From contig NZ_JAAGOX010000011.1 in the NCBI RefSeq assembly GCF_010500245.1, forward strand, positions 558,001-622,000: a stretch of 64,000 nucleotides of DNA, given 5' to 3'. The notes under the pieces were generated by a model. The model was not told where the DNA came from. It made no database searches and was given only the letters and a program-made list of their open reading frames with translations. Position 1 is the stretch's first letter, and every line of letters begins with the position of its first letter. This stretch comes from Ruegeria sp. PrR005. GTDB lineage: Bacteria > Pseudomonadota > Alphaproteobacteria > Rhodobacterales > Rhodobacteraceae. Below are positions 1 through 64,000 of the stretch, one piece after another. The position numbers and the translations under genes are program-made.

Positions 1-1324
1 GCCGGTGGTTGGCGTTACGCCAGCGGCAGGTCTCGAACACCCGCGTCTTGTAGAGATCCTTGATCGGGTTGTAGCCGCCCGCCATGTCGCCATAGATGGT
101 GGCATAGCCCACCGCCACCTCGGACTTGTTGCCGGTGGTCAGCAGCATCTCGCCAAACTTGTTGCTGAGCGCCATCAGCAAGAGGCCGCGCAGGCGGGAC
201 TGGATGTTCTCTTCGGTCAGGCCCGGCTCGGTCCCGGCAAAGAGCGGCGCCAGCGTATTGGTCACTGCCGCCTGGCTTTCCGAGATCGCCACATAGTCGT
301 AGCGCACGCCCAGCGCCTGCGCCACGGCCTCGGCATCCGCCAGCGACTCGGCACTGGTGTATTCCGATGGCAGCATCACGCAGCGCACGTTTTCGGCCCC
401 CAGCGCATCGGTGGCGATCGCCGCCACCAGCGCGGAATCGACGCCGCCTGAGAGGCCCATCAAAACCTTAGAAAAACCGGTCTTGCGCATGTAGTCGCGC
501 AGGCTTTCGACCATCACGCGGTAATCCTGCTCCCAGGCATCGGGCAGCGGCGCGATCTCGCCCTTGGCGATGCGCCAGCCTTCGGGCCCGCGTTCCAGAT
601 CGACATGGGCCACGGTCTCGTCAAAGACCGGCATGCGGAACGCCAGCGCGCCGCCGGGGTTGAGGCCAAAGGTGCCGCCATCGAACACCTGATCGTCCTG
701 ACCGCCCACCATGTTGAGATAAATGAGCGGCAGCCCGGTCTCGACCACCCGCGCCACCATTTGATTGACCCGGACGTCGTATTTGTCGCGGAAGTAGGGC
801 GAGCCATTGGGGACCAGCAGGAACTCGGCCCCGGTCTCGGCCAGGGTCTCGGCCACATCCTCGTGCCAGGCATCCTCGCAGATCGGGCTGCCGATGCGGG
901 TGTTGCCCACCGAATAGGGTCCGCCCAACGGACCGGCGTCGAAGATGCGCACCTCGTCGAACACGGTTTCATTGGGCAGGTGGGTCTTGAGCGAGCGGCT
1001 GGCGATCTTGCCACCCTTGAGGATCAGGTAGGCGTTATAGAGCTTGCCGTCCTCGACCCAGGGGCCGCCGATGGCCAGGGCCGGGCCGTCGGCGCATTCC
1101 TTGGCCAGCGCCTCGATCATCTCGATCGCGGCATCGTGAAAGACCGGTTTCAGCACCAGATCCTGGGTGTTGTACCCGGTGATGAACATTTCAGGCAGCG
1201 CAATCAGGTCCGCCCCCGCATCGCGCCCCTGCGCCCAGGCCTGTCTGGCCTTGGCCGCATTGCCGGCCAGATCACCGACCGTCGGATTGAGTTGCGCCAA
1301 AGTTATTCGGAAACGCCCGGCCAT
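1..1324 (-). CDS. nadE: Glutamine-dependent NAD+ synthetase (partial, C-terminus beyond window)
   Basis: The gene starts at ATG 1324 and runs off the left edge, so about 441 residues are visible. The N-terminal half is a nitrilase-type glutaminase domain: the catalytic Glu is in LPEMF (residue 45) and the catalytic Cys in SPICEDAW. The second half is the ammonia-dependent synthetase with the PP-loop SGGVDSALV, used to adenylate deamido-NAD. The enzyme makes NAD+ from nicotinic acid adenine dinucleotide, ATP and glutamine in the cytoplasm. Residues after the PP-loop (TTGNKSE, GYATIYGDMAGG) match the family closely. It is divergent from the MORN gene, with a 159-base gap for both promoters. The missing part is the last 100 or so residues. 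Confidence 0.96.
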   Translation of the reverse strand, partial: MAGRFRITLAQLNPTVGDLAGNAAKARQAWAQGRDAGADLIALPEMFITGYNTQDLVLKPVFHDAAIEMIEALAKECADGPALAIGGPWVEDGKLYNAYLILKGGKIASRSLKTHLPNETVFDEVRIFDAGPLGGPYSVGNTRIGSPICEDAWHEDVAETLAETGAEFLLVPNGSPYFRDKYDVRVNQMVARVVETGLPLIYLNMVGGQDDQVFDGGTFGLNPGGALAFRMPVFDETVAHVDLERGPEGWRIAKGEIAPLPDAWEQDYRVMVESLRDYMRKTGFSKVLMGLSGGVDSALVAAIATDALGAENVRCVMLPSEYTSAESLADAEAVAQALGVRYDYVAISESQAAVTNTLAPLFAGTEPGLTEENIQSRLRGLLLMALSNKFGEMLLTTGNKSEVAVGYATIYGDMAGGYNPIKDLYKTRVFETCRWRNANHR

Positions 1325-1483
1325 CTTGCCCTCTCAGCCTGTCCCTCGGATAGCCGATTTACCAGATCGACGCGCGAGGGAAAGCCAAATGCGCCAAAAG
1401 ACATTGCTCCTGCCCTAAGCCTGCCGTAATTTTGCCGTGCCGCACAGCATCAGACGGCCGACAAGGCAGACAGAGGCACAGGA

Positions 1484-2905
1484 ATGACCAAGATCCCCAG
1501 ACGTATCGCTTTCGTTACGGCAATGGCTGTCTCACAGGTTGCAGTTGCGCAGGACGTGCAGGTCCTGACGACGCAGGATGATATCGGGGGCGTCTACGAG
1601 GGTACGTTCCGGGGTGGGCTTCAGCATGGCACCGGCACATACCGTTTGCCCAACGGCTATGAATACGCGGGCGAGTGGGTCGATGGAGAAATCCGCGGCC
1701 GGGGTGTCGCGCGGTTTCCGAACGGGTCCGTCTATGAGGGGCAGTTCGTCAAGGGTAAACCCGAGGGTATGGGCAAGATCACTTTTTCCGATGGCGGCAC
1801 CTATGAGGGTGAGTGGAGCGACGGCGTCATCAATGGCCAGGGTGTCGCCACCTATGCCAACGGTGTCCGCTACGAAGGCGGATTTCGCGATGCGAAACAC
1901 CACGGCAAAGGCGTGATGCAAAGCCCCGGCGGCTATGTCTATGACGGCGACTGGGTGGATGGCGAAAAAGAGGGGATCGGCAAGATCACCTATCCCGACG
2001 GCGCGATCTACGAAGGTCAGATCCTGGCGGGTCAGCGTCATGGAGAGGGCAAGCTGACCCTGCCCGACGGGCTGGTCTATGTCGGGCTCTGGGCCGATGG
2101 CCAGATCAACGGGACCGGAACGCTGACGCAGGCCAATGGCGACGTCTACGAAGGCGAGTTGGTGGCCGGGCGCCGTCAGGGGATGGGCAAGGTCATCTAT
2201 GCCAACGGCGATATCTATGAAGGCCAGTTCGCCGATGACCGGCGCCAAGGACAGGGCACCTTTACCGGCACCGACGGCTACGTCTACACCGGTGCCTGGG
2301 TTGCCGGACAGATCGAAGGTCAGGGGCGTGTGACCTATCCCGACGGCTCGGTCTACGAAGGCAATTTCCGCGCCGACCTGGCCGATGGCCAGGGCAAGAT
2401 CACCTATCCCGACGGATCGAGCTATGAGGGCGATTGGGTCGCGGGCGTGATCGAAGGCACGGGCACGGCCACCTATGCCAATGGAATTGTCTATCAGGGC
2501 GAGTTCAAGAACGCGCGCAACCATGGCCAGGGTGTCATGACCTATGCCGATGGATATCGCTATGAAGGCGGCTGGCAGGATGGCGTTCGCCATGGCCAGG
2601 GCAAGGCGACCTATCCGGATGGTTCGGTCTATACCGGCCAATATGTGAACGGGCAGCGAGAAGGCGATGGCGAGATCGTGATGGCCGATGGCTTCCGCTA
2701 CAAGGGCCAGTGGGAAGGCGGCAAGATCAGCGGGTTGGGCGTGGCCACCTATGCCAATGGCGATGTCTACGAGGGCCATTTCCGCAATGGCAAGCGTCAG
2801 GGCGAAGGCACCATGAAATACGCCAGCGGCCAGGAAGAGACCGGCAACTGGGACAATGGCGCCCTGAACCGCAAAGAGGCGGCACCGGCCGCATCAGGCG
2901 GCTAG
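1484..2905 (+). CDS. Secreted MORN-repeat protein
   Basis: This 473-residue protein begins with a probable signal peptide (about residues 1-22, ending AVAQ). The rest is almost entirely MORN repeats of 23 residues with the pattern YEGxWxDGxxxGxGxxxYxxGxx. I count 18 full copies plus a degenerate last one from about residue 38 to 462, followed by a short Ala-rich tail. MORN repeats form an extended beta-hairpin stack that in other proteins binds lipids or partner proteins. The bacterial secreted versions have no agreed function. No catalytic domain is attached. It stands alone, divergent from nadE and convergent with the photolyase gene, whose stop overlaps its stop by four bases. The signal peptide points to a periplasmic or surface location. 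Confidence 0.88.
   Translation: MTKIPRRIAFVTAMAVSQVAVAQDVQVLTTQDDIGGVYEGTFRGGLQHGTGTYRLPNGYEYAGEWVDGEIRGRGVARFPNGSVYEGQFVKGKPEGMGKITFSDGGTYEGEWSDGVINGQGVATYANGVRYEGGFRDAKHHGKGVMQSPGGYVYDGDWVDGEKEGIGKITYPDGAIYEGQILAGQRHGEGKLTLPDGLVYVGLWADGQINGTGTLTQANGDVYEGELVAGRRQGMGKVIYANGDIYEGQFADDRRQGQGTFTGTDGYVYTGAWVAGQIEGQGRVTYPDGSVYEGNFRADLADGQGKITYPDGSSYEGDWVAGVIEGTGTATYANGIVYQGEFKNARNHGQGVMTYADGYRYEGGWQDGVRHGQGKATYPDGSVYTGQYVNGQREGDGEIVMADGFRYKGQWEGGKISGLGVATYANGDVYEGHFRNGKRQGEGTMKYASGQEETGNWDNGALNRKEAAPAASGG
1595..2869 (+). repeat. Tandem 69-bp coding repeat (MORN units)
   Basis: The DNA keeps a 69-base period matching the 23-residue MORN unit. Near-identical stretches such as the AAGATCACCTATCCCGACGG block recur around 1980 and 2396. 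The array has about 18 units and is in frame throughout, so unit gain or loss by recombination would keep the gene open. Confidence 0.8.
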
Positions 2906-4428
2906 ACCGTTTCACCCGCATCCAGTCTCGAGAGAAACGTATCGGCGTCGGCAAGAACCGTTTGCCGGTGCGTATCCTCCATGCGGTCCCATGTCCGATA
3001 CATGTTGCCCATTCTGGGATTATCGGAGAACCGGTCGCGATGCCTGTCAAGGAAATGCCAGTAAAGCAGGTTGAAAGGACACGCCTGCACGCCCGTTCTG
3101 GCCTTTACGTCATAGGAACATTGACCGCAGTAGTCTGACATCCTGTTGATGTAAGACCCGCTCGACACATAGGGTTTGGAGGCAACGACACCGCCATCTG
3201 CATACTGGCTCATGCCCAGCGTATTGGGGGCCTCGACCCATTCGCAAGCATCGGCATAGACCGCCAGATACCATTCGTGAACTTTCTGCGGGTCCACGCC
3301 CGCAAGCAGGGCAAAGTTCCCCGTGACCATCAGGCGCTGGATGTGATGGGCATAGGCTTCCTCCCGTGTCTGTGAAATAGCCTCGGCCATGCAATGCATG
3401 CGCGTTTCCGCCCCCCAATAAAGTGGCGACAAATCGCGATGATGGTCCAGTAGGTTGCGCGAGGTGTACTCCGGGCCTTCGAGAAAGTAGATGCCGCGCA
3501 CGAATTCCCGCCAGCCGATAATCTGCCTGATGAAACCCTCGGCGCAGTTCAGCGGAACCTTGCCCTGCTGCCAGGCCGCCTCGGCGGCCTGGCAAACCTC
3601 CAATGGCTCCAGCAGGCCGATGTTCAGATAGTGTGAAATGGCAGCATGGTAGAGAAACCGCTGCCCCGACAACATTGCATCCTGGTAGTCGCCGAACAGC
3701 GGCAGGGCCTGTGATATGAAATGATCCAGCGCCACGCGTGCCTGAGCGTGATCGGTTGCAAACCAGAAAGGATGCAAGGTGCCGAAGTTCTGGCCAAACC
3801 TGTCTGCGACGAGGGCCAGAACCTCTTGGGTTATTGCGTCGGGTTCAAACCGCATGGGGTCCGGGAAAGCCAGGTCTTTCGGTGCTTGTTTGCGGTTTTC
3901 CGCGTCATAGTTCCATTTTCCGCCGGCGGGCTGGTCCCCGTCCATCAACAGGCCGGTCTTGCGCCTCATGTCGCGATAGAACCACTCCATGCGCAACTGT
4001 TTTCGCCCCTTGGCCCAGCGCCGGAAGTCGGAACCGCGGGACACAAAACGTTCATCCGGCAGGAACTGCACCGTCAGGGGCAAATCGCGTAGTGCCGTGA
4101 TCAGACGCCACTCCCCCGGCGTGGTCACAAGAACCTCTCTCGAACCGGTCTCGTCGGCCCGTCGCAAGAGTTCCGCGGGTATCGACCCACCGTTTTCCCG
4201 ATCATCCAGTCGCGTATAGGCCACGGTCCATCCCAAGGCGCGCAGCCTGTCGGCGAATTTGCGCATGGCGGCCAGCACCAAAGCGATTTTCTTGGGGTGA
4301 TGGCGGACATACTCTGTCTCGGCGGTCACCTCGGCCATGACAACAAGATCTTTGGCCTTGTCCCCCGACGCAAGCGCCGACAGGCTTTCGCTCAGTTGAT
4401 CTCCCAAAACCAGGATAAGACGGTTCAC
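2902..4428 (-). CDS. Iron-sulfur photolyase/cryptochrome (FeS-BCP, PhrB-like)
   Basis: About 508 residues, of the prokaryotic (6-4) photolyase/cryptochrome class that binds FAD, a lumazine-type antenna and a [4Fe-4S] cluster. The N-terminus (RLILVLGDQLS) is the Rossmann antenna domain. The C-terminal half binds FAD. All four cluster cysteines are present: Cys346 (RMHCMAE), Cys434 and Cys437 (YCGQC) and Cys450 (VQACPFN), with the spacing 88-3-13 known from Agrobacterium PhrB. I chose GTG 4428 because its GTGA overlaps the stop of the upstream SDR gene and a GGGAAAGGA Shine-Dalgarno lies just before it. An ATG at 4452 is possible and would add 8 residues. Likely role: repair of UV (6-4) photoproducts or blue-light signalling; sequence alone does not decide which. 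Confidence 0.9.
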   Translation of the reverse strand: MNRLILVLGDQLSESLSALASGDKAKDLVVMAEVTAETEYVRHHPKKIALVLAAMRKFADRLRALGWTVAYTRLDDRENGGSIPAELLRRADETGSREVLVTTPGEWRLITALRDLPLTVQFLPDERFVSRGSDFRRWAKGRKQLRMEWFYRDMRRKTGLLMDGDQPAGGKWNYDAENRKQAPKDLAFPDPMRFEPDAITQEVLALVADRFGQNFGTLHPFWFATDHAQARVALDHFISQALPLFGDYQDAMLSGQRFLYHAAISHYLNIGLLEPLEVCQAAEAAWQQGKVPLNCAEGFIRQIIGWREFVRGIYFLEGPEYTSRNLLDHHRDLSPLYWGAETRMHCMAEAISQTREEAYAHHIQRLMVTGNFALLAGVDPQKVHEWYLAVYADACEWVEAPNTLGMSQYADGGVVASKPYVSSGSYINRMSDYCGQCSYDVKARTGVQACPFNLLYWHFLDRHRDRFSDNPRMGNMYRTWDRMEDTHRQTVLADADTFLSRLDAGETV

Positions 4429-5090
4429 CACGGGATTTCCTTTCCCGCCCAATCGAAGAATCCGCCCGTCTGTTCGGGCGTCAGGCCATCAATCACTCTC
4501 AAAAGGTTCGATGCCGCCTGATCTGGCGGGACAGCGGGATGACGGCCCAGATAACGCTCGGTAAACGCGGTCGCCACAGTGCCGGGATGCAATGCGACGC
4601 ATATGGCCTGCTTGTGGCTGCGCGCCAGCTCGATGGCGCCGGTACGAACGATCTGGTTCAGTGCTGCCTTTGCCGCCCGGTAACTGACCCAGCCACCCAG
4701 ACGGTTGTCCTCAATGGACCCAACCCGGGCCGACAGAACAGCAAAGACGGCGCGGCGATCTCGTGGCAAGAGCCGTGACGCCTCGCGCAGCACCAGGGCC
4801 GGACCAACCGCGTTCAGCGCGAACTGATCGAGCATGGCGCGCGCCGAAATCGCGCGCAGCGATTTTTCGGGCCGATTTTCGCCGATTTCCAATGCCCCCG
4901 TGGCCACGAAAACCAGATCGAACGGACCATCCAGCCCCTTCAATCGCGTTGCAACGGCATGGTCGTCGGTGAGGTCGAACCCATCGGCTGACCGGGATAC
5001 CCGGGTGACCATGACCCCCAGCCGATCGAGTTGAGCCGCAACCGCAGCACCGATCCCGCCCGAGGCCCCTATGACAAGCGCTTTTTCCAT
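4425..5090 (-). CDS. SDR-family oxidoreductase, C-factor (CsgA)-like
   Basis: This 221-residue short-chain dehydrogenase has the N-terminal nucleotide site GASGGIG (from residue 8) and the catalytic YRAAK motif. It lacks the substrate-loop extensions of longer SDRs. The closest family I recognise is the CsgA/C-factor-like group often encoded beside photolyase-family genes. Its stop overlaps the GTG start of the photolyase gene, so the two are almost certainly co-translated. The substrate is unknown. The start at ATG 5090 fits the usual MxKALVIGASGGIG beginning. Confidence 0.85.
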   Translation of the reverse strand: MEKALVIGASGGIGAAVAAQLDRLGVMVTRVSRSADGFDLTDDHAVATRLKGLDGPFDLVFVATGALEIGENRPEKSLRAISARAMLDQFALNAVGPALVLREASRLLPRDRRAVFAVLSARVGSIEDNRLGGWVSYRAAKAALNQIVRTGAIELARSHKQAICVALHPGTVATAFTERYLGRHPAVPPDQAASNLLRVIDGLTPEQTGGFFDWAGKEIPW

Positions 5091-5163
5091 GCTTCGTCAG
5101 CTAGCGGGAAACGAATGGCGATCAACATGATCGGCCAGAGTTTCCGCCCGGACATTTTCACCC

Positions 5164-5191
5164 TTTCCATTCGCGATGCGGCCTGTATAAC
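5164..5191 (+). promoter_or_regulatory. Putative leuA leader promoter
   Basis: A TATAAC hexamer (5186-5191) is a good -10. TTTCCA (5164-5169) is a weak -35 with a 16-base spacer. A start site about 7 bases downstream would fall at 5198-5200, on or next to the leader-peptide ATG. That would make a leaderless leader mRNA, consistent with the absence of a Shine-Dalgarno there. Inference from sequence only. Confidence 0.45.
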
Positions 5192-5199
5192 CTCTCGTC

Positions 5200-5286
5200 A
5201 TGATCAACCGCGCAGATATCCTTTTGACCAGCACCGCCATTCGTGGCGCTGCTCTGCGTGGTCTACTGATCCTAATCCGCCTCTGA
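5200..5286 (+). CDS. leuL: leuA leader peptide (attenuation), 28 residues
   Basis: A 28-codon ORF with ATG at 5200 and TGA at 5284-5286 ends in GLLILIRL, so six of the last seven residues before the stop are Leu, Ile or Arg. It includes two CTA leucine codons, which are rare in GC-rich Rhodobacteraceae. The stop lies inside the left arm of a perfect 10-bp stem. Leader peptides rich in regulatory residues before alternative RNA hairpins are the known mark of ribosome-mediated attenuation, and leuA and ilv leaders of this type are known in alphaproteobacteria. Leucine starvation would stall ribosomes on the CTA/CTG codons and change folding ahead of leuA. Confidence 0.72.
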   Translation: MINRADILLTSTAIRGAALRGLLILIRL

Positions 5287-5331
5287 GCGTGCCCATCGGC
5301 GCGCCCGCTCAGAGGAGGAGGCTTGCGCGCC
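5280..5331 (+). promoter_or_regulatory. Alternative stem-loops of the leuA attenuator
   Basis: Two pairings compete. The first joins 5280-5289 with 5306-5315 (CCTCTGAGCG with CGCTCAGAGG, perfect 10 bp, 16-base loop). The second joins GGCGCGC at 5298-5304 with GCGCGCC at 5325-5331. They interleave and cannot both form fully. The left arm of the first overlaps the end and stop of the leader peptide, so a ribosome there would block it. No long T-run follows, so control may act on elongation through Rho or on leuA translation rather than by a classical terminator. Confidence 0.6.
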
Positions 5332-5366
5332 ATCAGGCTTAGGACAGATACGGAAAGACACATCCC

Positions 5367-6941
5367 ATGACACATGCGACCGACCAAGACCGCGTCTTGA
5401 TTTTCGACACCACGCTCCGCGACGGCGAACAGAGCCCCGGTGCCACCATGACCCATACCGAAAAGCTCGAGATCGCCGAGATGCTCGACGAGATGGGCGT
5501 GGACATTATCGAGGCCGGATTCCCCATCGCCTCGGAAGGCGATTTCAAGGCGGTGAGCGAGATCGCCCGCCGCGCCAAGAATGCCCGCATCTGCGGGCTG
5601 GCGCGGGCCAATTTTGCCGATATCGACCGCTGCTGGGAGGCGGTGAAACACGCCGAGAAGAACCGCATTCATACGTTCATCGGCACCTCGCCTCTGCACC
5701 GGGCCATTCCCAACCTGACCATGGATGAAATGGCCGAGAAGATCCATGAAACGGTCAGCCACGCCCGCAACCTCTGCGAAAACGTGCAGTGGTCGCCGAT
5801 GGATGCGACCCGGACGGAATGGGATTACCTGTGCCGGGTGGTCGAGATCGCCATCAAGGCGGGTGCCAGCACCATCAACATCCCCGATACCGTCGGCTAT
5901 ACCGCGCCCGAGGAGTCGGCGAGCCTGATCCGCCGCCTGATCGAGACAGTGCCCGGCGCCGACCAGGTTATCTTTGCCACCCATTGCCACAACGACCTGG
6001 GCATGGCGACGGCCAACAGCCTGGCCGCCGTGGCCGGTGGTGCCCGGCAGATCGAATGCACGATCAACGGGTTGGGCGAACGCGCCGGTAACACGGCGTT
6101 GGAGGAAGTGGTCATGGCGATGAAGACCCGCCACGACATCATGCCATGGCACACAGGCATCGACACCACCAAGATCATGGCGATCTCGCGCCGGGTGGCA
6201 ACCGTTTCGGGCTTTCCGGTACAGTTCAACAAGGCCATCGTGGGCAAGAACGCATTCGCCCACGAAAGCGGCATCCATCAGGACGGGATGCTGAAGAACC
6301 GCGAGAATTTCGAGATCATGCGGCCCGAGGATATCGGCCTTTCCGGCACCTCGCTGCCATTGGGCAAGCATTCGGGGCGCGCCGCGCTGCGCGACAAGCT
6401 GGAACACCTTGGGTACGAGGTGGGCGATAACCAGCTCAAGGACATCTTCGTGCGGTTCAAGGAATTGGCCGACCGCAAGAAAGAGGTGTTCGACGACGAT
6501 GTGATCGCGCTGATGCGGTCGGGCGAGAATGCCGAACAGGACCATCTGCAACTGGTGTCGATGAAAGTGATCTGCGGCACTGGCGGCCCGGCCGAAGCCA
6601 CGGTCGAGATGGAGATCGACGGCAAGGATGTCAGCGCCACCGCGCATGGCGACGGGCCGGTGGACGCCAGCTTCAAGGCGATCCGCGCGTTGCATCCCAA
6701 CGAGGCGCATCTGCAACTCTATCAGGTGCATGCGGTGACCGAGGGCACGGATGCCCAGGCGACCGTGAGCGTGCGTCTGGAAGAGGACGGCATGATCGCC
6801 ACCGGCGAGTCGGCCAATACCGACACCGTGGTGGCCAGCGCCAAGGCCTATATCAACGCGCTCAACCGCTTGATGGTGCGCCGGGAAAAGGCCGGCCCCG
6901 GCGCGGATACGCGGGAAATCAGCTACAAGGATCTGACCTGA
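5367..6941 (+). CDS. leuA: 2-isopropylmalate synthase
   Basis: This 524-residue enzyme condenses acetyl-CoA with 2-ketoisovalerate in the first committed step of leucine synthesis. The N-terminal HMGL-like TIM barrel carries TTLRDGEQSPG (residues 13-23), the metal-binding HCHNDLGMA and NGLGERAGN. The C-terminal LeuA regulatory domain (about 390-515) is the usual site of leucine feedback inhibition. Length is normal for the long LeuA type. It is preceded by a Leu-rich leader peptide and alternative hairpins, so it is probably regulated by attenuation as well as by feedback. No other leu gene follows; the next gene is convergent. Confidence 0.97.
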   Translation: MTHATDQDRVLIFDTTLRDGEQSPGATMTHTEKLEIAEMLDEMGVDIIEAGFPIASEGDFKAVSEIARRAKNARICGLARANFADIDRCWEAVKHAEKNRIHTFIGTSPLHRAIPNLTMDEMAEKIHETVSHARNLCENVQWSPMDATRTEWDYLCRVVEIAIKAGASTINIPDTVGYTAPEESASLIRRLIETVPGADQVIFATHCHNDLGMATANSLAAVAGGARQIECTINGLGERAGNTALEEVVMAMKTRHDIMPWHTGIDTTKIMAISRRVATVSGFPVQFNKAIVGKNAFAHESGIHQDGMLKNRENFEIMRPEDIGLSGTSLPLGKHSGRAALRDKLEHLGYEVGDNQLKDIFVRFKELADRKKEVFDDDVIALMRSGENAEQDHLQLVSMKVICGTGGPAEATVEMEIDGKDVSATAHGDGPVDASFKAIRALHPNEAHLQLYQVHAVTEGTDAQATVSVRLEEDGMIATGESANTDTVVASAKAYINALNRLMVRREKAGPGADTREISYKDLT

Positions 6942-6947
6942 AGCGCC

Positions 6948-6966
6948 GGGCCCGCCCTGCGGGCCC
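6948..6966. terminator. Hairpin between convergent leuA and cyclase genes
   Basis: GGGCCCGC and GCGGGCCC form a perfect 8-bp stem around a CCT loop, seven bases after the leuA stop and just before the cyclase stop on the other strand. There is no T-run on either side, so it may work with Rho or protect 3' ends. Confidence 0.55.
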
Positions 6967-6971
6967 GCGCC

Positions 6972-8714
6972 TTATGGCAGTCCGGCGCGCGCCATTCCCT
7001 CGCGCAGATGGTCGCGATCTTCGTCGCGGCCATAATGGGTCATGGACAGAAATTCCCCGGCGCTGAATTGCGGTTGAGAGGCCAGGACCAGATCGGCATG
7101 GCGGCGGGCCTCGGCCTCGTCGCCGCGCCACCCATGGCATGCGGCCAGGAATACATTCTGCAAGACGTCGAAGGCCCCCAGGTGATGGAATGCGTCGATC
7201 GCCTGATCATAGTTGCGGGCGCAGAAATGCGCCTTGCCCAAATGGCTCCAGAACCGGGCGGGATGGTGCGGATTGAGCCGCATGGCCTTTTCGATCCATT
7301 CGACACCCTCCTCGGGCTGGCCCATCCAGGTCAATAGCTCTCCCATCTGCACAACAACAAGGTCGTAATTGGGATTGAGCGACAAGGCGCGTTCCTGATG
7401 GTACCGGGCCTTGCCCAAATCGTTGCGCATGATCTGGATGGCGGCCATCAGGCGATGGACATCGGCATCGTTGTCGTCCAGCTCGGCCGCTTTCCTGATG
7501 GCGACTTCGGCTTGTGCCAGCATGTCGGCGGGATCGTCGCTCCATCCATAGCCCCAGGCCTGGCCCCGAATGCACCCGCTCCACGCATGCGCATGTGCGT
7601 ATTCGGGATCAAGGCTGATGGCCCGGTCGATCAGGCGGATCGCCTCCTCGTTGTCGGTGGGCGTGCTGCGGTGGTGCAGCACCTTTGCGGCCAATACGCA
7701 TTCATAGGCCGCCAGGTTCGATGGCTTCTTGCGCGCGATCTGATCCGTCTTCGACGCCTCGATCCGGCCCGGCAGTGTCGCAACCACCGCGGCTGTGATC
7801 TCGTCCTGAATGGCAAAGATATCGTCCATTTCCCGGTCATAGCGCTCGGCCCAGATATGGGTGTCACGGTCGCTGTCTATCAGCTGCACGGTGACTCTCA
7901 GGCGGTTTCCGGCCTTTCGGACACTGCCTTCGACGATGTATTGCGCACCCAGTTTTTCGGCCACTTCGCGCAGGTTCACCGCCTTTCCCTTGTAGACGAA
8001 GCTGGAGTTGCGGGAGATCACGAACAGCTCGTGTCGTCGGCTGAGCTCGGTCAGGACATCTTCGGTCAGCCCGTCGACAAAGAACTCCTGTTCCGGATCC
8101 CCGCTCATATTGGCAAAGGGCAGAACGGCGATCGTCGGCTTGACCACCTTGGTCTGTTCCGCGTCAGATCCCTGAGACATGGTTGACGGGATAGATGGCA
8201 GCTCCAGTGCGACGCGATAGGCGCGCACGGGATGGCTGAGATTCTTGAGGGACAATTCGCCCATATCCTGGAACTGAAGTTCCATCTGCCGGCAGACCTG
8301 ATCATACACCGCCGAGGAGACCAGCACTTCGCCTACGCCTGCCATTTGCTCCAGACGGGCGGCGACGTTGACGCCGCTGCCAAAGATGTCTCCGTCCTCG
8401 CAGATGATATCGCCCAGATTGACGCCGATGCGAAACCGGATGCGCCGGTCCTCGGGGACATCCATGTTGCGTCGACACATGCGTGTCTGCACCTCGACCG
8501 CACAGGCAACCGCATCGCGGGCACTGGAAAACTCGACCAGCATCCCGTCGCCCGTCGTCTTGATGATCTTGCCCCGGTTAAGAGTAATTGACGGATCGAT
8601 CAGTTCGATACGGTGGGTCCGCAACCGCGCAAGTGTGCCTTGTTCGTCGGTCTCCATGAGTCGGCTATAGCCCACCATGTCCGCCGCCAGAACAGCTGCC
8701 AGTTTTCGATCCAT
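6972..8714 (-). CDS. Class III adenylate/guanylate cyclase with TolB-like and TPR domains
   Basis: About 580 residues starting at ATG 8714, with a strong GGGGAGGG Shine-Dalgarno. An upstream in-frame start at 8837 has less support. Residues 1-170 are a class III cyclase domain with metal aspartates in LAADMVGYS and TTGDGM and the GVNVAAR motif. Next comes a TolB-N-like segment (AVLPFANMSGDPEQEFFVDG) and then TPR repeats to the end. No membrane segment is visible, so it is probably cytoplasmic and makes cAMP. Rhodobacteraceae and rhizobia carry many such paralogues with different sensory inputs. The signal is not evident here. It stands alone, convergent with leuA. Confidence 0.88.
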   Translation of the reverse strand: MDRKLAAVLAADMVGYSRLMETDEQGTLARLRTHRIELIDPSITLNRGKIIKTTGDGMLVEFSSARDAVACAVEVQTRMCRRNMDVPEDRRIRFRIGVNLGDIICEDGDIFGSGVNVAARLEQMAGVGEVLVSSAVYDQVCRQMELQFQDMGELSLKNLSHPVRAYRVALELPSIPSTMSQGSDAEQTKVVKPTIAVLPFANMSGDPEQEFFVDGLTEDVLTELSRRHELFVISRNSSFVYKGKAVNLREVAEKLGAQYIVEGSVRKAGNRLRVTVQLIDSDRDTHIWAERYDREMDDIFAIQDEITAAVVATLPGRIEASKTDQIARKKPSNLAAYECVLAAKVLHHRSTPTDNEEAIRLIDRAISLDPEYAHAHAWSGCIRGQAWGYGWSDDPADMLAQAEVAIRKAAELDDNDADVHRLMAAIQIMRNDLGKARYHQERALSLNPNYDLVVVQMGELLTWMGQPEEGVEWIEKAMRLNPHHPARFWSHLGKAHFCARNYDQAIDAFHHLGAFDVLQNVFLAACHGWRGDEAEARRHADLVLASQPQFSAGEFLSMTHYGRDEDRDHLREGMARAGLP

Positions 8715-8970
8715 CGGGTCCCTCCCCGAAAATGATAGTAGACTAGAAGATGCCGCACTTCCAAACGTTTCCATTGCCTGGAATGCGCGGGGTCGACACA
8801 GAATAGAGGCATCCGAAGAAAGGTCGGCGGCGGTCAACCTTGTGTCGGCCTGACAGACACGGCGGTCGAGAATAGTAATGCATGTTGCCGTCGCGTGGTT
8901 TAACAGTGTCGGCCATCCGTGCGATGAGGTTATTGAGGCGCCCCTTGACCTCCTGCAAACCTGCGCCGTG

Positions 8971-10967
<1,997 letters not shown>

Positions 10968-11044
10968 GGCGCGCAGATTCCGGGACACGATCCAGGGACA
11001 TGGGTCGCCTTGAGGCGGCTGTTTACGCACCGGAGAAGAGCTTC

Positions 11045-11953
11045 GTGGCCAAGGACCGCTCACAGCGAGAGGATTATTTCGCCCCCCTGCGCCGCTTGTT
11101 TCTCGGGGTTATCTTGTTGTGCCTGATCGGGATCTTCCTGGTCTGGAGAATTGACAGCCCCCGGGTCGAGCGCTTTCGCGCACAGGTGGTCGATACGGTG
11201 GTTCCCTCGATGGACTGGGCCATGACCCCGGTTACCGGCCTGATCAATCTGGTTCGCGATTTCCAGAGCTATCAGCGGCTGAGCGAGCAGAACCGCGAAC
11301 TGCGCAGCGAGCTGCGGCAGATGCGGGCCTGGAAAGAAGCCGCCCTGCAATTGGAGCAAGAGAACGCGCGGCTTCTGGATTTGAACAATGTCCGCCTTGA
11401 TCCCCGGCTGACCTTTGTCACCGGCGTGGTCATGGCCGACAGCGGTTCGCCGTTTCGGCAATCGGTGCTGTTGAACGTGGGCGCGCGCGACGGGATCGTC
11501 GACGGCTGGGCCGCCATGGACGGGATCGGGCTGGTTGGCCGGATTTCCGGCGTCGGCCGGAACACCGCGCGTGTCATACTGTTGACCGATGCGGCAAGCG
11601 CGATCCCCGTCACGATCCAGCCATCCGGTCAGAGCGCGCTGGCCGTCGGCGACAACAGCCCGGCGCCGGTGGTCGATTTCCTGGAAAACCGAGAGATGGT
11701 GCGCCCCGGAGACCGGGTGGTCACATCCGGCGACGGAGGCGTTTTCCCTGCCGGGCTTCTTGTCGGACAGGTCGCCGAGGATCCTTCGGGGCGGCTCCGC
11801 GTCCGGTTGTCGGCCGATTACGAACGCCTGGAATTCCTGCGGGTTCTGCGCCATCACGGGACGGAAAAAGTGGAAGACCACGGCGGAATCGTTGGCCCGG
11901 AACTGCCGCCGCAACAGGCGCCCGAGGCCCCGAGGGAGGGGACCGATGGATAG
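11045..11953 (+). CDS. mreC: Rod shape-determining protein MreC
   Basis: About 302 residues: a short cytoplasmic N-terminus, one membrane segment (LFLGVILLCLIGIFLVW), a coiled coil (about residues 75-115, rich in Glu, Gln and Leu) and the periplasmic beta-barrel domain that bridges MreB to PBP2. I prefer GTG 11045 (VAKDRSQRED) because GGAGAAGAG lies at proper spacing. ATG 11000 would add 15 residues but its AGGGA is too close. The stop overlaps the mreD start. It lies in the elongasome operon. Confidence 0.94.
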   Translation: MAKDRSQREDYFAPLRRLFLGVILLCLIGIFLVWRIDSPRVERFRAQVVDTVVPSMDWAMTPVTGLINLVRDFQSYQRLSEQNRELRSELRQMRAWKEAALQLEQENARLLDLNNVRLDPRLTFVTGVVMADSGSPFRQSVLLNVGARDGIVDGWAAMDGIGLVGRISGVGRNTARVILLTDAASAIPVTIQPSGQSALAVGDNSPAPVVDFLENREMVRPGDRVVTSGDGGVFPAGLLVGQVAEDPSGRLRVRLSADYERLEFLRVLRHHGTEKVEDHGGIVGPELPPQQAPEAPREGTDG

Positions 11954-12482
11954 CCTGTCGCCATCCCGGATCTGGACCATGCGCGTGGTCTACGTCGGTC
12001 TGAGCTTGACGATCCTGTTTTTTCAACTGTTGCCGCTCGATACATTACCCCGATTTTGGGCAGGTCCCGATCTTTTGATCGCATTGACGCTGGCCTGGGC
12101 GCTTAGACGCCCTGATTATGTGCCGGTATTCCTCATCGCGCTGGTCATGCTTTTGGCCGATCTGTTGCTGCTGCGCCCCCCAGGCTTGCTGTCCGCACTG
12201 AGCGTGGCGGCAACAGTGTTCCTGCGCGGGCGGCTGGCGGGACAGGGCGAAACCGGGTTTGTCGGGGAATGGATATCGGTCTCGATAATGTTGATCGGAC
12301 TTGCATTGTCTTATCGCCTGGCCCTCACCTTGACAGCGGTAGAGCGCGCACCTTTCTTTCTGTCTACCACACAGGTGCTGCTGACCATCGGGGTTTATCC
12401 ACTGGTCGTGGCCGCCAGCCAAACATTGTTTGGTGTGCGCCGACTGGCACCGGCAGATGCCGAAGCATTGGGAGCCCGTTAG
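11946..12482 (+). CDS. mreD: Rod shape-determining membrane protein MreD
   Basis: 178 residues, almost entirely hydrophobic, with about five membrane segments typical of MreD. ATG 11946 lies inside the last codons of mreC (GATGGATAG), implying coupled translation. It helps assemble MreB, MreC, PBP2 and RodA. Primary sequence of this family is poorly conserved, so the call leans on topology, length and position. Confidence 0.9.
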   Translation: MDSLSPSRIWTMRVVYVGLSLTILFFQLLPLDTLPRFWAGPDLLIALTLAWALRRPDYVPVFLIALVMLLADLLLLRPPGLLSALSVAATVFLRGRLAGQGETGFVGEWISVSIMLIGLALSYRLALTLTAVERAPFFLSTTQVLLTIGVYPLVVAASQTLFGVRRLAPADAEALGAR

Positions 12483-12483
12483 G

Positions 12484-14430
12484 ATGAGACGCTCGCCCCG
12501 CGATCTGGACAAGGTGCATCGCACCATGACCCGCCGAACGTTGCTGCTGGGCGGGCTTCAGGCGGCGTTTATCGGTGGGCTGGCCGCCCGAATGCGATAC
12601 ATGCAGGTGGATCAAGCCGATCAGTTCCGCCTGTTGGCCGAAGAAAACAGGATCAATATCCGCCTGATTCCACCGACCCGCGGCGAGCTTTTCGATCGTA
12701 ATGGACGGATCATTGCGGAAAACACCCCCTCGTACCGGGTTGTCATCGTGCGCGAGGATGCGGGCGATGTCGAAAAGGTAATCGCCAATCTGCAACAGCT
12801 CATCCCGCTGGACCCCGAGGAACTGGAACGTGCGCGGACGGAAATGCGCCGCTCGCCTCCGTTTCTTCCGGTGACCCTTGCCGACCAGATCAGCTGGGAA
12901 GACATCTCGAAAGTTGCGGTCAACGCGCCGGCGTTGCCCGGAATCACGCCCGAGGTCGGATTGACCCGCGTCTATCCGCAAGGGGGCGATTTCGCCCATG
13001 TCGTCGGCTATGTCGGACCGGTCAGCGACTATGACCTGAGCCAGATGCAAGACCCGGAGCCGGTCTTGCGCATCCCCCGTTTCCAGATCGGCAAGGTCGG
13101 ACTGGAAGCCAAGCAAGAGGACCTGCTGCGCGGAAAGGCCGGCGCCAAGCGGGTCGAGGTCAATGCCACCGGGCGCGTGATGCGGGAACTGGACCGGCGC
13201 GAGGGACAGCCCGGTGCGGACCTGCAATTGTCGGTGGATACCCGGTTGCAGGCCTATGTCCAGGCGCGCCTTGGCGGCGAAAGCGCCGCGGCAGTGGTCA
13301 TTGATTGCGACACGGGCGACTTGCGCGCAATCGCCTCGGCCCCCAGTTTCGACCCGAATCTCTTCGTGCGCGGCATCTCGATCGCGGACTATCGTTCGCT
13401 GACCGAAAACCCGTATCGGCCTTTGGCCAACAAGGCGGTTCAGGGGACCTACCCGCCGGGTTCGACTTTCAAGATGATCACGGCGATGGCTGCGCTGGAG
13501 GCCGGTCTGCTGGGGCCCGAGGATACGGTGTACTGCCCGGGGTACCTTGAGGTCAGCGGTCGCAGGTTCCATTGCTGGAAACGTAGCGGTCACGGCCATG
13601 TGGACCTGGAAAACTCGCTCAAGCAGAGTTGTGACGTTTATTACTACGACGTTGCCCTCAAGGTGGGCATCGACAAGATCTCGGCCATGGCACAGGAGTT
13701 CGGTCTGGGGATCAAGCACGATATCCCGATGTCTGCGGTCGCGCGCGGCCTGACCCCGAACAAGGACTGGAAAACCCGGGTCCACAAGCAGGACTGGTTG
13801 ATCGGCGACACCGCCAACTCTTCGATCGGTCAGGGCTATATGCTCGCCTCTCCGCTGCAACTGGCCGTAATGACCGCCCGCATCGCCACCGGGCGTAAGG
13901 TCGACCCGCGCCTGGTGAAGTCGATCGACGGGGTCGAACAGCCCTCAGGCGCCGGTGAGCCGATGGCCGTGAACCAGAACAACCTGCGCAAGCTCCGGCG
14001 CGCGATGTACTCGGTCAGTAACGACCGGCGCGGAACGGCCTATGGCAGCCGCATCCTGACCGACGAATTCCGCATGGCGGGCAAGACAGGGACCAGCCAG
14101 GTGCGAAACATCACCGCCGCCGAGCGGGCCGCCGGTGTGATCCGGAACGAAGATCTGCCGTGGGAGCGCCGCGACCACGCGCTGTTTGTCTGTTTTGCCC
14201 CGTTCGACAAGCCGAAATACGCCGTCTCGCTTGTTGTGGAGCATGGTGGCGGCGGCTCGGCCGCTGCGGCACCGATTGCCCGCGACATCATCCTCCAGGC
14301 GTTGTACGATGGCTTTCCCCCGCTGGAAGCCTACCCCGCCAAGGACCGCAGCCGTGTTTCCGCCCAGCAGGAGAGGCTGCAACGCGAGTTGCGCCCTGCC
14401 GCCAAGCCTGAAGACAAGGACCGCGCATGA
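12484..14430 (+). CDS. mrdA: Penicillin-binding protein 2 (elongasome transpeptidase)
   Basis: 648 residues from ATG 12484, one base after the mreD stop. An N-terminal anchor (TLLLGGLQAAFIGGLAA) is followed by the PBP dimerisation domain (GELFDRNGRIIAEN) and a class B transpeptidase domain with the active-site Ser327 in PGSTFKM and the KTG motif near residue 534 (GKTGTSQ). It crosslinks new sidewall peptidoglycan with RodA. The stop overlaps the rodA ATG. Confidence 0.96.
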   Translation: MRRSPRDLDKVHRTMTRRTLLLGGLQAAFIGGLAARMRYMQVDQADQFRLLAEENRINIRLIPPTRGELFDRNGRIIAENTPSYRVVIVREDAGDVEKVIANLQQLIPLDPEELERARTEMRRSPPFLPVTLADQISWEDISKVAVNAPALPGITPEVGLTRVYPQGGDFAHVVGYVGPVSDYDLSQMQDPEPVLRIPRFQIGKVGLEAKQEDLLRGKAGAKRVEVNATGRVMRELDRREGQPGADLQLSVDTRLQAYVQARLGGESAAAVVIDCDTGDLRAIASAPSFDPNLFVRGISIADYRSLTENPYRPLANKAVQGTYPPGSTFKMITAMAALEAGLLGPEDTVYCPGYLEVSGRRFHCWKRSGHGHVDLENSLKQSCDVYYYDVALKVGIDKISAMAQEFGLGIKHDIPMSAVARGLTPNKDWKTRVHKQDWLIGDTANSSIGQGYMLASPLQLAVMTARIATGRKVDPRLVKSIDGVEQPSGAGEPMAVNQNNLRKLRRAMYSVSNDRRGTAYGSRILTDEFRMAGKTGTSQVRNITAAERAAGVIRNEDLPWERRDHALFVCFAPFDKPKYAVSLVVEHGGGGSAAAAPIARDIILQALYDGFPPLEAYPAKDRSRVSAQQERLQRELRPAAKPEDKDRA

Positions 14431-15566
14431 GTTATCTCGAGTATTCGGTCAAATCCACGCCCTCGGGCCTGCGCAAAATTCTCTACATGAACTGGCCGCT
14501 GACGCTGCTGCTGATCTCGGTCGCATCCGTTGGTTTCCTGATGCTCTACTCGGTGGCCGGCGGGTCGTTCAGCCCGTGGGCGGAACCCCAGATCAAACGG
14601 TTTGCCGTGGGACTTGCGGTGATGACCGTCGTGGCGCTGGTTCCGATCTGGTTCTGGCGCAACATGGCGGTTGTCGCCTACAGCATCTCGCTGCTGCTTC
14701 TCGTCTTCGTCGAGCTCTTCGGCGCGGTCGGCATGGGCGCCCAGCGCTGGATCGACCTTGGATTCATGCGCCTGCAACCGTCCGAGTTGATGAAGATCAC
14801 GCTGGTGATGCTGCTGGCGGCCTATTACGACTGGCTTCCCGGGAAGAAGACGTCGCGCCCGTTGTGGGTTCTGATCCCGGTCCTGATCATCCTTGTGCCC
14901 ACCGGGCTGGTTCTGAAACAGCCCGACCTTGGTACAGCGATCCTGCTGCTGGCGGCGGGCGGCGGGTTGATGTTTCTTGCCGGTGTCCACTGGGCCTATT
15001 TCGCGGCGGTTATCGCGGCTGGCGTGGGTCTGATCACCGCTGTTTTCAAAAGCCGCGGCACCGACTGGCAGTTGCTGAAAGACTATCAGTTCCGCCGCAT
15101 CGACACGTTCCTGGATCCTTCCTCCGACCCGCTTGGCGCCGGATATCACATCACACAGTCCAAGATCGCCTTGGGCTCGGGCGGCTGGTCCGGGCGGGGG
15201 TTCATGCAAGGCACTCAATCGCGGCTGAACTTCCTGCCCGAGAAACACACCGATTTCATCTTTACCACGCTGGCCGAGGAATTCGGTTTCATTGGCGGCT
15301 TCTCGCTTTTGTCGCTCTATGCCTTGATCATCGTTTTCTGCATCGTCACCGCACTCGCCACCCGCGACCGGTTCTCGTCTCTGGTCACGATGGGGATCGC
15401 CCTGAACTTCTTTCTGTTCTTCGCGGTCAATATGTCGATGGTGATGGGACTGGCCCCAGTCGTAGGCGTGCCCTTGCCCATGGTCAGTTACGGCGGTTCG
15501 GCCATGCTGGTGCTGATGGTGGCCTTTGGTCTTGTACACAGCGCCCATATTCACCGACCACGCTGA
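14427..15566 (+). CDS. rodA: Peptidoglycan glycosyltransferase RodA
   Basis: 379 residues of the SEDS family with about ten membrane segments. Conserved blocks include QRWIDLGFMRLQPSE, LKQPDLGTA, GWSGRGFMQGTQS and LPEKHTDFIF. RodA polymerises lipid II during sidewall growth together with PBP2, whose gene overlaps it by ATGA. It is the last member of the elongasome run; the next gene begins 18 bases on and may be read through. Confidence 0.97.
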   Translation: MSYLEYSVKSTPSGLRKILYMNWPLTLLLISVASVGFLMLYSVAGGSFSPWAEPQIKRFAVGLAVMTVVALVPIWFWRNMAVVAYSISLLLLVFVELFGAVGMGAQRWIDLGFMRLQPSELMKITLVMLLAAYYDWLPGKKTSRPLWVLIPVLIILVPTGLVLKQPDLGTAILLLAAGGGLMFLAGVHWAYFAAVIAAGVGLITAVFKSRGTDWQLLKDYQFRRIDTFLDPSSDPLGAGYHITQSKIALGSGGWSGRGFMQGTQSRLNFLPEKHTDFIFTTLAEEFGFIGGFSLLSLYALIIVFCIVTALATRDRFSSLVTMGIALNFFLFFAVNMSMVMGLAPVVGVPLPMVSYGGSAMLVLMVAFGLVHSAHIHRPR

Positions 15567-15584
15567 CCCCGAAAAGGATCCCAA

Positions 15585-16517
15585 ATGGCCGTAAACGTAC
15601 TCTTTTCCGCGCGTCCTGCGCTGTGGCCGGTCTATGAGCCGCTTCTTTCAACCTATCTTGGTGAGTTGGGTATCGATTTCGACCTGCGCACGGAATTCCC
15701 GCCCGAAGAGGTCGACTATGTCGTCTATGCCCCAAATGGCGGCCTTAGCGACTTTACACCCTATACCCGCCTCAAGGCCGTGCTGAGCCTGTGGGCCGGG
15801 GTGGAAAGCATCGCGGGAAACATGACACTGACCGTCCCGCTTGCCCGTATGGTCGATCATGGCCTGACCCAGGGTATGACGGAATGGGTGGTCGGACATG
15901 TCCTGCGGTACCATCTGGGAATGGATGCCCATATCCACGGCCTAAAAGGCGAATGGCGGCAGGACGTGCCGCCGCTGGCCAGCGAACGGTCGGTGGCAAT
16001 TCTGGGACTGGGGGCCCTGGGACAGGCCTCGGCGCTGGCGCTGTCGGCACTCGGTTTCCAGGTCACGGGGTGGAGCCGATCCCCAAGGCACGTCTCCGGC
16101 ATCACCTGCCTGCACGGCAGCGAGGGGCTGACCCAGGTTTTGACCGCGGCCGAGATACTGGTGCTCCTGCTGCCCAGCACACCGGCCACGGAAAACACGT
16201 TGAGAGCCGAGACGCTGGCGCTGCTGCCGCGCGGGGCGCGGATCATCAATCCGGGCCGTGGGCCGCTGATTGACGATGCCGCTCTGCTGGCAGCGCTCGA
16301 CAGCGGGCAGGTCGGGCACGCGACGCTCGATGTGTTCCGGACCGAGCCGCTGCCATCCGACGACCCCTACTGGACCCATCCCAACGTCACGGTCACCCCG
16401 CATATCGCCTCGGAAACCCGCCCCGTGACCGCCGCACAAGTGATCTGCGAGAACATCCGGCGCGGAGAGCAGGGTGAACCCTTCTTGCATCTGGTTGATC
16501 GCGAACAGGGCTATTGA
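15585..16517 (+). CDS. ghrA: Glyoxylate/hydroxypyruvate reductase A-type 2-hydroxyacid dehydrogenase
   Basis: 310 residues, the length of E. coli GhrA. The dinucleotide site ILGLGALGQASA is near residue 142. The catalytic Arg (NPGRGPLID), Glu (DVFRTEPLP) and His (TPHIASETR) of the D-2-hydroxyacid dehydrogenase family are all present. It reduces glyoxylate or hydroxypyruvate with NADPH. It follows rodA closely, but its function is unrelated to cell shape. Exact substrate is not certain. Confidence 0.87.
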   Translation: MAVNVLFSARPALWPVYEPLLSTYLGELGIDFDLRTEFPPEEVDYVVYAPNGGLSDFTPYTRLKAVLSLWAGVESIAGNMTLTVPLARMVDHGLTQGMTEWVVGHVLRYHLGMDAHIHGLKGEWRQDVPPLASERSVAILGLGALGQASALALSALGFQVTGWSRSPRHVSGITCLHGSEGLTQVLTAAEILVLLLPSTPATENTLRAETLALLPRGARIINPGRGPLIDDAALLAALDSGQVGHATLDVFRTEPLPSDDPYWTHPNVTVTPHIASETRPVTAAQVICENIRRGEQGEPFLHLVDREQGY

Positions 16518-16580
16518 AGGGGCCTAACCCGCCCCTTCATCTCGCTGAAAATACTCCCGCCGGAGGCGAGATTTTTGACG
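16518..16580. terminator. Terminator-like intergenic element between convergent genes
   Basis: Right after the ghrA stop, GGGGC and GCCCC form a short stem. Then ATCTCGC (16540-16546) pairs with GCGAGAT (16566-16572) just before TTTTTG. The inner part, AAAATACTCCCGCCGGAGGC, resembles a motif I recall at many gene ends in Rhodobacteraceae. It probably ends transcription from both sides. Confidence 0.5.
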
Positions 16581-16587
16581 AAAAATC

Positions 16588-18603
16588 TCAGGCCGCGATC
16601 AGACCGCGGCCCTTCAGGAGGGCCTCGACCCCCGGCAAGCGACCACGGAAGGCAAGATAGAGCTCTTCGGCCTCGCGCGATCCGCCGGTCGACAGGATAT
16701 GCCGTTCCAGCGCCTCGGCCCGTTCGGGATCGAACGCGCCACCCGCCTCCTCGAAGGCGGCAAAAGCATCGGCATCCATCACCTCGGACCACATGTAGCT
16801 GTAATAGCCCGAGCTATAGCCATCACCGGCAAAGACATGGGCAAAATGCGGGGTCGCGTGACGCATGCCGATGGCGTGCGGCATGCCCAGCGCCGCCAGT
16901 ACCTCGGCCTGTTTCTCCATCGGATCGACCGGCGCCGGTCCGTCGTGGAACGCAAGATCCACCAGCGCCGAGGACACGTATTCCACAGTCTGGAAGCCCT
17001 GATCGAAATTGGCAGCGCCCAGCACCTTCTCCAGCATCGCCTGCGGCATCGGCTCCCCGGTCTCGGCATGGGTGGCGAATTCGCGCAGGACCTCGGGCAC
17101 CTCCAGCCAGTGTTCGTAAAGCTGGCTGGGCAGTTCCACGAAATCGCGCGCCACCGAAGTGCCCGATATGCTCTCATAGGTCACGTCGGACAGCATCTGG
17201 TGCAAGGCATGGCCGAACTCGTGGAACAATGTGCGCGCATCGTCATAGGACAAAAGCGCGGGGTCCCCTTTGGCAAAGTTGCAGACATTGATCACAACCG
17301 GTGCCTGCACTTGCGGGAACCGCGCCTGCGACCGCATCGCCGAACACCAGGCACCCGAACGTTTGGACCCGCGGGCGAAATAGTCACCGATGAACACCGC
17401 CACGTGCTGGCCATTGCGGATCACCTCCCAGGCGCGGCAATCGGCGTGGTAAAGCGGCACGTTCAGCGGCCTGAGCTCCAAACCGAACAGGCGGTTGGCG
17501 CAGGCAAAGGCCGCCTCGATCATGCGGTCGAGTTGCAGATAGGGTTTCAGCGCGGCCTCATCTAGATCATGGTCCGCCTTGCGCCGTTTCTCTGCGTAGA
17601 AATGCCAGTCCCAAGGTTCAAGGTCGCCATTGACGCCATCGGAATGCATCATTGCCGTCAGCACCTGCGCATCCGCCTCGGCGCGGGCACGGGCGGGATC
17701 CCAGACCTGCAACAGCAGATCGCGCACCCGGGCCGGTTCGCGCGCCATCTCGGTTTCCAGCTTGTACTGCGCAAAGTTGTCGTACCCCAAGAGCCGCGCA
17801 CGCTCTTCGCGCAGGTGCAGGGTCTCGGCCGCGATCGCCCGATTGTCGGTCTCGCCGCCATTGGCGCCGCGCGCCATCCAGGCGCGATAGGCGCGTTCGC
17901 GCAGATCACGGCGGGGAGAGAATTGCAGGAACGGCACGATCAGCGAACGCGACAGGGTGACAACCGGGCCACCCAGCCCCTTCTCGGCACCGGCGGCGCG
18001 GGCGGCATCCACCACAAAGCCGGGCAACCCGTCAAGATCGGCCTCGCTGAGGGTCATGAACCACTCGCGCTCATCCGCCAGCAGGTTCTGGGTGAACTGG
18101 GTCCCAAGGGTGGCAAGCCGGCCCTTGATCTCTTTCATCCGAGCCTCTTCCGGGCCGCTCAGCGCCGCGCCGGATCGCACGAACCCGCGATGGGTCAGCA
18201 TTAACACCCGGTTCTGCTCGTCTGTCAGATCCAGTGTCTCGCGCGCCTCCCACACGGCAGCGACGCGCGCAAACAGCGCCTTGTTGGCCGAGATCTCGGA
18301 ATAATGCGCGGCCAGTTTCGGTGAAAAGTCGCGCTGCAAGGCCTCGCGGGTCGGATTGCTGTCGGCCCCGGCAACCGTAAAGAACACGCTCAGCACCCTG
18401 TCCAGCGCTTTGCCGGCTGCTTCCAGCGCTTCGATCACATTGGCAAAGCTCGGTGATGCCGAACTCTCGGCGATTGCCGCGATCTCGGCTCGGTGGGCGG
18501 CCAGCGCCTCCTCCAGCGCGGGGGCAAAATCTTCATCCTTGATCCGGTCGAACGGGGCGATTTCGAACGGTGTCTGCCATTCGGCTAGAAGCGGGTTGGT
18601 CAT
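16588..18603 (-). CDS. M3-family zinc metallopeptidase (oligopeptidase A/Dcp type)
   Basis: 671 residues, usual for bacterial oligopeptidase A or dipeptidyl carboxypeptidase. The zinc site HEFGHALHQ lies near residue 461, with the downstream E(x2)FA-type ligand region expected in M3 enzymes. No signal peptide is visible, so it is likely cytoplasmic, degrading short peptides left by other proteases or signal peptides. Monocistronic, with a short gap to the divergent PLP enzyme gene. Confidence 0.93.
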   Translation of the reverse strand: MTNPLLAEWQTPFEIAPFDRIKDEDFAPALEEALAAHRAEIAAIAESSASPSFANVIEALEAAGKALDRVLSVFFTVAGADSNPTREALQRDFSPKLAAHYSEISANKALFARVAAVWEARETLDLTDEQNRVLMLTHRGFVRSGAALSGPEEARMKEIKGRLATLGTQFTQNLLADEREWFMTLSEADLDGLPGFVVDAARAAGAEKGLGGPVVTLSRSLIVPFLQFSPRRDLRERAYRAWMARGANGGETDNRAIAAETLHLREERARLLGYDNFAQYKLETEMAREPARVRDLLLQVWDPARARAEADAQVLTAMMHSDGVNGDLEPWDWHFYAEKRRKADHDLDEAALKPYLQLDRMIEAAFACANRLFGLELRPLNVPLYHADCRAWEVIRNGQHVAVFIGDYFARGSKRSGAWCSAMRSQARFPQVQAPVVINVCNFAKGDPALLSYDDARTLFHEFGHALHQMLSDVTYESISGTSVARDFVELPSQLYEHWLEVPEVLREFATHAETGEPMPQAMLEKVLGAANFDQGFQTVEYVSSALVDLAFHDGPAPVDPMEKQAEVLAALGMPHAIGMRHATPHFAHVFAGDGYSSGYYSYMWSEVMDADAFAAFEEAGGAFDPERAEALERHILSTGGSREAEELYLAFRGRLPGVEALLKGRGLIAA

Positions 18604-18725
18604 CTGGATCTCCTTTGCGGCTCAAGCTAGGAGCGCGCGCCGGGATGGTCCAGAGGGGCAATGTCGCGAACCGGCTTGCATGTAGGTTTCATGCCCCTCA
18701 CCCTCGGACCCAAGGAGGACTACCC

Positions 18726-19937
18726 ATGCACAAGACCAATCGCCCGACAGGCCCGATGACCACCGCCATTCACGCGGGCGAAGCGCCGGATCCGGCCACC
18801 CTGGCCTCGGCGCCGCCCATTCACATGTCATCGACCTTTGTGTCCGAGGATGTTTCGGGCTTTTCCGCCCATGACCTGACCCCGGACAGCCCCTATGCCT
18901 ATTCCCGCTGGGCCAACCCGACCGTCGCGATGCTTGAGGCCAAGATTGCCGCGATGCAGGGGACAGAGGCCTGTTTGTGCACCGCCTCCGGCATGGCGGC
19001 GGCTGCGGCGATCTTTTTCACCTTTCTGTCCGCAGGGGACCACGTGATCGTGTCGGATGTCTCTTATGCTGGCGTGGCGGAACTGGCCCGAGACACCCTG
19101 CCCCGGATGGGGATATCCGTCAGCACCGTGGACATGACCGATCTCGAGGCCGTGGCGGCGGCGATCAGAACGAACACCCGGCTCATCCACACAGAAACAC
19201 CAGTCAATCCCATCGGGCGCCTGACCGATCTGGCCGCCGTTTCGGCATTGGCACGGCAGGCGGGCGCGTTGCTGAGTTGCGACGCCACCTTTGCCTCGCC
19301 CATCGGGATGGATACTGTGGCGCTCGGGGTCGATCTGACCATGCATTCGGTGACCAAGTACATCTGCGGTCATGGCGATGCCGTCGCGGGTGCAGTTTGC
19401 GGCCGGGCCGATCTGGTCTCGAAAATGCGGGTCGAGGCCGCCATTCATCATGGCGGGGTCCTTTCGCCTTTCAACGCATGGCTCATCGCACGCGGCGCGG
19501 CGACCCTGCCGCTGAGGATGAAGGCGCATGCCGCAGGGGCACAGGCGGTGGCCGAGTGGCTGGAGGCGGACCCGAGGGTGACCCGCGTCATCTATCCGGG
19601 CCTGCCCTCGCACCCCCAGGCGGATCTGGCGGCACAGCAGATGTCCAACATGTCGGCGATGATCTCGTTCCAGGTGGGCGATGCCGCAACCGGCGAGCGG
19701 ATCGCACGGCAAATGATCGAGCGGATGGAGATCATCCATTATGCCGTGTCGCTGGGCCATCACCGCAGCCTGATCTTCTGGATGGGAACCAAAGGGTTGA
19801 TGGACAGCTCGTTCCGGCTCGAAGGTCGTCAACGCGAGGCCTACCGCGCCTTTGCCGGGGATGGCATTTTCCGCCTGTCGGTCGGCCTTGAGGATCCCGA
19901 AGACCTGATAACCGACCTCGACCGAGCATTGGGCTGA
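18726..19937 (+). CDS. Transsulfuration-family PLP enzyme (cystathionine gamma-synthase/lyase-like)
   Basis: 403 residues from ATG 18726, preceded by AAGGAGGA. The longer open frame upstream is not supported. The PLP lysine is in HSVTKYICGHGD, and the family pattern YSRWANPTV, GMAAAAAIF, ETPVNP is clear. Members include cystathionine gamma-synthase, cystathionine gamma-lyase and methionine gamma-lyase. The family cannot be split by eye, and neighbours (M3 peptidase, phasin) do not help. Expected role is sulfur amino-acid metabolism. I looked for a SAM or SAH riboswitch in the 122 bases upstream and saw none. Confidence 0.88.
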   Translation: MHKTNRPTGPMTTAIHAGEAPDPATLASAPPIHMSSTFVSEDVSGFSAHDLTPDSPYAYSRWANPTVAMLEAKIAAMQGTEACLCTASGMAAAAAIFFTFLSAGDHVIVSDVSYAGVAELARDTLPRMGISVSTVDMTDLEAVAAAIRTNTRLIHTETPVNPIGRLTDLAAVSALARQAGALLSCDATFASPIGMDTVALGVDLTMHSVTKYICGHGDAVAGAVCGRADLVSKMRVEAAIHHGGVLSPFNAWLIARGAATLPLRMKAHAAGAQAVAEWLEADPRVTRVIYPGLPSHPQADLAAQQMSNMSAMISFQVGDAATGERIARQMIERMEIIHYAVSLGHHRSLIFWMGTKGLMDSSFRLEGRQREAYRAFAGDGIFRLSVGLEDPEDLITDLDRALG

Positions 19938-20036
19938 AATCTTTCGACAGGCGCGCCGGAACTTGATCTGGCTTAAGGTGGAGATCCGCGGCTTCTGCCA
20001 GAGTGGGTGCGCCTTTCCGCAAAGGGAGAATCACCC

Positions 20037-20486
20037 ATGGCCAAGAAGACTTCCGCCTTTCCCACCCCCGAAGCCTTTGCAGACATTCTCAAATCCCTGC
20101 AAGCTCCGGCACCGATGAATGCACTGGTCTCACCTCAGATGGAACAGTTCTGGGATGCCCAGGAAAAACTGCTGAGCGAATCCGAACGATTTACCCGCCA
20201 CTGGTTCGAACGCCGGCATGAAGCGATCCGAACGGCGCTGGATGCCGCCCGGACTGCAACCTCGGCAGAGCGGCCAGACCCGGCCAAGACGATGGAGGCG
20301 ATGGTCGAATGGCAACGCCATTCCGTCGAGCGGCTGGTCGAGGATGCCCGCGAATGGTTCGACACCGTGTCGCGCTGCGCGGACTACGTGACCAAGACCG
20401 AAGCCGAAGCCGTCGAGGAAACGATTGGCGAGGCCAAGGAACTGGCTAGAAAGACGACCCGTTCGGCCAAGTCCGAACCGATCTGA
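20037..20486 (+). CDS. Phasin-family protein
   Basis: 149 residues from ATG 20037 with AAAGGGAG upstream. Mostly helical and amphipathic (ARTATSAE to TKTEAEAVEETIGEA), as in granule-associated phasins that coat polyhydroxyalkanoate. It is followed after 27 bases by a universal stress protein. The window has no PHA synthase, so a role on PHA granules is inferred from the family only. Confidence 0.78.
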   Translation: MAKKTSAFPTPEAFADILKSLQAPAPMNALVSPQMEQFWDAQEKLLSESERFTRHWFERRHEAIRTALDAARTATSAERPDPAKTMEAMVEWQRHSVERLVEDAREWFDTVSRCADYVTKTEAEAVEETIGEAKELARKTTRSAKSEPI

Positions 20487-20513
20487 TCCGGTCGATCAAG
20501 GGAGGAGGACCAG

Positions 20514-20921
20514 ATGTACCGCAACATTCTTGTTCCGGTGGCTTTTGACGACGGTCACGACACGAAGGCGGCCTTTCTGGCCGCCCGCAAACTGGCCAGT
20601 GAAAACGCCAAGTTCACCGTTTTCCACGTGATGGAAGCAATACCAACCTATGTCACCGCGCAGATTCCCGCCGAAGTTCTGGCGCGCAGCCACGACGATG
20701 CCCAAAAGGCTCTGACACAAATGGCAGCCGGTCTGCCGGGCGCCTCGGCGGTCATGGCGACAGGCCATGCCGGACGCGCCATTGTCGATCATGCCGCCGC
20801 GCATGACATTGACTGCATCGTCATCGCATCCCACAAGCCGGGCCTGGAGAACCTGTTGCTGGGGTCAACCGCCGACCGGGTGGTACGACACGCCAAATGT
20901 GCGGTGCATGTGTTACGCTAG
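20514..20921 (+). CDS. Universal stress protein, UspA family
   Basis: 135 residues with a single Usp domain. It starts MYRNILVPVAF and ends with the ATP-binding pattern ASHKPGLENLLLGSTADRV. A strong GGGAGGAGG precedes the ATG. Its stop overlaps the stop of the convergent ThiF-like gene. Together with the phasin it could form a starvation or stress unit, which is inference. Confidence 0.88.
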   Translation: MYRNILVPVAFDDGHDTKAAFLAARKLASENAKFTVFHVMEAIPTYVTAQIPAEVLARSHDDAQKALTQMAAGLPGASAVMATGHAGRAIVDHAAAHDIDCIVIASHKPGLENLLLGSTADRVVRHAKCAVHVLR

Positions 20922-21961
20922 CTTTGCGTCGACCCGCCGCAGATTGGACAATCTGATCGCCGGGTCAGGCGGATCTTGCGGCTTTCCCCGTAAAGCGCGT
21001 CATAGATCAGCATCTCTCCCTTCAGGGCCATTCCCGCCCCGGTGATCAGCTTGATCGTCTCGACCGCCATCATCGCGCCGACAACACCGGGGAGCGGGCC
21101 GATCACGCCAGCCTCGGAACACGAAGGCGCCAGGCCGGGTGCGGGCGCTTCGGGAAAGATGCACTGGTAACATGGGCCGTGGTCGGCTGGGTGGAAAACG
21201 CTAAGCTGCCCCTCCCATTGCGCCAACGCGCCCGAGACCAGCGGTTTGCCTTGCGCAACCGCGACCTGGTTCGCCAGATAGCGTGTCGCAAAATTGTCCG
21301 TGCCGTCGAGGATCAGATCGTATTCCGCAAAAAGCGCCTCCGCGATCTCTTCGGTCAGCCGCCTGTGATAGGGGCGGACCACGACATTGGGGTTCTGCGC
21401 CTCCATCGCCGCCTTGGCGGAAAACACCTTGGGCATGCCGATATCGGCATCGCGGTGGATCACCTGCCGTTGCAGGTTGGCATTCTCGACCACGTCGTCA
21501 TCAATGACCCCAATGGTGCCGACACCGGCCGCAGCCAGATATTGAAGCGCAGGCGCACCCAGCCCGCCCGCGCCAATGACCAGCACCTTGGCCTGTTTCA
21601 GCTTTTTCTGCCCCGGCCCGCCCAATTCGCGCAGCACGATATGGCGGGCATACCGGTCCAGTTCCGTTTCGGAGAACAGGGCGGATTTGGTTGCCACGGT
21701 CTGTGGTTGCGCCCGCGACTTGAGCCAGGTCAGCAATCGCCCATACGCCAGGGCCAAGGCGGCAAAGCCGCCGATCAGCAGCCACAATGCGGGTGATTGC
21801 CCGGTCGCCATGCGAACGGGATGGCCATCCGGCAAGGCGACTTGCGCCAGCATTACCAGCACGAACAGCGCCACCATCAGGCCGATCCGGGCCTGCCGCG
21901 ATACGCCCATGGCCAGGCCTACGCCCCAAAGAACTGCCGCAAGCCCCAGAACCAGAAGCAT
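20918..21961 (-). CDS. Membrane-anchored E1-like (ThiF/MoeB/HesA) adenylyltransferase
   Basis: 347 residues. The first 85 hold three likely membrane segments (LLVLGLAAVLWGVGLAM, RIGLMVALFVLVMLAQVAL, PALWLLIGGFAALALAYG). The rest is an E1-like enzyme: the nucleotide site VIGAGGLGAPALQYLA, the DGTDNFATRYL motif, and zinc pairs CYQC and CPIC. MoeB and ThiF adenylate the C-terminal glycine of small sulfur carriers for molybdopterin or thiamine synthesis. The membrane part is unusual compared with soluble MoeB or ThiF. ATG overlaps the dut stop (TGATG), so it is the last gene of the coaBC-dut group. The sulfur-carrier partner is not in the window. Confidence 0.86.
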   Translation of the reverse strand: MLLVLGLAAVLWGVGLAMGVSRQARIGLMVALFVLVMLAQVALPDGHPVRMATGQSPALWLLIGGFAALALAYGRLLTWLKSRAQPQTVATKSALFSETELDRYARHIVLRELGGPGQKKLKQAKVLVIGAGGLGAPALQYLAAAGVGTIGVIDDDVVENANLQRQVIHRDADIGMPKVFSAKAAMEAQNPNVVVRPYHRRLTEEIAEALFAEYDLILDGTDNFATRYLANQVAVAQGKPLVSGALAQWEGQLSVFHPADHGPCYQCIFPEAPAPGLAPSCSEAGVIGPLPGVVGAMMAVETIKLITGAGMALKGEMLIYDALYGESRKIRLTRRSDCPICGGSTQS

Positions 21962-22416
21962 CAGCCGCGCCCCGTCGATCCGAACCCACCTGAGCCCCGG
22001 GCGGTTTCATCCAGAGTTTCCGTCTCCTCGAACACAGCTTGCAGCACGGGGGCGACCACCAGTTGTGCAATTCGCTCACCGTGCTGAACCGTGAACGGTT
22101 CGGTTCCGGCATTCAGCAGGATCACCCCCAGCGGGCCACGGTAATCGCTGTCGATGGTGCCGGGCGTATTGGGCAGGGTGATTCCATGTTTCAAAGCCAG
22201 GCCGGACCGGGGGCGAACCTGTATCTCGTATCCCTGCGGTATTTCGACCCGCAGCCCGGTCGGGATCAAGGCCCGCGCCCCGGGCGCCAGCACGACAGAT
22301 CCGCGATCCGGCAGATTGGCCCGCACATCGGCGCCAGCCGCGCCTGCGGTTTCGTACGAGGGCAATGCAATATCCGCATCCGTGCCCTCGTCTCGGCTTA
22401 CCCGTATCGAAACCAT
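21961..22416 (-). CDS. dut: Deoxyuridine 5'-triphosphate nucleotidohydrolase
   Basis: 151 residues, a trimeric dUTPase. Motifs in order: [39 protein letters not shown] and the C-terminal GSGGFGSTG that closes over the active site. It hydrolyses dUTP to dUMP, keeping uracil out of DNA and feeding dTMP synthesis. It lies nine bases after coaBC; a dfp-dut pair is a common bacterial arrangement. Confidence 0.97.
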
Positions 22417-22425
22417 CTTATTCCC

Positions 22426-23631
22426 TCATGATCCCGCACGACCGAGCGCCTCGGCGATCCGGAGCGCCAGCCTTTCGGCCACCTGGTCCTTGCCCATGCG
22501 TGGCCATTCCTCGGCCCCGCTATCTGAAATCAGGATGACCGCGTTTTCGCTGCCGCCCATGATGCCGGTTGCCGGGCTGACGTCATTGGCAACGATCCAG
22601 TCACACCCCTTGCGCAGACGTTTGGCCGTCGCGTTCTCGACAACGTCGTTGGTCTCTGCCGCAAACCCCACCACGAGTTTCGGGCGCCCCTGCTCCAGCC
22701 GGCTCACGCGTTTCAGGATGTCCGGGTTTTCGGCGAACTCCAGCTCCGGCAGCCCGTCTTTCGATTTCTTCAGCTTGCGGTCCGAGGCGCTGGCGACCCG
22801 CCAGTCCGCCACGGCTGCCGCGAACACCCCGGCATCCACGGGCAGGGCCGCATCGACGGCCGCATCCATTTCGCGCGCGCTTTCCACCCGCACCACATGC
22901 ACGCCCTGGGGCGGCGGCACGCTTGCCGGTCCGCTGACAAAGATCACCTCGGCCCCCAAGGCGGCCAGAGCGCTAGCCACGGCTGTCCCTTGGGCACCCG
23001 AAGACCGATTGGCAATGTAGCGCACCGGATCGATCGGCTCGTGCGTCGGACCGGAGGTCACCAGAATACGCCGCCCCTTCAATGGACCGTCGCCCAGGGC
23101 TTTCTCGACAGCTGCCACGATCTCCAGCGGTTCGGCCATCCGGCCCGGCCCGTATTCTCCGCAGGCCATGTCGCCCTCATTCGGGCCGACGAACCGGATG
23201 CCATCCCTAGCCAGCTGATCCCGGTTGCGCCGGGTCGCCGGGTGCTGCCACATGCGCACATTCATCGCGGGCGCAACAAGCACCGGCGTATCTGTCGCCA
23301 TCAGCAGGGTAGAGGCAAGGTCGTTGGCCAGACCGGCCGTCATCTTGCCCATCAGATCGGCAGTGGCCGGAGCGACCACCACAAGGTCGGCCGAACGCGA
23401 CAGCTGGATATGCCCCATCTCGGCCTCGTCCGTCAGGTCGAAAAGGTCGCGATACGCCTTCTCGCCCGCCAGCGCGGAAACCGACAACGGAGTGACGAAC
23501 TCTTCGGCAGCCGGCGTCAAAACGGGTGTCACCGCCGCCCCGCGTTCGCGCAAGCGCCGGATCAGGTCCAGCGTCTTGTAGGCGGCGATGCCGCCGCCGA
23601 TGATCAGAAGGATACGTTTGGATGCCAGCAT
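22426..23631 (-). CDS. coaBC: Bifunctional phosphopantothenoylcysteine decarboxylase/synthetase
   Basis: 401 residues from ATG 23631 (MLASKRILLIIGGGIAAYK). A TTG 21 bases upstream is less likely. The N-terminal CoaC flavoprotein domain has GGIAAYK, the active His region and PAMNVRMW. The C-terminal CoaB domain begins at ILVTSGPTHEPIDPVRYIA. The enzyme makes 4'-phosphopantetheine from 4'-phosphopantothenate, cysteine and CTP in coenzyme A synthesis. It is 78 bases after chaN, so it may be read from the rpoHII promoter. Confidence 0.96.
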   Translation of the reverse strand: MLASKRILLIIGGGIAAYKTLDLIRRLRERGAAVTPVLTPAAEEFVTPLSVSALAGEKAYRDLFDLTDEAEMGHIQLSRSADLVVVAPATADLMGKMTAGLANDLASTLLMATDTPVLVAPAMNVRMWQHPATRRNRDQLARDGIRFVGPNEGDMACGEYGPGRMAEPLEIVAAVEKALGDGPLKGRRILVTSGPTHEPIDPVRYIANRSSGAQGTAVASALAALGAEVIFVSGPASVPPPQGVHVVRVESAREMDAAVDAALPVDAGVFAAAVADWRVASASDRKLKKSKDGLPELEFAENPDILKRVSRLEQGRPKLVVGFAAETNDVVENATAKRLRKGCDWIVANDVSPATGIMGGSENAVILISDSGAEEWPRMGKDQVAERLALRIAEALGRAGS

Positions 23632-23709
23632 GTCCGCGCCATTTTTCCCCAAGGATCGGCCCGAACTTAGGAGAGGTAGCGCACAAGTGCCAGCGGATAA
23701 TCCCCGGCC

Positions 23710-24534
23710 TCAGCTCTTGTCGAATGCCGCACAGGGGTCTTCGCGCGGCGCTGCCGGGCTGTCGATCACCGCGTCGAAGGTCCCTTCGATTGCACCCTCT
23801 TCGGACTGGCCCAGCGTGAAGACACGCAGCCCGGGCTGGACCCGGGACAGGAAGACCGGAATGCCGCGATCGCTGCGGGCATGTCCGTTGCCGGTGATCA
23901 CCGCGATCGGGCCGCCGGTTTCCTCACGCGCCCGCAGGATCGCACGGGCGAGAACCGCGTCGCGCAAACGCTGAACCGCAACCAGTTTCGGGAGCATTTC
24001 GGGCGGCATCGCATTGCAATGCGATGCCTGCTGATCCGCCTCGCGGGCGGCCTGTTCCTCGTCCGACAGCGATACCCCCAGACCAAATCGCGCTGCATCT
24101 GCGCCCAGCGCGGCAGCCGCGCCGGTTTCCATCGCCGCGCGCGCCGCCGTACGCGGCACCAGAGCGCCATAGACGGGCGCATCGGCGGCCTGGAAAACCG
24201 GCAGATACATCGCCAGCGGCGGCCAACCCAGTTCGGCCCATCGCAGGATACGCGCCAGTTCCTCGGGATCCTGAACGGCCTTGCGGGTCAGCCGGGCCGC
24301 GCCCTCTTCGGACAGCATTTCCCAGACCACAGCAGATGGGGCGAGCGCCGTTACCGCCTCGGCCTGGACAAGGTGATGCTGCGGGTTGTCGTGGGTCTCG
24401 CCCAGAATAACCACATCGGCCTGACGCATGTCGTTCAGGACATCCGCCGGGATCAGATCACCGGACATGGCCGCCTTTATTGGCGCGACCAGAAACAGAA
24501 CAAGGGCAAGGCCCGGAATCGCAATGGCTTTCAT
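23710..24534 (-). CDS. ChaN-like heme-binding/Tiki-fold protein, exported
   Basis: 274 residues with an N-terminal signal peptide (about 1-22) and the family motif VVILGETHDNPQHH near residue 42. ChaN of Campylobacter is a lipoprotein that binds heme with iron uptake. Here I see no lipobox cysteine near the signal-peptide end (APIKAAMSG), so it is probably soluble in the periplasm. The ATG overlaps the rpoHII stop by ATGA, which ties it to the singlet-oxygen/heat-shock sigma factor. A role in heme handling under photo-oxidative stress is plausible but inferred. Confidence 0.82.
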   Translation of the reverse strand: MKAIAIPGLALVLFLVAPIKAAMSGDLIPADVLNDMRQADVVILGETHDNPQHHLVQAEAVTALAPSAVVWEMLSEEGAARLTRKAVQDPEELARILRWAELGWPPLAMYLPVFQAADAPVYGALVPRTAARAAMETGAAAALGADAARFGLGVSLSDEEQAAREADQQASHCNAMPPEMLPKLVAVQRLRDAVLARAILRAREETGGPIAVITGNGHARSDRGIPVFLSRVQPGLRVFTLGQSEEGAIEGTFDAVIDSPAAPREDPCAAFDKS

Positions 24535-25412
24535 GCCAAGAAGTGTTGCACCTCACGCGACTGCGCTTCAAGGCTCTTGCGCATCTTGGCAAAGGCCGCC
24601 GCTTCAAGCTGACGCACCCGCTCCTTGCTGAGGCCAAGTTCCTCACCCAGGCTTTCGAGTGTCCTCGGCTCTTCGCGCAACTTACGTTCGCGCACAATAA
24701 ACCGTTCGCGTTCGTTCAGCGCCTTCATCGCCGTCAGCAACCATTCACGCAGTTGGGCGTTATCATGGGCGTGCTCGACAAGTTCGGCCGCCTGTGCGCC
24801 GTCATCTTCCAGCGCCTCGATCCATTCGCGCCCTTCCTCGTCCGAGGCCTGCGTCGCATTCAGCGAAAAGTCTGACCCGGACAACCGCCCGTCCATCATC
24901 TCGACATCGCGCAAAGGCACACCAATCTCCGAAGCGATCATCTGGTGCAACTGATGCTGGTCCAGGGCGATCCCGTCCGACGCCGCCTCGCGCTCCAGCC
25001 GGGCCTGAACCCGCCGCATGTTGAAAAACAGGGATTTCTGGCTGCTGGTCGATCCGGTCCGCACCATCGACCAGTTCCGCATCACATAGTCCTGAATGCT
25101 GGCCTTGATCCACCAGACCGCGTAGGTCGAAAACCGGACACCCCGGTCCGGGTCGAACTTGTCGGCGGCCTTCATCAGCCCCAGACCCGCCTCCTGGATC
25201 AGATCGTTCATCGGCGCTCCATACCGGCGGAACCGCGCCGCCATCGATATGGCCAACCGCATATATGCGGTGATCAGGCGGTGCAGCGCCTGTTCGTCCC
25301 GTTGGTCTCGCCAAGCATACGCCAATCTCAATTCCGTTTCGGCGTCCAGCAACTCGGCCTTCATCGCCTGCTGGGACATGCTTGTATCTCTTGGGCTATT
25401 ATCCAGTGCCAT
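24531..25412 (-). CDS. rpoH2: RNA polymerase sigma factor RpoHII (sigma-32 family)
   Basis: 293 residues. Region 2 (DLIQEAGLGLMKAADKFDP, FSTYAVWWIKASIQDY), an RpoH-box-like SSQKSLFFNMRR and the region 4 helix-turn-helix (LESLGEELGLSKERVRQLE) are clear. The N-terminus and the RpoH box resemble the RpoHII subgroup of Rhodobacterales more than the main heat-shock RpoHI. In Rhodobacter sphaeroides RpoHII is itself made from an RpoE promoter and drives the singlet-oxygen response. The same promoter type is visible upstream here. Assignment to subgroup II is by pattern, not alignment. Confidence 0.92.
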   Translation of the reverse strand: MALDNSPRDTSMSQQAMKAELLDAETELRLAYAWRDQRDEQALHRLITAYMRLAISMAARFRRYGAPMNDLIQEAGLGLMKAADKFDPDRGVRFSTYAVWWIKASIQDYVMRNWSMVRTGSTSSQKSLFFNMRRVQARLEREAASDGIALDQHQLHQMIASEIGVPLRDVEMMDGRLSGSDFSLNATQASDEEGREWIEALEDDGAQAAELVEHAHDNAQLREWLLTAMKALNERERFIVRERKLREEPRTLESLGEELGLSKERVRQLEAAAFAKMRKSLEAQSREVQHFLA

Positions 25413-25465
25413 TCATCACTCCCCAATGTCCGGCGCCAAACTTGACTTTTACCTCGGTCGTATTG

Positions 25466-25495
25466 TCCTTACGCAGAAACCAGGATTGCGGATCA
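25466..25495 (-). promoter_or_regulatory. RpoE-type promoter of rpoHII
   Basis: On the minus strand TGATCC (25495-25490), then exactly 18 bases, then TAAGGA (25471-25466). This fits the TGATCC-N18-TA pattern known for RpoE/ChrR-controlled promoters in Rhodobacter. Predicted start is about 47 bases before the rpoHII ATG, which has a TTGGGGAG Shine-Dalgarno. Promoter activity is inferred. Confidence 0.66.
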
Positions 25496-25512
25496 CCTGA
25501 AAGGTAAGAAAT

Positions 25513-26034
25513 TTGCATCCCAAATACACCTTGATTATTGGCGGTGCGGCATCCGGCAAATCCGCCTTTGCAGAGGAACTTGTTGTAGCGACTGGGAAAT
25601 CCCGGAAATATTTCGCGACTTCACAAGTGTTTGATCAGGAAATGCGCAGCAAGGTGGACCGGCATCTGGTGCAACGCGGCACCGGGTGGGAGACCATCGA
25701 GGAGCCGCTTGAACCCGGACCGACCCTGTCGGCGCTGTCCGCTGACGACATCTGTCTTTTCGATTGCGCCACGATGTGGTTGAGCAACCAGATGCTGGCC
25801 GGTGCCGATCTGAAGGCCGCGCAGAGCCGCCTGATCGAGGCAATCCGCACCTGCCCGGCACAGCTTGTCATGGTCACGAACGAGGTTGGGCATGGCATCG
25901 TTCCGGACAATGCGCTGGCCCGGCAGTTTCGCGAGGCACAGGGGCGGCTCAACATCGCGCTTGCGGCAGAGGCCAATCTTGTGGTGCTGGTGACGGCGGG
26001 CCTGCCTCTGGTCCTCAAGGGACAGTTGCCATGA
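25513..26034 (+). CDS. cobU: Adenosylcobinamide kinase / guanylyltransferase
   Basis: 173 residues. P-loop GGAASGKSAF near the N-terminus, then RKYFATSQVFDQEM and the ending EANLVVLVTAGLPLVLKG are typical of CobU. It phosphorylates adenosylcobinamide and adds GMP in the nucleotide-loop assembly of vitamin B12. The start appears to be TTG at 25513, eight bases after AAGGTAAG; I see no ATG nearby. Its stop overlaps the next gene. It is divergent from rpoHII. Confidence 0.94.
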   Translation: MHPKYTLIIGGAASGKSAFAEELVVATGKSRKYFATSQVFDQEMRSKVDRHLVQRGTGWETIEEPLEPGPTLSALSADDICLFDCATMWLSNQMLAGADLKAAQSRLIEAIRTCPAQLVMVTNEVGHGIVPDNALARQFREAQGRLNIALAAEANLVVLVTAGLPLVLKGQLP

Positions 26035-26609
26035 CCCGGCTGCATCTGATCCGGCACGGACCCACACATGCCAAAACCATGGTCGGCTGGTCCGATCTGC
26101 CCGCCGACCTGAGCGACACCGACCTGCTGGCGCGCCTCTCGGGACATTTACCACAGGACGCGCTGGTTGTTTCGTCTGACCTGATCCGCGCCGCCGACAC
26201 CGCCAGTGCCATCCAGGGCGACCGGCATCGGCTGCCGCACCGCGCCGGCCTGCGGGAAATCAACTTTGGCGCATGGGAACTACGCCGCTATGCCGAGATC
26301 GAGGCCGAGGACCCGGTGCTTGCCCGGGCGTATTGGGAAACGCCGGGGGACACATCGCCGCCCGGCGGCGAAAGCTGGCATCAGGTCTGCGACCGCGTGA
26401 ATGCCGAGATCGACGCGCTGATCGTCGCGCATCCCGGGTCCAATCTGATCGTGGTAGGCCATTTCGGCATGATCCTGACCCAGGTGCAACGCGCTTTGGC
26501 AATCACGGCGGAACAGGCGTTTTCGCACCGGATCGACAACCTGTCGGTCACCGAGATCACCCGAATGCCGGACAATTGGCACGTCGGCCGGATCAATCAT
26601 CTCGTGTGA
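26031..26609 (+). CDS. Histidine phosphatase (phosphoglycerate mutase-like), possible CobC
   Basis: 192 residues from ATG 26031, overlapping the cobU stop by ATGA. The phosphohistidine motif LIRHGPT is near residue 6, and the second histidine is in VVGHFGM. The overlap with cobU makes a role as alpha-ribazole phosphatase (CobC) in B12 assembly likely. The superfamily is broad, so the substrate remains inferred. Confidence 0.82.
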   Translation: MTRLHLIRHGPTHAKTMVGWSDLPADLSDTDLLARLSGHLPQDALVVSSDLIRAADTASAIQGDRHRLPHRAGLREINFGAWELRRYAEIEAEDPVLARAYWETPGDTSPPGGESWHQVCDRVNAEIDALIVAHPGSNLIVVGHFGMILTQVQRALAITAEQAFSHRIDNLSVTEITRMPDNWHVGRINHLV

Positions 26610-26668
26610 TGCGCGGAACCACGAAACAGCGTTTTACGCGACATGAGTGTCCTGCCTAAATTGCGTCC

Positions 26669-27544
26669 ATGACATACGATCTGTTTATCGGCGACCGCAT
26701 GTTTTCCAGTTGGTCGCTGCGCGGTTGGCTGATGCTCGAGAAATTCGGCATCCCCTACCGGTCACATATGGTGGGGCTCTATTCCGGGACCATGTCCCAG
26801 GATCTGGCCCAGCTCGCGCCCGCGCGCCAGGTTCCTGCGCTGCGTACCCCCGAGGGGGTCGTGGTCGGCCAAAGCCTTGCCATGGCCGAAACGCTGGCCG
26901 AACGGCACCCGGACGCGGGGCTCTGGCCCTCGGATCCGGCGCAGCGTGCGACCGCGCGCTGGCTCTGCGCGGAAATGGTGTCGAGCTTTACCGCGCTGCG
27001 GGGGCAATGCCCAATGCAGTTGTTGCACATCTACCAGGGGTTCGAGCCATCCGAGTCGACCCGCGCGGATCTGGAGCGCATTGAAACCCTTTGGGCACAT
27101 GCCCGATCTGTCTCCGGCGCGCATACCGGTCCACTTTTTGGTCGCTACTCTCTGGCCGATGTCTTCTATACGCCGGTGGCGGCGCGGATCATGGGCTATG
27201 GCCTATCCGTCAGTGCGGCCAGCCGCGCCTATTGCCTGGAACTGCTCAGCGACACCAGCGTGCGGCAATGGCGCGCGATGGGGGCGACCGTAAATTACGA
27301 TCCGATGCCCTATGCAATGGACTTGCCGACCTCGCCCTGGCCGGTCGGCACCAGCGGCTCGGCCCGTGCAGTGGCAAACGGCCCATCGATCAACGCCAAC
27401 TGCCCCTATTCCGGCAAGCCGGTCACCGACTATCTGGAAATGGACGGCCGGATCTGGGGCTTTTGCAACCCGTTCTGCCGCGACAAGACCGCAGCCGACC
27501 CCGGTGCCTGGCCAAAATTCATCGCGATGACCGCAGCCGGTTAA
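26669..27544 (+). CDS. Glutathione S-transferase with C-terminal Cys-rich extension
   Basis: 291 residues. The thioredoxin-fold half (MFSSWSLRGWLMLEKFG, VPALRTPEGVVVGQSLAM) and the helical half place it in the GST family, where a Ser in the SSWS region would activate glutathione. After the GST fold ends (about residue 240) there is an extra 50-residue tail with CPYSGKPVTDY (Cys245) and GFCNPFC (Cys266, Cys270). This looks like the treble-clef pattern of YHS/TRASH metal-binding domains. Canonical GSTs stop before this. It lies alone between the B12 phosphatase and comM. Confidence 0.85.
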   Translation: MTYDLFIGDRMFSSWSLRGWLMLEKFGIPYRSHMVGLYSGTMSQDLAQLAPARQVPALRTPEGVVVGQSLAMAETLAERHPDAGLWPSDPAQRATARWLCAEMVSSFTALRGQCPMQLLHIYQGFEPSESTRADLERIETLWAHARSVSGAHTGPLFGRYSLADVFYTPVAARIMGYGLSVSAASRAYCLELLSDTSVRQWRAMGATVNYDPMPYAMDLPTSPWPVGTSGSARAVANGPSINANCPYSGKPVTDYLEMDGRIWGFCNPFCRDKTAADPGAWPKFIAMTAAG

Positions 27545-27601
27545 CCTTTCTTAAACCTGCCTCGCGGTAGCAACGAAGTGTTAACCAAGAGACAAGAACG
27601 A

Positions 27602-29116
27602 ATGGTCGCCCGCGCCTATACCGTCGCCTTTCAGGGGGTCGAGGCCCGCCCGGTCGAAGTGCAATGTGCCGTGACCCCCGGCTTGCCGGCGTTTTCCATC
27701 GTCGGCCTGCCGGACAAGGCGGTGTCCGAGGCGCGCGACCGGGTGCGGAGCGCACTGAGCGGCATGGCCATTGCCCTGCCGTCCAAGCGGATCACCATCA
27801 ACCTGTCGCCTGCCGACCTGCCCAAGGAGGGCAGCCATTTCGACCTGCCCATCGCGCTGGCGCTGCTGGCCGCTTTGGAAATCGTACCGGCGGATGCCGC
27901 GGAAAGCACACTGGCACTGGGAGAGCTGTCGCTCGACGGGACCCTGATCCCGGTGACGGGCGCCCTGCCCGCCGCGATGACCGCGGCCGAGGAAGACCGG
28001 ATGCTGCTCTGCCCCAAGGGGTCGAGCGCCGAGGCGGCCTGGGTCGATGCGACCAAGGTGATCGGGGCCGAAACCCTTGCGGCCGTCATCCGCCACTATA
28101 CCGGACAGGCTCCGATCGACGCGGCGCAACCGGGCGAGGTGCAATCACCGGCATTCCTGCGCGACCTGCGCGACATCAAGGGGCAGGAGCGCGCCAAACG
28201 CGCGCTGGAGATCGCCGCAGCCGGGCGCCATCACACGATCATGGTGGGCACGCCGGGATCAGGGAAATCCATGCTGGCGGCCCGTATCCCCGGCATCCTG
28301 CCACCGCTGACCGCGATCGAGGCGCTGGAAACCTCGATGATCCATTCGCTGTGCGGATTGCTGGACGAAGGCGGCATCAGCCGAACGCGCCCTTTTCGCG
28401 AACCGCATCACACCGCCTCGATGGCGGCCATTGTCGGTGGCGGCAAGGGGGCCAAACCCGGCGAGATCAGCCTTGCGCATAACGGGGTGCTGTTTCTGGA
28501 TGAGCTGCCCGAGTTCTCTCGGACCGTTCTGGAGACCCTGCGACAGCCGATTGAAACCGGCGAGGTGATGGTCGCCCGGGCCAACGCGCATGTGAAATAC
28601 CCCTGCCGCTTTATGCTTGTGGCGGCGGCCAACCCGTGCCGATGCGGATATCTGACCGATCCAGCGCGGGCCTGTTCGCGCGCGCCCGGTTGTGGCGAGG
28701 ATTATCTGGGCCGCATCTCGGGCCCGCTCATGGACCGGTTCGATCTGCGTATCGAGGTGCCGCCGGTGGCCTTTACCGACCTCGACCTGCCGCCCAGCGC
28801 CGAAGGATCTGCCGAGGTCGCGGCCAGGGTCGCGGCCGCCCGCGAAATTCAGACGATGCGGTTCACCGGACAATCCGGCATGCGTCAGAACGCCGATGCC
28901 GAAGGCAAGATTCTGGACGAAATCGCCACGCCAGATGCCGAGGGCCGGGACCTGCTGCTGAAGGCTGCGGATCGGTTCGGCCTGTCGGCGCGGGCCTATC
29001 ACCGCATCCTGCGGGTGGCCCGCACCATCGCGGACCTTGCAGGGGAAACAGATGTAAGGCGGCCGCATGTGGCCGAAGCGCTCAGTTTCCGGGTGGCAGC
29101 AAAGGCGCTTGCCTGA
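27602..29116 (+). CDS. comM: ComM/YifB Mg-chelatase-type AAA+ ATPase
   Basis: 504 residues from ATG 27602 (MVARAYTVAFQGVEARPVEVQ); an in-frame GTG 24 bases upstream is less likely. An N-terminal Lon-like ChlI domain (about 1-125) precedes the AAA+ module with P-loop VGTPGSGKSML and the ACSRAPGCGEDYLGRISGPL insert. ComM is a hexameric helicase that promotes branch migration during natural transformation. In Rhodobacter capsulatus com genes serve uptake of gene-transfer-agent DNA under CtrA control. Two TTAACC sites lie just upstream (27541 and 27581), one of them at the GST stop. Confidence 0.93.
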   Translation: MVARAYTVAFQGVEARPVEVQCAVTPGLPAFSIVGLPDKAVSEARDRVRSALSGMAIALPSKRITINLSPADLPKEGSHFDLPIALALLAALEIVPADAAESTLALGELSLDGTLIPVTGALPAAMTAAEEDRMLLCPKGSSAEAAWVDATKVIGAETLAAVIRHYTGQAPIDAAQPGEVQSPAFLRDLRDIKGQERAKRALEIAAAGRHHTIMVGTPGSGKSMLAARIPGILPPLTAIEALETSMIHSLCGLLDEGGISRTRPFREPHHTASMAAIVGGGKGAKPGEISLAHNGVLFLDELPEFSRTVLETLRQPIETGEVMVARANAHVKYPCRFMLVAAANPCRCGYLTDPARACSRAPGCGEDYLGRISGPLMDRFDLRIEVPPVAFTDLDLPPSAEGSAEVAARVAAAREIQTMRFTGQSGMRQNADAEGKILDEIATPDAEGRDLLLKAADRFGLSARAYHRILRVARTIADLAGETDVRRPHVAEALSFRVAAKALA

Positions 29117-29131
29117 GCCATTACTTCCGCG

Positions 29132-30064
29132 TCAGAGCTTGGCCTCGATCGCCTCCCAGATGCGGGCGGCGATGTTGACGCCGTCGAACCGCTCCAGTTC
29201 CTGGATGCCGGTGGGCGAGGTCACGTTGATCTCGGTCAGATAGTCGCCAATGACGTCGATGCCGACAAAGATCTGCCCCTTTTCGCGCAGAAGCGGCCCG
29301 ATGGTGGCACAAATCTCTAGGTCGCGCTCGGTCAGTCCGATCTTTTCCGGGCGCCCGCCCACATGCATGTTCGACCGCGTCTCGCCCTCGGCTGGAACGC
29401 GGTTGATCGCGCCGACAGCCTCGCCATCGACCAGGATCACCCGCTTGTCGCCCTTGCGGACGGCGGGCAGGTATTTTTGTACAATCAGGGGCTCGCGCGA
29501 GAAGCCGGTGAACAGCTCGTGCAGCGACGACAGGTTACGGTCGTTCTCGTCCAGACGGAACACACCTGCGCCGCCATTGCCATAAAGCGGTTTCAGGATG
29601 ATGTCCCCATGCCGGGCCTTGAACGCACGGATCGTATCGAGATCGCGGGCAATTGCGGTCGGCGGGGTCAGCTGCGGGAAATTCAGCACCAGCAGCTTTT
29701 CGGGATAGTTGCGCACCCAGAACGGGTCATTCACCACAAGGGTCTGGCCCTTGAGCCGATCCAGCAGATGGGTCGAGGTGATGTAGTGCATGTCGAACGG
29801 CGGATCCTGACGCAGCCAGACCACGTCGAAATCGGCCAGATCCACCTCGCGCAGCGGTCCCAGAACCGCCGGGTTTCCCGCCACCCGTTGCACGGCCATG
29901 TCATGGCCACGCGCGGTGATCCGCCCTTCCTGATAGGCCAAATGGTCCGGGCCGTAGTAAAACAGTTCGTGTCCCCGCGCCTGCGCCTCTTCGGCCAGCC
30001 GGAACGAGCTGTCGGCGTTGATGTTCACGGCCCCGATCGGGTCCATCTGAAAGGCGATCTTCAT
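29132..30064 (-). CDS. gshB: Glutathione synthetase
   Basis: 310 residues from ATG 30064 ([19 protein letters not shown]) with GAGGGACA upstream. The ATP-grasp parts are present: the [13 protein letters not shown] loop, LIVQKYLP and [12 protein letters not shown] near the end. It joins glycine to gamma-glutamylcysteine with ATP. The longer reading frame upstream is not supported. It lies downstream of yraN, with about 60 bases between. Confidence 0.97.
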
Positions 30065-30124
30065 ATTGTGTCCCTCGCTAGCGGCTGTCCGATACATGGC
30101 GCAGCCGGCAGCGGGGTTCAATGG

Positions 30125-30499
30125 TCATCCATCATGACCAAAGGCATTCTCGAGGATTTGAAACCGGCCCATACTGTCGACCAGCGCCACATCAAAGCGC
30201 ACGGGCGTCAATTGCCCCAGCGGTTCTGCCGCCAGGAATTCTGCGGCCGCCTCTTGCAACCGGATCATCTGCCGGGACCCAAGGCTGGCCGCGGCGCTCT
30301 CGAAGTTGCGGCTTTGCTTGACCTCGACAAAGATCAATTCATGATCTGCGCGGATGATCAGGTCAATCTCGCCACCTTGACCGCGCCACCGGCGGTGATC
30401 GACGCGACAGCCCCGTCTTTCGTATTCCAGCGCGATCCGCGCTTCTGCCGCGTCGCCGGTCAGATGATTGCGCAGACCGCGACGGGTGCGAGACGTCAT
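30125..30499 (-). CDS. UPF0102 (YraN) nuclease-fold protein
   Basis: 124 residues. GDAAEARIALEYERRG and GGEIDLIIRADHELIFVEVKQS give the restriction-endonuclease-like core with catalytic E-x-D-x-(E-V-K). The physiological role of YraN is unknown. The ATG follows the rsmI stop by one base, an arrangement shared with many proteobacteria. Confidence 0.92.
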   Translation of the reverse strand: MTSRTRRGLRNHLTGDAAEARIALEYERRGCRVDHRRWRGQGGEIDLIIRADHELIFVEVKQSRNFESAAASLGSRQMIRLQEAAAEFLAAEPLGQLTPVRFDVALVDSMGRFQILENAFGHDG

Positions 30500-30500
30500 A

Positions 30501-31358
30501 TCACCGTTTTCCCAGTTTCAACGCCATCTGGTAGACCGGCCGCCGCGGCACGCCGTGCATGCGCGACACCAGATCGGCCGCATCCTTTACCGAATGACTT
30601 TCAAGGGCTTCGATCAACGATTGTTCTATATCGACTTCCTTAACCGGATCCGAACGCGCCCGGTCCACCAGAAGGACGATTTCACCTTTCACCGGGGAAT
30701 CCACCAACGAGGCGCCTATGCTCTCCAGGCTGCCCCGCCGTATCTCTTCGAACTTTTTCGTCAACTCCCGGCACAAGGCCGCCGGGCGCTCGCCCCCCAG
30801 CACCGCGCACATGTCGGCAAGACTGTCGCCCACGCGTTTGGGCGATTCGTAGAAAACCAGTGTTCCGGGAACATCGCGCAGGACCTCAAGCCGTGTTTTT
30901 CGGGCCGACGTGGAATTGGGCAGGAAACCGGCGAAAAAGAACGCATCGGTCGGCAACCCGGCCAGGGTCAGCGCGGCCAGGGCCGCTGACGGACCCGGGG
31001 CGCATGTCACCATGTACCCCGCTTCGGACGCGGCTTTGCTCAGCTCATACCCCGGATCCGCGATCAGCGGCATCCCCGCCTCGGACGCATAGGCGACCGA
31101 CCGTCCCTCGGCCAGCGCCTCCAGCAGTTTCTCCCGCGCGGCCACACCCGAATGGTCATGATAGGCAATGACCCGCCTGCCATCGAGGGGCACGCCGTGA
31201 ATATCGAGCAAATGTCTGAGAGAGCGTGTATCCTCGGCCGCGATGACATCGGCCGATGCCAGCACATCCAACGCCCTCAGCGTGATGTCGCGCGCGGCAC
31301 CGATCGGTGTTCCGACAAAGTACAAACCTGCGGGCAATCTGAGCTTTTGGTAATTCAA
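30501..31358 (-). CDS. rsmI: 16S rRNA (cytidine1402-2'-O)-methyltransferase
   Basis: 285 residues of the tetrapyrrole-methylase fold. GLYFVGTPIGAARDITLRAL at the start and AEDTRSLRHLL are diagnostic. It methylates the 2'-OH of C1402 in the decoding centre. It is divergent from the LpoA-like gene with an 84-base shared promoter gap, and continues into yraN, the same linkage as yraL-yraM-yraN in E. coli. Confidence 0.96.
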   Translation of the reverse strand: MNYQKLRLPAGLYFVGTPIGAARDITLRALDVLASADVIAAEDTRSLRHLLDIHGVPLDGRRVIAYHDHSGVAAREKLLEALAEGRSVAYASEAGMPLIADPGYELSKAASEAGYMVTCAPGPSAALAALTLAGLPTDAFFFAGFLPNSTSARKTRLEVLRDVPGTLVFYESPKRVGDSLADMCAVLGGERPAALCRELTKKFEEIRRGSLESIGASLVDSPVKGEIVLLVDRARSDPVKEVDIEQSLIEALESHSVKDAADLVSRMHGVPRRPVYQMALKLGKR

Positions 31359-31442
31359 CGCTGGACCCGTGTTTTGTGACGTTTATTATCGCGGCTCGAC
31401 CAACGCGGCGGTCTGCCGCCGGATTAGGGAGCTATTCATTAG

Positions 31443-32618
31443 ATGTTTGCCATTTACAAGCCCGCCCGCAAGTTGGCCCTTTCCGCTTTGGCAATTGCGG
31501 CTGCCGCGCTGCTGGCCTCATGCGACACCGGCACGATCGGAGGCGGGGGGCCGACCATCAATACCTCGAAACCGGTCCCGGTGGCGTTGCTTGTGCCGCG
31601 CGGATCGGCCCAATCCGGCGATGCCGTACTGGCCCAAAGTCTTGAGAACGCGGCCAGAATGGCCATTGGCGACCTGCAAAACGTGCAGATCGACCTGCGT
31701 GTGTACGATACCGCGGGGAACGCCAATACAGCCGCAGCGGTTGCGCAGCAGGCGGTGGCCGATGGCGCCAAGATCATTCTTGGCCCGGTCTATGCACAAG
31801 CTGCAAACGCAGCCGGCCTGGCGGTGCTGAACCAGAACATCAACGTCCTTTCCTTCTCCAACAACACCAAGATCGCCGGCGGAAACGTCTTTGTCCTTGG
31901 GCCGACCTTCGACAACACGGCGAACCGGTTGGCCAGCTTCGCGGCCCGCCAGGGCAAGGGAAACATCGTCGTCGTGCACAGTAACGACGAAGCGGGGCAG
32001 GTCGGCAAGGCCGCGATCACCAACGCGATTTCCCAAACCGGGGCAAAACTGGCCGGATCCGTTCAGTTCGAACAGTCGCAGCAGGGCGTGATCGCCGCCG
32101 TTCCACAGGTCAAGGCCATGGTCGACGGGACCGGCGCCGATTCGGTCTTTTTCACCGCGACCACGGCGGGTGCCCTGCCGCTCTTTTCGCAACTGCTGCC
32201 CGAAGCGGGTGTTTCCCCCGCAGAAAAACAGTTCATCGGCCTGACCCGCTGGGACATTCCGTCTCAGACCTTGGCATTGCCGGGCGTACAGGGCGGCTGG
32301 TTCGCGCTTCCCGATCCATCGAAATCCGCCGCCTTCACGGCGCGGTACCAGGCAGCCTATGGCGGTGCGCCGCACCCGATCGGGGGCCTGGCCTATGACG
32401 GGATCGCCGCCATCGGCGCGCTGGTCGGCGCGGGCAAGGCGGATGCCCTCACCGGTGCCGCCCTGACGCAAGGCGCCGGTTTCCAGGGTGTCGGCGGCAT
32501 CTTCCGCCTGCGCCCGGATGGGACTAATGAGCGGGGACTGGCTGTTGCCACGATTCAGAACAAACAGGTGGTTGTGATTGACCCTGCCCCACAAAGCTTC
32601 TCCGGCGCCGGCTTCTGA
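31443..32618 (+). CDS. LpoA/YraM-like lipoprotein, penicillin-binding protein activator
   Basis: 391 residues. A signal peptide ends with the lipobox LLASC (Cys about residue 28). The rest is a periplasmic-binding-protein fold (VALLVPRGSAQSGDAVLAQ, ILGPVYAQAANAAGL, IGLTRWDIP). In E. coli LpoA activates PBP1A from the outer membrane; alphaproteobacterial members are shorter and lack the N-terminal TPR part, as here. A link to rsmI and yraN supports the family. Activation of a PBP is inferred. Confidence 0.85.
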   Translation: MFAIYKPARKLALSALAIAAAALLASCDTGTIGGGGPTINTSKPVPVALLVPRGSAQSGDAVLAQSLENAARMAIGDLQNVQIDLRVYDTAGNANTAAAVAQQAVADGAKIILGPVYAQAANAAGLAVLNQNINVLSFSNNTKIAGGNVFVLGPTFDNTANRLASFAARQGKGNIVVVHSNDEAGQVGKAAITNAISQTGAKLAGSVQFEQSQQGVIAAVPQVKAMVDGTGADSVFFTATTAGALPLFSQLLPEAGVSPAEKQFIGLTRWDIPSQTLALPGVQGGWFALPDPSKSAAFTARYQAAYGGAPHPIGGLAYDGIAAIGALVGAGKADALTGAALTQGAGFQGVGGIFRLRPDGTNERGLAVATIQNKQVVVIDPAPQSFSGAGF

Positions 32619-35409
32619 GCCGGACCGAGCTGTCAACCCGATCCGCCCGGACCTGACGGGAGATCTTGTATGCGATCCGGCCTCGGTTTTTGACGCTGAG
32701 GCCGTTCTCGCACAGGTCCAGGCGGCGGCGACGGACGCCGCCGACAACGCCGCCTTGCGCGCGGCGGTGGTTTCGATCCTTCGGGAGGTGCAGAAGTCAG
32801 GGCGCGCGGCGATCGCAGATGCGTTCGCCGCCCATCCTTTTGCCGCGCGCCCGATGACCCGCGCCTATACCTATCTGACCGACGGGCTGGTCAAGACGGC
32901 GATGTATGTGGCCTCTGGCCTGCTTCACCCTTTGGCCAACCCGACCCAGGGCGAGCGCATCGCAGTCATGGCTGTCGGCGGTTATGGGCGTGGCGAAATG
33001 GCCCCGCATTCCGATGTAGATCTGCTGTTCCTGACCCCCTACAAGATCACCGCCTGGGCAGAAAGCGTGATCGAGTCGATGCTCTACATGCTCTGGGATC
33101 TGCGGCTGAAGGTCGGGCATTCTTCGCGCACCGTGGCGGATTGTGTCCGCTTGGGACGCGAGGACTTCACCATCCGAACCGCCATGCTTGAACACCGGTT
33201 CCTGACCGGCCACCGGCCCTTGGCCCAGTCGCTGGACAAGAAGCTGAAATCAGACCTGTTCAAGGACACCGAGCGCGAGTTCATCGAGGCCAAGCTGGAA
33301 GAGCGCGATGCCCGGCACCGCAAGCAGGGGCAACGCTATATGGTCGAGCCCAATGTCAAGGAAGGCAAGGGCGGGCTGCGCGACCTTCAATCGCTCTACT
33401 GGATCTCGAAATACGTCTACGGGGTCAAGGACACTGCCGAGCTCGTGCCTCTGGGTCTTTTCACTCCGACAGAATACCAGACCTTTGTGCAGGCCGAAGA
33501 TTTCCTTTGGGCCGTGCGGGCGCATCTGCACATCGTCACTGGCAGGGCCACAGAGCAGTTGACCTTTGACCTCCAGGTCGAGGTCGCCGAGCGCATGGGC
33601 TATGAGGATCGAGCGGGCCGGCGCGGTGTCGAAGTCTTCATGCAGAGATATTTCCGCGAAGCCACCCGCGTCGGCGAGCTGACCCGGATATTTCTGACCA
33701 AGCTCGAGGCGCAGCACATGAAAAGCGCGCCCATCCTCGAAAGGATTTTCCGGCGCAGACCCAAGACCAAGCCCGAATACAAGGTTGTGCACGGGCGACT
33801 GGACGTCGTTGACCCCAAGGCTTTCCTGTCCGACAAGCTCAATCTGCTGCGCCTCTTCGAGGAGGGGCTGCGCACCGGGATGCTGATCCATCCCGACGCC
33901 ATGCGGCTGGTCACCGCCAATCTTGCCCTGATCGACGACGACATGCGCAACGACAAGGAAGCGCAACGCCTGTTCCTCGATCTGCTGCTGAAGCACGGAA
34001 ATCCGGAACGTGCGCTCAGGCGGATGAACGAACTGGGAGTTCTGTCGGCTTTCATTCCAGAATTCGAGCCGATCGTGGCAATGATGCAGTTCAACATGTA
34101 TCACAGCTACACGGTGGACGAGCACATCATTCAGACCATCGTGAACCTAGCCCAGATCGAAAAAGGCGAATTGGTCGAGGCGCTGCCGCTGGCCTCGTCC
34201 ATCCTGAAAGCGGGCGTCAACCGCAAGGTACTGTACACCGCCCTGCTGCTGCATGACATCGCAAAGGGGCGCCCCGAGGATCACTCCATCCTGGGCGCCA
34301 AGATCGCCCGCAAAGTGGCACCTCGACTGGGGCTGAACAAGGCGGACTGCGATACCGTCGAATGGCTGGTGCGATACCATCTGCTGATGTCTGACATGGC
34401 GCAGAAACGGGATATCTCGGATCCCCGCACCGTGCGCGATTTTGCCAAGGCGGTGCAGACCGTGAAACGCCTTGATCTGCTGACCGTGCTGACGGTCTGC
34501 GACATCCGGGGTGTGGGACCCAATACCTGGAACAACTGGAAGGCCACGCTGCTGCGCGCCCTGCACGCCGAAACCAAGCGTGCGCTGGAAACCGGGATGG
34601 AGGACCTCAACCGCGAGGGCCGGGGTAACGAGGCCAAAAAGGCGCTGCGCGAGGCGCTTGCCGACTGGCCGCGCGAGGATCTCAAGACGGAAACCGGGCG
34701 CCATTACGATCCCTATTGGCAGGGTCTGAATCTCTCCACCCATATCGAATTTGCCGAAATGCTGCGTGCGCTTGAGGAAAGCGGCGATCCGGGTGCCGTC
34801 GAGATTCGCCTAGTGCCCGATCTTGACCGCGACGCGACCCGCGCCTGTTTCGCCATGGCCGATCACCCGGGTATCTTTTCCCGGATGGCAGGCGCGCTGG
34901 CGCTGGTGGGGGCAAACGTGGTCGATGCCCGCAGCTATACCACCAAGGACGGCTATGTGACCGACGCCTTCTGGATCCAGGACGCCGAAGGGCACCCTTA
35001 TGAGGCTGCCCGTCTGCCCCGGCTGAGCCAGATGATCCTCAAGACGCTCAAAGGCGAAGTGGTGGCGCGCGAGGCGTTGAAATCCCGCGACAAGATCAAG
35101 AAGCGGGAAAAGGCGTTCAACGTTCCGACCCATGTCACTTTCGACAACGACGGGTCCGAGATCTATACCATCATCGAGGTCGACACCCGCGACCGGCCCG
35201 GCCTGCTGTATGATCTGGCCCGCGCGATGGCGGCGGCCAATGTCTATATCGCCAATGCGGTTATCGCGACCTATGGCGAACAGGTTGTCGATACCTTCTA
35301 TGTCAAGGACATGTTCGGGCTGAAATACTATTCAGAGACCAAGCAGCGCGCACTTGAGAAGAAACTGCGCGAAGCGATTTCCGAAGGCGCGAAACGGGCC
35401 GCATCATGA
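32578..35409 (+). CDS. glnD: Bifunctional [protein-PII] uridylyltransferase/uridylyl-removing enzyme
   Basis: 943 residues. Domains in order: nucleotidyltransferase (AVGGYGRGEMAPHSDVDLLF, about residues 125-145), helical linker (KEGKGGLRDLQSLYW), HD domain for UMP removal (LLLHDIAKGR, about 560) and two ACT domains (about 740-930) that sense glutamine. It modifies PII proteins to report nitrogen status. No ATG or GTG lies before the first domain; TTG 32578 with AGGTGG upstream is the best start and overlaps the lipoprotein gene by 41 bases. The stop overlaps murJ by ATGA. Confidence 0.95.
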   Translation: MTLPHKASPAPASEPDRAVNPIRPDLTGDLVCDPASVFDAEAVLAQVQAAATDAADNAALRAAVVSILREVQKSGRAAIADAFAAHPFAARPMTRAYTYLTDGLVKTAMYVASGLLHPLANPTQGERIAVMAVGGYGRGEMAPHSDVDLLFLTPYKITAWAESVIESMLYMLWDLRLKVGHSSRTVADCVRLGREDFTIRTAMLEHRFLTGHRPLAQSLDKKLKSDLFKDTEREFIEAKLEERDARHRKQGQRYMVEPNVKEGKGGLRDLQSLYWISKYVYGVKDTAELVPLGLFTPTEYQTFVQAEDFLWAVRAHLHIVTGRATEQLTFDLQVEVAERMGYEDRAGRRGVEVFMQRYFREATRVGELTRIFLTKLEAQHMKSAPILERIFRRRPKTKPEYKVVHGRLDVVDPKAFLSDKLNLLRLFEEGLRTGMLIHPDAMRLVTANLALIDDDMRNDKEAQRLFLDLLLKHGNPERALRRMNELGVLSAFIPEFEPIVAMMQFNMYHSYTVDEHIIQTIVNLAQIEKGELVEALPLASSILKAGVNRKVLYTALLLHDIAKGRPEDHSILGAKIARKVAPRLGLNKADCDTVEWLVRYHLLMSDMAQKRDISDPRTVRDFAKAVQTVKRLDLLTVLTVCDIRGVGPNTWNNWKATLLRALHAETKRALETGMEDLNREGRGNEAKKALREALADWPREDLKTETGRHYDPYWQGLNLSTHIEFAEMLRALEESGDPGAVEIRLVPDLDRDATRACFAMADHPGIFSRMAGALALVGANVVDARSYTTKDGYVTDAFWIQDAEGHPYEAARLPRLSQMILKTLKGEVVAREALKSRDKIKKREKAFNVPTHVTFDNDGSEIYTIIEVDTRDRPGLLYDLARAMAAANVYIANAVIATYGEQVVDTFYVKDMFGLKYYSETKQRALEKKLREAISEGAKRAAS

Positions 35410-36947
35410 AGCCCATTCGCCTCATGTCCGGATTTTTCACGGTCGGATTCTGGACGCTGGCCAGCCGCATTCTCGGTTTTGTCCGCGAAATGATGCTGGC
35501 GGCCTATATCGGCCCCGGCCCGGTGATGGACGCCTTTGTCGCCGCTTTTCGCCTGCCCAACCTTTTCCGCCGCTTCTTTGCCGAGGGCGCCTTTAACGCC
35601 GCCTTTGTGCCGATGTTCTCGAAACGGCTGGAGGCGGACGAAGACGCCGTTCTCTTTGCGCAAAAGGCGCTGAACCTGCTGACAGCGGCTGTGCTGACCC
35701 TGGTCGGGTTGGCCATGGTGTTCATGCCAGGCCTGATCTGGCTGACGGCCAGCGGGTTCGCGGGGGATGGGCGCTTCGATCTCGCCGTGGGCTACGGCAA
35801 GATCGTGTTCCCCTACATTTTCTTCATGTCCCTCGCGGCGCTGTTCTCGGGCGTTCTGAACGCGACGGGTCGTTTTGCTGCCGCCGCCGCCGCACCTGTG
35901 CTGCTGAACATCTTTGCCTGTTCGGCAATGCTTGCGGGCTCAATTTTTGGTGGCGCTGTGATCAACTGGCTGATCTGGGTGATCCCGGCTGCGGGCGTGG
36001 CGCAACTGGCGCTGGTCTGGATCGCAACCGAGCGGGCGGATATCCGTCTGCGCCCCGGCCTGCCCCGCCTTGACCCCGAGATGCGCCAGCTGGTTCGTGT
36101 CGCCTTTCCCGCCGCTCTGGCGATGGGGGTTACGCAGATCAACCTGGTGGTCGGTCAATTGGTGGCCTCGCGCACCGAAAGCGCGGTCAGCTGGCTGTTC
36201 ACCGCCGACCGCCTTTACCAATTGCCGCTGGGCGTGGTCGGTATCGCGGTCGGTGTGGTGTTACTGCCCGACCTGTCCCGGCGCCTGCGCGCGGGCGACA
36301 TGGATGGGTCGCGCGATGCCTATTCGCGGGCCGGAGAGTTCTCGCTGATCCTGACCCTGCCTTCGGCTGTGGCCCTGGTGGTGATGCCGCTTCCCCTGGT
36401 CTCGGTTCTTTTCCAGCGCGGCGCCTTCGGGCCCGAGGACACCGCTGCAACCGCGATTGCGGTTGCGATCTACGGTTTGGGTCTGCCTGCCTTTATGCTG
36501 CAAAAGGTATACCAGCCGCTGTTCTTCGCCCGCGAAGACACCAAAAGCCCGTTCCGCTATGCGGTGGTGGCCATGGTGGTGAACGCCGGGCTGGCCTTTG
36601 GCCTGTATCCTATCGTCGGCTGGATCGCCCCGGCGATTGCCGCCAGCGCGGCCGGCTGGGCCATGGTGGCACTCCTCGCCACTGGGGCGCGCCGGATGGG
36701 CGATGTGGCCCGTTTCGATGCACGTTTCAATCGCCGGGCTGGCCGAATTCTGGCCGCCTCGCTGATCATGGGCGCGGCGCTTTATGCTGTGCTTATCCCG
36801 TTTGGCTGGGTTCTGGCCTTGCCGGGCTGGCGCTATCTCGGTCTGCTGTCGCTGATCCTGCTTGCCGCAATTGTCTACTTCGGGGTCGGGCATTTGATCG
36901 GCGCGTTCCGCCTGTCGGAATTCCGCCGCGCGCTGAGGCGGTCATGA
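35406..36947 (+). CDS. murJ: Lipid II flippase MurJ (MviN)
   Basis: 513 residues with about 14 membrane segments. The N-terminus (GFWTLASRILGFVREMMLA) and NLFRRFFAEGAFNAAFVPMF are the MurJ signature, with the conserved arginines of the central cavity. It moves lipid II across the inner membrane for peptidoglycan synthesis. Coupled by ATGA to glnD upstream and to the Crp/Fnr gene downstream. Confidence 0.97.
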   Translation: MKPIRLMSGFFTVGFWTLASRILGFVREMMLAAYIGPGPVMDAFVAAFRLPNLFRRFFAEGAFNAAFVPMFSKRLEADEDAVLFAQKALNLLTAAVLTLVGLAMVFMPGLIWLTASGFAGDGRFDLAVGYGKIVFPYIFFMSLAALFSGVLNATGRFAAAAAAPVLLNIFACSAMLAGSIFGGAVINWLIWVIPAAGVAQLALVWIATERADIRLRPGLPRLDPEMRQLVRVAFPAALAMGVTQINLVVGQLVASRTESAVSWLFTADRLYQLPLGVVGIAVGVVLLPDLSRRLRAGDMDGSRDAYSRAGEFSLILTLPSAVALVVMPLPLVSVLFQRGAFGPEDTAATAIAVAIYGLGLPAFMLQKVYQPLFFAREDTKSPFRYAVVAMVVNAGLAFGLYPIVGWIAPAIAASAAGWAMVALLATGARRMGDVARFDARFNRRAGRILAASLIMGAALYAVLIPFGWVLALPGWRYLGLLSLILLAAIVYFGVGHLIGAFRLSEFRRALRRS

Positions 36948-37528
36948 CCCGGCTGGATTGCCCTCCCGGCACCGTCCTGTTTCGCGCAGGCCAGGAATGC
37001 CCGGGTTTTCTGCGCCTGGACGAAGGGTCGATCCGCGTCACCCTGACCGCCGCCAATGGGCGCGAGGTGGTTCTCTACCGGGTCGGCCCCGGCGATGTGT
37101 GCCTGCAAACCTTTGCTTGCCTGACCGAGGGGCGCAGCTACAGCGCCGAGGGCGTGACCGAATCCCGCGTGCGGGGAACCCTGATCGGACACGCCGAGTT
37201 TCGCCGCGCAATGGCCGAAGACGAAGCGTTCCGGTCCGAGATCCTGCACGCAGTCGCCCGCCGGTTCGCCGATTTCGAACACCTTGTCGAAGACGTCGCG
37301 CTGACAGGCTTCGACACCCGCCTTGCCCGCGTCTTGTTGCGGCTTGCACAGGGAGATACCGTGGCCGCCACGCACGAGGCGCTGGCAGCCGAGACCGCAT
37401 CGGGCCGGGCCTTTGTCAGCCGCCGACTGGCCGAGTTTACCAGACAGGGGCTGGTCGAGCTCGCCCGTGGGCGCGTCACGCTGCGGGACCGCGCCGGATT
37501 GGAACGGATTGCCGCAGAAGAACGGTGA
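36944..37528 (+). CDS. Crp/Fnr-family transcriptional regulator
   Basis: 194 residues: a cyclic-nucleotide-binding-like beta-roll (PPGTVLFRAGQECPGFLRLDEG) and a C-terminal winged helix (LAAETASGRAFVSRRLAEFTRQG). FNR-type N-terminal cysteines are absent, so it is not an FNR oxygen sensor. The usual cAMP-binding RS pair is not obvious. The ATG overlaps the murJ stop. The DUF2892 protein follows after 72 bases, and similar regulator-DUF2892 pairs occur in other bacteria, so that gene is a plausible target. Confidence 0.88.
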   Translation: MTRLDCPPGTVLFRAGQECPGFLRLDEGSIRVTLTAANGREVVLYRVGPGDVCLQTFACLTEGRSYSAEGVTESRVRGTLIGHAEFRRAMAEDEAFRSEILHAVARRFADFEHLVEDVALTGFDTRLARVLLRLAQGDTVAATHEALAAETASGRAFVSRRLAEFTRQGLVELARGRVTLRDRAGLERIAAEER

Positions 37529-37600
37529 CACTGTCACCGACACGCGGCGCGTGATCGTACAGAACCGGGGCATCCATATCATCCAGGAAGGAACCCGGAC

Positions 37601-37792
37601 ATGACCCGTAACGAAGGCACCCTTGATCGTGCAGCCCGAATCATCCTTGGGCTGATCCTGCTCTCGCTGACTGTCGTCGGCCCGCAAACCATGTGGGGTC
37701 TGATCGGCATCGTACCGCTTCTGACCGGTCTGGTCGGCAGTTGCCCGCTCTACAGCATTTTCGGCATCAGCACCTGCCCGCTGAAGAAGTGA
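37601..37792 (+). CDS. Small DUF2892 (YgaP-type) membrane protein
   Basis: 63 residues with MTRNEGTLDRAARIILG and two hydrophobic segments, ending in the GSCPLYSIFGISTCP motif. This domain also forms the membrane part of YgaP, a rhodanese. Here it stands alone without a rhodanese domain. Two cysteines flank the last segment. GGAAGGAA gives a good ribosome site. Confidence 0.9.
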   Translation: MTRNEGTLDRAARIILGLILLSLTVVGPQTMWGLIGIVPLLTGLVGSCPLYSIFGISTCPLKK

Positions 37793-37810
37793 CCTCTGGC
37801 GGCCGGGCCG

Positions 37811-38497
37811 TCAATCGTGACGGATCCGGCCGCGGATACGGGACCAGCCGCCGGGCGCCAGAAAGAAGGACAGCGCAAACCCGGTCGCAAATCCGGCAAG
37901 GTCGGCCACCCAGTCGAGGCCACCGCCAAACAAAAGCCCGAACAACAGTTGCGCCCCCATCAGGAACGCGATCAGGCTGAAGGCGCGGGCCTGATTCTCG
38001 CCCACCCGTGAAAGGTTGCGCCACAAAAGCCAGGTAAAGGCGCCGATCAGCCCATAGACCGGCGGGAAGCCTCCAACCAGCGCCACCGGCGAGTCGGTGA
38101 GGACACCATAGCCCAGTGCGCCCACGGCACCCGAAGCGATGAACACCACCAGCATGGCAACGCTGCCAAAGCTTTCGGCCACCATCTTGCCCATCGCCAG
38201 CACAAAGACGCAGACAAAGAGCGACTGGGTAAAGGACACATTGACGAACGGATAGGTCACAAACCGGATCACATGTTCGACAGGCCAGCGTCCGGAGTCC
38301 CACATCCAGGCCAGGATATCGGGTGAAAACGCATAAGACTGCATCGCCGCCAGCCGCCAGCCCACCGCCTGCGGCCCCCCGACGATCCCCCGCGCGCCAA
38401 GCGAAAAGGCCAGTTCTATCCCGATGATGAACAGCACCAACGCCACCACGACGGGCGGCAGGGGGTTCACGGGCGATGTATCGTTATCACTGCTCAT
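37811..38497 (-). CDS. Rhomboid-fold membrane protein lacking catalytic residues
   Basis: 228 residues with about six membrane segments and rhomboid layout. Compared with GlpG, the active-site region GxSGVVYALMG reads GGFPPVYGLIG (Ser replaced), the AHIAGL histidine region reads ADLAGF (His replaced by Asp), and the oxyanion H...N pair (HILFN) reads QSLFV. All four positions are therefore changed. It keeps the Tyr next to the active site and a hydrophilic loop 1 region. It probably binds rather than cuts membrane proteins, in the way of iRhoms or derlins; that is inference. It is divergent from trpS. Confidence 0.8.
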   Translation of the reverse strand: MSSDNDTSPVNPLPPVVVALVLFIIGIELAFSLGARGIVGGPQAVGWRLAAMQSYAFSPDILAWMWDSGRWPVEHVIRFVTYPFVNVSFTQSLFVCVFVLAMGKMVAESFGSVAMLVVFIASGAVGALGYGVLTDSPVALVGGFPPVYGLIGAFTWLLWRNLSRVGENQARAFSLIAFLMGAQLLFGLLFGGGLDWVADLAGFATGFALSFFLAPGGWSRIRGRIRHD

Positions 38498-38517
38498 GGG
38501 CGGGCCTTTCCCGGCTG

Positions 38518-38546
38518 TTGACGTCCCTTTGCCTCATGGGTAAGCG
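38518..38546 (+). promoter_or_regulatory. Possible trpS promoter
   Basis: TTGACG (38518-38523), a 17-base spacer and TAAGCG (38541-38546), 37 bases before the trpS ATG. The -35 is good, the -10 poor. Confidence 0.35.
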
Positions 38547-38582
38547 ACGGGGGCCGAATTTTCCAGACGGGAGTTCCCCATC

Positions 38583-39611
38583 ATGACCGAAACCAAATTC
38601 ACGCCGCGCGTGTTTTCCGGCATTCAGCCTTCGGGAAACCTGCATCTTGGTAACTACCTCGGTGCGCTCAAGCGATTTGTGGATATGCAGGGACCAGAGA
38701 TGGAGACCGTGTACTGCATGGTCGATCTCCACGCGATTACCGTCTGGCAAGACCCCAAGGAACTTGCGCATTCCACGCGGGAACTGTGCGCAGGCTTTAT
38801 CGCAGCCGGAATCGACCCGGAACAGTCGATCCTGTTCAATCAAAGCCAGGTGCCCGAACATGCGCAACTGGCCTGGATCTTCAACTGTGTCGCGCGCATG
38901 GGCTGGATGCAGCGCATGACCCAGTGGAAGGACAAGGCCGGCAAGAACCAGCAGAACGCATCGCTGGGCCTGTTTGCCTATCCGTCGCTGATGGCCGCCG
39001 ATATCCTGATCTATCATGCCACCCATGTGCCGGTAGGCGAGGACCAGAAACAGCATCTGGAACTGACCCGCGACATCGCCATCAAGTTCAACAACGATTT
39101 CGGTGTCGATTTCTTTCCGGTCACCGAACCGGTGATCGAGGGCGCCGCAACCCGGGTGATGAGCCTGCGCGACGGCACCAAGAAAATGTCGAAATCCGAC
39201 CCCTCCGACATGAGCCGGATCAACATGACCGACGGTGCCGACGCCATCGCGCAAAAGATCCGCAAGGCCAAGACCGACCCCGACGCCCTGCCCTCGGAGA
39301 TCGACGGGCTGGAGGGGCGGCCGGACGCTCGCAACCTGATCAACATCTATGCCGCCCTTGCCGACCAGAGCGTCGAACAGGTGCTGGCGGATGTGGGTGG
39401 CAAGCAATTTGGCGAGTTCAAGCCGATGCTGGCCGAACTGGCCGTTGCGAAACTGTCCCCGATCTCGTCCGAGATGGCACGTCTGATGAACGATCAGGCC
39501 GAGATCGACCGCATCCTGGCCCGTGGCGCCGAACGCGCCCGCATCATCGCCGAACCGATCCTGCGGCAGACCTACGACATCGTGGGCGTGGTCTCGTCCG
39601 CACGCGGATGA
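38583..39611 (+). CDS. trpS: Tryptophanyl-tRNA synthetase
   Basis: 342 residues, class I synthetase. The HIGH-like motif is in [18 protein letters not shown] terms (SGNLHLGN) near residue 20, and the second is KKMSKSD near 200. It charges tRNA-Trp. Single gene with a hairpin shortly after its stop. Confidence 0.97.
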
Positions 39612-39617
39612 TGTGCA

Positions 39618-39640
39618 CCCGCGCAGGCGATTTGCGCGGG
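39618..39640 (+). terminator. trpS terminator hairpin
   Basis: CCCGCGCA pairs perfectly with TGCGCGGG across a 7-base loop, starting seven bases after the trpS stop and followed by ATTT. Confidence 0.65.
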
Positions 39641-39698
39641 ATTTCGGCCTTTCGCATGGCGCGTCTTCGCCCGATATTCAGGGGAAAGGAGACGCGCC

Positions 39699-40184
39699 AT
39701 GACCTATACCGCCCCGGCTGGCACCTGTGTCGGCCATGTTCATCTGAAAGTATCCGACCTCGACCGGTCCATCGCGTTCTATCGCGATGTCCTGGGGTTC
39801 GAGTTGCAGCAGAAATTCGGTGACAGCGCCGCCTTTCTCGGGGCTGGCGGATATCACCACCATATCGGGCTGAACACCTGGCACAGCCGGGGCGGCCCCC
39901 AGCCGCCTGCACGGGCAACCGGTCTTTACCATTCGGCTTTCCTGTACCCCGATCGAAAGGCCCTTGGCACAGCCGTGCGCCATGTGCTTGAGTCCGGCGT
40001 GCCGCTGGATGGTGCCGCCGACCACGGGGTCAGCGAGGCGGTGTATCTGAGAGACCCGGACGGAAACGGGGTGGAGCTTTATCGCGACCGACCCGTGGAT
40101 GAATGGCCACGCCTGCCCGATGGCAGCCTCGCCATGGGCAGCGACCCGCTGGACCTTCACGCTCTTATCGCCGACGCAGGATAG
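39699..40184 (+). CDS. VOC-family (glyoxalase/extradiol dioxygenase-like) protein
   Basis: 161 residues with one and a half VOC modules: CVGHVHLKVSDLDRSIAFYRDVLGF, the GGYHHHIGLNTW block and the NGVELYRDRP ending. The likely metal ligands His (GHVHL), His (HHHIG) and Glu (GVELY) are present. AAAGGAGA precedes the ATG. Members include ring-cleavage dioxygenases and fosfomycin-resistance-like proteins; the substrate cannot be told. Confidence 0.85.
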   Translation: MTYTAPAGTCVGHVHLKVSDLDRSIAFYRDVLGFELQQKFGDSAAFLGAGGYHHHIGLNTWHSRGGPQPPARATGLYHSAFLYPDRKALGTAVRHVLESGVPLDGAADHGVSEAVYLRDPDGNGVELYRDRPVDEWPRLPDGSLAMGSDPLDLHALIADAG

Positions 40185-40187
40185 ATC

Positions 40188-40206
40188 GGCCCCCGAGAAG
40201 GGGGCC
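40188..40206. terminator. Bidirectional hairpin between convergent genes
   Basis: GGCCCCC and GGGGGCC form a perfect 7-bp stem with a GAGAA loop, four bases after the VOC stop and 13 bases before the dehydrogenase stop on the other strand. Confidence 0.65.
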
Positions 40207-40218
40207 AATCTGTTCGAG

Positions 40219-41268
40219 TTACGCCGCTTTCGGCTGCAAGATCTCGTCGACAATCGCGTCGGCGACTTCTGCCGGGCTGACGGCCAGAGTACGGGCGCGC
40301 GTCAGGATCCGGTCCATCGTCCGGTCAAGCGCTGTCAGCTTTTCGGCCACCCATGCCTCGCGCCCCGAAATCTGCTGGATCTCGGTCGCCACATTGATGA
40401 TGCCGCCGCCGTTTGCTACGTAGTCCGGCGCATAAAGGATACCACGGGCGTGCAGGCGCTTGCCGTCATCCGGTGTGGCAAGCTGGTTATTCGCGCCACC
40501 GGCCACAACGGAAACCTTCAGCTGCGGGATCGTCTCGGCATTCAGGATCGCACCAATGGCGCAGGGGGCAAAGATGTCGGCATCGACCCCATAGATCGCA
40601 TCGGGGGCAACGGCGGTCGCGTCATAAAGCTCTGCCACACGGGCCACCTGGGCGCTGTCGATATCGGTCACGATCAGTTTCGCCCCAGCCTGATGCAGAT
40701 AGCCGCACAGATAATGCCCGACATGGCCCAGCCCCTGTACAGCGACGGTACGACCCGTCAGGTCGACGGAACCCAGACGGTGTTTCGCCGCCGTACGGAT
40801 CGCATAGAAAATTCCGCGCGCGGTGATTGGCGAAGGGTCACCGCTGGCGAACGCCCCATCCGCCAGCCCGGCGACAAACCTCGTGCGGGTACCGATCCGC
40901 GCCATATCGGCGGGGGTCATACCCATGTCTTCGGCCGTCCAGTAGCGCCCGTCCAGCGTGTACACCGCCATACCGAACGCTTCGAGCAATTCCGGTGTCT
41001 TCTGTGTCGCCGGGTCGGCGATGAGCACTGCCTTGCCGCCACCCAACGCCAGATCGGCCGCGGCGTTCTTGTAGGTCATGCCGCGCGACAGGCGCAGTGC
41101 GTCGGTCAGCGCGTCAACCTCTTGCGCATAGCGGCGCATCCGCACCCCGCCCGCAGCCGGGCCGCGCAGAGTGGAGTGAATGGCAATATACCCGACCAAC
41201 CCGCTGGCCCGGTCCTCGATCCGCACCACCTCTTGATGGTCGGGTGCCTCTACGGCGGTAATCTGCAT
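40219..41268 (-). CDS. Leucine/glutamate-type amino-acid dehydrogenase
   Basis: 349 residues of the Glu/Leu/Phe/Val dehydrogenase family, the short (leucine dehydrogenase) class. The catalytic Lys is in LALGGGKAVLIADP and the NAD site in VAVQGLGHVGHYL. It deaminates branched-chain or aromatic amino acids to keto acids. It is divergent from an Lrp-type regulator and close to ilvE, which supports leucine, valine or isoleucine as substrate. Confidence 0.9.
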   Translation of the reverse strand: MQITAVEAPDHQEVVRIEDRASGLVGYIAIHSTLRGPAAGGVRMRRYAQEVDALTDALRLSRGMTYKNAAADLALGGGKAVLIADPATQKTPELLEAFGMAVYTLDGRYWTAEDMGMTPADMARIGTRTRFVAGLADGAFASGDPSPITARGIFYAIRTAAKHRLGSVDLTGRTVAVQGLGHVGHYLCGYLHQAGAKLIVTDIDSAQVARVAELYDATAVAPDAIYGVDADIFAPCAIGAILNAETIPQLKVSVVAGGANNQLATPDDGKRLHARGILYAPDYVANGGGIINVATEIQQISGREAWVAEKLTALDRTMDRILTRARTLAVSPAEVADAIVDEILQPKAA

Positions 41269-41399
41269 GGAATCCTCCGAATATCCTGGCCGGAAACTGC
41301 CACAGACCGGTCGCCGTTTTTCACCAAGATTGCGCGGTGAATGAGATCAGGTTAGAGGAAAACTATAAAAATCATCGCCAGAATGGAGATTTCCCCCAA

Positions 41400-41861
41400 A
41401 TGGATCAGATCGACCACAAGATCGTCCGCGCCCTGCAAAAGGATGGCCGGATGACCGTCACCGAGTTGGCGGACAAGGTCGGGCTGTCGCCCACGCCCTG
41501 CGCCCGGCGGCTGGACCGTTTGCAACGGGATGGGGTGATCACCGGCTACAGCGCGACTGTGGACCCCGCGAAACTGGGGCTGTCTGTCTCCATCTTCGTC
41601 TCGGTCGAACTGGAAAAACAGGACCGGGCGGCGGTGGACGCCTTTGAAAAGGCGATCCTGCGCTGCGACGAGGTGATGGAATGCTACCTCATGACCGGGT
41701 CGCGTGACATTCTTCTACGGGTCGTGGCCGCCGATCTGGCGGCCTTTGACAGGTTCCTGGAAAACCGGCTGATGAAAATTCCCGGGATTCGAAATCTGCG
41801 CTCCAACTTCGCCCTACGCACGATGGTGCGGCGCGATGCCTTGCCTGCAACGGGGCGCTAA
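41400..41861 (+). CDS. Lrp/AsnC-family transcriptional regulator
   Basis: 153 residues from ATG 41400 (MDQIDHKIVRALQKDGRM); an in-frame GTG at 41337 is possible but has no family support, and AATGGAGA lies before the ATG. N-terminal HTH (VTELADKVGLSPTPCARRLDRL) and C-terminal RAM ligand domain (MTGSRDILLRVVA). Divergent from the dehydrogenase across 131 bases, a classic setting for an amino-acid-responsive regulator of its neighbour. Confidence 0.93.
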   Translation: MDQIDHKIVRALQKDGRMTVTELADKVGLSPTPCARRLDRLQRDGVITGYSATVDPAKLGLSVSIFVSVELEKQDRAAVDAFEKAILRCDEVMECYLMTGSRDILLRVVAADLAAFDRFLENRLMKIPGIRNLRSNFALRTMVRRDALPATGR

Positions 41862-41921
41862 ACAGGTCTGGACCTCTGACCCAACCGCGCCTAACGTGAC
41901 GGCATTCCGAAGGAGGCGACC

Positions 41922-42785
41922 ATGGCAACTGGCAAGAACATCCGCACCTATTTCGAAGGATCCTGGCATGACGGCGACGTGCCGATCATGCGCGCGGCGG
42001 ATCATGGTGCATGGCTGGGTTCCGGCGTTTTCGACGGGGCACGGTATTTCGACGGCATGGCCCCCGACCTTGAGGCGCATTGTGCGCGCGTCAACCGTTC
42101 GGCCCAGGCGCTGATGGTCACACCCACCGTCTCGACCGAAGACATGGTCGAGATCGTGCGCGAGGGGCTGAAGGCCTATGGCAAGGACAAGGCCGTCTAC
42201 ATCCGGCCGATGTACTGGGGTATCGACGGCGACATCACCGCGATTGTTCCCAATGCGGACACCACCGGTTTTGCGATCTGCCTGGAAGAGATCCCGATGG
42301 CGCCCGCCACCGCCTCGGCAACGCTGACAACAACCCGGTTCCGGCGTCCCGTGCTGGAAGACGCGGTTGTCAATGCCAAGGCCGGATGCCTGTACCCGAA
42401 CAATGCCCGTATGCTGCAAGAAGCCCGGTCCAAGGGGTTCTCCAACGCGCTGGTCGCGGACGCCATGGGCAATGTCGCCGAAACCGCCACCGCCAATATC
42501 TTCATGGTCAAGGATGGCGAGGTGTTCACCCCTATTGCCAACGGGACGTTCCTGGCCGGCATCACGCGGGCCCGGCACATGAAGAACCTGCGCGCGGATG
42601 GCTACAACGTGCATGAAACCGTACTGACCTTCGCCGATTTCCATGCCGCTGACGAAGTGTTCATGTCCGGGAACATGAGCAAGGTGACGCCGGTCACCGC
42701 GCTGGACGATACCCAGTACCAGGTTGGCCCTGTCGCCCGTCGCGCGCGCGAGCTCTATTGGGACTGGGCGAAAACAACCGCGTGA
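41922..42785 (+). CDS. ilvE: Branched-chain amino-acid aminotransferase
   Basis: 287 residues, fold-type IV PLP enzyme. The catalytic Lys lies in VVNAKAGCLYPN, with GNVAETATANIFMV and MSGNMSKVTPV as further family blocks. It exchanges amino groups between Leu, Ile or Val and 2-ketoglutarate. An AAGGAGG site precedes the ATG. Its stop overlaps the next gene's GTG. Next to the Lrp regulator and leucine dehydrogenase it may serve catabolism as well as synthesis. Confidence 0.93.
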   Translation: MATGKNIRTYFEGSWHDGDVPIMRAADHGAWLGSGVFDGARYFDGMAPDLEAHCARVNRSAQALMVTPTVSTEDMVEIVREGLKAYGKDKAVYIRPMYWGIDGDITAIVPNADTTGFAICLEEIPMAPATASATLTTTRFRRPVLEDAVVNAKAGCLYPNNARMLQEARSKGFSNALVADAMGNVAETATANIFMVKDGEVFTPIANGTFLAGITRARHMKNLRADGYNVHETVLTFADFHAADEVFMSGNMSKVTPVTALDDTQYQVGPVARRARELYWDWAKTTA

Positions 42786-43864
42786 CCGCGCTGACACTTG
42801 GCCTGCGCCAGAACCTGCTGACACTGGCATTGGGCGGCTGTGGGGCCCTGGTTGCGGCACTGGTCCACATGCCGATGGCCTTGCTGGCCGGACCGGCGAT
42901 CGCAGTATCGCTGGCCGGTCTGTTTGGGCTGAACCCGCAAATCTCGCCGATGCTGCGCGATGGCGGCTTTCTGATTGTCGGTCTCAGTATCGGCTCGATG
43001 GTTGGGCCTGACAGCATCGATGCAATGCTACGCTGGCCAGTGGCCTTTGGCCTGCTCGCCGTGCTGACCCTGTTGACCCCGTGGGCCGGGCGCTGGTTGA
43101 TCCCGCGCCTTCTGCCCATCGACCGGGACGAGGCCTTTCTGGCCTCCGCTCCCGGTCATCTGAGCCTAGTGGTGGCACTGGCCGACAGCCTGCATTTGTC
43201 GCTGACCCGGCCGGTGGTGCTGGCCTCGATACGCCTGATGGCACTGACCCTGCTGGTTCCCCTGGCGGCCACGTTGGCCGGGATCGAGGTGGGGCTGGGC
43301 TTGCCACAGGCACAGATGGTCACCCCGGGCACCTGGATATTCGGCCAGCTAGTCGCGGCGCTAGCCTTGGCGCCTCTGTTGAAACGGCTGAAACTCCCCG
43401 CGCATGTGCTGATCGCCGGAATTCTGGTTGCCGCCACGACCCATTTCGGCGGCTGGACATCGGGCGGACTGCCCGGTTGGGCGTCACAGGCGGCCCTGAT
43501 TCTGATGGGAAGCCTGATCGGAACCCGGTTTGGCGGTATGGGCTGGCGCGACCTGCGCCGCAGCCTTGCCGCGGGCTTGGCCATTGTCGGGCTGACCACA
43601 GGTCTGGCTGTCATGGCAGCGCTCCCCGCCGCTTATCTATCCGGATTGCCACTGCTGGATGTTCTGCTGGGGTTTTCTCCCGGCGGTCTCGAAACGATGA
43701 TCATCCTCAGCGCCGCCCTTGGTGCGGACCCCAGTTTTGTCGCGGCGGCACATTTGTTTCGATTGTCGGTCCTTGCCGTTGTCCTGACCCTTTACGCCAC
43801 GGACGTCGCGAGACGGGCCGCCGGGAAAAGCGATGGACAGCGTCAGACCCCTGAGGCAGATTGA
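42782..43864 (+). CDS. AbrB-family membrane protein (putative regulator/transporter, Gdt-type)
   Basis: 360 residues, about ten membrane segments. It shows the internal duplication of the AbrB/ammonia-monooxygenase-related family: PGHLSLVVALADS in the first half and SPGGLETMIILSAALG in the second. GTG 42782 overlaps the ilvE stop (GTGA), so it is translated together with ilvE. Function in this family is not settled. Position after ilvE may suggest transport of a branched-chain compound, which is weak inference. Confidence 0.82.
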   Translation: MTALTLGLRQNLLTLALGGCGALVAALVHMPMALLAGPAIAVSLAGLFGLNPQISPMLRDGGFLIVGLSIGSMVGPDSIDAMLRWPVAFGLLAVLTLLTPWAGRWLIPRLLPIDRDEAFLASAPGHLSLVVALADSLHLSLTRPVVLASIRLMALTLLVPLAATLAGIEVGLGLPQAQMVTPGTWIFGQLVAALALAPLLKRLKLPAHVLIAGILVAATTHFGGWTSGGLPGWASQAALILMGSLIGTRFGGMGWRDLRRSLAAGLAIVGLTTGLAVMAALPAAYLSGLPLLDVLLGFSPGGLETMIILSAALGADPSFVAAAHLFRLSVLAVVLTLYATDVARRAAGKSDGQRQTPEAD

Positions 43865-43885
43865 CCGGGATTGTGGAGGACCGAC

Positions 43886-44341
43886 ATGCGCAAGTTCCTA
43901 GTTGTACTGGATGACAGCCGCGAATGCCTGAACGCGATGCGGTTCGCAGCGATGCGCGCCGCCCATACAGGCGGCGGGGTTGCCATTCTGTCGATTATTC
44001 CGCCCGATGAGTTCAATCACTGGATCGGCGTTGGCGAAGTGATGCGCGAGGAGGCCCGCGAACGCATCCACGCGCATTTCGAAGTGTTTGCCAAATGGAT
44101 GCGGGACAAGCAGGGCGTCGAGCCCGAACTGGTGATCCGCGAGGGAGAACCCGTCCCCGAGATCATCGCCCATATCCAGGAAGACCCGGAAATCGGTGTC
44201 CTCGTTTTGGGCGCAGGCACGGACAAGAAGGGCCCCGGCCCGCTTGTCTCGCAGATGAGCCGGTCGTCCGGCAGCCTGCCGATCCCGATCACCATCGTTC
44301 CCGGCGATCTGAGCAAGGAAAAGCTCGAGGCGATCACATAA
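43886..44341 (+). CDS. Universal stress protein, UspA family
   Basis: 151 residues from ATG 43886, after GTGGAGGA. MRKFLVVLDDSRECLNAMRFA at the start and VLVLGAGTDKKGPGPLVSQM near the end show one Usp domain. The loop is longer than in the 135-residue paralogue at 20.5 kb and the ATP-binding G-x2-G-x9-G motif is less clear. It follows the AbrB gene after 21 bases. Confidence 0.86.
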   Translation: MRKFLVVLDDSRECLNAMRFAAMRAAHTGGGVAILSIIPPDEFNHWIGVGEVMREEARERIHAHFEVFAKWMRDKQGVEPELVIREGEPVPEIIAHIQEDPEIGVLVLGAGTDKKGPGPLVSQMSRSSGSLPIPITIVPGDLSKEKLEAIT

Positions 44342-44351
44342 AGGCCCAGCA

Positions 44352-44945
44352 ATGGCCCGGCGTATCGTTTTCTGGTTCGAGTTCGCGTCGACCTATTCCT
44401 ATCTGTCGGCGATGCGGATCGAAGAGGCAGCACACCGGCATGGCTTAACTGTGGTGTGGGAGCCATTCCTGCTGGGGCCGATCTTTGCCGCGCAGGGATG
44501 GACAAGCTCGCCGTTCAACCTCTACCCGTCCAAAGGCCGCTACATGTGGCGGGACATGGAACGGGTTTGCGAAATGCGCGGCCTGCCATTTGTCCGGCCG
44601 GATCCCTTTCCCCAAAATGGACTGGCGGCCGCCCGCCTGGCTTTGGTGGCCCGGGAACTGGACCACATCGCGCCGTTTACCCGCGCTGTTTTCACGGCAG
44701 AGTTCGGACGGGGACAAGATATCTCCAACCCCGCGGTTCTGGCCGAGTGCTGGGAAACAGCCGGATTACCGCTGCACGCGATGGAGCAGGCCCGGGCAGA
44801 AGAGACCAAGAAAGCCCTGTTTGCTCAGGGGGAAAGAGCCATTCAAGCGGGTTTGTTTGGCGCTCCCAGCTTTGTCGTAAGCGAAGAGCTGTTCTGGGGT
44901 GACGACCGGCTTGACCAGGCACTTGCCCTGGCCGCCACACTTTAG
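44352..44945 (+). CDS. DsbA-fold 2-hydroxychromene-2-carboxylate isomerase-like protein
   Basis: 197 residues of the kappa-GST/HCCA isomerase family: FWFEFASTYSYLSAMRIEEA with the active Ser in the STYSY region, the central helical insert and the cis-Pro block GAPSFVV. HCCA isomerase acts in naphthalene breakdown; the many copies in roseobacters probably have other substrates. It lies ten bases after the stress-protein gene. Confidence 0.87.
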   Translation: MARRIVFWFEFASTYSYLSAMRIEEAAHRHGLTVVWEPFLLGPIFAAQGWTSSPFNLYPSKGRYMWRDMERVCEMRGLPFVRPDPFPQNGLAAARLALVARELDHIAPFTRAVFTAEFGRGQDISNPAVLAECWETAGLPLHAMEQARAEETKKALFAQGERAIQAGLFGAPSFVVSEELFWGDDRLDQALALAATL

Positions 44946-44959
44946 AACCGTTCCAAAGA

Positions 44960-44988
44960 TTGACATTGGTGGGGTCTGGCCTCATATC
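44960..44988 (+). promoter_or_regulatory. Possible nfuA promoter
   Basis: A consensus TTGACA (44960-44965), a 17-base spacer and a CATATC -10 (44983-44988), 28 bases before the ATG. Confidence 0.45.
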
Positions 44989-45015
44989 TGACCAGAGAGA
45001 TAAGGAATTCCGACC

Positions 45016-45579
45016 ATGTTCATCCAGACCGAATCCACACCCAATCCGGCAACGCTGAAGTTCCTGCCCGGACAGACCGTTCTGGACGCAGGCACCGCAG
45101 ATTTCCCTTCGGCCGAGGCCGCTGAAAAGTCGCCTCTGGCGGCGCGAATCTTTGCGGTGGATGGCGTGACCGGTGTGTTTTTCGGCAACGATTTCGTGAC
45201 TGTCACCAAGTCTGACGCAGTTGCCTGGGACCATATCAAACCGGCAATCCTGGGCGCGGTGATGGAGCATTACCAGTCCGGCCAGCCCGTGATGGCGGCG
45301 GATGCACAGGCGGCTTCGGGCCATGCCGATCACAGCGGCGAGGATTCCGAGATCGTCAACCAGATCAAGGCTTTGCTTGACAGCCGGGTGCGCCCGGCGG
45401 TTGCCCAGGATGGCGGCGACATCACGTTCCACGGCTTTGATCGAGGCGTGGTCTATCTGCACATGCAGGGCGCCTGCGCCGGTTGCCCCTCGTCCACGCT
45501 GACACTGAAAATGGGGATCGAGAACCTTCTGCGCCATTACATCCCCGAAGTGACCGAGGTGCGCCCCGTTGCCGTCTGA
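45016..45579 (+). CDS. NifU/NfuA-type iron-sulfur carrier
   Basis: 187 residues. An Nfu N-terminal domain (MFIQTESTPNPATLKFLPG) precedes the NifU C-terminal domain with the cluster-binding CxxC in GACAGCPSS. It carries a [4Fe-4S] cluster to apoproteins. AAGGA lies upstream. Its last bases overlap the TTG start of tsaB. The N-terminal domain matches the eukaryotic/alphaproteobacterial NFU1 type. Confidence 0.94.
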   Translation: MFIQTESTPNPATLKFLPGQTVLDAGTADFPSAEAAEKSPLAARIFAVDGVTGVFFGNDFVTVTKSDAVAWDHIKPAILGAVMEHYQSGQPVMAADAQAASGHADHSGEDSEIVNQIKALLDSRVRPAVAQDGGDITFHGFDRGVVYLHMQGACAGCPSSTLTLKMGIENLLRHYIPEVTEVRPVAV

Positions 45580-46159
45580 CCCGGTCGTTCTGGCATTCGA
45601 CACATCGGCCGCGCATTGCGCGGCCGCTTTGCTGGTGGGCGAGCGGATCGTTGTTGCACGGACCGAGGATATGGGCCGTGGACAGGCAGAACGCCTTTTC
45701 CCGTTGCTCGAAGAGATCCTGTCAGAGGCTGGCAAGACCTGGCGTGATTTGACCGCTATCGGCGTGGGTGTTGGCCCCGGAAACTTCACCGGCATCCGGA
45801 TTTCCGTTTCCGCCGCGCGCGGCCTTGCTCTGGCCTTGGGTATCCCCGCAGTGGGGATTGACGGGTTCGATGCGCGAAATTCGGTGACACCGGCGGGACA
45901 GATCGTTGCAATCCCGGCGCCACGGGAACAGTACTACATCCGTCCCGAGGGGGCTGAAACCGCCCTGGTCTCTCACGCGGAAGCCGCCTTGTCGGGACCG
46001 CTGCACACAGATGTCTCTGCACTCGACTTGATCCGGGCCATCGCGGTACTCGCCGCCTCTCGCGCCTGTGCAACCACCACCCCGCCCTCTCCGGTCTATG
46101 TCAGGCCGGCCGACGCCGCGCCGTCGCGCGACACGGCGCCCGTCTTGCTGGATCAATGA
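45569..46159 (+). CDS. tsaB: tRNA threonylcarbamoyladenosine protein TsaB
   Basis: 196 residues, an ASKHA-fold protein (LAFDTSAAHCAAAL, GVGPGNFTGIRISVSAARGLAL). It supports TsaD in making t6A37 on ANN-decoding tRNAs. The start seems to be TTG 45569 inside the end of nfuA; no ATG is available before the first strand. Slightly short for TsaB. It overlaps rimI by ATGA, a common pairing. Confidence 0.93.
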   Translation: MPSDPVVLAFDTSAAHCAAALLVGERIVVARTEDMGRGQAERLFPLLEEILSEAGKTWRDLTAIGVGVGPGNFTGIRISVSAARGLALALGIPAVGIDGFDARNSVTPAGQIVAIPAPREQYYIRPEGAETALVSHAEAALSGPLHTDVSALDLIRAIAVLAASRACATTTPPSPVYVRPADAAPSRDTAPVLLDQ

Positions 46160-46569
46160 CACCTGCTGATTTGGCCCATGCCCATGCCCGGGCCTTTGAC
46201 CAGTCGCGCCCCTGGACCGAGAGTGAGTTCGCCGACCTTTTGAACAGCGACCACGTGCAGGTGATCGGAACAACCGACTGTTTCGCGGTGTTCCAGGTGG
46301 TCACGGACGAGACCGAGATGCTGACCATCGCCACGAATCCGCAATTGCGCCGCCAAGGTCTGGCCCGAGACCGGATTCAGATCTGGTTATCCATGGCTAT
46401 CCGCCAGGGCGCCATACGGGCCCTGCTGGAGGTTGCCGCCGACAATTCAGCGGCGATCGCGCTGTACGACCGATGCGGTTTCACCCCCTGCGGACGGCGC
46501 AAGGGCTACTACAGGCGGCCAGACGGAGAAATGGTGGATGCGATCATGATGGAACGCGCTCTGCCCTGA
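46156..46569 (+). CDS. rimI: Ribosomal-protein-alanine N-acetyltransferase RimI
   Basis: 137 residues, GNAT fold. The acetyl-CoA loop is LRRQGLARDRIQ, followed by EVAADNSAAIALYDRCGF. RimI acetylates the N-terminus of ribosomal protein S18. It is coupled to tsaB by ATGA. As GNATs are a broad family, the name depends partly on the tsaB link. Confidence 0.9.
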   Translation: MTPADLAHAHARAFDQSRPWTESEFADLLNSDHVQVIGTTDCFAVFQVVTDETEMLTIATNPQLRRQGLARDRIQIWLSMAIRQGAIRALLEVAADNSAAIALYDRCGFTPCGRRKGYYRRPDGEMVDAIMMERALP

Positions 46570-46608
46570 CGGCAATCACGAATTGCGGACCATGCGGTCA
46601 AAAAGCGG

Positions 46609-46638
46609 TTGACCCGCGCTATTGCAACCGGCCTTAAT
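46609..46638 (+). promoter_or_regulatory. Possible promoter of the BMP transporter operon
   Basis: TTGACC (46609-46614), an 18-base spacer and CTTAAT (46633-46638). It would give a 5' leader of about 80 bases before the ATG, with GC-rich inverted repeats in it. Confidence 0.4.
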
Positions 46639-46725
46639 TATCGTCATCACAGCAGTTCTGCTCGCTATGAGCGGGGTGTCCGGATTTGTCCACCGCCCCG
46701 GAATAATAACCAACGGGAGTACAAT

Positions 46726-47724
46726 ATGACCCTCATGAAAACCCTGATGGGCGCCGCCACAGCCGTCGCGCTGACAGCGGGCGCCGCGCTGGCCGAACCT
46801 GCCCTGATCTTTGATCTGGGCGGCAAGTTCGACAAATCCTTCAACGAAGCCGCCTTTAACGGTGCCAAGCGTTGGGCCGACGAGACCGGTGGCAGCTTCC
46901 GCGAGATCGAACTGCAATCCGAGGCCCAGCGCGAGCAGGCCCTGCGCCGCTTTGCCGAGGCAGGCGCCAACCCGGTGATCACCATGGGCTTTGCCATGGC
47001 CGATCCGCTGAGCGCCGTGGCGGCGGATTACCCCGACACCAAGTTCGTTGCCGTTGACGTCACCTGGCTGGATGCGCCGAACATCCGTCAGATCGGCTTT
47101 GCCGAGCACGAAGGCTCCTATCTGGTCGGCATGCTGGCGGCGATGGCCTCGAAATCGGGCACCGTCGGCTTTGTCGGCGGCATGGACATTCCGCTGATCC
47201 GTCATTTCGGCTGCGGCTATGCCCAAGGCGCCAAGGCTGTGAACCCCGATGTCAAGATCGTGGCCAACATGACCGGCACCACGCCTGCGGCCTGGAACGA
47301 CCCGGTCAAGGGCTCGGAACTGACCAAGGCGCAGATCAGCCAGGGGGCTGACGTTGTCTATGCCGCCGCTGGCGGCACGGGTGTCGGCGTGCTGCAAACC
47401 GCCGCCGACGAAGGTATCCTGTCGATCGGTGTCGACAGCAACCAGAACCACCTGCACCCGGGCAAGGTGCTGACCTCGATGCTGAAACGCGTCGACGTGG
47501 CCGTCTATGATGCGATGAAGGCAGGCGAGAACCTGGAAACCGGCGTGTTCAACATGGGCCTCGCCGAAGAAGGCGTCGGCTATGCGCTGGACGACAACAA
47601 CGCGCCGCTGATCTCGGACGAGATGAGGGCTGCGGTTGACAAGGCACGCCAGGACATCATCGACGGCAACCTGAAGGTCGTCAGCTATTACGAGAATGAC
47701 AGCTGCCCGGCTGTGAACTTCTGA
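46726..47724 (+). CDS. BMP-family ABC transporter substrate-binding protein
   Basis: 332 residues from ATG 46726 with AACGGGAG upstream. A cleavable signal peptide (about 1-23, ALA before EPALIF) and no lipobox mean a soluble periplasmic protein, unlike the lipoprotein BmpA/PnrA members. Family blocks: DLGGKFDKSFNEAAF, EHEGSYLVGMLAA, VGFVGGMDIPLI and AAGGTGVGVLQTA. Members bind purine nucleosides. The ATPase and two permeases follow, so this is the full importer. Confidence 0.93.
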   Translation: MTLMKTLMGAATAVALTAGAALAEPALIFDLGGKFDKSFNEAAFNGAKRWADETGGSFREIELQSEAQREQALRRFAEAGANPVITMGFAMADPLSAVAADYPDTKFVAVDVTWLDAPNIRQIGFAEHEGSYLVGMLAAMASKSGTVGFVGGMDIPLIRHFGCGYAQGAKAVNPDVKIVANMTGTTPAAWNDPVKGSELTKAQISQGADVVYAAAGGTGVGVLQTAADEGILSIGVDSNQNHLHPGKVLTSMLKRVDVAVYDAMKAGENLETGVFNMGLAEEGVGYALDDNNAPLISDEMRAAVDKARQDIIDGNLKVVSYYENDSCPAVNF

Positions 47725-47732
47725 TCCTGAAC

Positions 47733-47754
47733 GCGGGCCGGTCCGCCGGCCCGC
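47733..47754 (+). terminator. Intercistronic stem-loop after the binding-protein gene
   Basis: GCGGGCCGG and CCGGCCCGC form a perfect 9-bp stem with a TCCG loop, eight bases after the stop. There is no T-run. Such hairpins often stabilise the binding-protein mRNA and reduce expression of downstream ABC genes. Confidence 0.6.
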
Positions 47755-47844
47755 ACTCACCTGCCGCTTGTTTCCTCCGGCGGATCGTCTTCGCGATGAC
47801 ATCCGCTTTCGGACAGGCGTCTTTTCGGCCATCGAGGACAAGAC

Positions 47845-49374
47845 ATGACAGTCCCCGCCATCGAGCTCAAAGGGATATCCAAAGCCTTTGGGCCTGTGCA
47901 AGCGAACAAGGATATCTCGATCAGCGTTGCCCCCGGCACGATCCACGGGATCATCGGAGAAAACGGCGCTGGAAAATCCACGCTGATGAGCATCCTTTAC
48001 GGCTTCTACAAGGCCGACAAGGGCGAGATCTGGATCAACGGCAAAAAGACCGAGATCCCCGATAGCCAGGCGGCCATTGCCGCCGGGATCGGCATGGTCT
48101 TCCAGCACTTCAAGCTGGTACAGAACTTTACCGTTCTGGAAAACATCATCCTCGGCGCCGAAGACGGCGGCCTGCTGAAACCTTCGCTGGCAAAGGCGCG
48201 CAAGACACTGGCCGAACTGGCGGCGGAATACGAGCTGAACGTGAACCCAGACGCGGTGATCGAAGAGATCGGCGTCGGCCAGCAGCAACGGGTGGAAATC
48301 CTCAAGGCTTTGTACCGCCAGGCGGAGATCCTGATCCTGGACGAACCGACCGGCGTGCTGACCCCGGCCGAGGCAGATCAGCTGTTCCGCATCCTTCACC
48401 GGCTCAAGGATGAGGGCAAGACGATCATCCTGATCACCCACAAGCTGCGCGAGATCATGGAGGCGACCGATACCGTCAGCGTGATGCGGCGCGGCGAGAT
48501 GACCGCCACCGTCAAGACAGCCGAGACCAGCCCCGAACATCTGGCCGAGTTGATGGTGGGCCGCAAGGTGCTGCTGCGTGTCGACAAGGTGCCCGCCCAG
48601 CCCGGCAAACCGATCCTGGAGATCGAAAACCTGCGCGTGGTCGATGACAAGGGCGTCGAACGGGTCAAGGGTATCGACCTGACCGTGCGCGCGGGCGAAA
48701 TCCTGGGCATTGCCGGTGTCGCGGGCAACGGGCAGTCGGAACTGCTCGAAGTGCTGGGCGGAATGCGTCCGGGCAGCGGTGCGATCCGGCTGAACGGCGC
48801 CCCCCTGCCCTTGAGTGGCCCGGGATCCGACGCCCGCGCCCGCCGCGCCGCCCATGTGGCCCATGTCCCCGAAGATCGCCAGCGCGAAGGGTTGATCATG
48901 GAATTCCACGCCTGGGAAAACGTGGCCTTTGGCTATCACCACGACCCGGCCTATCAGTCCGGCATCTTCATGAACAATGCCGCCCTGCGCGCCGATACCG
49001 ACCGCAAGATTGAGAAATTCGATGTCCGCCCCGCCGACGGGTGGCTCGCGGCCAAGAACTTCTCGGGCGGCAACCAGCAAAAGATCGTCGTGGCGCGCGA
49101 GATCGAGCGTAGTCCCGACCTGTTGCTGGTCGGTCAGCCCACGCGCGGCGTCGATATCGGCGCCATCGAATTCATTCACAAGCAGATCGTCGCCCTGCGC
49201 GATCAGGGCAAGGCGGTGCTGCTGGTCTCGGTCGAGCTGGAGGAAATCTTTGGACTCGCCGACCGGATCGCCGTGATGTTCGACGGCCATATCATGGGTG
49301 AACGCTTGCCGCATGAAACCAACGAAAAGGAACTCGGCCTCTTGATGGCCGGTGTCAACGGGGAGGCCGCCTGA
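47845..49374 (+). CDS. Nucleoside ABC transporter ATP-binding protein (two NBDs)
   Basis: 509 residues with two ATPase modules, the layout of sugar and nucleoside importers. First: Walker A GENGAGKST, signature-like VGQQQRVEILKAL and Walker B LILDEPTGVLTP. Second: GVAGNGQSELLE in place of a canonical Walker A, and the signature FSGGNQQKIVVARE. The degenerate second Walker A is usual in this group. TGATG overlap with the first permease. Confidence 0.95.
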   Translation: MTVPAIELKGISKAFGPVQANKDISISVAPGTIHGIIGENGAGKSTLMSILYGFYKADKGEIWINGKKTEIPDSQAAIAAGIGMVFQHFKLVQNFTVLENIILGAEDGGLLKPSLAKARKTLAELAAEYELNVNPDAVIEEIGVGQQQRVEILKALYRQAEILILDEPTGVLTPAEADQLFRILHRLKDEGKTIILITHKLREIMEATDTVSVMRRGEMTATVKTAETSPEHLAELMVGRKVLLRVDKVPAQPGKPILEIENLRVVDDKGVERVKGIDLTVRAGEILGIAGVAGNGQSELLEVLGGMRPGSGAIRLNGAPLPLSGPGSDARARRAAHVAHVPEDRQREGLIMEFHAWENVAFGYHHDPAYQSGIFMNNAALRADTDRKIEKFDVRPADGWLAAKNFSGGNQQKIVVAREIERSPDLLLVGQPTRGVDIGAIEFIHKQIVALRDQGKAVLLVSVELEEIFGLADRIAVMFDGHIMGERLPHETNEKELGLLMAGVNGEAA

Positions 49375-50468
49375 TGGACAAGATGCCCAAATGGGCCGAT
49401 GTGGTGCTGATCCCGCTGATCAGCCTGATCCTGGCCGCAATCCTGTCGGCGCTGGTGATCCTTGGCATCGGCGAGGATCCGGTGGCCGCCGTCAACATGA
49501 TGGTATCGGGCGCGCTGGGATCGACCTATGGCTGGGGTTATACGCTCTACTACGCCACCAACTTCATGTTCACTGGTCTGGCTGTGGCCGTCGCCTTTCA
49601 TGCCCGCCTGTTCAACATCGGCGGCGAGGGGCAGGCGATGCTGGGCGGCCTTGGCGTGGCTCTGGTCTGTCTCTACGTCCCCTGGCCACACTGGACCATC
49701 GCGCTGCTGGCGGCCTGCGCAGCCTCGATGCTGTTTGGTGCGATCTGGGCGGCGATCCCGGCCTATCTGCAAGCCCGGAGGGGCAGCCATATCGTGATCA
49801 CCACGATCATGTTCAACTTCATCGCCGCGGCCTTTCTCAACTATATGCTGGTCAACGTGATGCGCCCGGTGGGCTCCATGGACCCCGCGACCGCGCGGTT
49901 TAACGAGAGCGTCCATCTCCCGACCCTGCACGAGCTATTGGCCCCGATCGGTATCAACTTTTCCAAGGCGGCCCCTGCCAACGTCTCTCTTCTGGTTGCG
50001 GTTCTGGCCTGTGTCGTGGTCTGGGCGCTGATCTGGCGGACACGGCTTGGATATGAGATTCGCGCCTATGGCCACTCCGAGACCGGCGCGCTTTACGCTG
50101 GCATATCGCCCTACAAGATCACCATGATCGCCATGCTGATCTCAGGCGCCCTGGCCGGCCTCATGGCCATCAACAATGTGATGGGAGAGGCCGAGCGGCT
50201 GGTACTGAACTCGACCGAGGGCGCCGGGTTCATCGGCATCGCCGTCGCCCTGATGGGGCGCAGCCACCCGTTTGGTGTGTTCCTGGCCGCGATCCTGTTC
50301 GGGTTTCTCTACCAGGGCGGCGCGGAACTGGCGCTGTGGACCAATATTCCGCGCGAGTTGATCGTCGTCATTCAAGCGCTGGTCATCCTGTTCACAGGGG
50401 CGCTCGACAACATGGTGCGGATGCCGCTTGAAAAGATCTTCCTGGCCCTTCGGAAAGGCAACGCGTGA
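49374..50468 (+). CDS. Nucleoside ABC transporter permease 1
   Basis: 364 residues with about nine membrane segments. FHARLFNIGGEGQAMLGGLG is the permease motif of the BPD_transp_2 family. The N-terminal part has the longer periplasmic region usual for the first of the two permeases. Overlaps ATPase and second permease genes by TGATG. Confidence 0.94.
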   Translation: MDKMPKWADVVLIPLISLILAAILSALVILGIGEDPVAAVNMMVSGALGSTYGWGYTLYYATNFMFTGLAVAVAFHARLFNIGGEGQAMLGGLGVALVCLYVPWPHWTIALLAACAASMLFGAIWAAIPAYLQARRGSHIVITTIMFNFIAAAFLNYMLVNVMRPVGSMDPATARFNESVHLPTLHELLAPIGINFSKAAPANVSLLVAVLACVVVWALIWRTRLGYEIRAYGHSETGALYAGISPYKITMIAMLISGALAGLMAINNVMGEAERLVLNSTEGAGFIGIAVALMGRSHPFGVFLAAILFGFLYQGGAELALWTNIPRELIVVIQALVILFTGALDNMVRMPLEKIFLALRKGNA

Positions 50469-51433
50469 TGGACTTTCTGACGATCATCCAGGTTCTCGAT
50501 TCCACCGTCCGCCTGGCCACGCCGCTGCTGCTGGCGTGCCTGGCGGGCCTGTTTTCGGAACGTGCTGGCATCTTTGACATCGGGCTCGAGGGCAAGATGC
50601 TGATGTCCGCCTTCTTTTCCGCAGCCGTCGCCGCCGTCACCGGTTCGGTCTGGTTGGGCCTTCTGGCGGGTATCGCGGCGTCGCTGGTGCTGGCCGGGCT
50701 GCATGGGCTCGCCTCGATCACCTTTCGCGGTAACCAGCTTATTTCCGGCGTCGCCATCAACTTCCTCGCCGCGGGCATGACCGTTCTGATCGCGCAGGAC
50801 TGGTTTCAGCAGGGCGGCCGCACACCTTCTCTGATCGGGGGCGGCCGGTTTGGTCCGATTGACTGGCCGCTCAGCGAAACCCTGGCCGGTGTTCCCGTGG
50901 TCGGACCAGTCTATTCCGAGCTGTTGTCCGGTCACTCGATCCTTGTCTACATCGCCTTCCTGGCGGTTCCCGCGACCTGGTGGGTGTTGTTCCGCACCCG
51001 GTTCGGCCTGCGCCTGCGGGCCGTCGGCGAAAACCCGGCAGCGGTGGACACGGCAGGTGTTTCCGTGGTCGGGCTGCGTTACGCCGCCGTAATGATCTGT
51101 GGCGTGCTCTGCGGTATTGCCGGCGCCTATCTGGCCACCGCGCTTCAGGCCGGGTTCGTCAAGGACATGACCGCCGGGCGCGGCTTTATCGCGCTGGCGG
51201 CGCTGATCTTTGCCAAATGGCGGCCTTGGCATGCCATGTGGGCCTGTCTGCTGTTCGGCCTTTTGCAGGCAATCGCCCTGCGGTTCCAGAACATAGACCT
51301 CGGCGGCGTTGTGATCCCGGTGCAGGTGATGGACGCGCTGCCATATGTTCTGACCGTGGTCATCCTGGCCGGTTTCGTTGGCAAGGCGATTCCGCCCCGC
51401 GCAGGCGGCGAACCCTACGTGAAAGAGCGTTGA
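50468..51433 (+). CDS. Nucleoside ABC transporter permease 2
   Basis: 321 residues. SERAGIFDIGLEGKMLMSAFF is the matching motif of the second permease. ATG 50468 lies in the TGATG overlap; the GTG one codon earlier is also possible. Last gene of the importer. No purine-degradation enzyme follows here. Confidence 0.94.
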   Translation: MDFLTIIQVLDSTVRLATPLLLACLAGLFSERAGIFDIGLEGKMLMSAFFSAAVAAVTGSVWLGLLAGIAASLVLAGLHGLASITFRGNQLISGVAINFLAAGMTVLIAQDWFQQGGRTPSLIGGGRFGPIDWPLSETLAGVPVVGPVYSELLSGHSILVYIAFLAVPATWWVLFRTRFGLRLRAVGENPAAVDTAGVSVVGLRYAAVMICGVLCGIAGAYLATALQAGFVKDMTAGRGFIALAALIFAKWRPWHAMWACLLFGLLQAIALRFQNIDLGGVVIPVQVMDALPYVLTVVILAGFVGKAIPPRAGGEPYVKER

Positions 51434-51524
51434 TAGGGCCAGATCGACAGGTAATTTCAGTCCTGTTCGCTGCATGGCGGCATTCTTCGTTGATTTATGG
51501 GGGGCGAGCAGTTTAACAAAAAAC

Positions 51525-52448
51525 ATGCAGATATACCTCCCCATCGCCGAAGTGTCAGCGAACCCGGTCGTCTTGCTTGGGATCGGCGGGTTCGTGGGGG
51601 TATTGTCAGGCATGTTCGGCGTTGGTGGCGGCTTTCTGATCACGCCCATGTTGTTCATGATCGGTATCCCCCCCGCAATCGCCGTGGCAACATCGGCCAA
51701 TCAGGTTGTGGCGTCTTCGATCTCGGGCGTTCTGGCGCATCTTCGAAAGCGGACAGTTGACCTGAAAATGGGCGGCGTATTGCTGCTGGGGGGGCTGTTC
51801 GGTGCCGCCGCAGGAATGGTCTTGTTCAATCTGATGAAAAGCCTGGGCCAGGTCGATCTGGCGGTCCAGCTTTGTTATGTCCTGTTTCTGGGTGTCATCG
51901 GCGGGCTGATGTTCATCGAAAGCATCAACGCGATACGCCGGTCGCGCGCCACGGTGCCGACCGCGCCATACAAACGCAGACAACGCGGTTGGGTCCAATC
52001 CCTGCCGTTGAAGGTGCGCTTTCGCACGTCGAACCTTTATATTTCCGCGATCCCGCCGGTTCTGGTGGGTTTTGGCGTCGGTGTCCTATCCGCGGTCATG
52101 GGGGTTGGCGGCGGCTTCATCATGGTCCCGGCGATGATCTACGTCCTGGGCATGCCCACCAAGGTGGTGATCGGCACCTCGCTGTTCCAGATCATCTTCG
52201 TTGCCGGGTTTACGGCAATGATGCATGCGACCACCAACTATTCTGTCGACATCGTGCTGGCCCTGTTTCTGCTGATCGGAGGGGTGCTGGGCGCGCAGTT
52301 GGGCACCCGCATCGGCGCCTATCTCAAGGCGGAACAACTTCGCGTTCTGCTGTCGCTCCTTGTACTGTCGGTATCAACCAAGATCGGGTTCGAATTGCTG
52401 CTCGAACCGGGTGACCATTTCAATCTTTCTGTTCCAGGCGGGTTCTGA
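51525..52448 (+). CDS. TauE/SafE-family (TSUP) anion exporter, copy 1
   Basis: 307 residues from ATG 51525 (MQIYLPIAEVSANPVVLL), chosen because copy 2 starts with the same residues; an ATG at 51474 would add 17. About eight membrane segments with the repeated motif SGMFGVGGGFLITPML in the first half and VMGVGGGFIMVPAMIY in the second. TauE/SafE proteins export sulfite or organosulfonates. Followed after two bases by a close paralogue. Confidence 0.92.
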   Translation: MQIYLPIAEVSANPVVLLGIGGFVGVLSGMFGVGGGFLITPMLFMIGIPPAIAVATSANQVVASSISGVLAHLRKRTVDLKMGGVLLLGGLFGAAAGMVLFNLMKSLGQVDLAVQLCYVLFLGVIGGLMFIESINAIRRSRATVPTAPYKRRQRGWVQSLPLKVRFRTSNLYISAIPPVLVGFGVGVLSAVMGVGGGFIMVPAMIYVLGMPTKVVIGTSLFQIIFVAGFTAMMHATTNYSVDIVLALFLLIGGVLGAQLGTRIGAYLKAEQLRVLLSLLVLSVSTKIGFELLLEPGDHFNLSVPGGF

Positions 52449-52450
52449 GC

Positions 52451-53371
52451 GTGCAGATATATCTCCCCATTGCCGAAGTTTCAGTAAATGCCTTTCTGCT
52501 TCTGGGCCTGGGTGGGATGGTCGGGATACTGTCGGGCATGTTCGGGGTCGGCGGCGGCTTTCTGATGACGCCGCTTTTGTTCTTTATCGGCATTCCTCCC
52601 GCAGTCGCCGTTGCCACCGAGGCCAACCAGATCGTCGCCTCCTCGTTTTCGGGCGTTCTGGCGCATTTCCGAAGGCGGACGGTTGACCTGAAAATGGGGA
52701 CGATCCTGCTGATCGGGGGTCTGATCGGGGCCGCTCTGGGGCTTGTGTTGTTCAACCACCTCAAGAGCCTGGGTCAGGTCGATCTGCTGGTCAAGCTTTG
52801 CTACGTCGTCTTTCTGGGCGTAATTGGCGGGCTGATGTTCGTCGAGAGTCTGAACGCCATCCGCAAATCGCGCAGACCCGGCGGCGCCCCCCCGAAAAGA
52901 CGGCAGCGCGGCTGGATTCACGCCATGCCGCTGAAGATGCGGTTTCGCACTTCGGGCCTCTATATCTCGGTCATTCCACCGCTCGCCGTCGGACTGCTGG
53001 TCGGTGTCCTGTCGGCCATCATGGGCGTCGGGGGCGGGTTCATCATGGTCCCGGCAATGATCTACCTGCTTGGAATGCCGACCAAGGTTGTGGTCGGTAC
53101 CTCACTGTTCCAGATCATCTTTGTCACCGCGTTCACGACCATGCTGCACGCCACCACCAACTATACGGTGGATGTCGTTCTTGCCGTGCTGTTGCTGGTT
53201 GGCGGGGTTATCGGGGCGCAGATTGGCACAGTTATCGGCAGCAAGATGAAGGCGGAACAGCTGCGCATTCTTCTGGCGGGCCTGGTCCTGGCCGTCTGCG
53301 GAAAACTGGCCTTGGACCTTCTTCTGATGCCAAGCGAACTTTATTCGCTTGGCCCCGCCGGAGGACATTGA
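52451..53371 (+). CDS. TauE/SafE-family (TSUP) anion exporter, copy 2
   Basis: 306 residues from GTG 52451. It aligns end to end with copy 1: MQIYLPIAEVS, SGMFGVGGGFLMTPLLF, IMGVGGGFIMVPAMIYLLGM. It is clearly a tandem duplication that has since diverged mainly in the C-terminal third. The TIGR02186 gene begins one base after its stop. The two copies may act as a hetero-oligomer or have different substrates. Confidence 0.92.
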   Translation: MQIYLPIAEVSVNAFLLLGLGGMVGILSGMFGVGGGFLMTPLLFFIGIPPAVAVATEANQIVASSFSGVLAHFRRRTVDLKMGTILLIGGLIGAALGLVLFNHLKSLGQVDLLVKLCYVVFLGVIGGLMFVESLNAIRKSRRPGGAPPKRRQRGWIHAMPLKMRFRTSGLYISVIPPLAVGLLVGVLSAIMGVGGGFIMVPAMIYLLGMPTKVVVGTSLFQIIFVTAFTTMLHATTNYTVDVVLAVLLLVGGVIGAQIGTVIGSKMKAEQLRILLAGLVLAVCGKLALDLLLMPSELYSLGPAGGH

Positions 53372-53372
53372 G

Positions 53373-54149
53373 ATGCGCGTGCTCACCTCTTTGGCATTCC
53401 TGGCCGCGCTGATCGTCCCTGCGTCCACCCAGGCGACCGAAGAGCAGGTCGTTCTTGGCCTCAGCCGGGACCGCGTTGCCATCACAGCCAATTTCGACGG
53501 CTCCGACATCCTGATCTTTGGCGCGATCAAGCGAGAGACACCAATCCCGGACGGTGATCCCCTTCAGGTCATCGTCTCGGTCTCCGGGCCTTCGGCCCCC
53601 GTGCTCGTACGCCGCAAGGAAAAGAAGCTTGGGATCTGGGTGAATGCCGACAGCGTTCTGGTTGATTCAGCGCCCAGCTTTTATGCCGTGGCGACCAGCA
53701 GCCCGTTTCACGAGGCCATATCCGACACCGAGGACTTGCGCCACAAGATCTCGATCAAGCGGGCAATCCGTTCGGTTGGGGCTGACATGAACATCCAGAA
53801 TGCCCAGGAATTCGCCGAAGCCGTAGTGCGTATCCGGGCGAACGAAAGGCTCTATTCCATACGGGAAAACACCGTGGCCGTGGACGAACAGACCTTGTTC
53901 CGGACCGAAATCGACATGCCCGCAAACTTGACCGAAGGCAATTATTCGGCCCGGATATTCCTGACGCGGGGCGGCAAGGTCGTGTCGACCTATCAAACCA
54001 CGATCGACGTGCAAAAGGTCGGGCTGGAACGGTTCCTGTTCAACCTGTCGCGGCAGCAGCCCATTGTCTACGGGTTGATGTCACTGGCCATCGCAATCGC
54101 GGCGGGCTGGGGCGCCTCGGCTGCCTTCCGGGCTCTACGCGGCACCTGA
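53373..54149 (+). CDS. TIGR02186-family protein, exported and membrane-anchored
   Basis: 258 residues from ATG 53373 after GGAGGACAT. A signal peptide (about 1-22), a beta-rich periplasmic region (LSRDRVAITANFDGSDILIFGA, about 25-215) and a C-terminal membrane segment (PIVYGLMSLAIAIAAGW). The family has no defined function but commonly follows TSUP genes, as here. It is probably an accessory subunit of the exporter pair. Confidence 0.88.
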   Translation: MRVLTSLAFLAALIVPASTQATEEQVVLGLSRDRVAITANFDGSDILIFGAIKRETPIPDGDPLQVIVSVSGPSAPVLVRRKEKKLGIWVNADSVLVDSAPSFYAVATSSPFHEAISDTEDLRHKISIKRAIRSVGADMNIQNAQEFAEAVVRIRANERLYSIRENTVAVDEQTLFRTEIDMPANLTEGNYSARIFLTRGGKVVSTYQTTIDVQKVGLERFLFNLSRQQPIVYGLMSLAIAIAAGWGASAAFRALRGT

Positions 54150-54160
54150 TCCCGCGGGGC

Positions 54161-54889
54161 TCACCCCCGGCCGACATATGCCATTGTCGTCGCCATCACT
54201 GTCATAAATAGAACGTTGGCATCGGCCGGCAGGCTGGCCATGTGCAGCACCGAGCGCGCGGCATCGGCAACACCCATTGTCGGATCCGGGTCGCGCCCCT
54301 GTTCCAACGCAGCCTTGTTCAGGCCCGCGACCATCTCGGTCCGAGCGTTGCCTATGTCGATCTGACCCGCCGCAACCCCATATCCCCGACCGTCCAAGGA
54401 CAGACTGCGGGTCAGCCCGGTGATGGCGTGTTTGGTCGCCGTATAGTGCACCGAGTTGGGCCGCGGCGCATGCGCGGCGATCGAACCGTTGTTGATGATC
54501 CGGCCGCCTTGAGGCTCTTGCCGCCGCATCCTGGCAAATGCCGCGCGTGCGCACAAAAACATCCCGTTCAGATTGACGTTCACCGAACGGAACCAGTCCT
54601 CCAGTGCAATCTCGTCGATGGTTCCGCCCGGCGCAAAGATCCCGGCGTTGTTGAACAGGACATCTAGTCGCCCGGCCTGCGTGCAGAACCGGTCAAACGC
54701 CGCCTCAACAGCCTCTGGATCGGTGACATCCGCGACCAGGGGAATGGCCCGCTCGTGACCATTGGCCAATGCGTCCAACAGATCGCCGCGCCGTGCCAAC
54801 ACTCCAACCGTCCACCCCTCGGCCAGGAACAATTCGGCCGTTGCCCTGCCAATGCCTGAACTGGCGCCGGTAATCAGAATGCTTTTCAC
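54161..54889 (-). CDS. SDR-family oxidoreductase
   Basis: 242 residues, classical SDR. Nucleotide site TGASSGIGRATAE, NNAG motif (LFNNAGIFAPGG), catalytic Ser (NNGSIAAH) and YTATK. The ATG overlaps the stop of the helicase gene (ATGA). Substrate unknown. Confidence 0.9.
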   Translation of the reverse strand: MKSILITGASSGIGRATAELFLAEGWTVGVLARRGDLLDALANGHERAIPLVADVTDPEAVEAAFDRFCTQAGRLDVLFNNAGIFAPGGTIDEIALEDWFRSVNVNLNGMFLCARAAFARMRRQEPQGGRIINNGSIAAHAPRPNSVHYTATKHAITGLTRSLSLDGRGYGVAAGQIDIGNARTEMVAGLNKAALEQGRDPDPTMGVADAARSVLHMASLPADANVLFMTVMATTMAYVGRG

Positions 54890-56421
54890 AGCGTGATCTC
54901 CTCTTCCAATCTCAGAACAGGCGCCTCTGCCTGTTTCAGATCATCCACTCGCAGGGGCTGTGTCGGCTTTGACAGCCGATTGCGCACCACCCAGATCAAC
55001 CGTTCCTGCGCCCGAGTGATCGCCACATAGGCAAGGCGCTTCCACAATGGCTGTCCCGCCTCAACCCGACCGGCGCGGGCAGCGGCAAAGATATCCGGGG
55101 CAAAAACCTGAACCGTATCCCATTGCGACCCTTGCGCCTTGTGTATGGTAACGGCCGCACCATGCAGAAACGTGGCCCCCATGCGGGCAGCAAAGGGGAT
55201 AAAGGGTTCTTCTTCGTCGGGTTTTTCGATTTTGACGATTGACGCCGCCGACACCTGAGGATCCTCAGCGCCCATCACATGCAGGCGCGAGAACCCCGGT
55301 TTGCGTCCCGGCCCGAGATAGATCACCTGCGCCCCCTTGATCAGCCCGCGCGCTTCAAGATCCAAGCGCTTTTTTCGGTGTTTGAGTGGCAGTTCAATCC
55401 CGTCGCAGATCAGCGGCTCGCCTTCCATCAGCTCTTGCTCGGGGGCGCCATAGACCGTTCGAAAGGCATTGATCAGACGAATGCGCGTCGCGTTGCGCCA
55501 GACCAGAACCGGACTGCGGGCCATCAGATCGACTTCGACCCTTTGTCCCCAGACAACACGCTCGTCCTGGCGGGCCTTCTCCTCGACAATATGCTCGAAG
55601 GTCTCGAAATCGACCTGCGGATCCGCCAGCGCATGGGCAAGGTCCAGGATCGGGCTATCCGCTTCCTGCCGGTGAATACGGCTCAGGTTCAGCTTTCGGG
55701 GTTCGGGCAACTGGTCAAACACCATCGAACCCGACTGGTTCACCGGCGCCAGCTGTGCCGGATCCCCAAACAGGACCAATGTCGGGAAAATCTCTTTCAG
55801 GTCCTCGAACTGCCGGTCATCCAGCATCGACGCCTCGTCGATGAACCCGATGTCCAACGGCTCATCTCGCCGCTTCCACCCGGTAATGAAGTCAGACCCC
55901 CGCAGCCCAGCGGCCGCAAGCGCGCCGGGAATCGAACTGTTGCGGGCATAAAACGCAGCCGCCCGGTCGAGCGACTCTTCACTCAGACCCTCCACCTCGG
56001 GGCGCTCGCCATTTCCGGCAAGCCATTCGGCGATCCGTTCGTAATCGGGGTCATAGACCGGGGTATAGAGAATTCGGTGAATCGTGGTTGCCGGGACCCC
56101 ACGCAGACGCAGCACGCTGGCGGCCTTGTTGGTGGGCGCCAGTATCGCTAGCGTGCGCCGGTCCTTGCTCTTGCGGCCTTCGTAGTCTCCGGACACGACC
56201 TGCACACCGGCTTGTGTCAGAGCCTTGCACAGCTCGGCCAGCAGCATCGTTTTTCCCGACCCCGCCTTGCCGATGACAGCCATCACGCCCGTTGCGCCGC
56301 CTTCCGGAGGGCGCAACAGAGAATCATCATCCAGGTCGACGCCCGCCGCTTGGAGCAGCTCGGCGATAGCGTCATATGCACTGGCCTGGTCGTCGGAATA
56401 GGTGACCGCGTTCATTGTCAT
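54886..56421 (-). CDS. ATP-dependent RecD-like DNA helicase (SF1B)
   Basis: 511 residues. Walker A VIGKAGSGKTMLLAEL, motif Ia APTNKAASVLR, Walker B FIDEASMLDD, motif III LFGDPAQLAPV and C-terminal motifs VTIHKAQGSQWD and YVAITRAQERL, all of the RecD2/Dda-like SF1B 5'-3' helicases. Shorter than full RecD2, lacking its N-terminal extension. It lies 60 bases downstream of luxI on the same strand. A role in replication restart or repair is expected. Confidence 0.92.
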   Translation of the reverse strand: MTMNAVTYSDDQASAYDAIAELLQAAGVDLDDDSLLRPPEGGATGVMAVIGKAGSGKTMLLAELCKALTQAGVQVVSGDYEGRKSKDRRTLAILAPTNKAASVLRLRGVPATTIHRILYTPVYDPDYERIAEWLAGNGERPEVEGLSEESLDRAAAFYARNSSIPGALAAAGLRGSDFITGWKRRDEPLDIGFIDEASMLDDRQFEDLKEIFPTLVLFGDPAQLAPVNQSGSMVFDQLPEPRKLNLSRIHRQEADSPILDLAHALADPQVDFETFEHIVEEKARQDERVVWGQRVEVDLMARSPVLVWRNATRIRLINAFRTVYGAPEQELMEGEPLICDGIELPLKHRKKRLDLEARGLIKGAQVIYLGPGRKPGFSRLHVMGAEDPQVSAASIVKIEKPDEEEPFIPFAARMGATFLHGAAVTIHKAQGSQWDTVQVFAPDIFAAARAGRVEAGQPLWKRLAYVAITRAQERLIWVVRNRLSKPTQPLRVDDLKQAEAPVLRLEEEITL

Positions 56422-56481
56422 GGCGCGACCCTACAGGCGAGGGACGCGCCACACCAGTACCGTCCGAAAGCAACCTCAGGA

Positions 56482-57120
56482 TTACGCCGTCCGCAGTTTC
56501 CGGCGCTGCCGATCCGTCCCGAATGCCGCATTGAACCACATGCGCGACAGCTCACGCGATACACCCGCACGCGCCGCTACACGCTCGCAATCCGCCGGAG
56601 AATAAGGCCACAAACCGACGTAGACCCGATTGCGGCCCTCGCCTTCACTCCCCAGCACCTCGGGCGAGGATCCGATCAACCGGTAGATGCGGATCATCCG
56701 GTCGTCGAACACGCCCGCAATATGGGTCAATCCGAACCCTTCCATCACCTCGCCACCACTCAGCATGATCGCGCCCGCGACGATCGAACTGGCCCGACGT
56801 GACAGACAGAACCGTGTCACCTCCCAGATCAGCGGGCTGCAAATCGGGCTGCCGCCGGTCAGGTGACCAAACACATCGTTGATCATGACCGGCCCGGTCG
56901 TGGGCAGAAACCGCATTGAGCCACCGTGACTGCCATCCGGTTCTTCCCAGATCACGTAAAGCGGGTTCAGGTCGTCGTACTGATCACGCTCTTCTCCCGC
57001 CTCGCTGACGTCGACATCCCATCCAAGGCGTGTCTTGAATTGGTCGGCGCGGTCCAAGAACATCGACCTCGCCAGTTTGGGAAATCTGTGCAACTCGTCC
57101 GCATATAAATACCGCAGCAT
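56482..57120 (-). CDS. Acyl-homoserine-lactone synthase (LuxI family)
   Basis: 212 residues. Conserved LuxI residues are present: the R-F-W of DRADQFKTRLGW, the Asp pair in DQYDD, GSMRFLPTTGP with its Arg, and WEVTRFC with Glu and Arg. It makes an N-acyl-homoserine lactone from SAM and an acyl carrier. The acyl chain length cannot be read from sequence. It lies downstream of luxR on the same strand, with 85 bases between. AAGGGGAAAA serves as ribosome site. Confidence 0.95.
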   Translation of the reverse strand: MLRYLYADELHRFPKLARSMFLDRADQFKTRLGWDVDVSEAGEERDQYDDLNPLYVIWEEPDGSHGGSMRFLPTTGPVMINDVFGHLTGGSPICSPLIWEVTRFCLSRRASSIVAGAIMLSGGEVMEGFGLTHIAGVFDDRMIRIYRLIGSSPEVLGSEGEGRNRVYVGLWPYSPADCERVAARAGVSRELSRMWFNAAFGTDRQRRKLRTA

Positions 57121-57129
57121 GTCTTTTTT

Positions 57130-57161
57130 CCCCTTGCCGTACCGATATGGAACAAAAGGGG
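57130..57161 (-). promoter_or_regulatory. Inverted repeat covering the luxI ribosome-binding site
   Basis: On the transcript CCCCUU (57161-57156) can pair with AAGGGG (57135-57130), which is the luxI Shine-Dalgarno. A competing GUACC/GGUAC pair lies inside. A GGTTAA half-site (57173-57178, TTAACC on the minus strand) lies a little upstream. Confidence 0.4.
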
Positions 57162-57205
57162 TACATAGGATTGGTTAATATCTGGTCAGCAAACCGTTCA
57201 CCCGG

Positions 57206-57925
57206 TTAAACGACGATCAACCCGCGACTCATCGCCGTTGCTATCGCGTGGGTTGTGTTCAGGGCGCCAAGTTTGAAGCGCGCGCTTTCGATGTAGACGC
57301 GCAAGGTATGCTCCGAGATCGACAGGGAATGTGCGACCTGAGCCCGGTTGTACCCCAGGGCCAACAGGGTCATCGCGTCGACCTCTCTGGGGGACAGGGT
57401 GCGCGAGAATTCAGGCTGCCGGTTGGCTTCGAATTCCAGGGCCTTGCGGTTGAAGTAATGCGCGATCAGGATCAGATCCCGTGAATAGGTCGCAGTAAAA
57501 TCGGACCAGGTCGAGTCGTCACAAGAGTTGTTGACGGTAAAAAGGGCAAACTGACCGTTCGGACCCCGGATCGGGATAGAGAACCCCTGGTTGCCGACTC
57601 CATGTTCCATCGCGTCCTTCAGAAACGCTTTGGCCGCCTTGCCGGACCAGTCCAACCGTTTCCAATCGACCGGATGAAACCTTTGGAAACAGCCAAGAAT
57701 GACCGGATCAATCCGATGGTAGTTTTGGGTTAGATAGCGATCCACCCAGGATTGCGGATAGGTTGTACACCCGTATTGATCGCCGGCACTGTCCACCCAG
57801 TGATAGACGATGTGATCGATACCAAGTGTGTCGCGCAACCGCCTGTTGGTCTGCTCCAGCCCGTCAAGCGCGCTGGCAGCGTCCAGTTCCTCCAGGATGG
57901 GTTCCAAATCGACCTTTCCGCCCAT
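57206..57925 (-). CDS. LuxR-family autoinducer-responsive regulator
   Basis: 239 residues from ATG 57925; a start at 57976 would add 17 residues without family match. The N-terminal autoinducer-binding domain has YPQSWVDRYLTQNYHRIDPV, with the usual Trp, Tyr and Asp of the ligand pocket. The C-terminal GerE helix-turn-helix is LSPREVDAMTLLALGYNRAQ to HTLRVYIESARFKLGA. It senses the lactone made by luxI. Its first 62 bases overlap the end of the small ORF upstream. Confidence 0.94.
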   Translation of the reverse strand: MGGKVDLEPILEELDAASALDGLEQTNRRLRDTLGIDHIVYHWVDSAGDQYGCTTYPQSWVDRYLTQNYHRIDPVILGCFQRFHPVDWKRLDWSGKAAKAFLKDAMEHGVGNQGFSIPIRGPNGQFALFTVNNSCDDSTWSDFTATYSRDLILIAHYFNRKALEFEANRQPEFSRTLSPREVDAMTLLALGYNRAQVAHSLSISEHTLRVYIESARFKLGALNTTHAIATAMSRGLIVV

Positions 57926-58082
57926 TTGCAAGCGCCAACGCCTCTTCGTGCTTGGACGCGATTTCGGCGGCGGCAATCAGCTTGGTGTCATCAAGCTGTT
58001 CTGCAAGCGCGTTCAGACCATTCGCAGTCGCGAAAGATTTGAGGTCCGACAGTACGTCCAGGATCCATTCATTATGTTGCAC
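57864..58082 (-). CDS. Small unrecognised ORF upstream of and overlapping luxR (72 aa)
   Basis: GTG 58082 follows GGGGAGAG at six bases. The product starts MQHNEWILDVLSDLKSFA and is acidic-amphipathic helical up to about residue 53 (LAEQLDDTKLIAAAEIASKH), then basic and Gly-rich where it overlaps luxR. I do not recognise a family with known function, although I recall similar short proteins beside roseobacter luxR genes. The ribosome site, helical composition and overlap with luxR argue for a real, co-translated gene. Confidence 0.68.
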   Translation of the reverse strand: MQHNEWILDVLSDLKSFATANGLNALAEQLDDTKLIAAAEIASKHEEALALANGRKGRFGTHPGGTGRCQRA

Positions 58083-58101
58083 CAGACTCTCCCCGAAATG
58101 A

Positions 58102-58116
58102 TTAACGAAGCGTTAA
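58102..58116 (-). promoter_or_regulatory. CtrA-type box TTAA-N7-TTAA before the luxR unit
   Basis: TTAACGAAGCGTTAA is both a perfect TTAA-N7-TTAA and a palindrome (TTAACG-AAG-CGTTAA), 20 bases before the small ORF start. A TATAGT -10 (minus strand, 58126-58121) puts it across the likely start site. A further TTAA (58143-58146) lies near the -35. CtrA binding is inferred from the consensus. Confidence 0.6.
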
Positions 58117-58230
58117 CTCAACTATAGCATGTGCTGCTTCCGTTAAGAAATTCACTGGTTTCCACTCCCCAAAAATAGCGAGGCAGGTGTTTGCAAGTCT
58201 CTGAAACCGCAAAGCTTGGGCAGAATCTGA

Positions 58231-58264
58231 AAAAACCCGCGATCCACAGACGTGATTCGCGGGC
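58231..58264 (-). terminator. Rho-independent terminator of ccr
   Basis: On the minus strand CCCGCGA and TCGCGGG form a 7-bp stem, followed by TTTTTT, 31 bases after the ccr stop. It separates ccr from the luxR unit. Confidence 0.88.
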
Positions 58265-58293
58265 CATCCTGTCGGCGTTTTCCGTGTGCGGCG

Positions 58294-59580
58294 TCAGCCG
58301 CGAGAGTCGAGGACCTCTTCCAAAGTCCGCAGGCCGGTGCGCGGCGACTGGACCAGAACCGACATGTTGCCGGGTTTGTGCTCGTTGCGCATCATCTTCA
58401 TATGCGCCTCAGGCAGATCGTTCCAGGTGAACACTTCGGACATGCACGGATCAAGCCGGCGCTCCAGCATCAGCCGGTTGGCGGCGGCCGCCTGCTTGAG
58501 ATGGGCAAAGTGCGAACCCTGCAAGCGCTTCTGGTGCATCCACATGTACCGCACATCAAAGGTACAGTTGAACCCGCTGGTCCCGGCGCAGATCACCACC
58601 ATGCCGCCCTTTTTCACCACCAGCGACGACACGGGGAAGGTCGCCTCGCCCGGGTGTTCGAAGACCATGTCGACGCTCACACCCTTGCCGGTGATATCCC
58701 AGATCGCCTTGCCGAACTTGCGCGCCTCTTTCAGCCACTCGGCATATTCCGGTGTGTTGACGGTCGGCAGCTGACCCCAGCATTTGAAGTCCTTGCGGTT
58801 GATCACGCCCTTGGCGCCCAACCCCATGACGAAATCGCGCTTGTCTTCGTCCGAGATCACGCCGATCGCATTGGCGCCTGCGGTATTGATCAACTGGATC
58901 GCATAAGAACCCAGACCGCCCGACGCGCCCCAGACCAGAACGTTCTGCCCCGGTTGCAGGTCATGCGGCGGGTGGCCAAACAGCATCCGGTAGGCGGTGG
59001 CAAGCGTCAGCGTGTAGCAGGCGCTTTCTTCCCAGGTCAGGTGCTTGGGGCGCGGCATCAGCTGCTGCGCCTGCACGCGGGTGAACTGGGCAAACGACCC
59101 GTCGGGGGTCTCATAGCCCCAGATCCGCTGGCTGGGCGAATACATCGGATCGCCGCCGTTGCATTCCTCGTCGTCGCCATCATCCTGGTTGCAGTGGATC
59201 ACGACCTCGTCGCCGACCTTCCAGCGCTTGACCTTGTCGCCCACGGCCCAGACGATGCCCGAGGCATCGGAACCGGCAATGTGATAGGGTTGCTTGTGGC
59301 CGTCAAAGGGGCTGATGGGCTTGCCCAGGGCCGCCCAGACGCCGTTATAGTTGACGCCTGCGGCCATCACCAGCACCAGAACGTCATGGCTGTCGAGCAC
59401 CGGGATATCCACGACTTCCTGCTGCATCGCGGTATTGGGTTCGCCGTGCCGTTCCTTGCGGATCGCCCAAGCATACATCTTCTTGGGCACAAACCCCAGC
59501 GGGGGGATTTCACCCATTTCATAGAGGTCTTTCTCGGGCGCCTCGTAGGACGCGATGCCGCTGTCGGTATCCAAAGCCAT
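58294..59580 (-). CDS. ccr: Crotonyl-CoA carboxylase/reductase
   Basis: 428 residues from ATG 59580 after AAAGGAGG. A medium-chain dehydrogenase with GroES-like half (GSDASGIVWAVGDKVKRW) and NADPH site VWGASGGLGSYA; the characteristic CNQDDGDDEECNGGDPM and GVNYNGVWAALGKPI are seen in Ccr. It reductively carboxylates crotonyl-CoA to ethylmalonyl-CoA, the key step of the ethylmalonyl-CoA pathway for acetate assimilation. The mutase gene ecm lies 1.7 kb away. Confidence 0.97.
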   Translation of the reverse strand: MALDTDSGIASYEAPEKDLYEMGEIPPLGFVPKKMYAWAIRKERHGEPNTAMQQEVVDIPVLDSHDVLVLVMAAGVNYNGVWAALGKPISPFDGHKQPYHIAGSDASGIVWAVGDKVKRWKVGDEVVIHCNQDDGDDEECNGGDPMYSPSQRIWGYETPDGSFAQFTRVQAQQLMPRPKHLTWEESACYTLTLATAYRMLFGHPPHDLQPGQNVLVWGASGGLGSYAIQLINTAGANAIGVISDEDKRDFVMGLGAKGVINRKDFKCWGQLPTVNTPEYAEWLKEARKFGKAIWDITGKGVSVDMVFEHPGEATFPVSSLVVKKGGMVVICAGTSGFNCTFDVRYMWMHQKRLQGSHFAHLKQAAAANRLMLERRLDPCMSEVFTWNDLPEAHMKMMRNEHKPGNMSVLVQSPRTGLRTLEEVLDSRG

Positions 59581-59688
59581 CTCGGCCTCCTTTATCAAGT
59601 CATTGCCGCAATGCAGAATCGCGGCCCTGAGGATGAAGTACTAACGAGTGCGCAACATTGCAACAGCATTCGGCATCATTTTGTAATT

Positions 59689-61089
59689 TTATGACCCAGC
59701 AATTGCAGAAAGTTCCTTCGCATATGCAGCATTTCCATCCATCAGATGCGCTATCGAGGCCGCGTAATAGGTCAACAGCTCCTGTCGCTCGGTCCCCGGC
59801 CGGAACCGTCCGTCCCGCTCCACCACGATGCGCCGGTCGACCAACAGACGCAGTCCCACTTCAATGGCATAATGGCGATCGTCACGCGGCAAGTGGATAT
59901 GAGCATTCGGAAGCCGCGCCAGGACCTGGTCAAAGGCCGAGGCCAGCGCGCTGCGGGTCATTGGCCCATTCTGTTGGATAAGCCAGGCCACCATGGGCAC
60001 AGGCAGCACCGGTACAACCGCCCCGATGCGCAGCATCAACTCCCGCGCCAAAGGCACGGTGACATCCCCTTCCCTATCCTGCCGGAATGCACTCAAGGAT
60101 AGCGGCGCTCCAAAACTCACGGCGGCGTATCCGAACCGATGGAACCGCCCCGTCAGCTTGCGCCAGAATTGTGTCAGGGACCATTTCGCAATAACCCCGA
60201 TCCGCGCCCGGAACCGGCGCTCGCCGCTGTTTGCCGCAGCGGTCAGGATCGTGTCCTCCAGCACCCGGTCGTAATTCAGCGACACCGGCACAAACACCAC
60301 GTCCGGCCCCGCGGGTTCAGCCCCGTCCAGGATATATTTCAAAAGACCCAGCTTGGGCCTGCCCAGCCCCCCGGTCAGGCTCAACCCACCCTCTGGAAAC
60401 ATCGCCTGTGTCACACCGGCCTTGGTCGCGTGACGGACATAAGTGGCCAGCACCTTGCGGTAGAGATCGCTGCGCGACCTTCGTCGAATGAAATAGGCTC
60501 CCATCGCGCGGATCAGACGGCTCAATGGCCAGACCCGGGCCCATTCCCCCACCGCGTAACTCAGCGCCGACTGGTCGGCCGCGAGATAGGTGACCAGCAC
60601 GTAATCCATGTTGCTGCGATGGTTCATCACGAAAACAACTGTCGCATTCGGGTCGATCGCTTTCAGCGCCTCGGCGTCCAGATGCCCCAGCCGCACCCGG
60701 TAAAACGAGTTCGACAGGAACCGGGCAAGACGGATCGCGAAACTGAAATAGGCAAACGCGGAAAAGCCGGGGACGATCTCGCGCGCGTACCTGCGTGCCT
60801 GTTCAAATGCGACAGCTTCGGGAATGCCCTCTTCCTGTGCATGTGTCTGAACGGCGCGGGCGACCTCGGGGTCATAGATCAGCCGCTGGATCATGTCGTG
60901 TCGCCGCGCCAGTTTGAACGGCTGAATTGGCCGCGCCAATCGCGAATTGAGTCGGGTGACCGCACGCTCCAACCGGCGACGGAAAAACCATCGCACCGAC
61001 GGGAACAGAAAGTGCGATGCAAAAGTGACCGCTGCGAACAGCACGATCAGCACAAACAGCCAAAGCGGAAGCTCAACAGTCTCGGTCAT
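59689..61089 (-). CDS. Glycerol-3-phosphate/lysophosphatidate acyltransferase-type protein
   Basis: 466 residues from ATG 61089 (MTETVELPLWLFVLIVL), with an N-terminal membrane segment. The acyltransferase motif I HRSNMD is near residue 159 (VFVMNHRSNMDYV), with FPEGGLSLTGG as motif III and VFVPVSLNYD as motif IV. The layout is PlsB-like but much shorter than E. coli PlsB. It probably acylates glycerol phosphate or a lysolipid at the inner membrane. It sits between ccr and ecm with no obvious link to that pathway. Confidence 0.85.
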   Translation of the reverse strand: MTETVELPLWLFVLIVLFAAVTFASHFLFPSVRWFFRRRLERAVTRLNSRLARPIQPFKLARRHDMIQRLIYDPEVARAVQTHAQEEGIPEAVAFEQARRYAREIVPGFSAFAYFSFAIRLARFLSNSFYRVRLGHLDAEALKAIDPNATVVFVMNHRSNMDYVLVTYLAADQSALSYAVGEWARVWPLSRLIRAMGAYFIRRRSRSDLYRKVLATYVRHATKAGVTQAMFPEGGLSLTGGLGRPKLGLLKYILDGAEPAGPDVVFVPVSLNYDRVLEDTILTAAANSGERRFRARIGVIAKWSLTQFWRKLTGRFHRFGYAAVSFGAPLSLSAFRQDREGDVTVPLARELMLRIGAVVPVLPVPMVAWLIQQNGPMTRSALASAFDQVLARLPNAHIHLPRDDRHYAIEVGLRLLVDRRIVVERDGRFRPGTERQELLTYYAASIAHLMDGNAAYAKELSAIAGS

Positions 61090-61239
61090 ATGCGCACCCT
61101 GCCACCAAACTGCTTGTCTCACAATCGCCAGACACTCCCCACTTTTGCCGCGACGCAGCGAATTGACATGTCTCAAAAATTACGATTTAGAACCTCTCAG
61201 AGTAATTTTATTGCCGCTCCAGAATCGAGGATGTCACTC

Positions 61240-63240
61240 ATGTCGCAGACGCAGAAAGACAGTCAGACCGCAAGCGCCGAGCGCAAGGCCGATCGTCCCT
61301 GGCTGATCCGGACCTATGCGGGACATTCGACCGCCCTGAAATCCAACGCGCTCTACCGGTCCAACCTGGCAAAGGGACAGACCGGCCTTTCCGTGGCCTT
61401 CGACCTGCCGACGCAGACCGGCTATGACAGCGATCACGTACTGGCGCGCGGCGAAGTGGGCAAGGTCGGTGTACCAGTTTGCCATCTGGGCGACATGCGG
61501 GTGCTCTTCGACCAGATCCCGCTGGAGCAGATGAACACCTCGATGACGATCAACGCCACTGCCCCCTGGCTGCTGGCACTCTACATCGCCGTGGCCGAGG
61601 AGCAGGGCGCCGACATCTCGAAACTGCAAGGCACCGTCCAGAACGACCTGATCAAGGAATATCTCAGCCGCGGCACCTATATCTGCCCGCCGAAACCCTC
61701 GCTCAAGATGATCGCGGACGTGGCCGAGTACTGCTACACCAACGTGCCCAAGTGGAACCCGATGAACGTGTGTTCCTATCACCTGCAAGAGGCGGGCGCG
61801 ACACCGGAACAGGAACTGGCCTATGCGCTGGCCACCGCCATCGCCGTGCTGGACGAGTTGAAGCCCCGCGTCCCGGCCGAGGATTTTCCGGCGCTCTGCG
61901 GCCGTATCTCCTTCTTTGTGAACGCGGGCATCCGTTTTGTCACCGAGATGTGCAAGATGCGCGCCTTTGTCGATCTCTGGGACGAAATCCTCGAAACCCG
62001 TTACGGCATCGCAGACCCGAAATTCCGCCGCTTCCGCTATGGCGTGCAGGTCAACAGCCTGGGCCTGACCGAACAGCAACCGGAAAACAACGTCTATCGC
62101 ATCCTGATCGAGATGCTGGCCGTGACCCTGTCGAAAAAGGCCCGCGCCCGCGCCGTGCAACTGCCCGCCTGGAACGAGGCGCTCGGCCTGCCGCGCCCCT
62201 GGGACCAGCAGTGGTCGATGCGGATGCAACAGATCCTGGCCTATGAAACCGATCTGCTGGAATATGGCGATCTGTTCGACGGCAACCCGGTCGTGGATGC
62301 CAAGGTCGAAGAGTTGAAGGCAGGCGCGCGCGCAGAACTGGCCAACCTGGACTCGATGGGTGGAGCAGTCGCCTCGATCGAATACATGAAATCCCGTCTG
62401 GTCGATTCCAATGCCGAGCGCCTGAACCGGATCGAGCGCAACGAAACCGTGGTGGTCGGTGTCAACCGCTGGACCGAGGGCGAACCCTCGCCCCTGCAAA
62501 CCGAGGATGGCGGCATCATGGTCGTCGATCCCGCGGTCGAACAGGAGCAGATCGCGCGGCTCGATACCTGGCGCCGCGACCGGGACGATGCGGCCGTGCA
62601 AGCGGCGCTGGCTGCACTGCGCGAGGCCGCGCGCACCGGATCCAACGTGATGGCGCCGTCCATCGCGGCGGCCAAGGCAGGCGTCACCACCGGCGAATGG
62701 GCCGAAGAGATGCGCAAGGCCTATGGCACTTATCGCGGCCCGACCGGTGTCTCTGGCTCGGTCTCGAACAAGACCGAAGGTCTCGACACCATCCGCGCCG
62801 AGGTCGACGCAGTCAGCGACCGCCTTGGCCGGCGCCTGAAATTCCTTGTGGGCAAACCGGGTCTCGACGGACACTCGAACGGCGCGGAACAGATCGCCTT
62901 CCGCGCCCGCGATTGCGGCATGGATATCAGCTATGACGGCATCCGCCTGACGCCTGAGGAAATCGTAAGCGCGGCGCAGGATCAGAATGCCCATGTCGTT
63001 GGCCTGTCGATCCTGTCGGGCAGCCACCTGCCGCTGGTTCAGGACGTCATGGATAGCATGAGAAAAGCCGGGCTGGGCCATATCCCCGTGCTTGTCGGCG
63101 GCATTATTCCCGACGATGATGCCCGGCAACTCAAAGCGATGGGAGTAGCAAAAGTTTATACGCCAAAGGATTTCGAATTGAACTCGATAATGATGGATAT
63201 TGTGACACTGGTCGGCACAAAAGACATCGCGGCAGAGTAA
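61240..63240 (+). CDS. ecm: Ethylmalonyl-CoA mutase
   Basis: 666 residues from ATG 61240, nine bases after CGAGG; ATG 61231 would add three residues. The long open frame before this has no family match. The substrate barrel begins RPWLIRTYAGHSTALKSNAL and has GLSVAFDLPTQTGYDSDH. The C-terminal B12 domain has the DGHSNGAEQIA motif whose His binds cobalt. It turns (2R)-ethylmalonyl-CoA into methylsuccinyl-CoA. Divergent from the acyltransferase. Together with ccr it covers two neighbouring steps of the ethylmalonyl-CoA pathway. Confidence 0.95.
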   Translation: MSQTQKDSQTASAERKADRPWLIRTYAGHSTALKSNALYRSNLAKGQTGLSVAFDLPTQTGYDSDHVLARGEVGKVGVPVCHLGDMRVLFDQIPLEQMNTSMTINATAPWLLALYIAVAEEQGADISKLQGTVQNDLIKEYLSRGTYICPPKPSLKMIADVAEYCYTNVPKWNPMNVCSYHLQEAGATPEQELAYALATAIAVLDELKPRVPAEDFPALCGRISFFVNAGIRFVTEMCKMRAFVDLWDEILETRYGIADPKFRRFRYGVQVNSLGLTEQQPENNVYRILIEMLAVTLSKKARARAVQLPAWNEALGLPRPWDQQWSMRMQQILAYETDLLEYGDLFDGNPVVDAKVEELKAGARAELANLDSMGGAVASIEYMKSRLVDSNAERLNRIERNETVVVGVNRWTEGEPSPLQTEDGGIMVVDPAVEQEQIARLDTWRRDRDDAAVQAALAALREAARTGSNVMAPSIAAAKAGVTTGEWAEEMRKAYGTYRGPTGVSGSVSNKTEGLDTIRAEVDAVSDRLGRRLKFLVGKPGLDGHSNGAEQIAFRARDCGMDISYDGIRLTPEEIVSAAQDQNAHVVGLSILSGSHLPLVQDVMDSMRKAGLGHIPVLVGGIIPDDDARQLKAMGVAKVYTPKDFELNSIMMDIVTLVGTKDIAAE

Positions 63241-63278
63241 TTTCTCTGTTTCTCCAAAATATGTTGCTGAAGTGCGTC

Positions 63279-63293
63279 TTAAACTGTGCTTAA
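63279..63293 (+). promoter_or_regulatory. CtrA-type box TTAA-N7-TTAA before the H-NS-like gene
   Basis: A second perfect TTAA-N7-TTAA (TTAA at 63279-63282 and 63290-63293), 64 bases before the ATG. It abuts the palindrome that follows. Consensus match only. Confidence 0.55.
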
Positions 63294-63315
63294 CGTGGCG
63301 CTAATAGCGCTACGT
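63293..63315 (+). promoter_or_regulatory. Palindrome at the H-NS-like gene promoter
   Basis: ACGTGGCGCT-AAT-AGCGCTACGT is a 10-bp inverted repeat with one mismatch (G-U in RNA). It lies where the -35 would be for a TATATA -10 at 63325-63330. It could be an operator, or an ecm terminator without a long T-run. Confidence 0.5.
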
Positions 63316-63356
63316 TTGGAGCGTTATATAAATAACACAAAAAGACGGAGACCAGA

Positions 63357-63674
63357 ATGGGAATCGACCTTACCGGCATGTCTCGTAAGGAACTGGTAGC
63401 GCTTCGGGCGAAACTGGATTCAGCGATAAAAGAAGCCGAACAAAAGGAACGGCAGGAAGCCCTGAAAGCCGCCGAGAAGGCCGCGGCCGAATTCGGCTTT
63501 TCTCTGGCAGAGTTGGCCAGCGAGCCGCGCAAGTCGACAAAGGGAACCAAAGCGACAGCGAAATACCGCAACCCTGCCGACCCGGAACAGACCTGGTCGG
63601 GCCGCGGGCGGAAACCCCAGTGGATTCACGACGCCCTCCATTCCGGTGCCGATATTTCCGATCTGGAAATCTGA
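63357..63674 (+). CDS. H-NS/HvrA-family nucleoid protein
   Basis: 105 residues. A coiled-coil oligomerisation part (LVALRAKLDSAIKEAEQKER, about 10-45) and the C-terminal DNA-binding core (YRNPADPEQTWSGRGRKPQW). The family includes HvrA of Rhodobacter capsulatus, which regulates photosynthesis and nitrogen-fixation genes. Here it probably compacts DNA and silences AT-rich genes. A CtrA-type box and palindrome lie in its promoter. Confidence 0.93.
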   Translation: MGIDLTGMSRKELVALRAKLDSAIKEAEQKERQEALKAAEKAAAEFGFSLAELASEPRKSTKGTKATAKYRNPADPEQTWSGRGRKPQWIHDALHSGADISDLEI

Positions 63675-63693
63675 ACTGGAAACCGCCCGGAAA

Positions 63694-64000
63694 TGACAAT
63701 TCACATTGGCGCTGAAAAAGAAGACATCGCTGAAACGGTGTTGCTCCCCGGTGATCCCTATCGGGCGAAATGGGCTGCCGAAACTTTTCTGACCGATGTC
63801 AAACTGGTCAACCAGGTACGCGGAATGCTTGGGTTTACCGGTTTCTGGAACGGGAACCGCGTAACATTTCACGGGTCCGGCATGGGAATGCCGTCGCTGT
63901 CGATTTATGTCAACGAGTTGATCCGCGACTATGGCGCTCGGACCCTGATCCGCATCGGCTCATGCGGCGGCATGCAGAACAGCGTGGCGGTTCGCGATGT
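63694..64000 (+). CDS. deoD: Purine-nucleoside phosphorylase DeoD-type (partial)
   Basis: ATG 63694, cut by the window end after 102 codons. [27 protein letters not shown] and [15 protein letters not shown] and RIGSCGGMQ are DeoD signatures. It cleaves purine nucleosides with phosphate. It begins 20 bases after the H-NS-like gene and may share its transcript. Confidence 0.95.

Follow-up and report, generated by a model that had tools for sequence, protein, structure and literature searches.

The promoter of a quorum-sensing luxR operon in Ruegeria sp. PrR005 carries a palindromic TTAA-N7-TTAA box that matches the full-site consensus of CtrA, recurs at one place before orthologous luxR genes across much of the family, and covers the predicted transcription start. 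We consider it quite probable that this box is a CtrA operator at the promoter of a luxR operon of topology B1, by which the second AHL system (QS2) would come under the CckA-ChpT-CtrA phosphorelay; this judgement leaves aside the sign of the control. The link between CtrA and luxR2 is already in print for Dinoroseobacter shibae (PMC4046655), and the finding is largely anticipated by what is reported there. Judging from the sequence comparisons, what is new is that the box is widespread, fixed in place and situated over the predicted start, and that a TTAACC motif recurs before luxI. The literature searched, as far as its text was available and with few subscription papers included, yielded no earlier report of the box being widespread at one place or lying over the start.

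The box and the operon behind it

The window (the whole stretch of 64,000 nucleotides analysed) contains the following elements at this locus:

58102..58116, minus strand: TTAA-N7-TTAA box TTAACGCTTCGTTAA, CtrA full-site consensus, predicted to occupy about +1 to +15
58294..59598, minus strand: ccr, crotonyl-CoA carboxylase/reductase, synteny marker of topology B (TIGR01751, 614.6 bits, cut-off 378.55)
57864..58082, minus strand: small ORF of 72 aa with a GTG start, overlapping the start of luxR by about 60 nt
57206..57925, minus strand: luxR, autoinducer-binding LuxR-type regulator of topology B1 (SsbR/LuxR2 type), assigned by PF03472 (E 1.8e-39), PF00196 (E 6.2e-10) and synteny
57173..57178, minus strand: TTAACC, of the CtrA half-site type, between luxR and luxI
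56482..57120, minus strand: luxI, AHL synthase (PF00765, E 4.4e-24)
54886-56421: helicase-type ATPase (PF13604, PF13538)
54161-54889: short-chain dehydrogenase (SDR; PF00106)

A sequence-only reading of this DNA had claimed a palindromic TTAA-N7-TTAA match before the small ORF and luxR, and the box is indeed found there, as TTAACGAAGCGTTAA in the window, 19 nt upstream of the small-ORF start codon. On the coding strand it reads TTAACGCTTCGTTAA, with arms TTAACG and CGTTAA that form a perfect palindrome around a 3-base centre; in the source genome it is followed 3' by T on the coding strand and by C on the opposite one. That reading had also expected about 0.1 such sites per 64 kb, which is close to the genome-wide density of about 0.14 per 64 kb (11 occurrences of TTAAN7TTAA in 5.07 Mb). 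The window holds two, against a mean of 0.05 in dinucleotide shuffles, and two were reached in 0 of 100 shuffles. The count of two therefore stood, but the assertion that both lie in promoters held less well: one is conserved, while the other (63279-63293), before an H-NS-type gene at 63357-63674, is missing before the same gene in all four same-genus genomes read and is for that reason probably incidental. The LexA motif is GTTC-N7-GTTC, and a LexA reading of the luxR box was dropped because the fourth base does not fit.

The gene order ccr, small ORF, luxR, luxI, helicase and short-chain dehydrogenase is that of topology B1. According to the available text of PMC3824088, the B1 members include RKLH11_1933/260 of KLH11 (named ssbRI), DSHI_2852/2851 of D. 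shibae (luxR2I2) and PGA1_c03880/90; SsaRI belongs to topology A and DSHI_0311/0312 (LuxR1I1) to topology C. Among the named loci compared here, ccr precedes luxR in 79 of 80, the exception (L129) having just 339 nt upstream of luxR present, and the helicase gene follows in 77 of 80. The KLH11 locus (L140) has ccr before luxR, then luxI and the helicase gene, the same B1 order for these four genes. The pair PGA1_c03880/90 we take to be pgaRI. Orthology of the window's luxR with SsaR was not found: the locus and its KLH11 counterpart share B1 synteny, the B1 pair of KLH11 is ssbRI, and the KLH11 table in the accessible part of PMC3824088, together with synteny, points away from an SsaR ortholog. 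The other luxRI pair found in the genome, with a LuxR of 33% identity, lacks TTAAN7TTAA throughout its 3.6-kb locus.

This identity bears on the suggestion that a CtrA site at luxR would close a feedback loop, which we reject because the locus is of the SsbRI/LuxR2I2 type, whereas it is SsaRI and LuxR1I1 that have been shown to act above CtrA. The site therefore extends a cascade from QS1 through CtrA to QS2; a loop would need QS2 to act back on CtrA, and the accessible text of the literature consulted on the cascade holds no report of such an action.

The small ORF behaves as a real gene. Its start is ATG in the listed relatives, and its protein is conserved (14 sequences aligned) and 68-73 aa long among relatives, with a pN/pS of 0.26 over codons 1-45 (12 sequences) and one match in each of the five genus genomes; no Pfam family matched it. 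The model is a two-helix hairpin with a mean pLDDT of 78.6, for which a fold search against the PDB returned a best E of 3.3. In the 75 named loci that bear the box, the ORF extends beyond the aligned luxR start by 35-65 nt; the overlap suggests coupled translation, and the protein could act on LuxR.

Conservation of the box and anatomy of the promoter

The luxR of the B1 locus was found at E <= 1e-50 in 228 of 394 family genomes (166 without), and upstream DNA was taken from 140 of these 228 and from two same-genus genomes, mostly in listing order with some skipped, a sample that is not random. For the named loci, the best 80 among 552 relatives were used, 40 of these 80 being labelled Ruegeria; the two sets share some strains (e.g., L065/G003 and L066/G001), so they are counted apart. 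In 103 of 142 family genomes, and likewise in 75 of 80 named loci (178 of 222 together), the box is found 185-235 nt upstream of the orthologous luxR, a range that was fixed after the positions were known. It is present in 30 of the 32 best-match genomes and in 73 of the 110 others. No TTAAN7TTAA occurs outside this place in the 154,241 nt of upstream DNA (222 regions), and base shuffles of the last 250 nt before luxR placed a box in 0.11 of the 222 regions on average and in 2 at most. On the coding strand, the box is followed by C in 94 of the 103 box-bearing genomes, which fits TTAA-N7-TTAAC.

All five genomes of the genus keep the box, and it is present in KLH11 (L140), a R. pomeroyi strain (L066) and Phaeobacter marinintestinus (L097). 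At D. shibae luxR2 (G036; L200), a gene likewise behind ccr, TTAA-N7-TTAAC stands at the same place; G036 is presumably D. shibae DFL 12. It is absent from Phaeobacter sp. QD34_24 (L118) and a Pseudophaeobacter MAG (L092), where ccr, luxI and the helicase gene are still in place. The sequence-only reading had named conservation in roseobacters as a check, and the recurrence of the box at one position in both sets, together with the genes near other sites of the genus described below, strongly supports its CtrA-type box before the small ORF and luxR. That the box should be a chance match, or a functionless remnant in the source genome, we hold to be highly improbable: the sites have been called scattered by Wang et al. 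(PMC4046655, in the text available), and some lineages have no box, but its recurrence at a single position, set against the shuffled mean, and its retention throughout the genus speak strongly to the contrary.

The link between CtrA and the luxR box appears nonetheless to be dispensable, since the perfect box is missing in 39 of 142 genomes, 38 of which are among the 78 tested for CtrA, and all 78 gave a CtrA match; the presence of ctrA and that of the box consequently offer no contrast. One tree for the box gave 10 changes on 89 rows, with L035 misoriented, and a second gave 4 changes on 112 rows, only 9 of them box-lacking. In one genome (G209, locus L284) ctrA has an apparent reading-frame break in its DNA-binding domain, and in another (G082, locus L285) a short ctrA ends near the contig end; in each, the luxR box has one mismatch. 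These two boxes are no evidence, because 38 of 78 genomes lack a perfect box anyway.

Three further elements lie upstream of the box in the window:

58121..58129, minus strand: extended -10-like element TGCTATAGT; TANNNT at the same spacing in 84 of 102 genomes, with TG at the extended position in 79
58147..58152, minus strand: AATTTC, a weak GAATTT-like block at the -35 position, moderately conserved, box -36 to -31
58165..58183, minus strand: imperfect dyad CCTCGCTATTTTTGGGGAG, candidate site for a LuxR-type regulator, centred about 60 bp before the predicted start

In a box-anchored alignment of 102 genomes (all 103 with the box except L035), where invariant TTAA blocks are a consequence of row selection, the order from 5' to 3' is a GGGGRR-ended dyad, the GAATTT block, the extended -10, the box, a purine-rich leader and the small-ORF start codon, the last of these following the start of the box by 25-38 nt in 99 of 102 genomes. 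The box lies directly 3' of the extended -10 and is thus predicted to cover the start. The earlier claim that it covers the likely start agrees with the minus-strand -10-like element 4 bases before it; a further TTAA near the -35, also claimed, is present at 58143-58146 but is not conserved, relatives having mostly GAATTTC or CTAAC. The spacer of the box tends to TTC(G/A) across the 102 genomes. The dyad spans about -67 to -48 from the box start, and 90 of 102 genomes have GGGGRR between -55 and -47 relative to the box; near-perfect dyads occur in L186, L227 and L230, with the form CTCCCC...GGGGAG in L186 and L230. The dyad at 58165-58183 is a candidate site for autoregulation by LuxR.

A similar -10 region is retained in at least five orthologs that lack the box (L170, L172, L177, L185 and L198), and for this reason the box appears to be a separable operator. 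A motif search for the -10 region found it in 11 of the 40 rows scored as box-lacking, one of which is the misoriented L035.

Between luxR and luxI, TTAACC occurs within 110 nt downstream of luxR in 81 of 121 loci, against 2.8 expected by shuffling, most commonly 26-27 nt after the luxR stop (62 of the 81), and the exact half-site TTAACCAT precedes luxI in 29 of 121, against 0.2 expected. These intergenic regions are those of all 80 named loci and of 41 of the 62 genome loci tried. A conserved GTACCCCCTTTGTTCC follows TTAACC in the named loci; D. shibae has TTAACC between luxR and luxI at a different distance. The luxR box and TTAAC before luxI were associated by Fisher's test (p 0.007) on 112 rows, that is, the 142 loci with luxR coding DNA minus 30 whose LuxR escaped the motif filter; phylogenetically independent pairs gave no significant association.

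CtrA and other sites of its type

CtrA is encoded in the genome (NCBIfam NF045991, 427 bits, cut-off 350), and its DNA-binding segment LTGKEYQ...KLRKKL is identical to that of Caulobacter CtrA, with 82 of 97 residues identical over the part of the domain compared. Other TTAAN7TTAA sites were followed in 20 stretches, 9 in the source genome and 11 in two relatives. The genes near them encode CckA (NF046020, E 1.3e-157, under its own cut-off), a PAS_5 protein that adjoins yicC and has a sub-cut-off match to MopJ (E 3.1e-11), a PAS_7 protein, a glycosyltransferase with a c-di-GMP-binding domain, RpoH, a FecR/cadherin-like adhesin adjoining a CHASE2 cyclase and, in the two relatives, a Tad-domain protein. 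As far as the text at hand goes, MopJ acts on CtrA in Caulobacter (PMC4432633) and the CtrA regulon of D. shibae includes Tad pili (PMC7232146). The copies at the PAS_5 gene in G000 and G001, TTAACCATTC(A/G)TTAA, resemble the luxR box, and the copy in G004, TTAACGATTGGTTAA, does so less. Four of the nine further sites of the source genome are without a recognised CtrA-pathway gene, one of them being near a resolvase gene and one beside an ORF that no Pfam family matches. At the ctrA promoters of the five genus genomes, perfect full sites are absent and at most one-mismatch sites occur.

An identical 15-mer, TTAAGCTTCGATTAA, precedes rpoH in L155 and L163, and the same 15-mer is found in G002 and G004; CtrA or another regulator might control the heat-shock sigma factor.

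A regulator other than CtrA, reading TTAAC-N5-GTTAA and represented, for example, by an unstudied operon-specific repressor, is in our estimation unlikely to account for the luxR box. The partly conserved TTC(G/A) spacer, which exceeds what an N7 consensus needs, speaks for it, and so does cckA of KLH11, where a full site is present and gives no response to CtrA (PMC3692519, in its available text): there the site did not predict CtrA control, and a perfect site is consequently no proof of it. On the other hand, 15-mers of this type also lie near genes of the CtrA pathway within the genus, the exact half-site appears again before luxI far above expectation, and ctrA is needed for luxR2I2 in D. 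shibae, according to the portions of PMC4046655 available. A CtrA operator remains the reading we prefer.

The sign of the control and comparison with known systems

In the mechanism we propose, CtrA is raised by the first AHL system, which is SsaRI in Ruegeria KLH11 and LuxR1I1 in Dinoroseobacter, as shown there by others; CtrA~P would then bind both the full box in the promoter of the luxR operon and the half-site that precedes luxI, and the output of the second AHL system would change, net activation being shown in D. shibae only. At the full box CtrA would restrain the luxR-operon promoter, and the net CtrA-dependence in D. shibae would arise via another input, possibly the luxI half-site together with LuxR autoactivation. 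To this combination, restraint from the full box and a positive input elsewhere, we give an even chance, and we favour it over direct activation. We consider restraint the likelier effect because the predicted start of the extended -10 promoter falls within the box. In Caulobacter, full CtrA sites near -35 activate and half-sites over the -10 repress (PMC4287350, as far as its text is available), from which a box at about +1 should restrain its promoter; an activating full site would have its 5' end near -35, compared with a predicted position of about +1 here.

This repressor-like position conflicts with published activation in D. shibae. The available text on that species reports that mutants of ctrA, cckA and chpT have strongly reduced expression of luxR2I2, with luxR1I1 unchanged, that ctrA expression is reduced in a luxI1 mutant (both PMC4046655), and that luxR2I2 rises 20 min after AHL addition, after ctrA (PMC4046655, PMC6473078). 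The box may accordingly be a conventional activating CtrA site, in line with Wang et al., with a start about 35-40 nt after the box start and with the -10-like element not being the main promoter; this we regard as a serious possibility, if a less probable one. The D. shibae mutants and time course argue for it, and a canonical -10 may be dispensable, given that the mapped CtrA promoters of R. sphaeroides have as invariants just A at -11 and G at -4 (PMC6180460, in the text available). Against it, TANNNT at box +18 to +39 occurs in 3 of 102 genomes where 27 are expected by shuffling, whereas the TANNNT upstream of the box is conserved; moreover, the start would fall at the small-ORF start codon and omit the conserved purine-rich leader. 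In the literature searched, which covered few subscription papers and some sources in part, neither a mapped start site of the luxR operon nor a roseobacter CtrA ChIP was found.

The preferred reading, restraint with a positive input elsewhere, meets difficulties of its own in KLH11. There, ctrA expression is about 25-fold lower without SsaI or SsaR (PMC3692519), and ssaI mutants have no detectable AHLs, those of the wild type coming mainly from SsbI or SscI (PMC3907830), a loss that fits a cascade from QS1 through CtrA to QS2. The review passages available state, in turn, that SsbR does not activate ssbI and that neither ssbI nor sscI is regulated by SsaR or SsbR (PMC3907830), which does not fit simply: as far as this text goes, it weighs against autoactivation by LuxR at luxI; it weighs against the cascade at ssbI as well, provided that CtrA was present in that test. 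A push-pull arrangement, in which CtrA would activate luxI from the half-site and block the luxR-operon start from the full box, we rate as rather improbable. Were it true, a high-CtrA cell would send signal strongly while limiting its receiver, and this arrangement would have been kept across much of the family.

A CtrA operator at this position would supply the DNA link of a cascade, observed by genetics in D. shibae and suggested for Ruegeria KLH11, whereby CtrA is switched on by one AHL system and in turn sets another. This could be a reason why KLH11 needs SsaI for signals derived from SsbI. The idea of a loop is corrected by this reading, and the placement of the box over the predicted start makes the choice between activation and restraint of the operon by CtrA testable.

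Among the systems described, the roseobacter B1 luxRI pairs of Cude and Buchan (2013; PMC3824088) resemble the window in having ccr before them and the helicase and short-chain dehydrogenase genes after them; a promoter analysis and a small ORF before luxR are absent from the description in the text available. The closest counterpart is luxR2I2 of D. shibae, whose orthologous luxR, behind ccr, has TTAA-N7-TTAAC at the same place as in the window. Wang et al. (2014) reported two perfect CtrA sites at this luxR2 (PMC4046655, as above), whereas a single TTAAN7TTAA was found within 700 nt of the gene, with C after it on both strands, and the reported pair may be a single palindrome counted once per strand. 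For R. pomeroyi and R. litoralis the same authors predicted sites at luxR/luxI pairs; they viewed such sites as scattered, independently evolved and activating (PMC4046655, same text); those described here differ in being common across much of the family, fixed in place and over the predicted start, a link widespread at one position rather than scattered. Finally, the ctrA promoters P1, P2 and P3 of Caulobacter offer a precedent for a CtrA box whose effect depends on position, as proposed here: in the available account (PMC4287350), one full box lies at -39 of P2 and at -14 of P3, whereas in the window a full box stands at about +1 of the sole promoter-like element seen.
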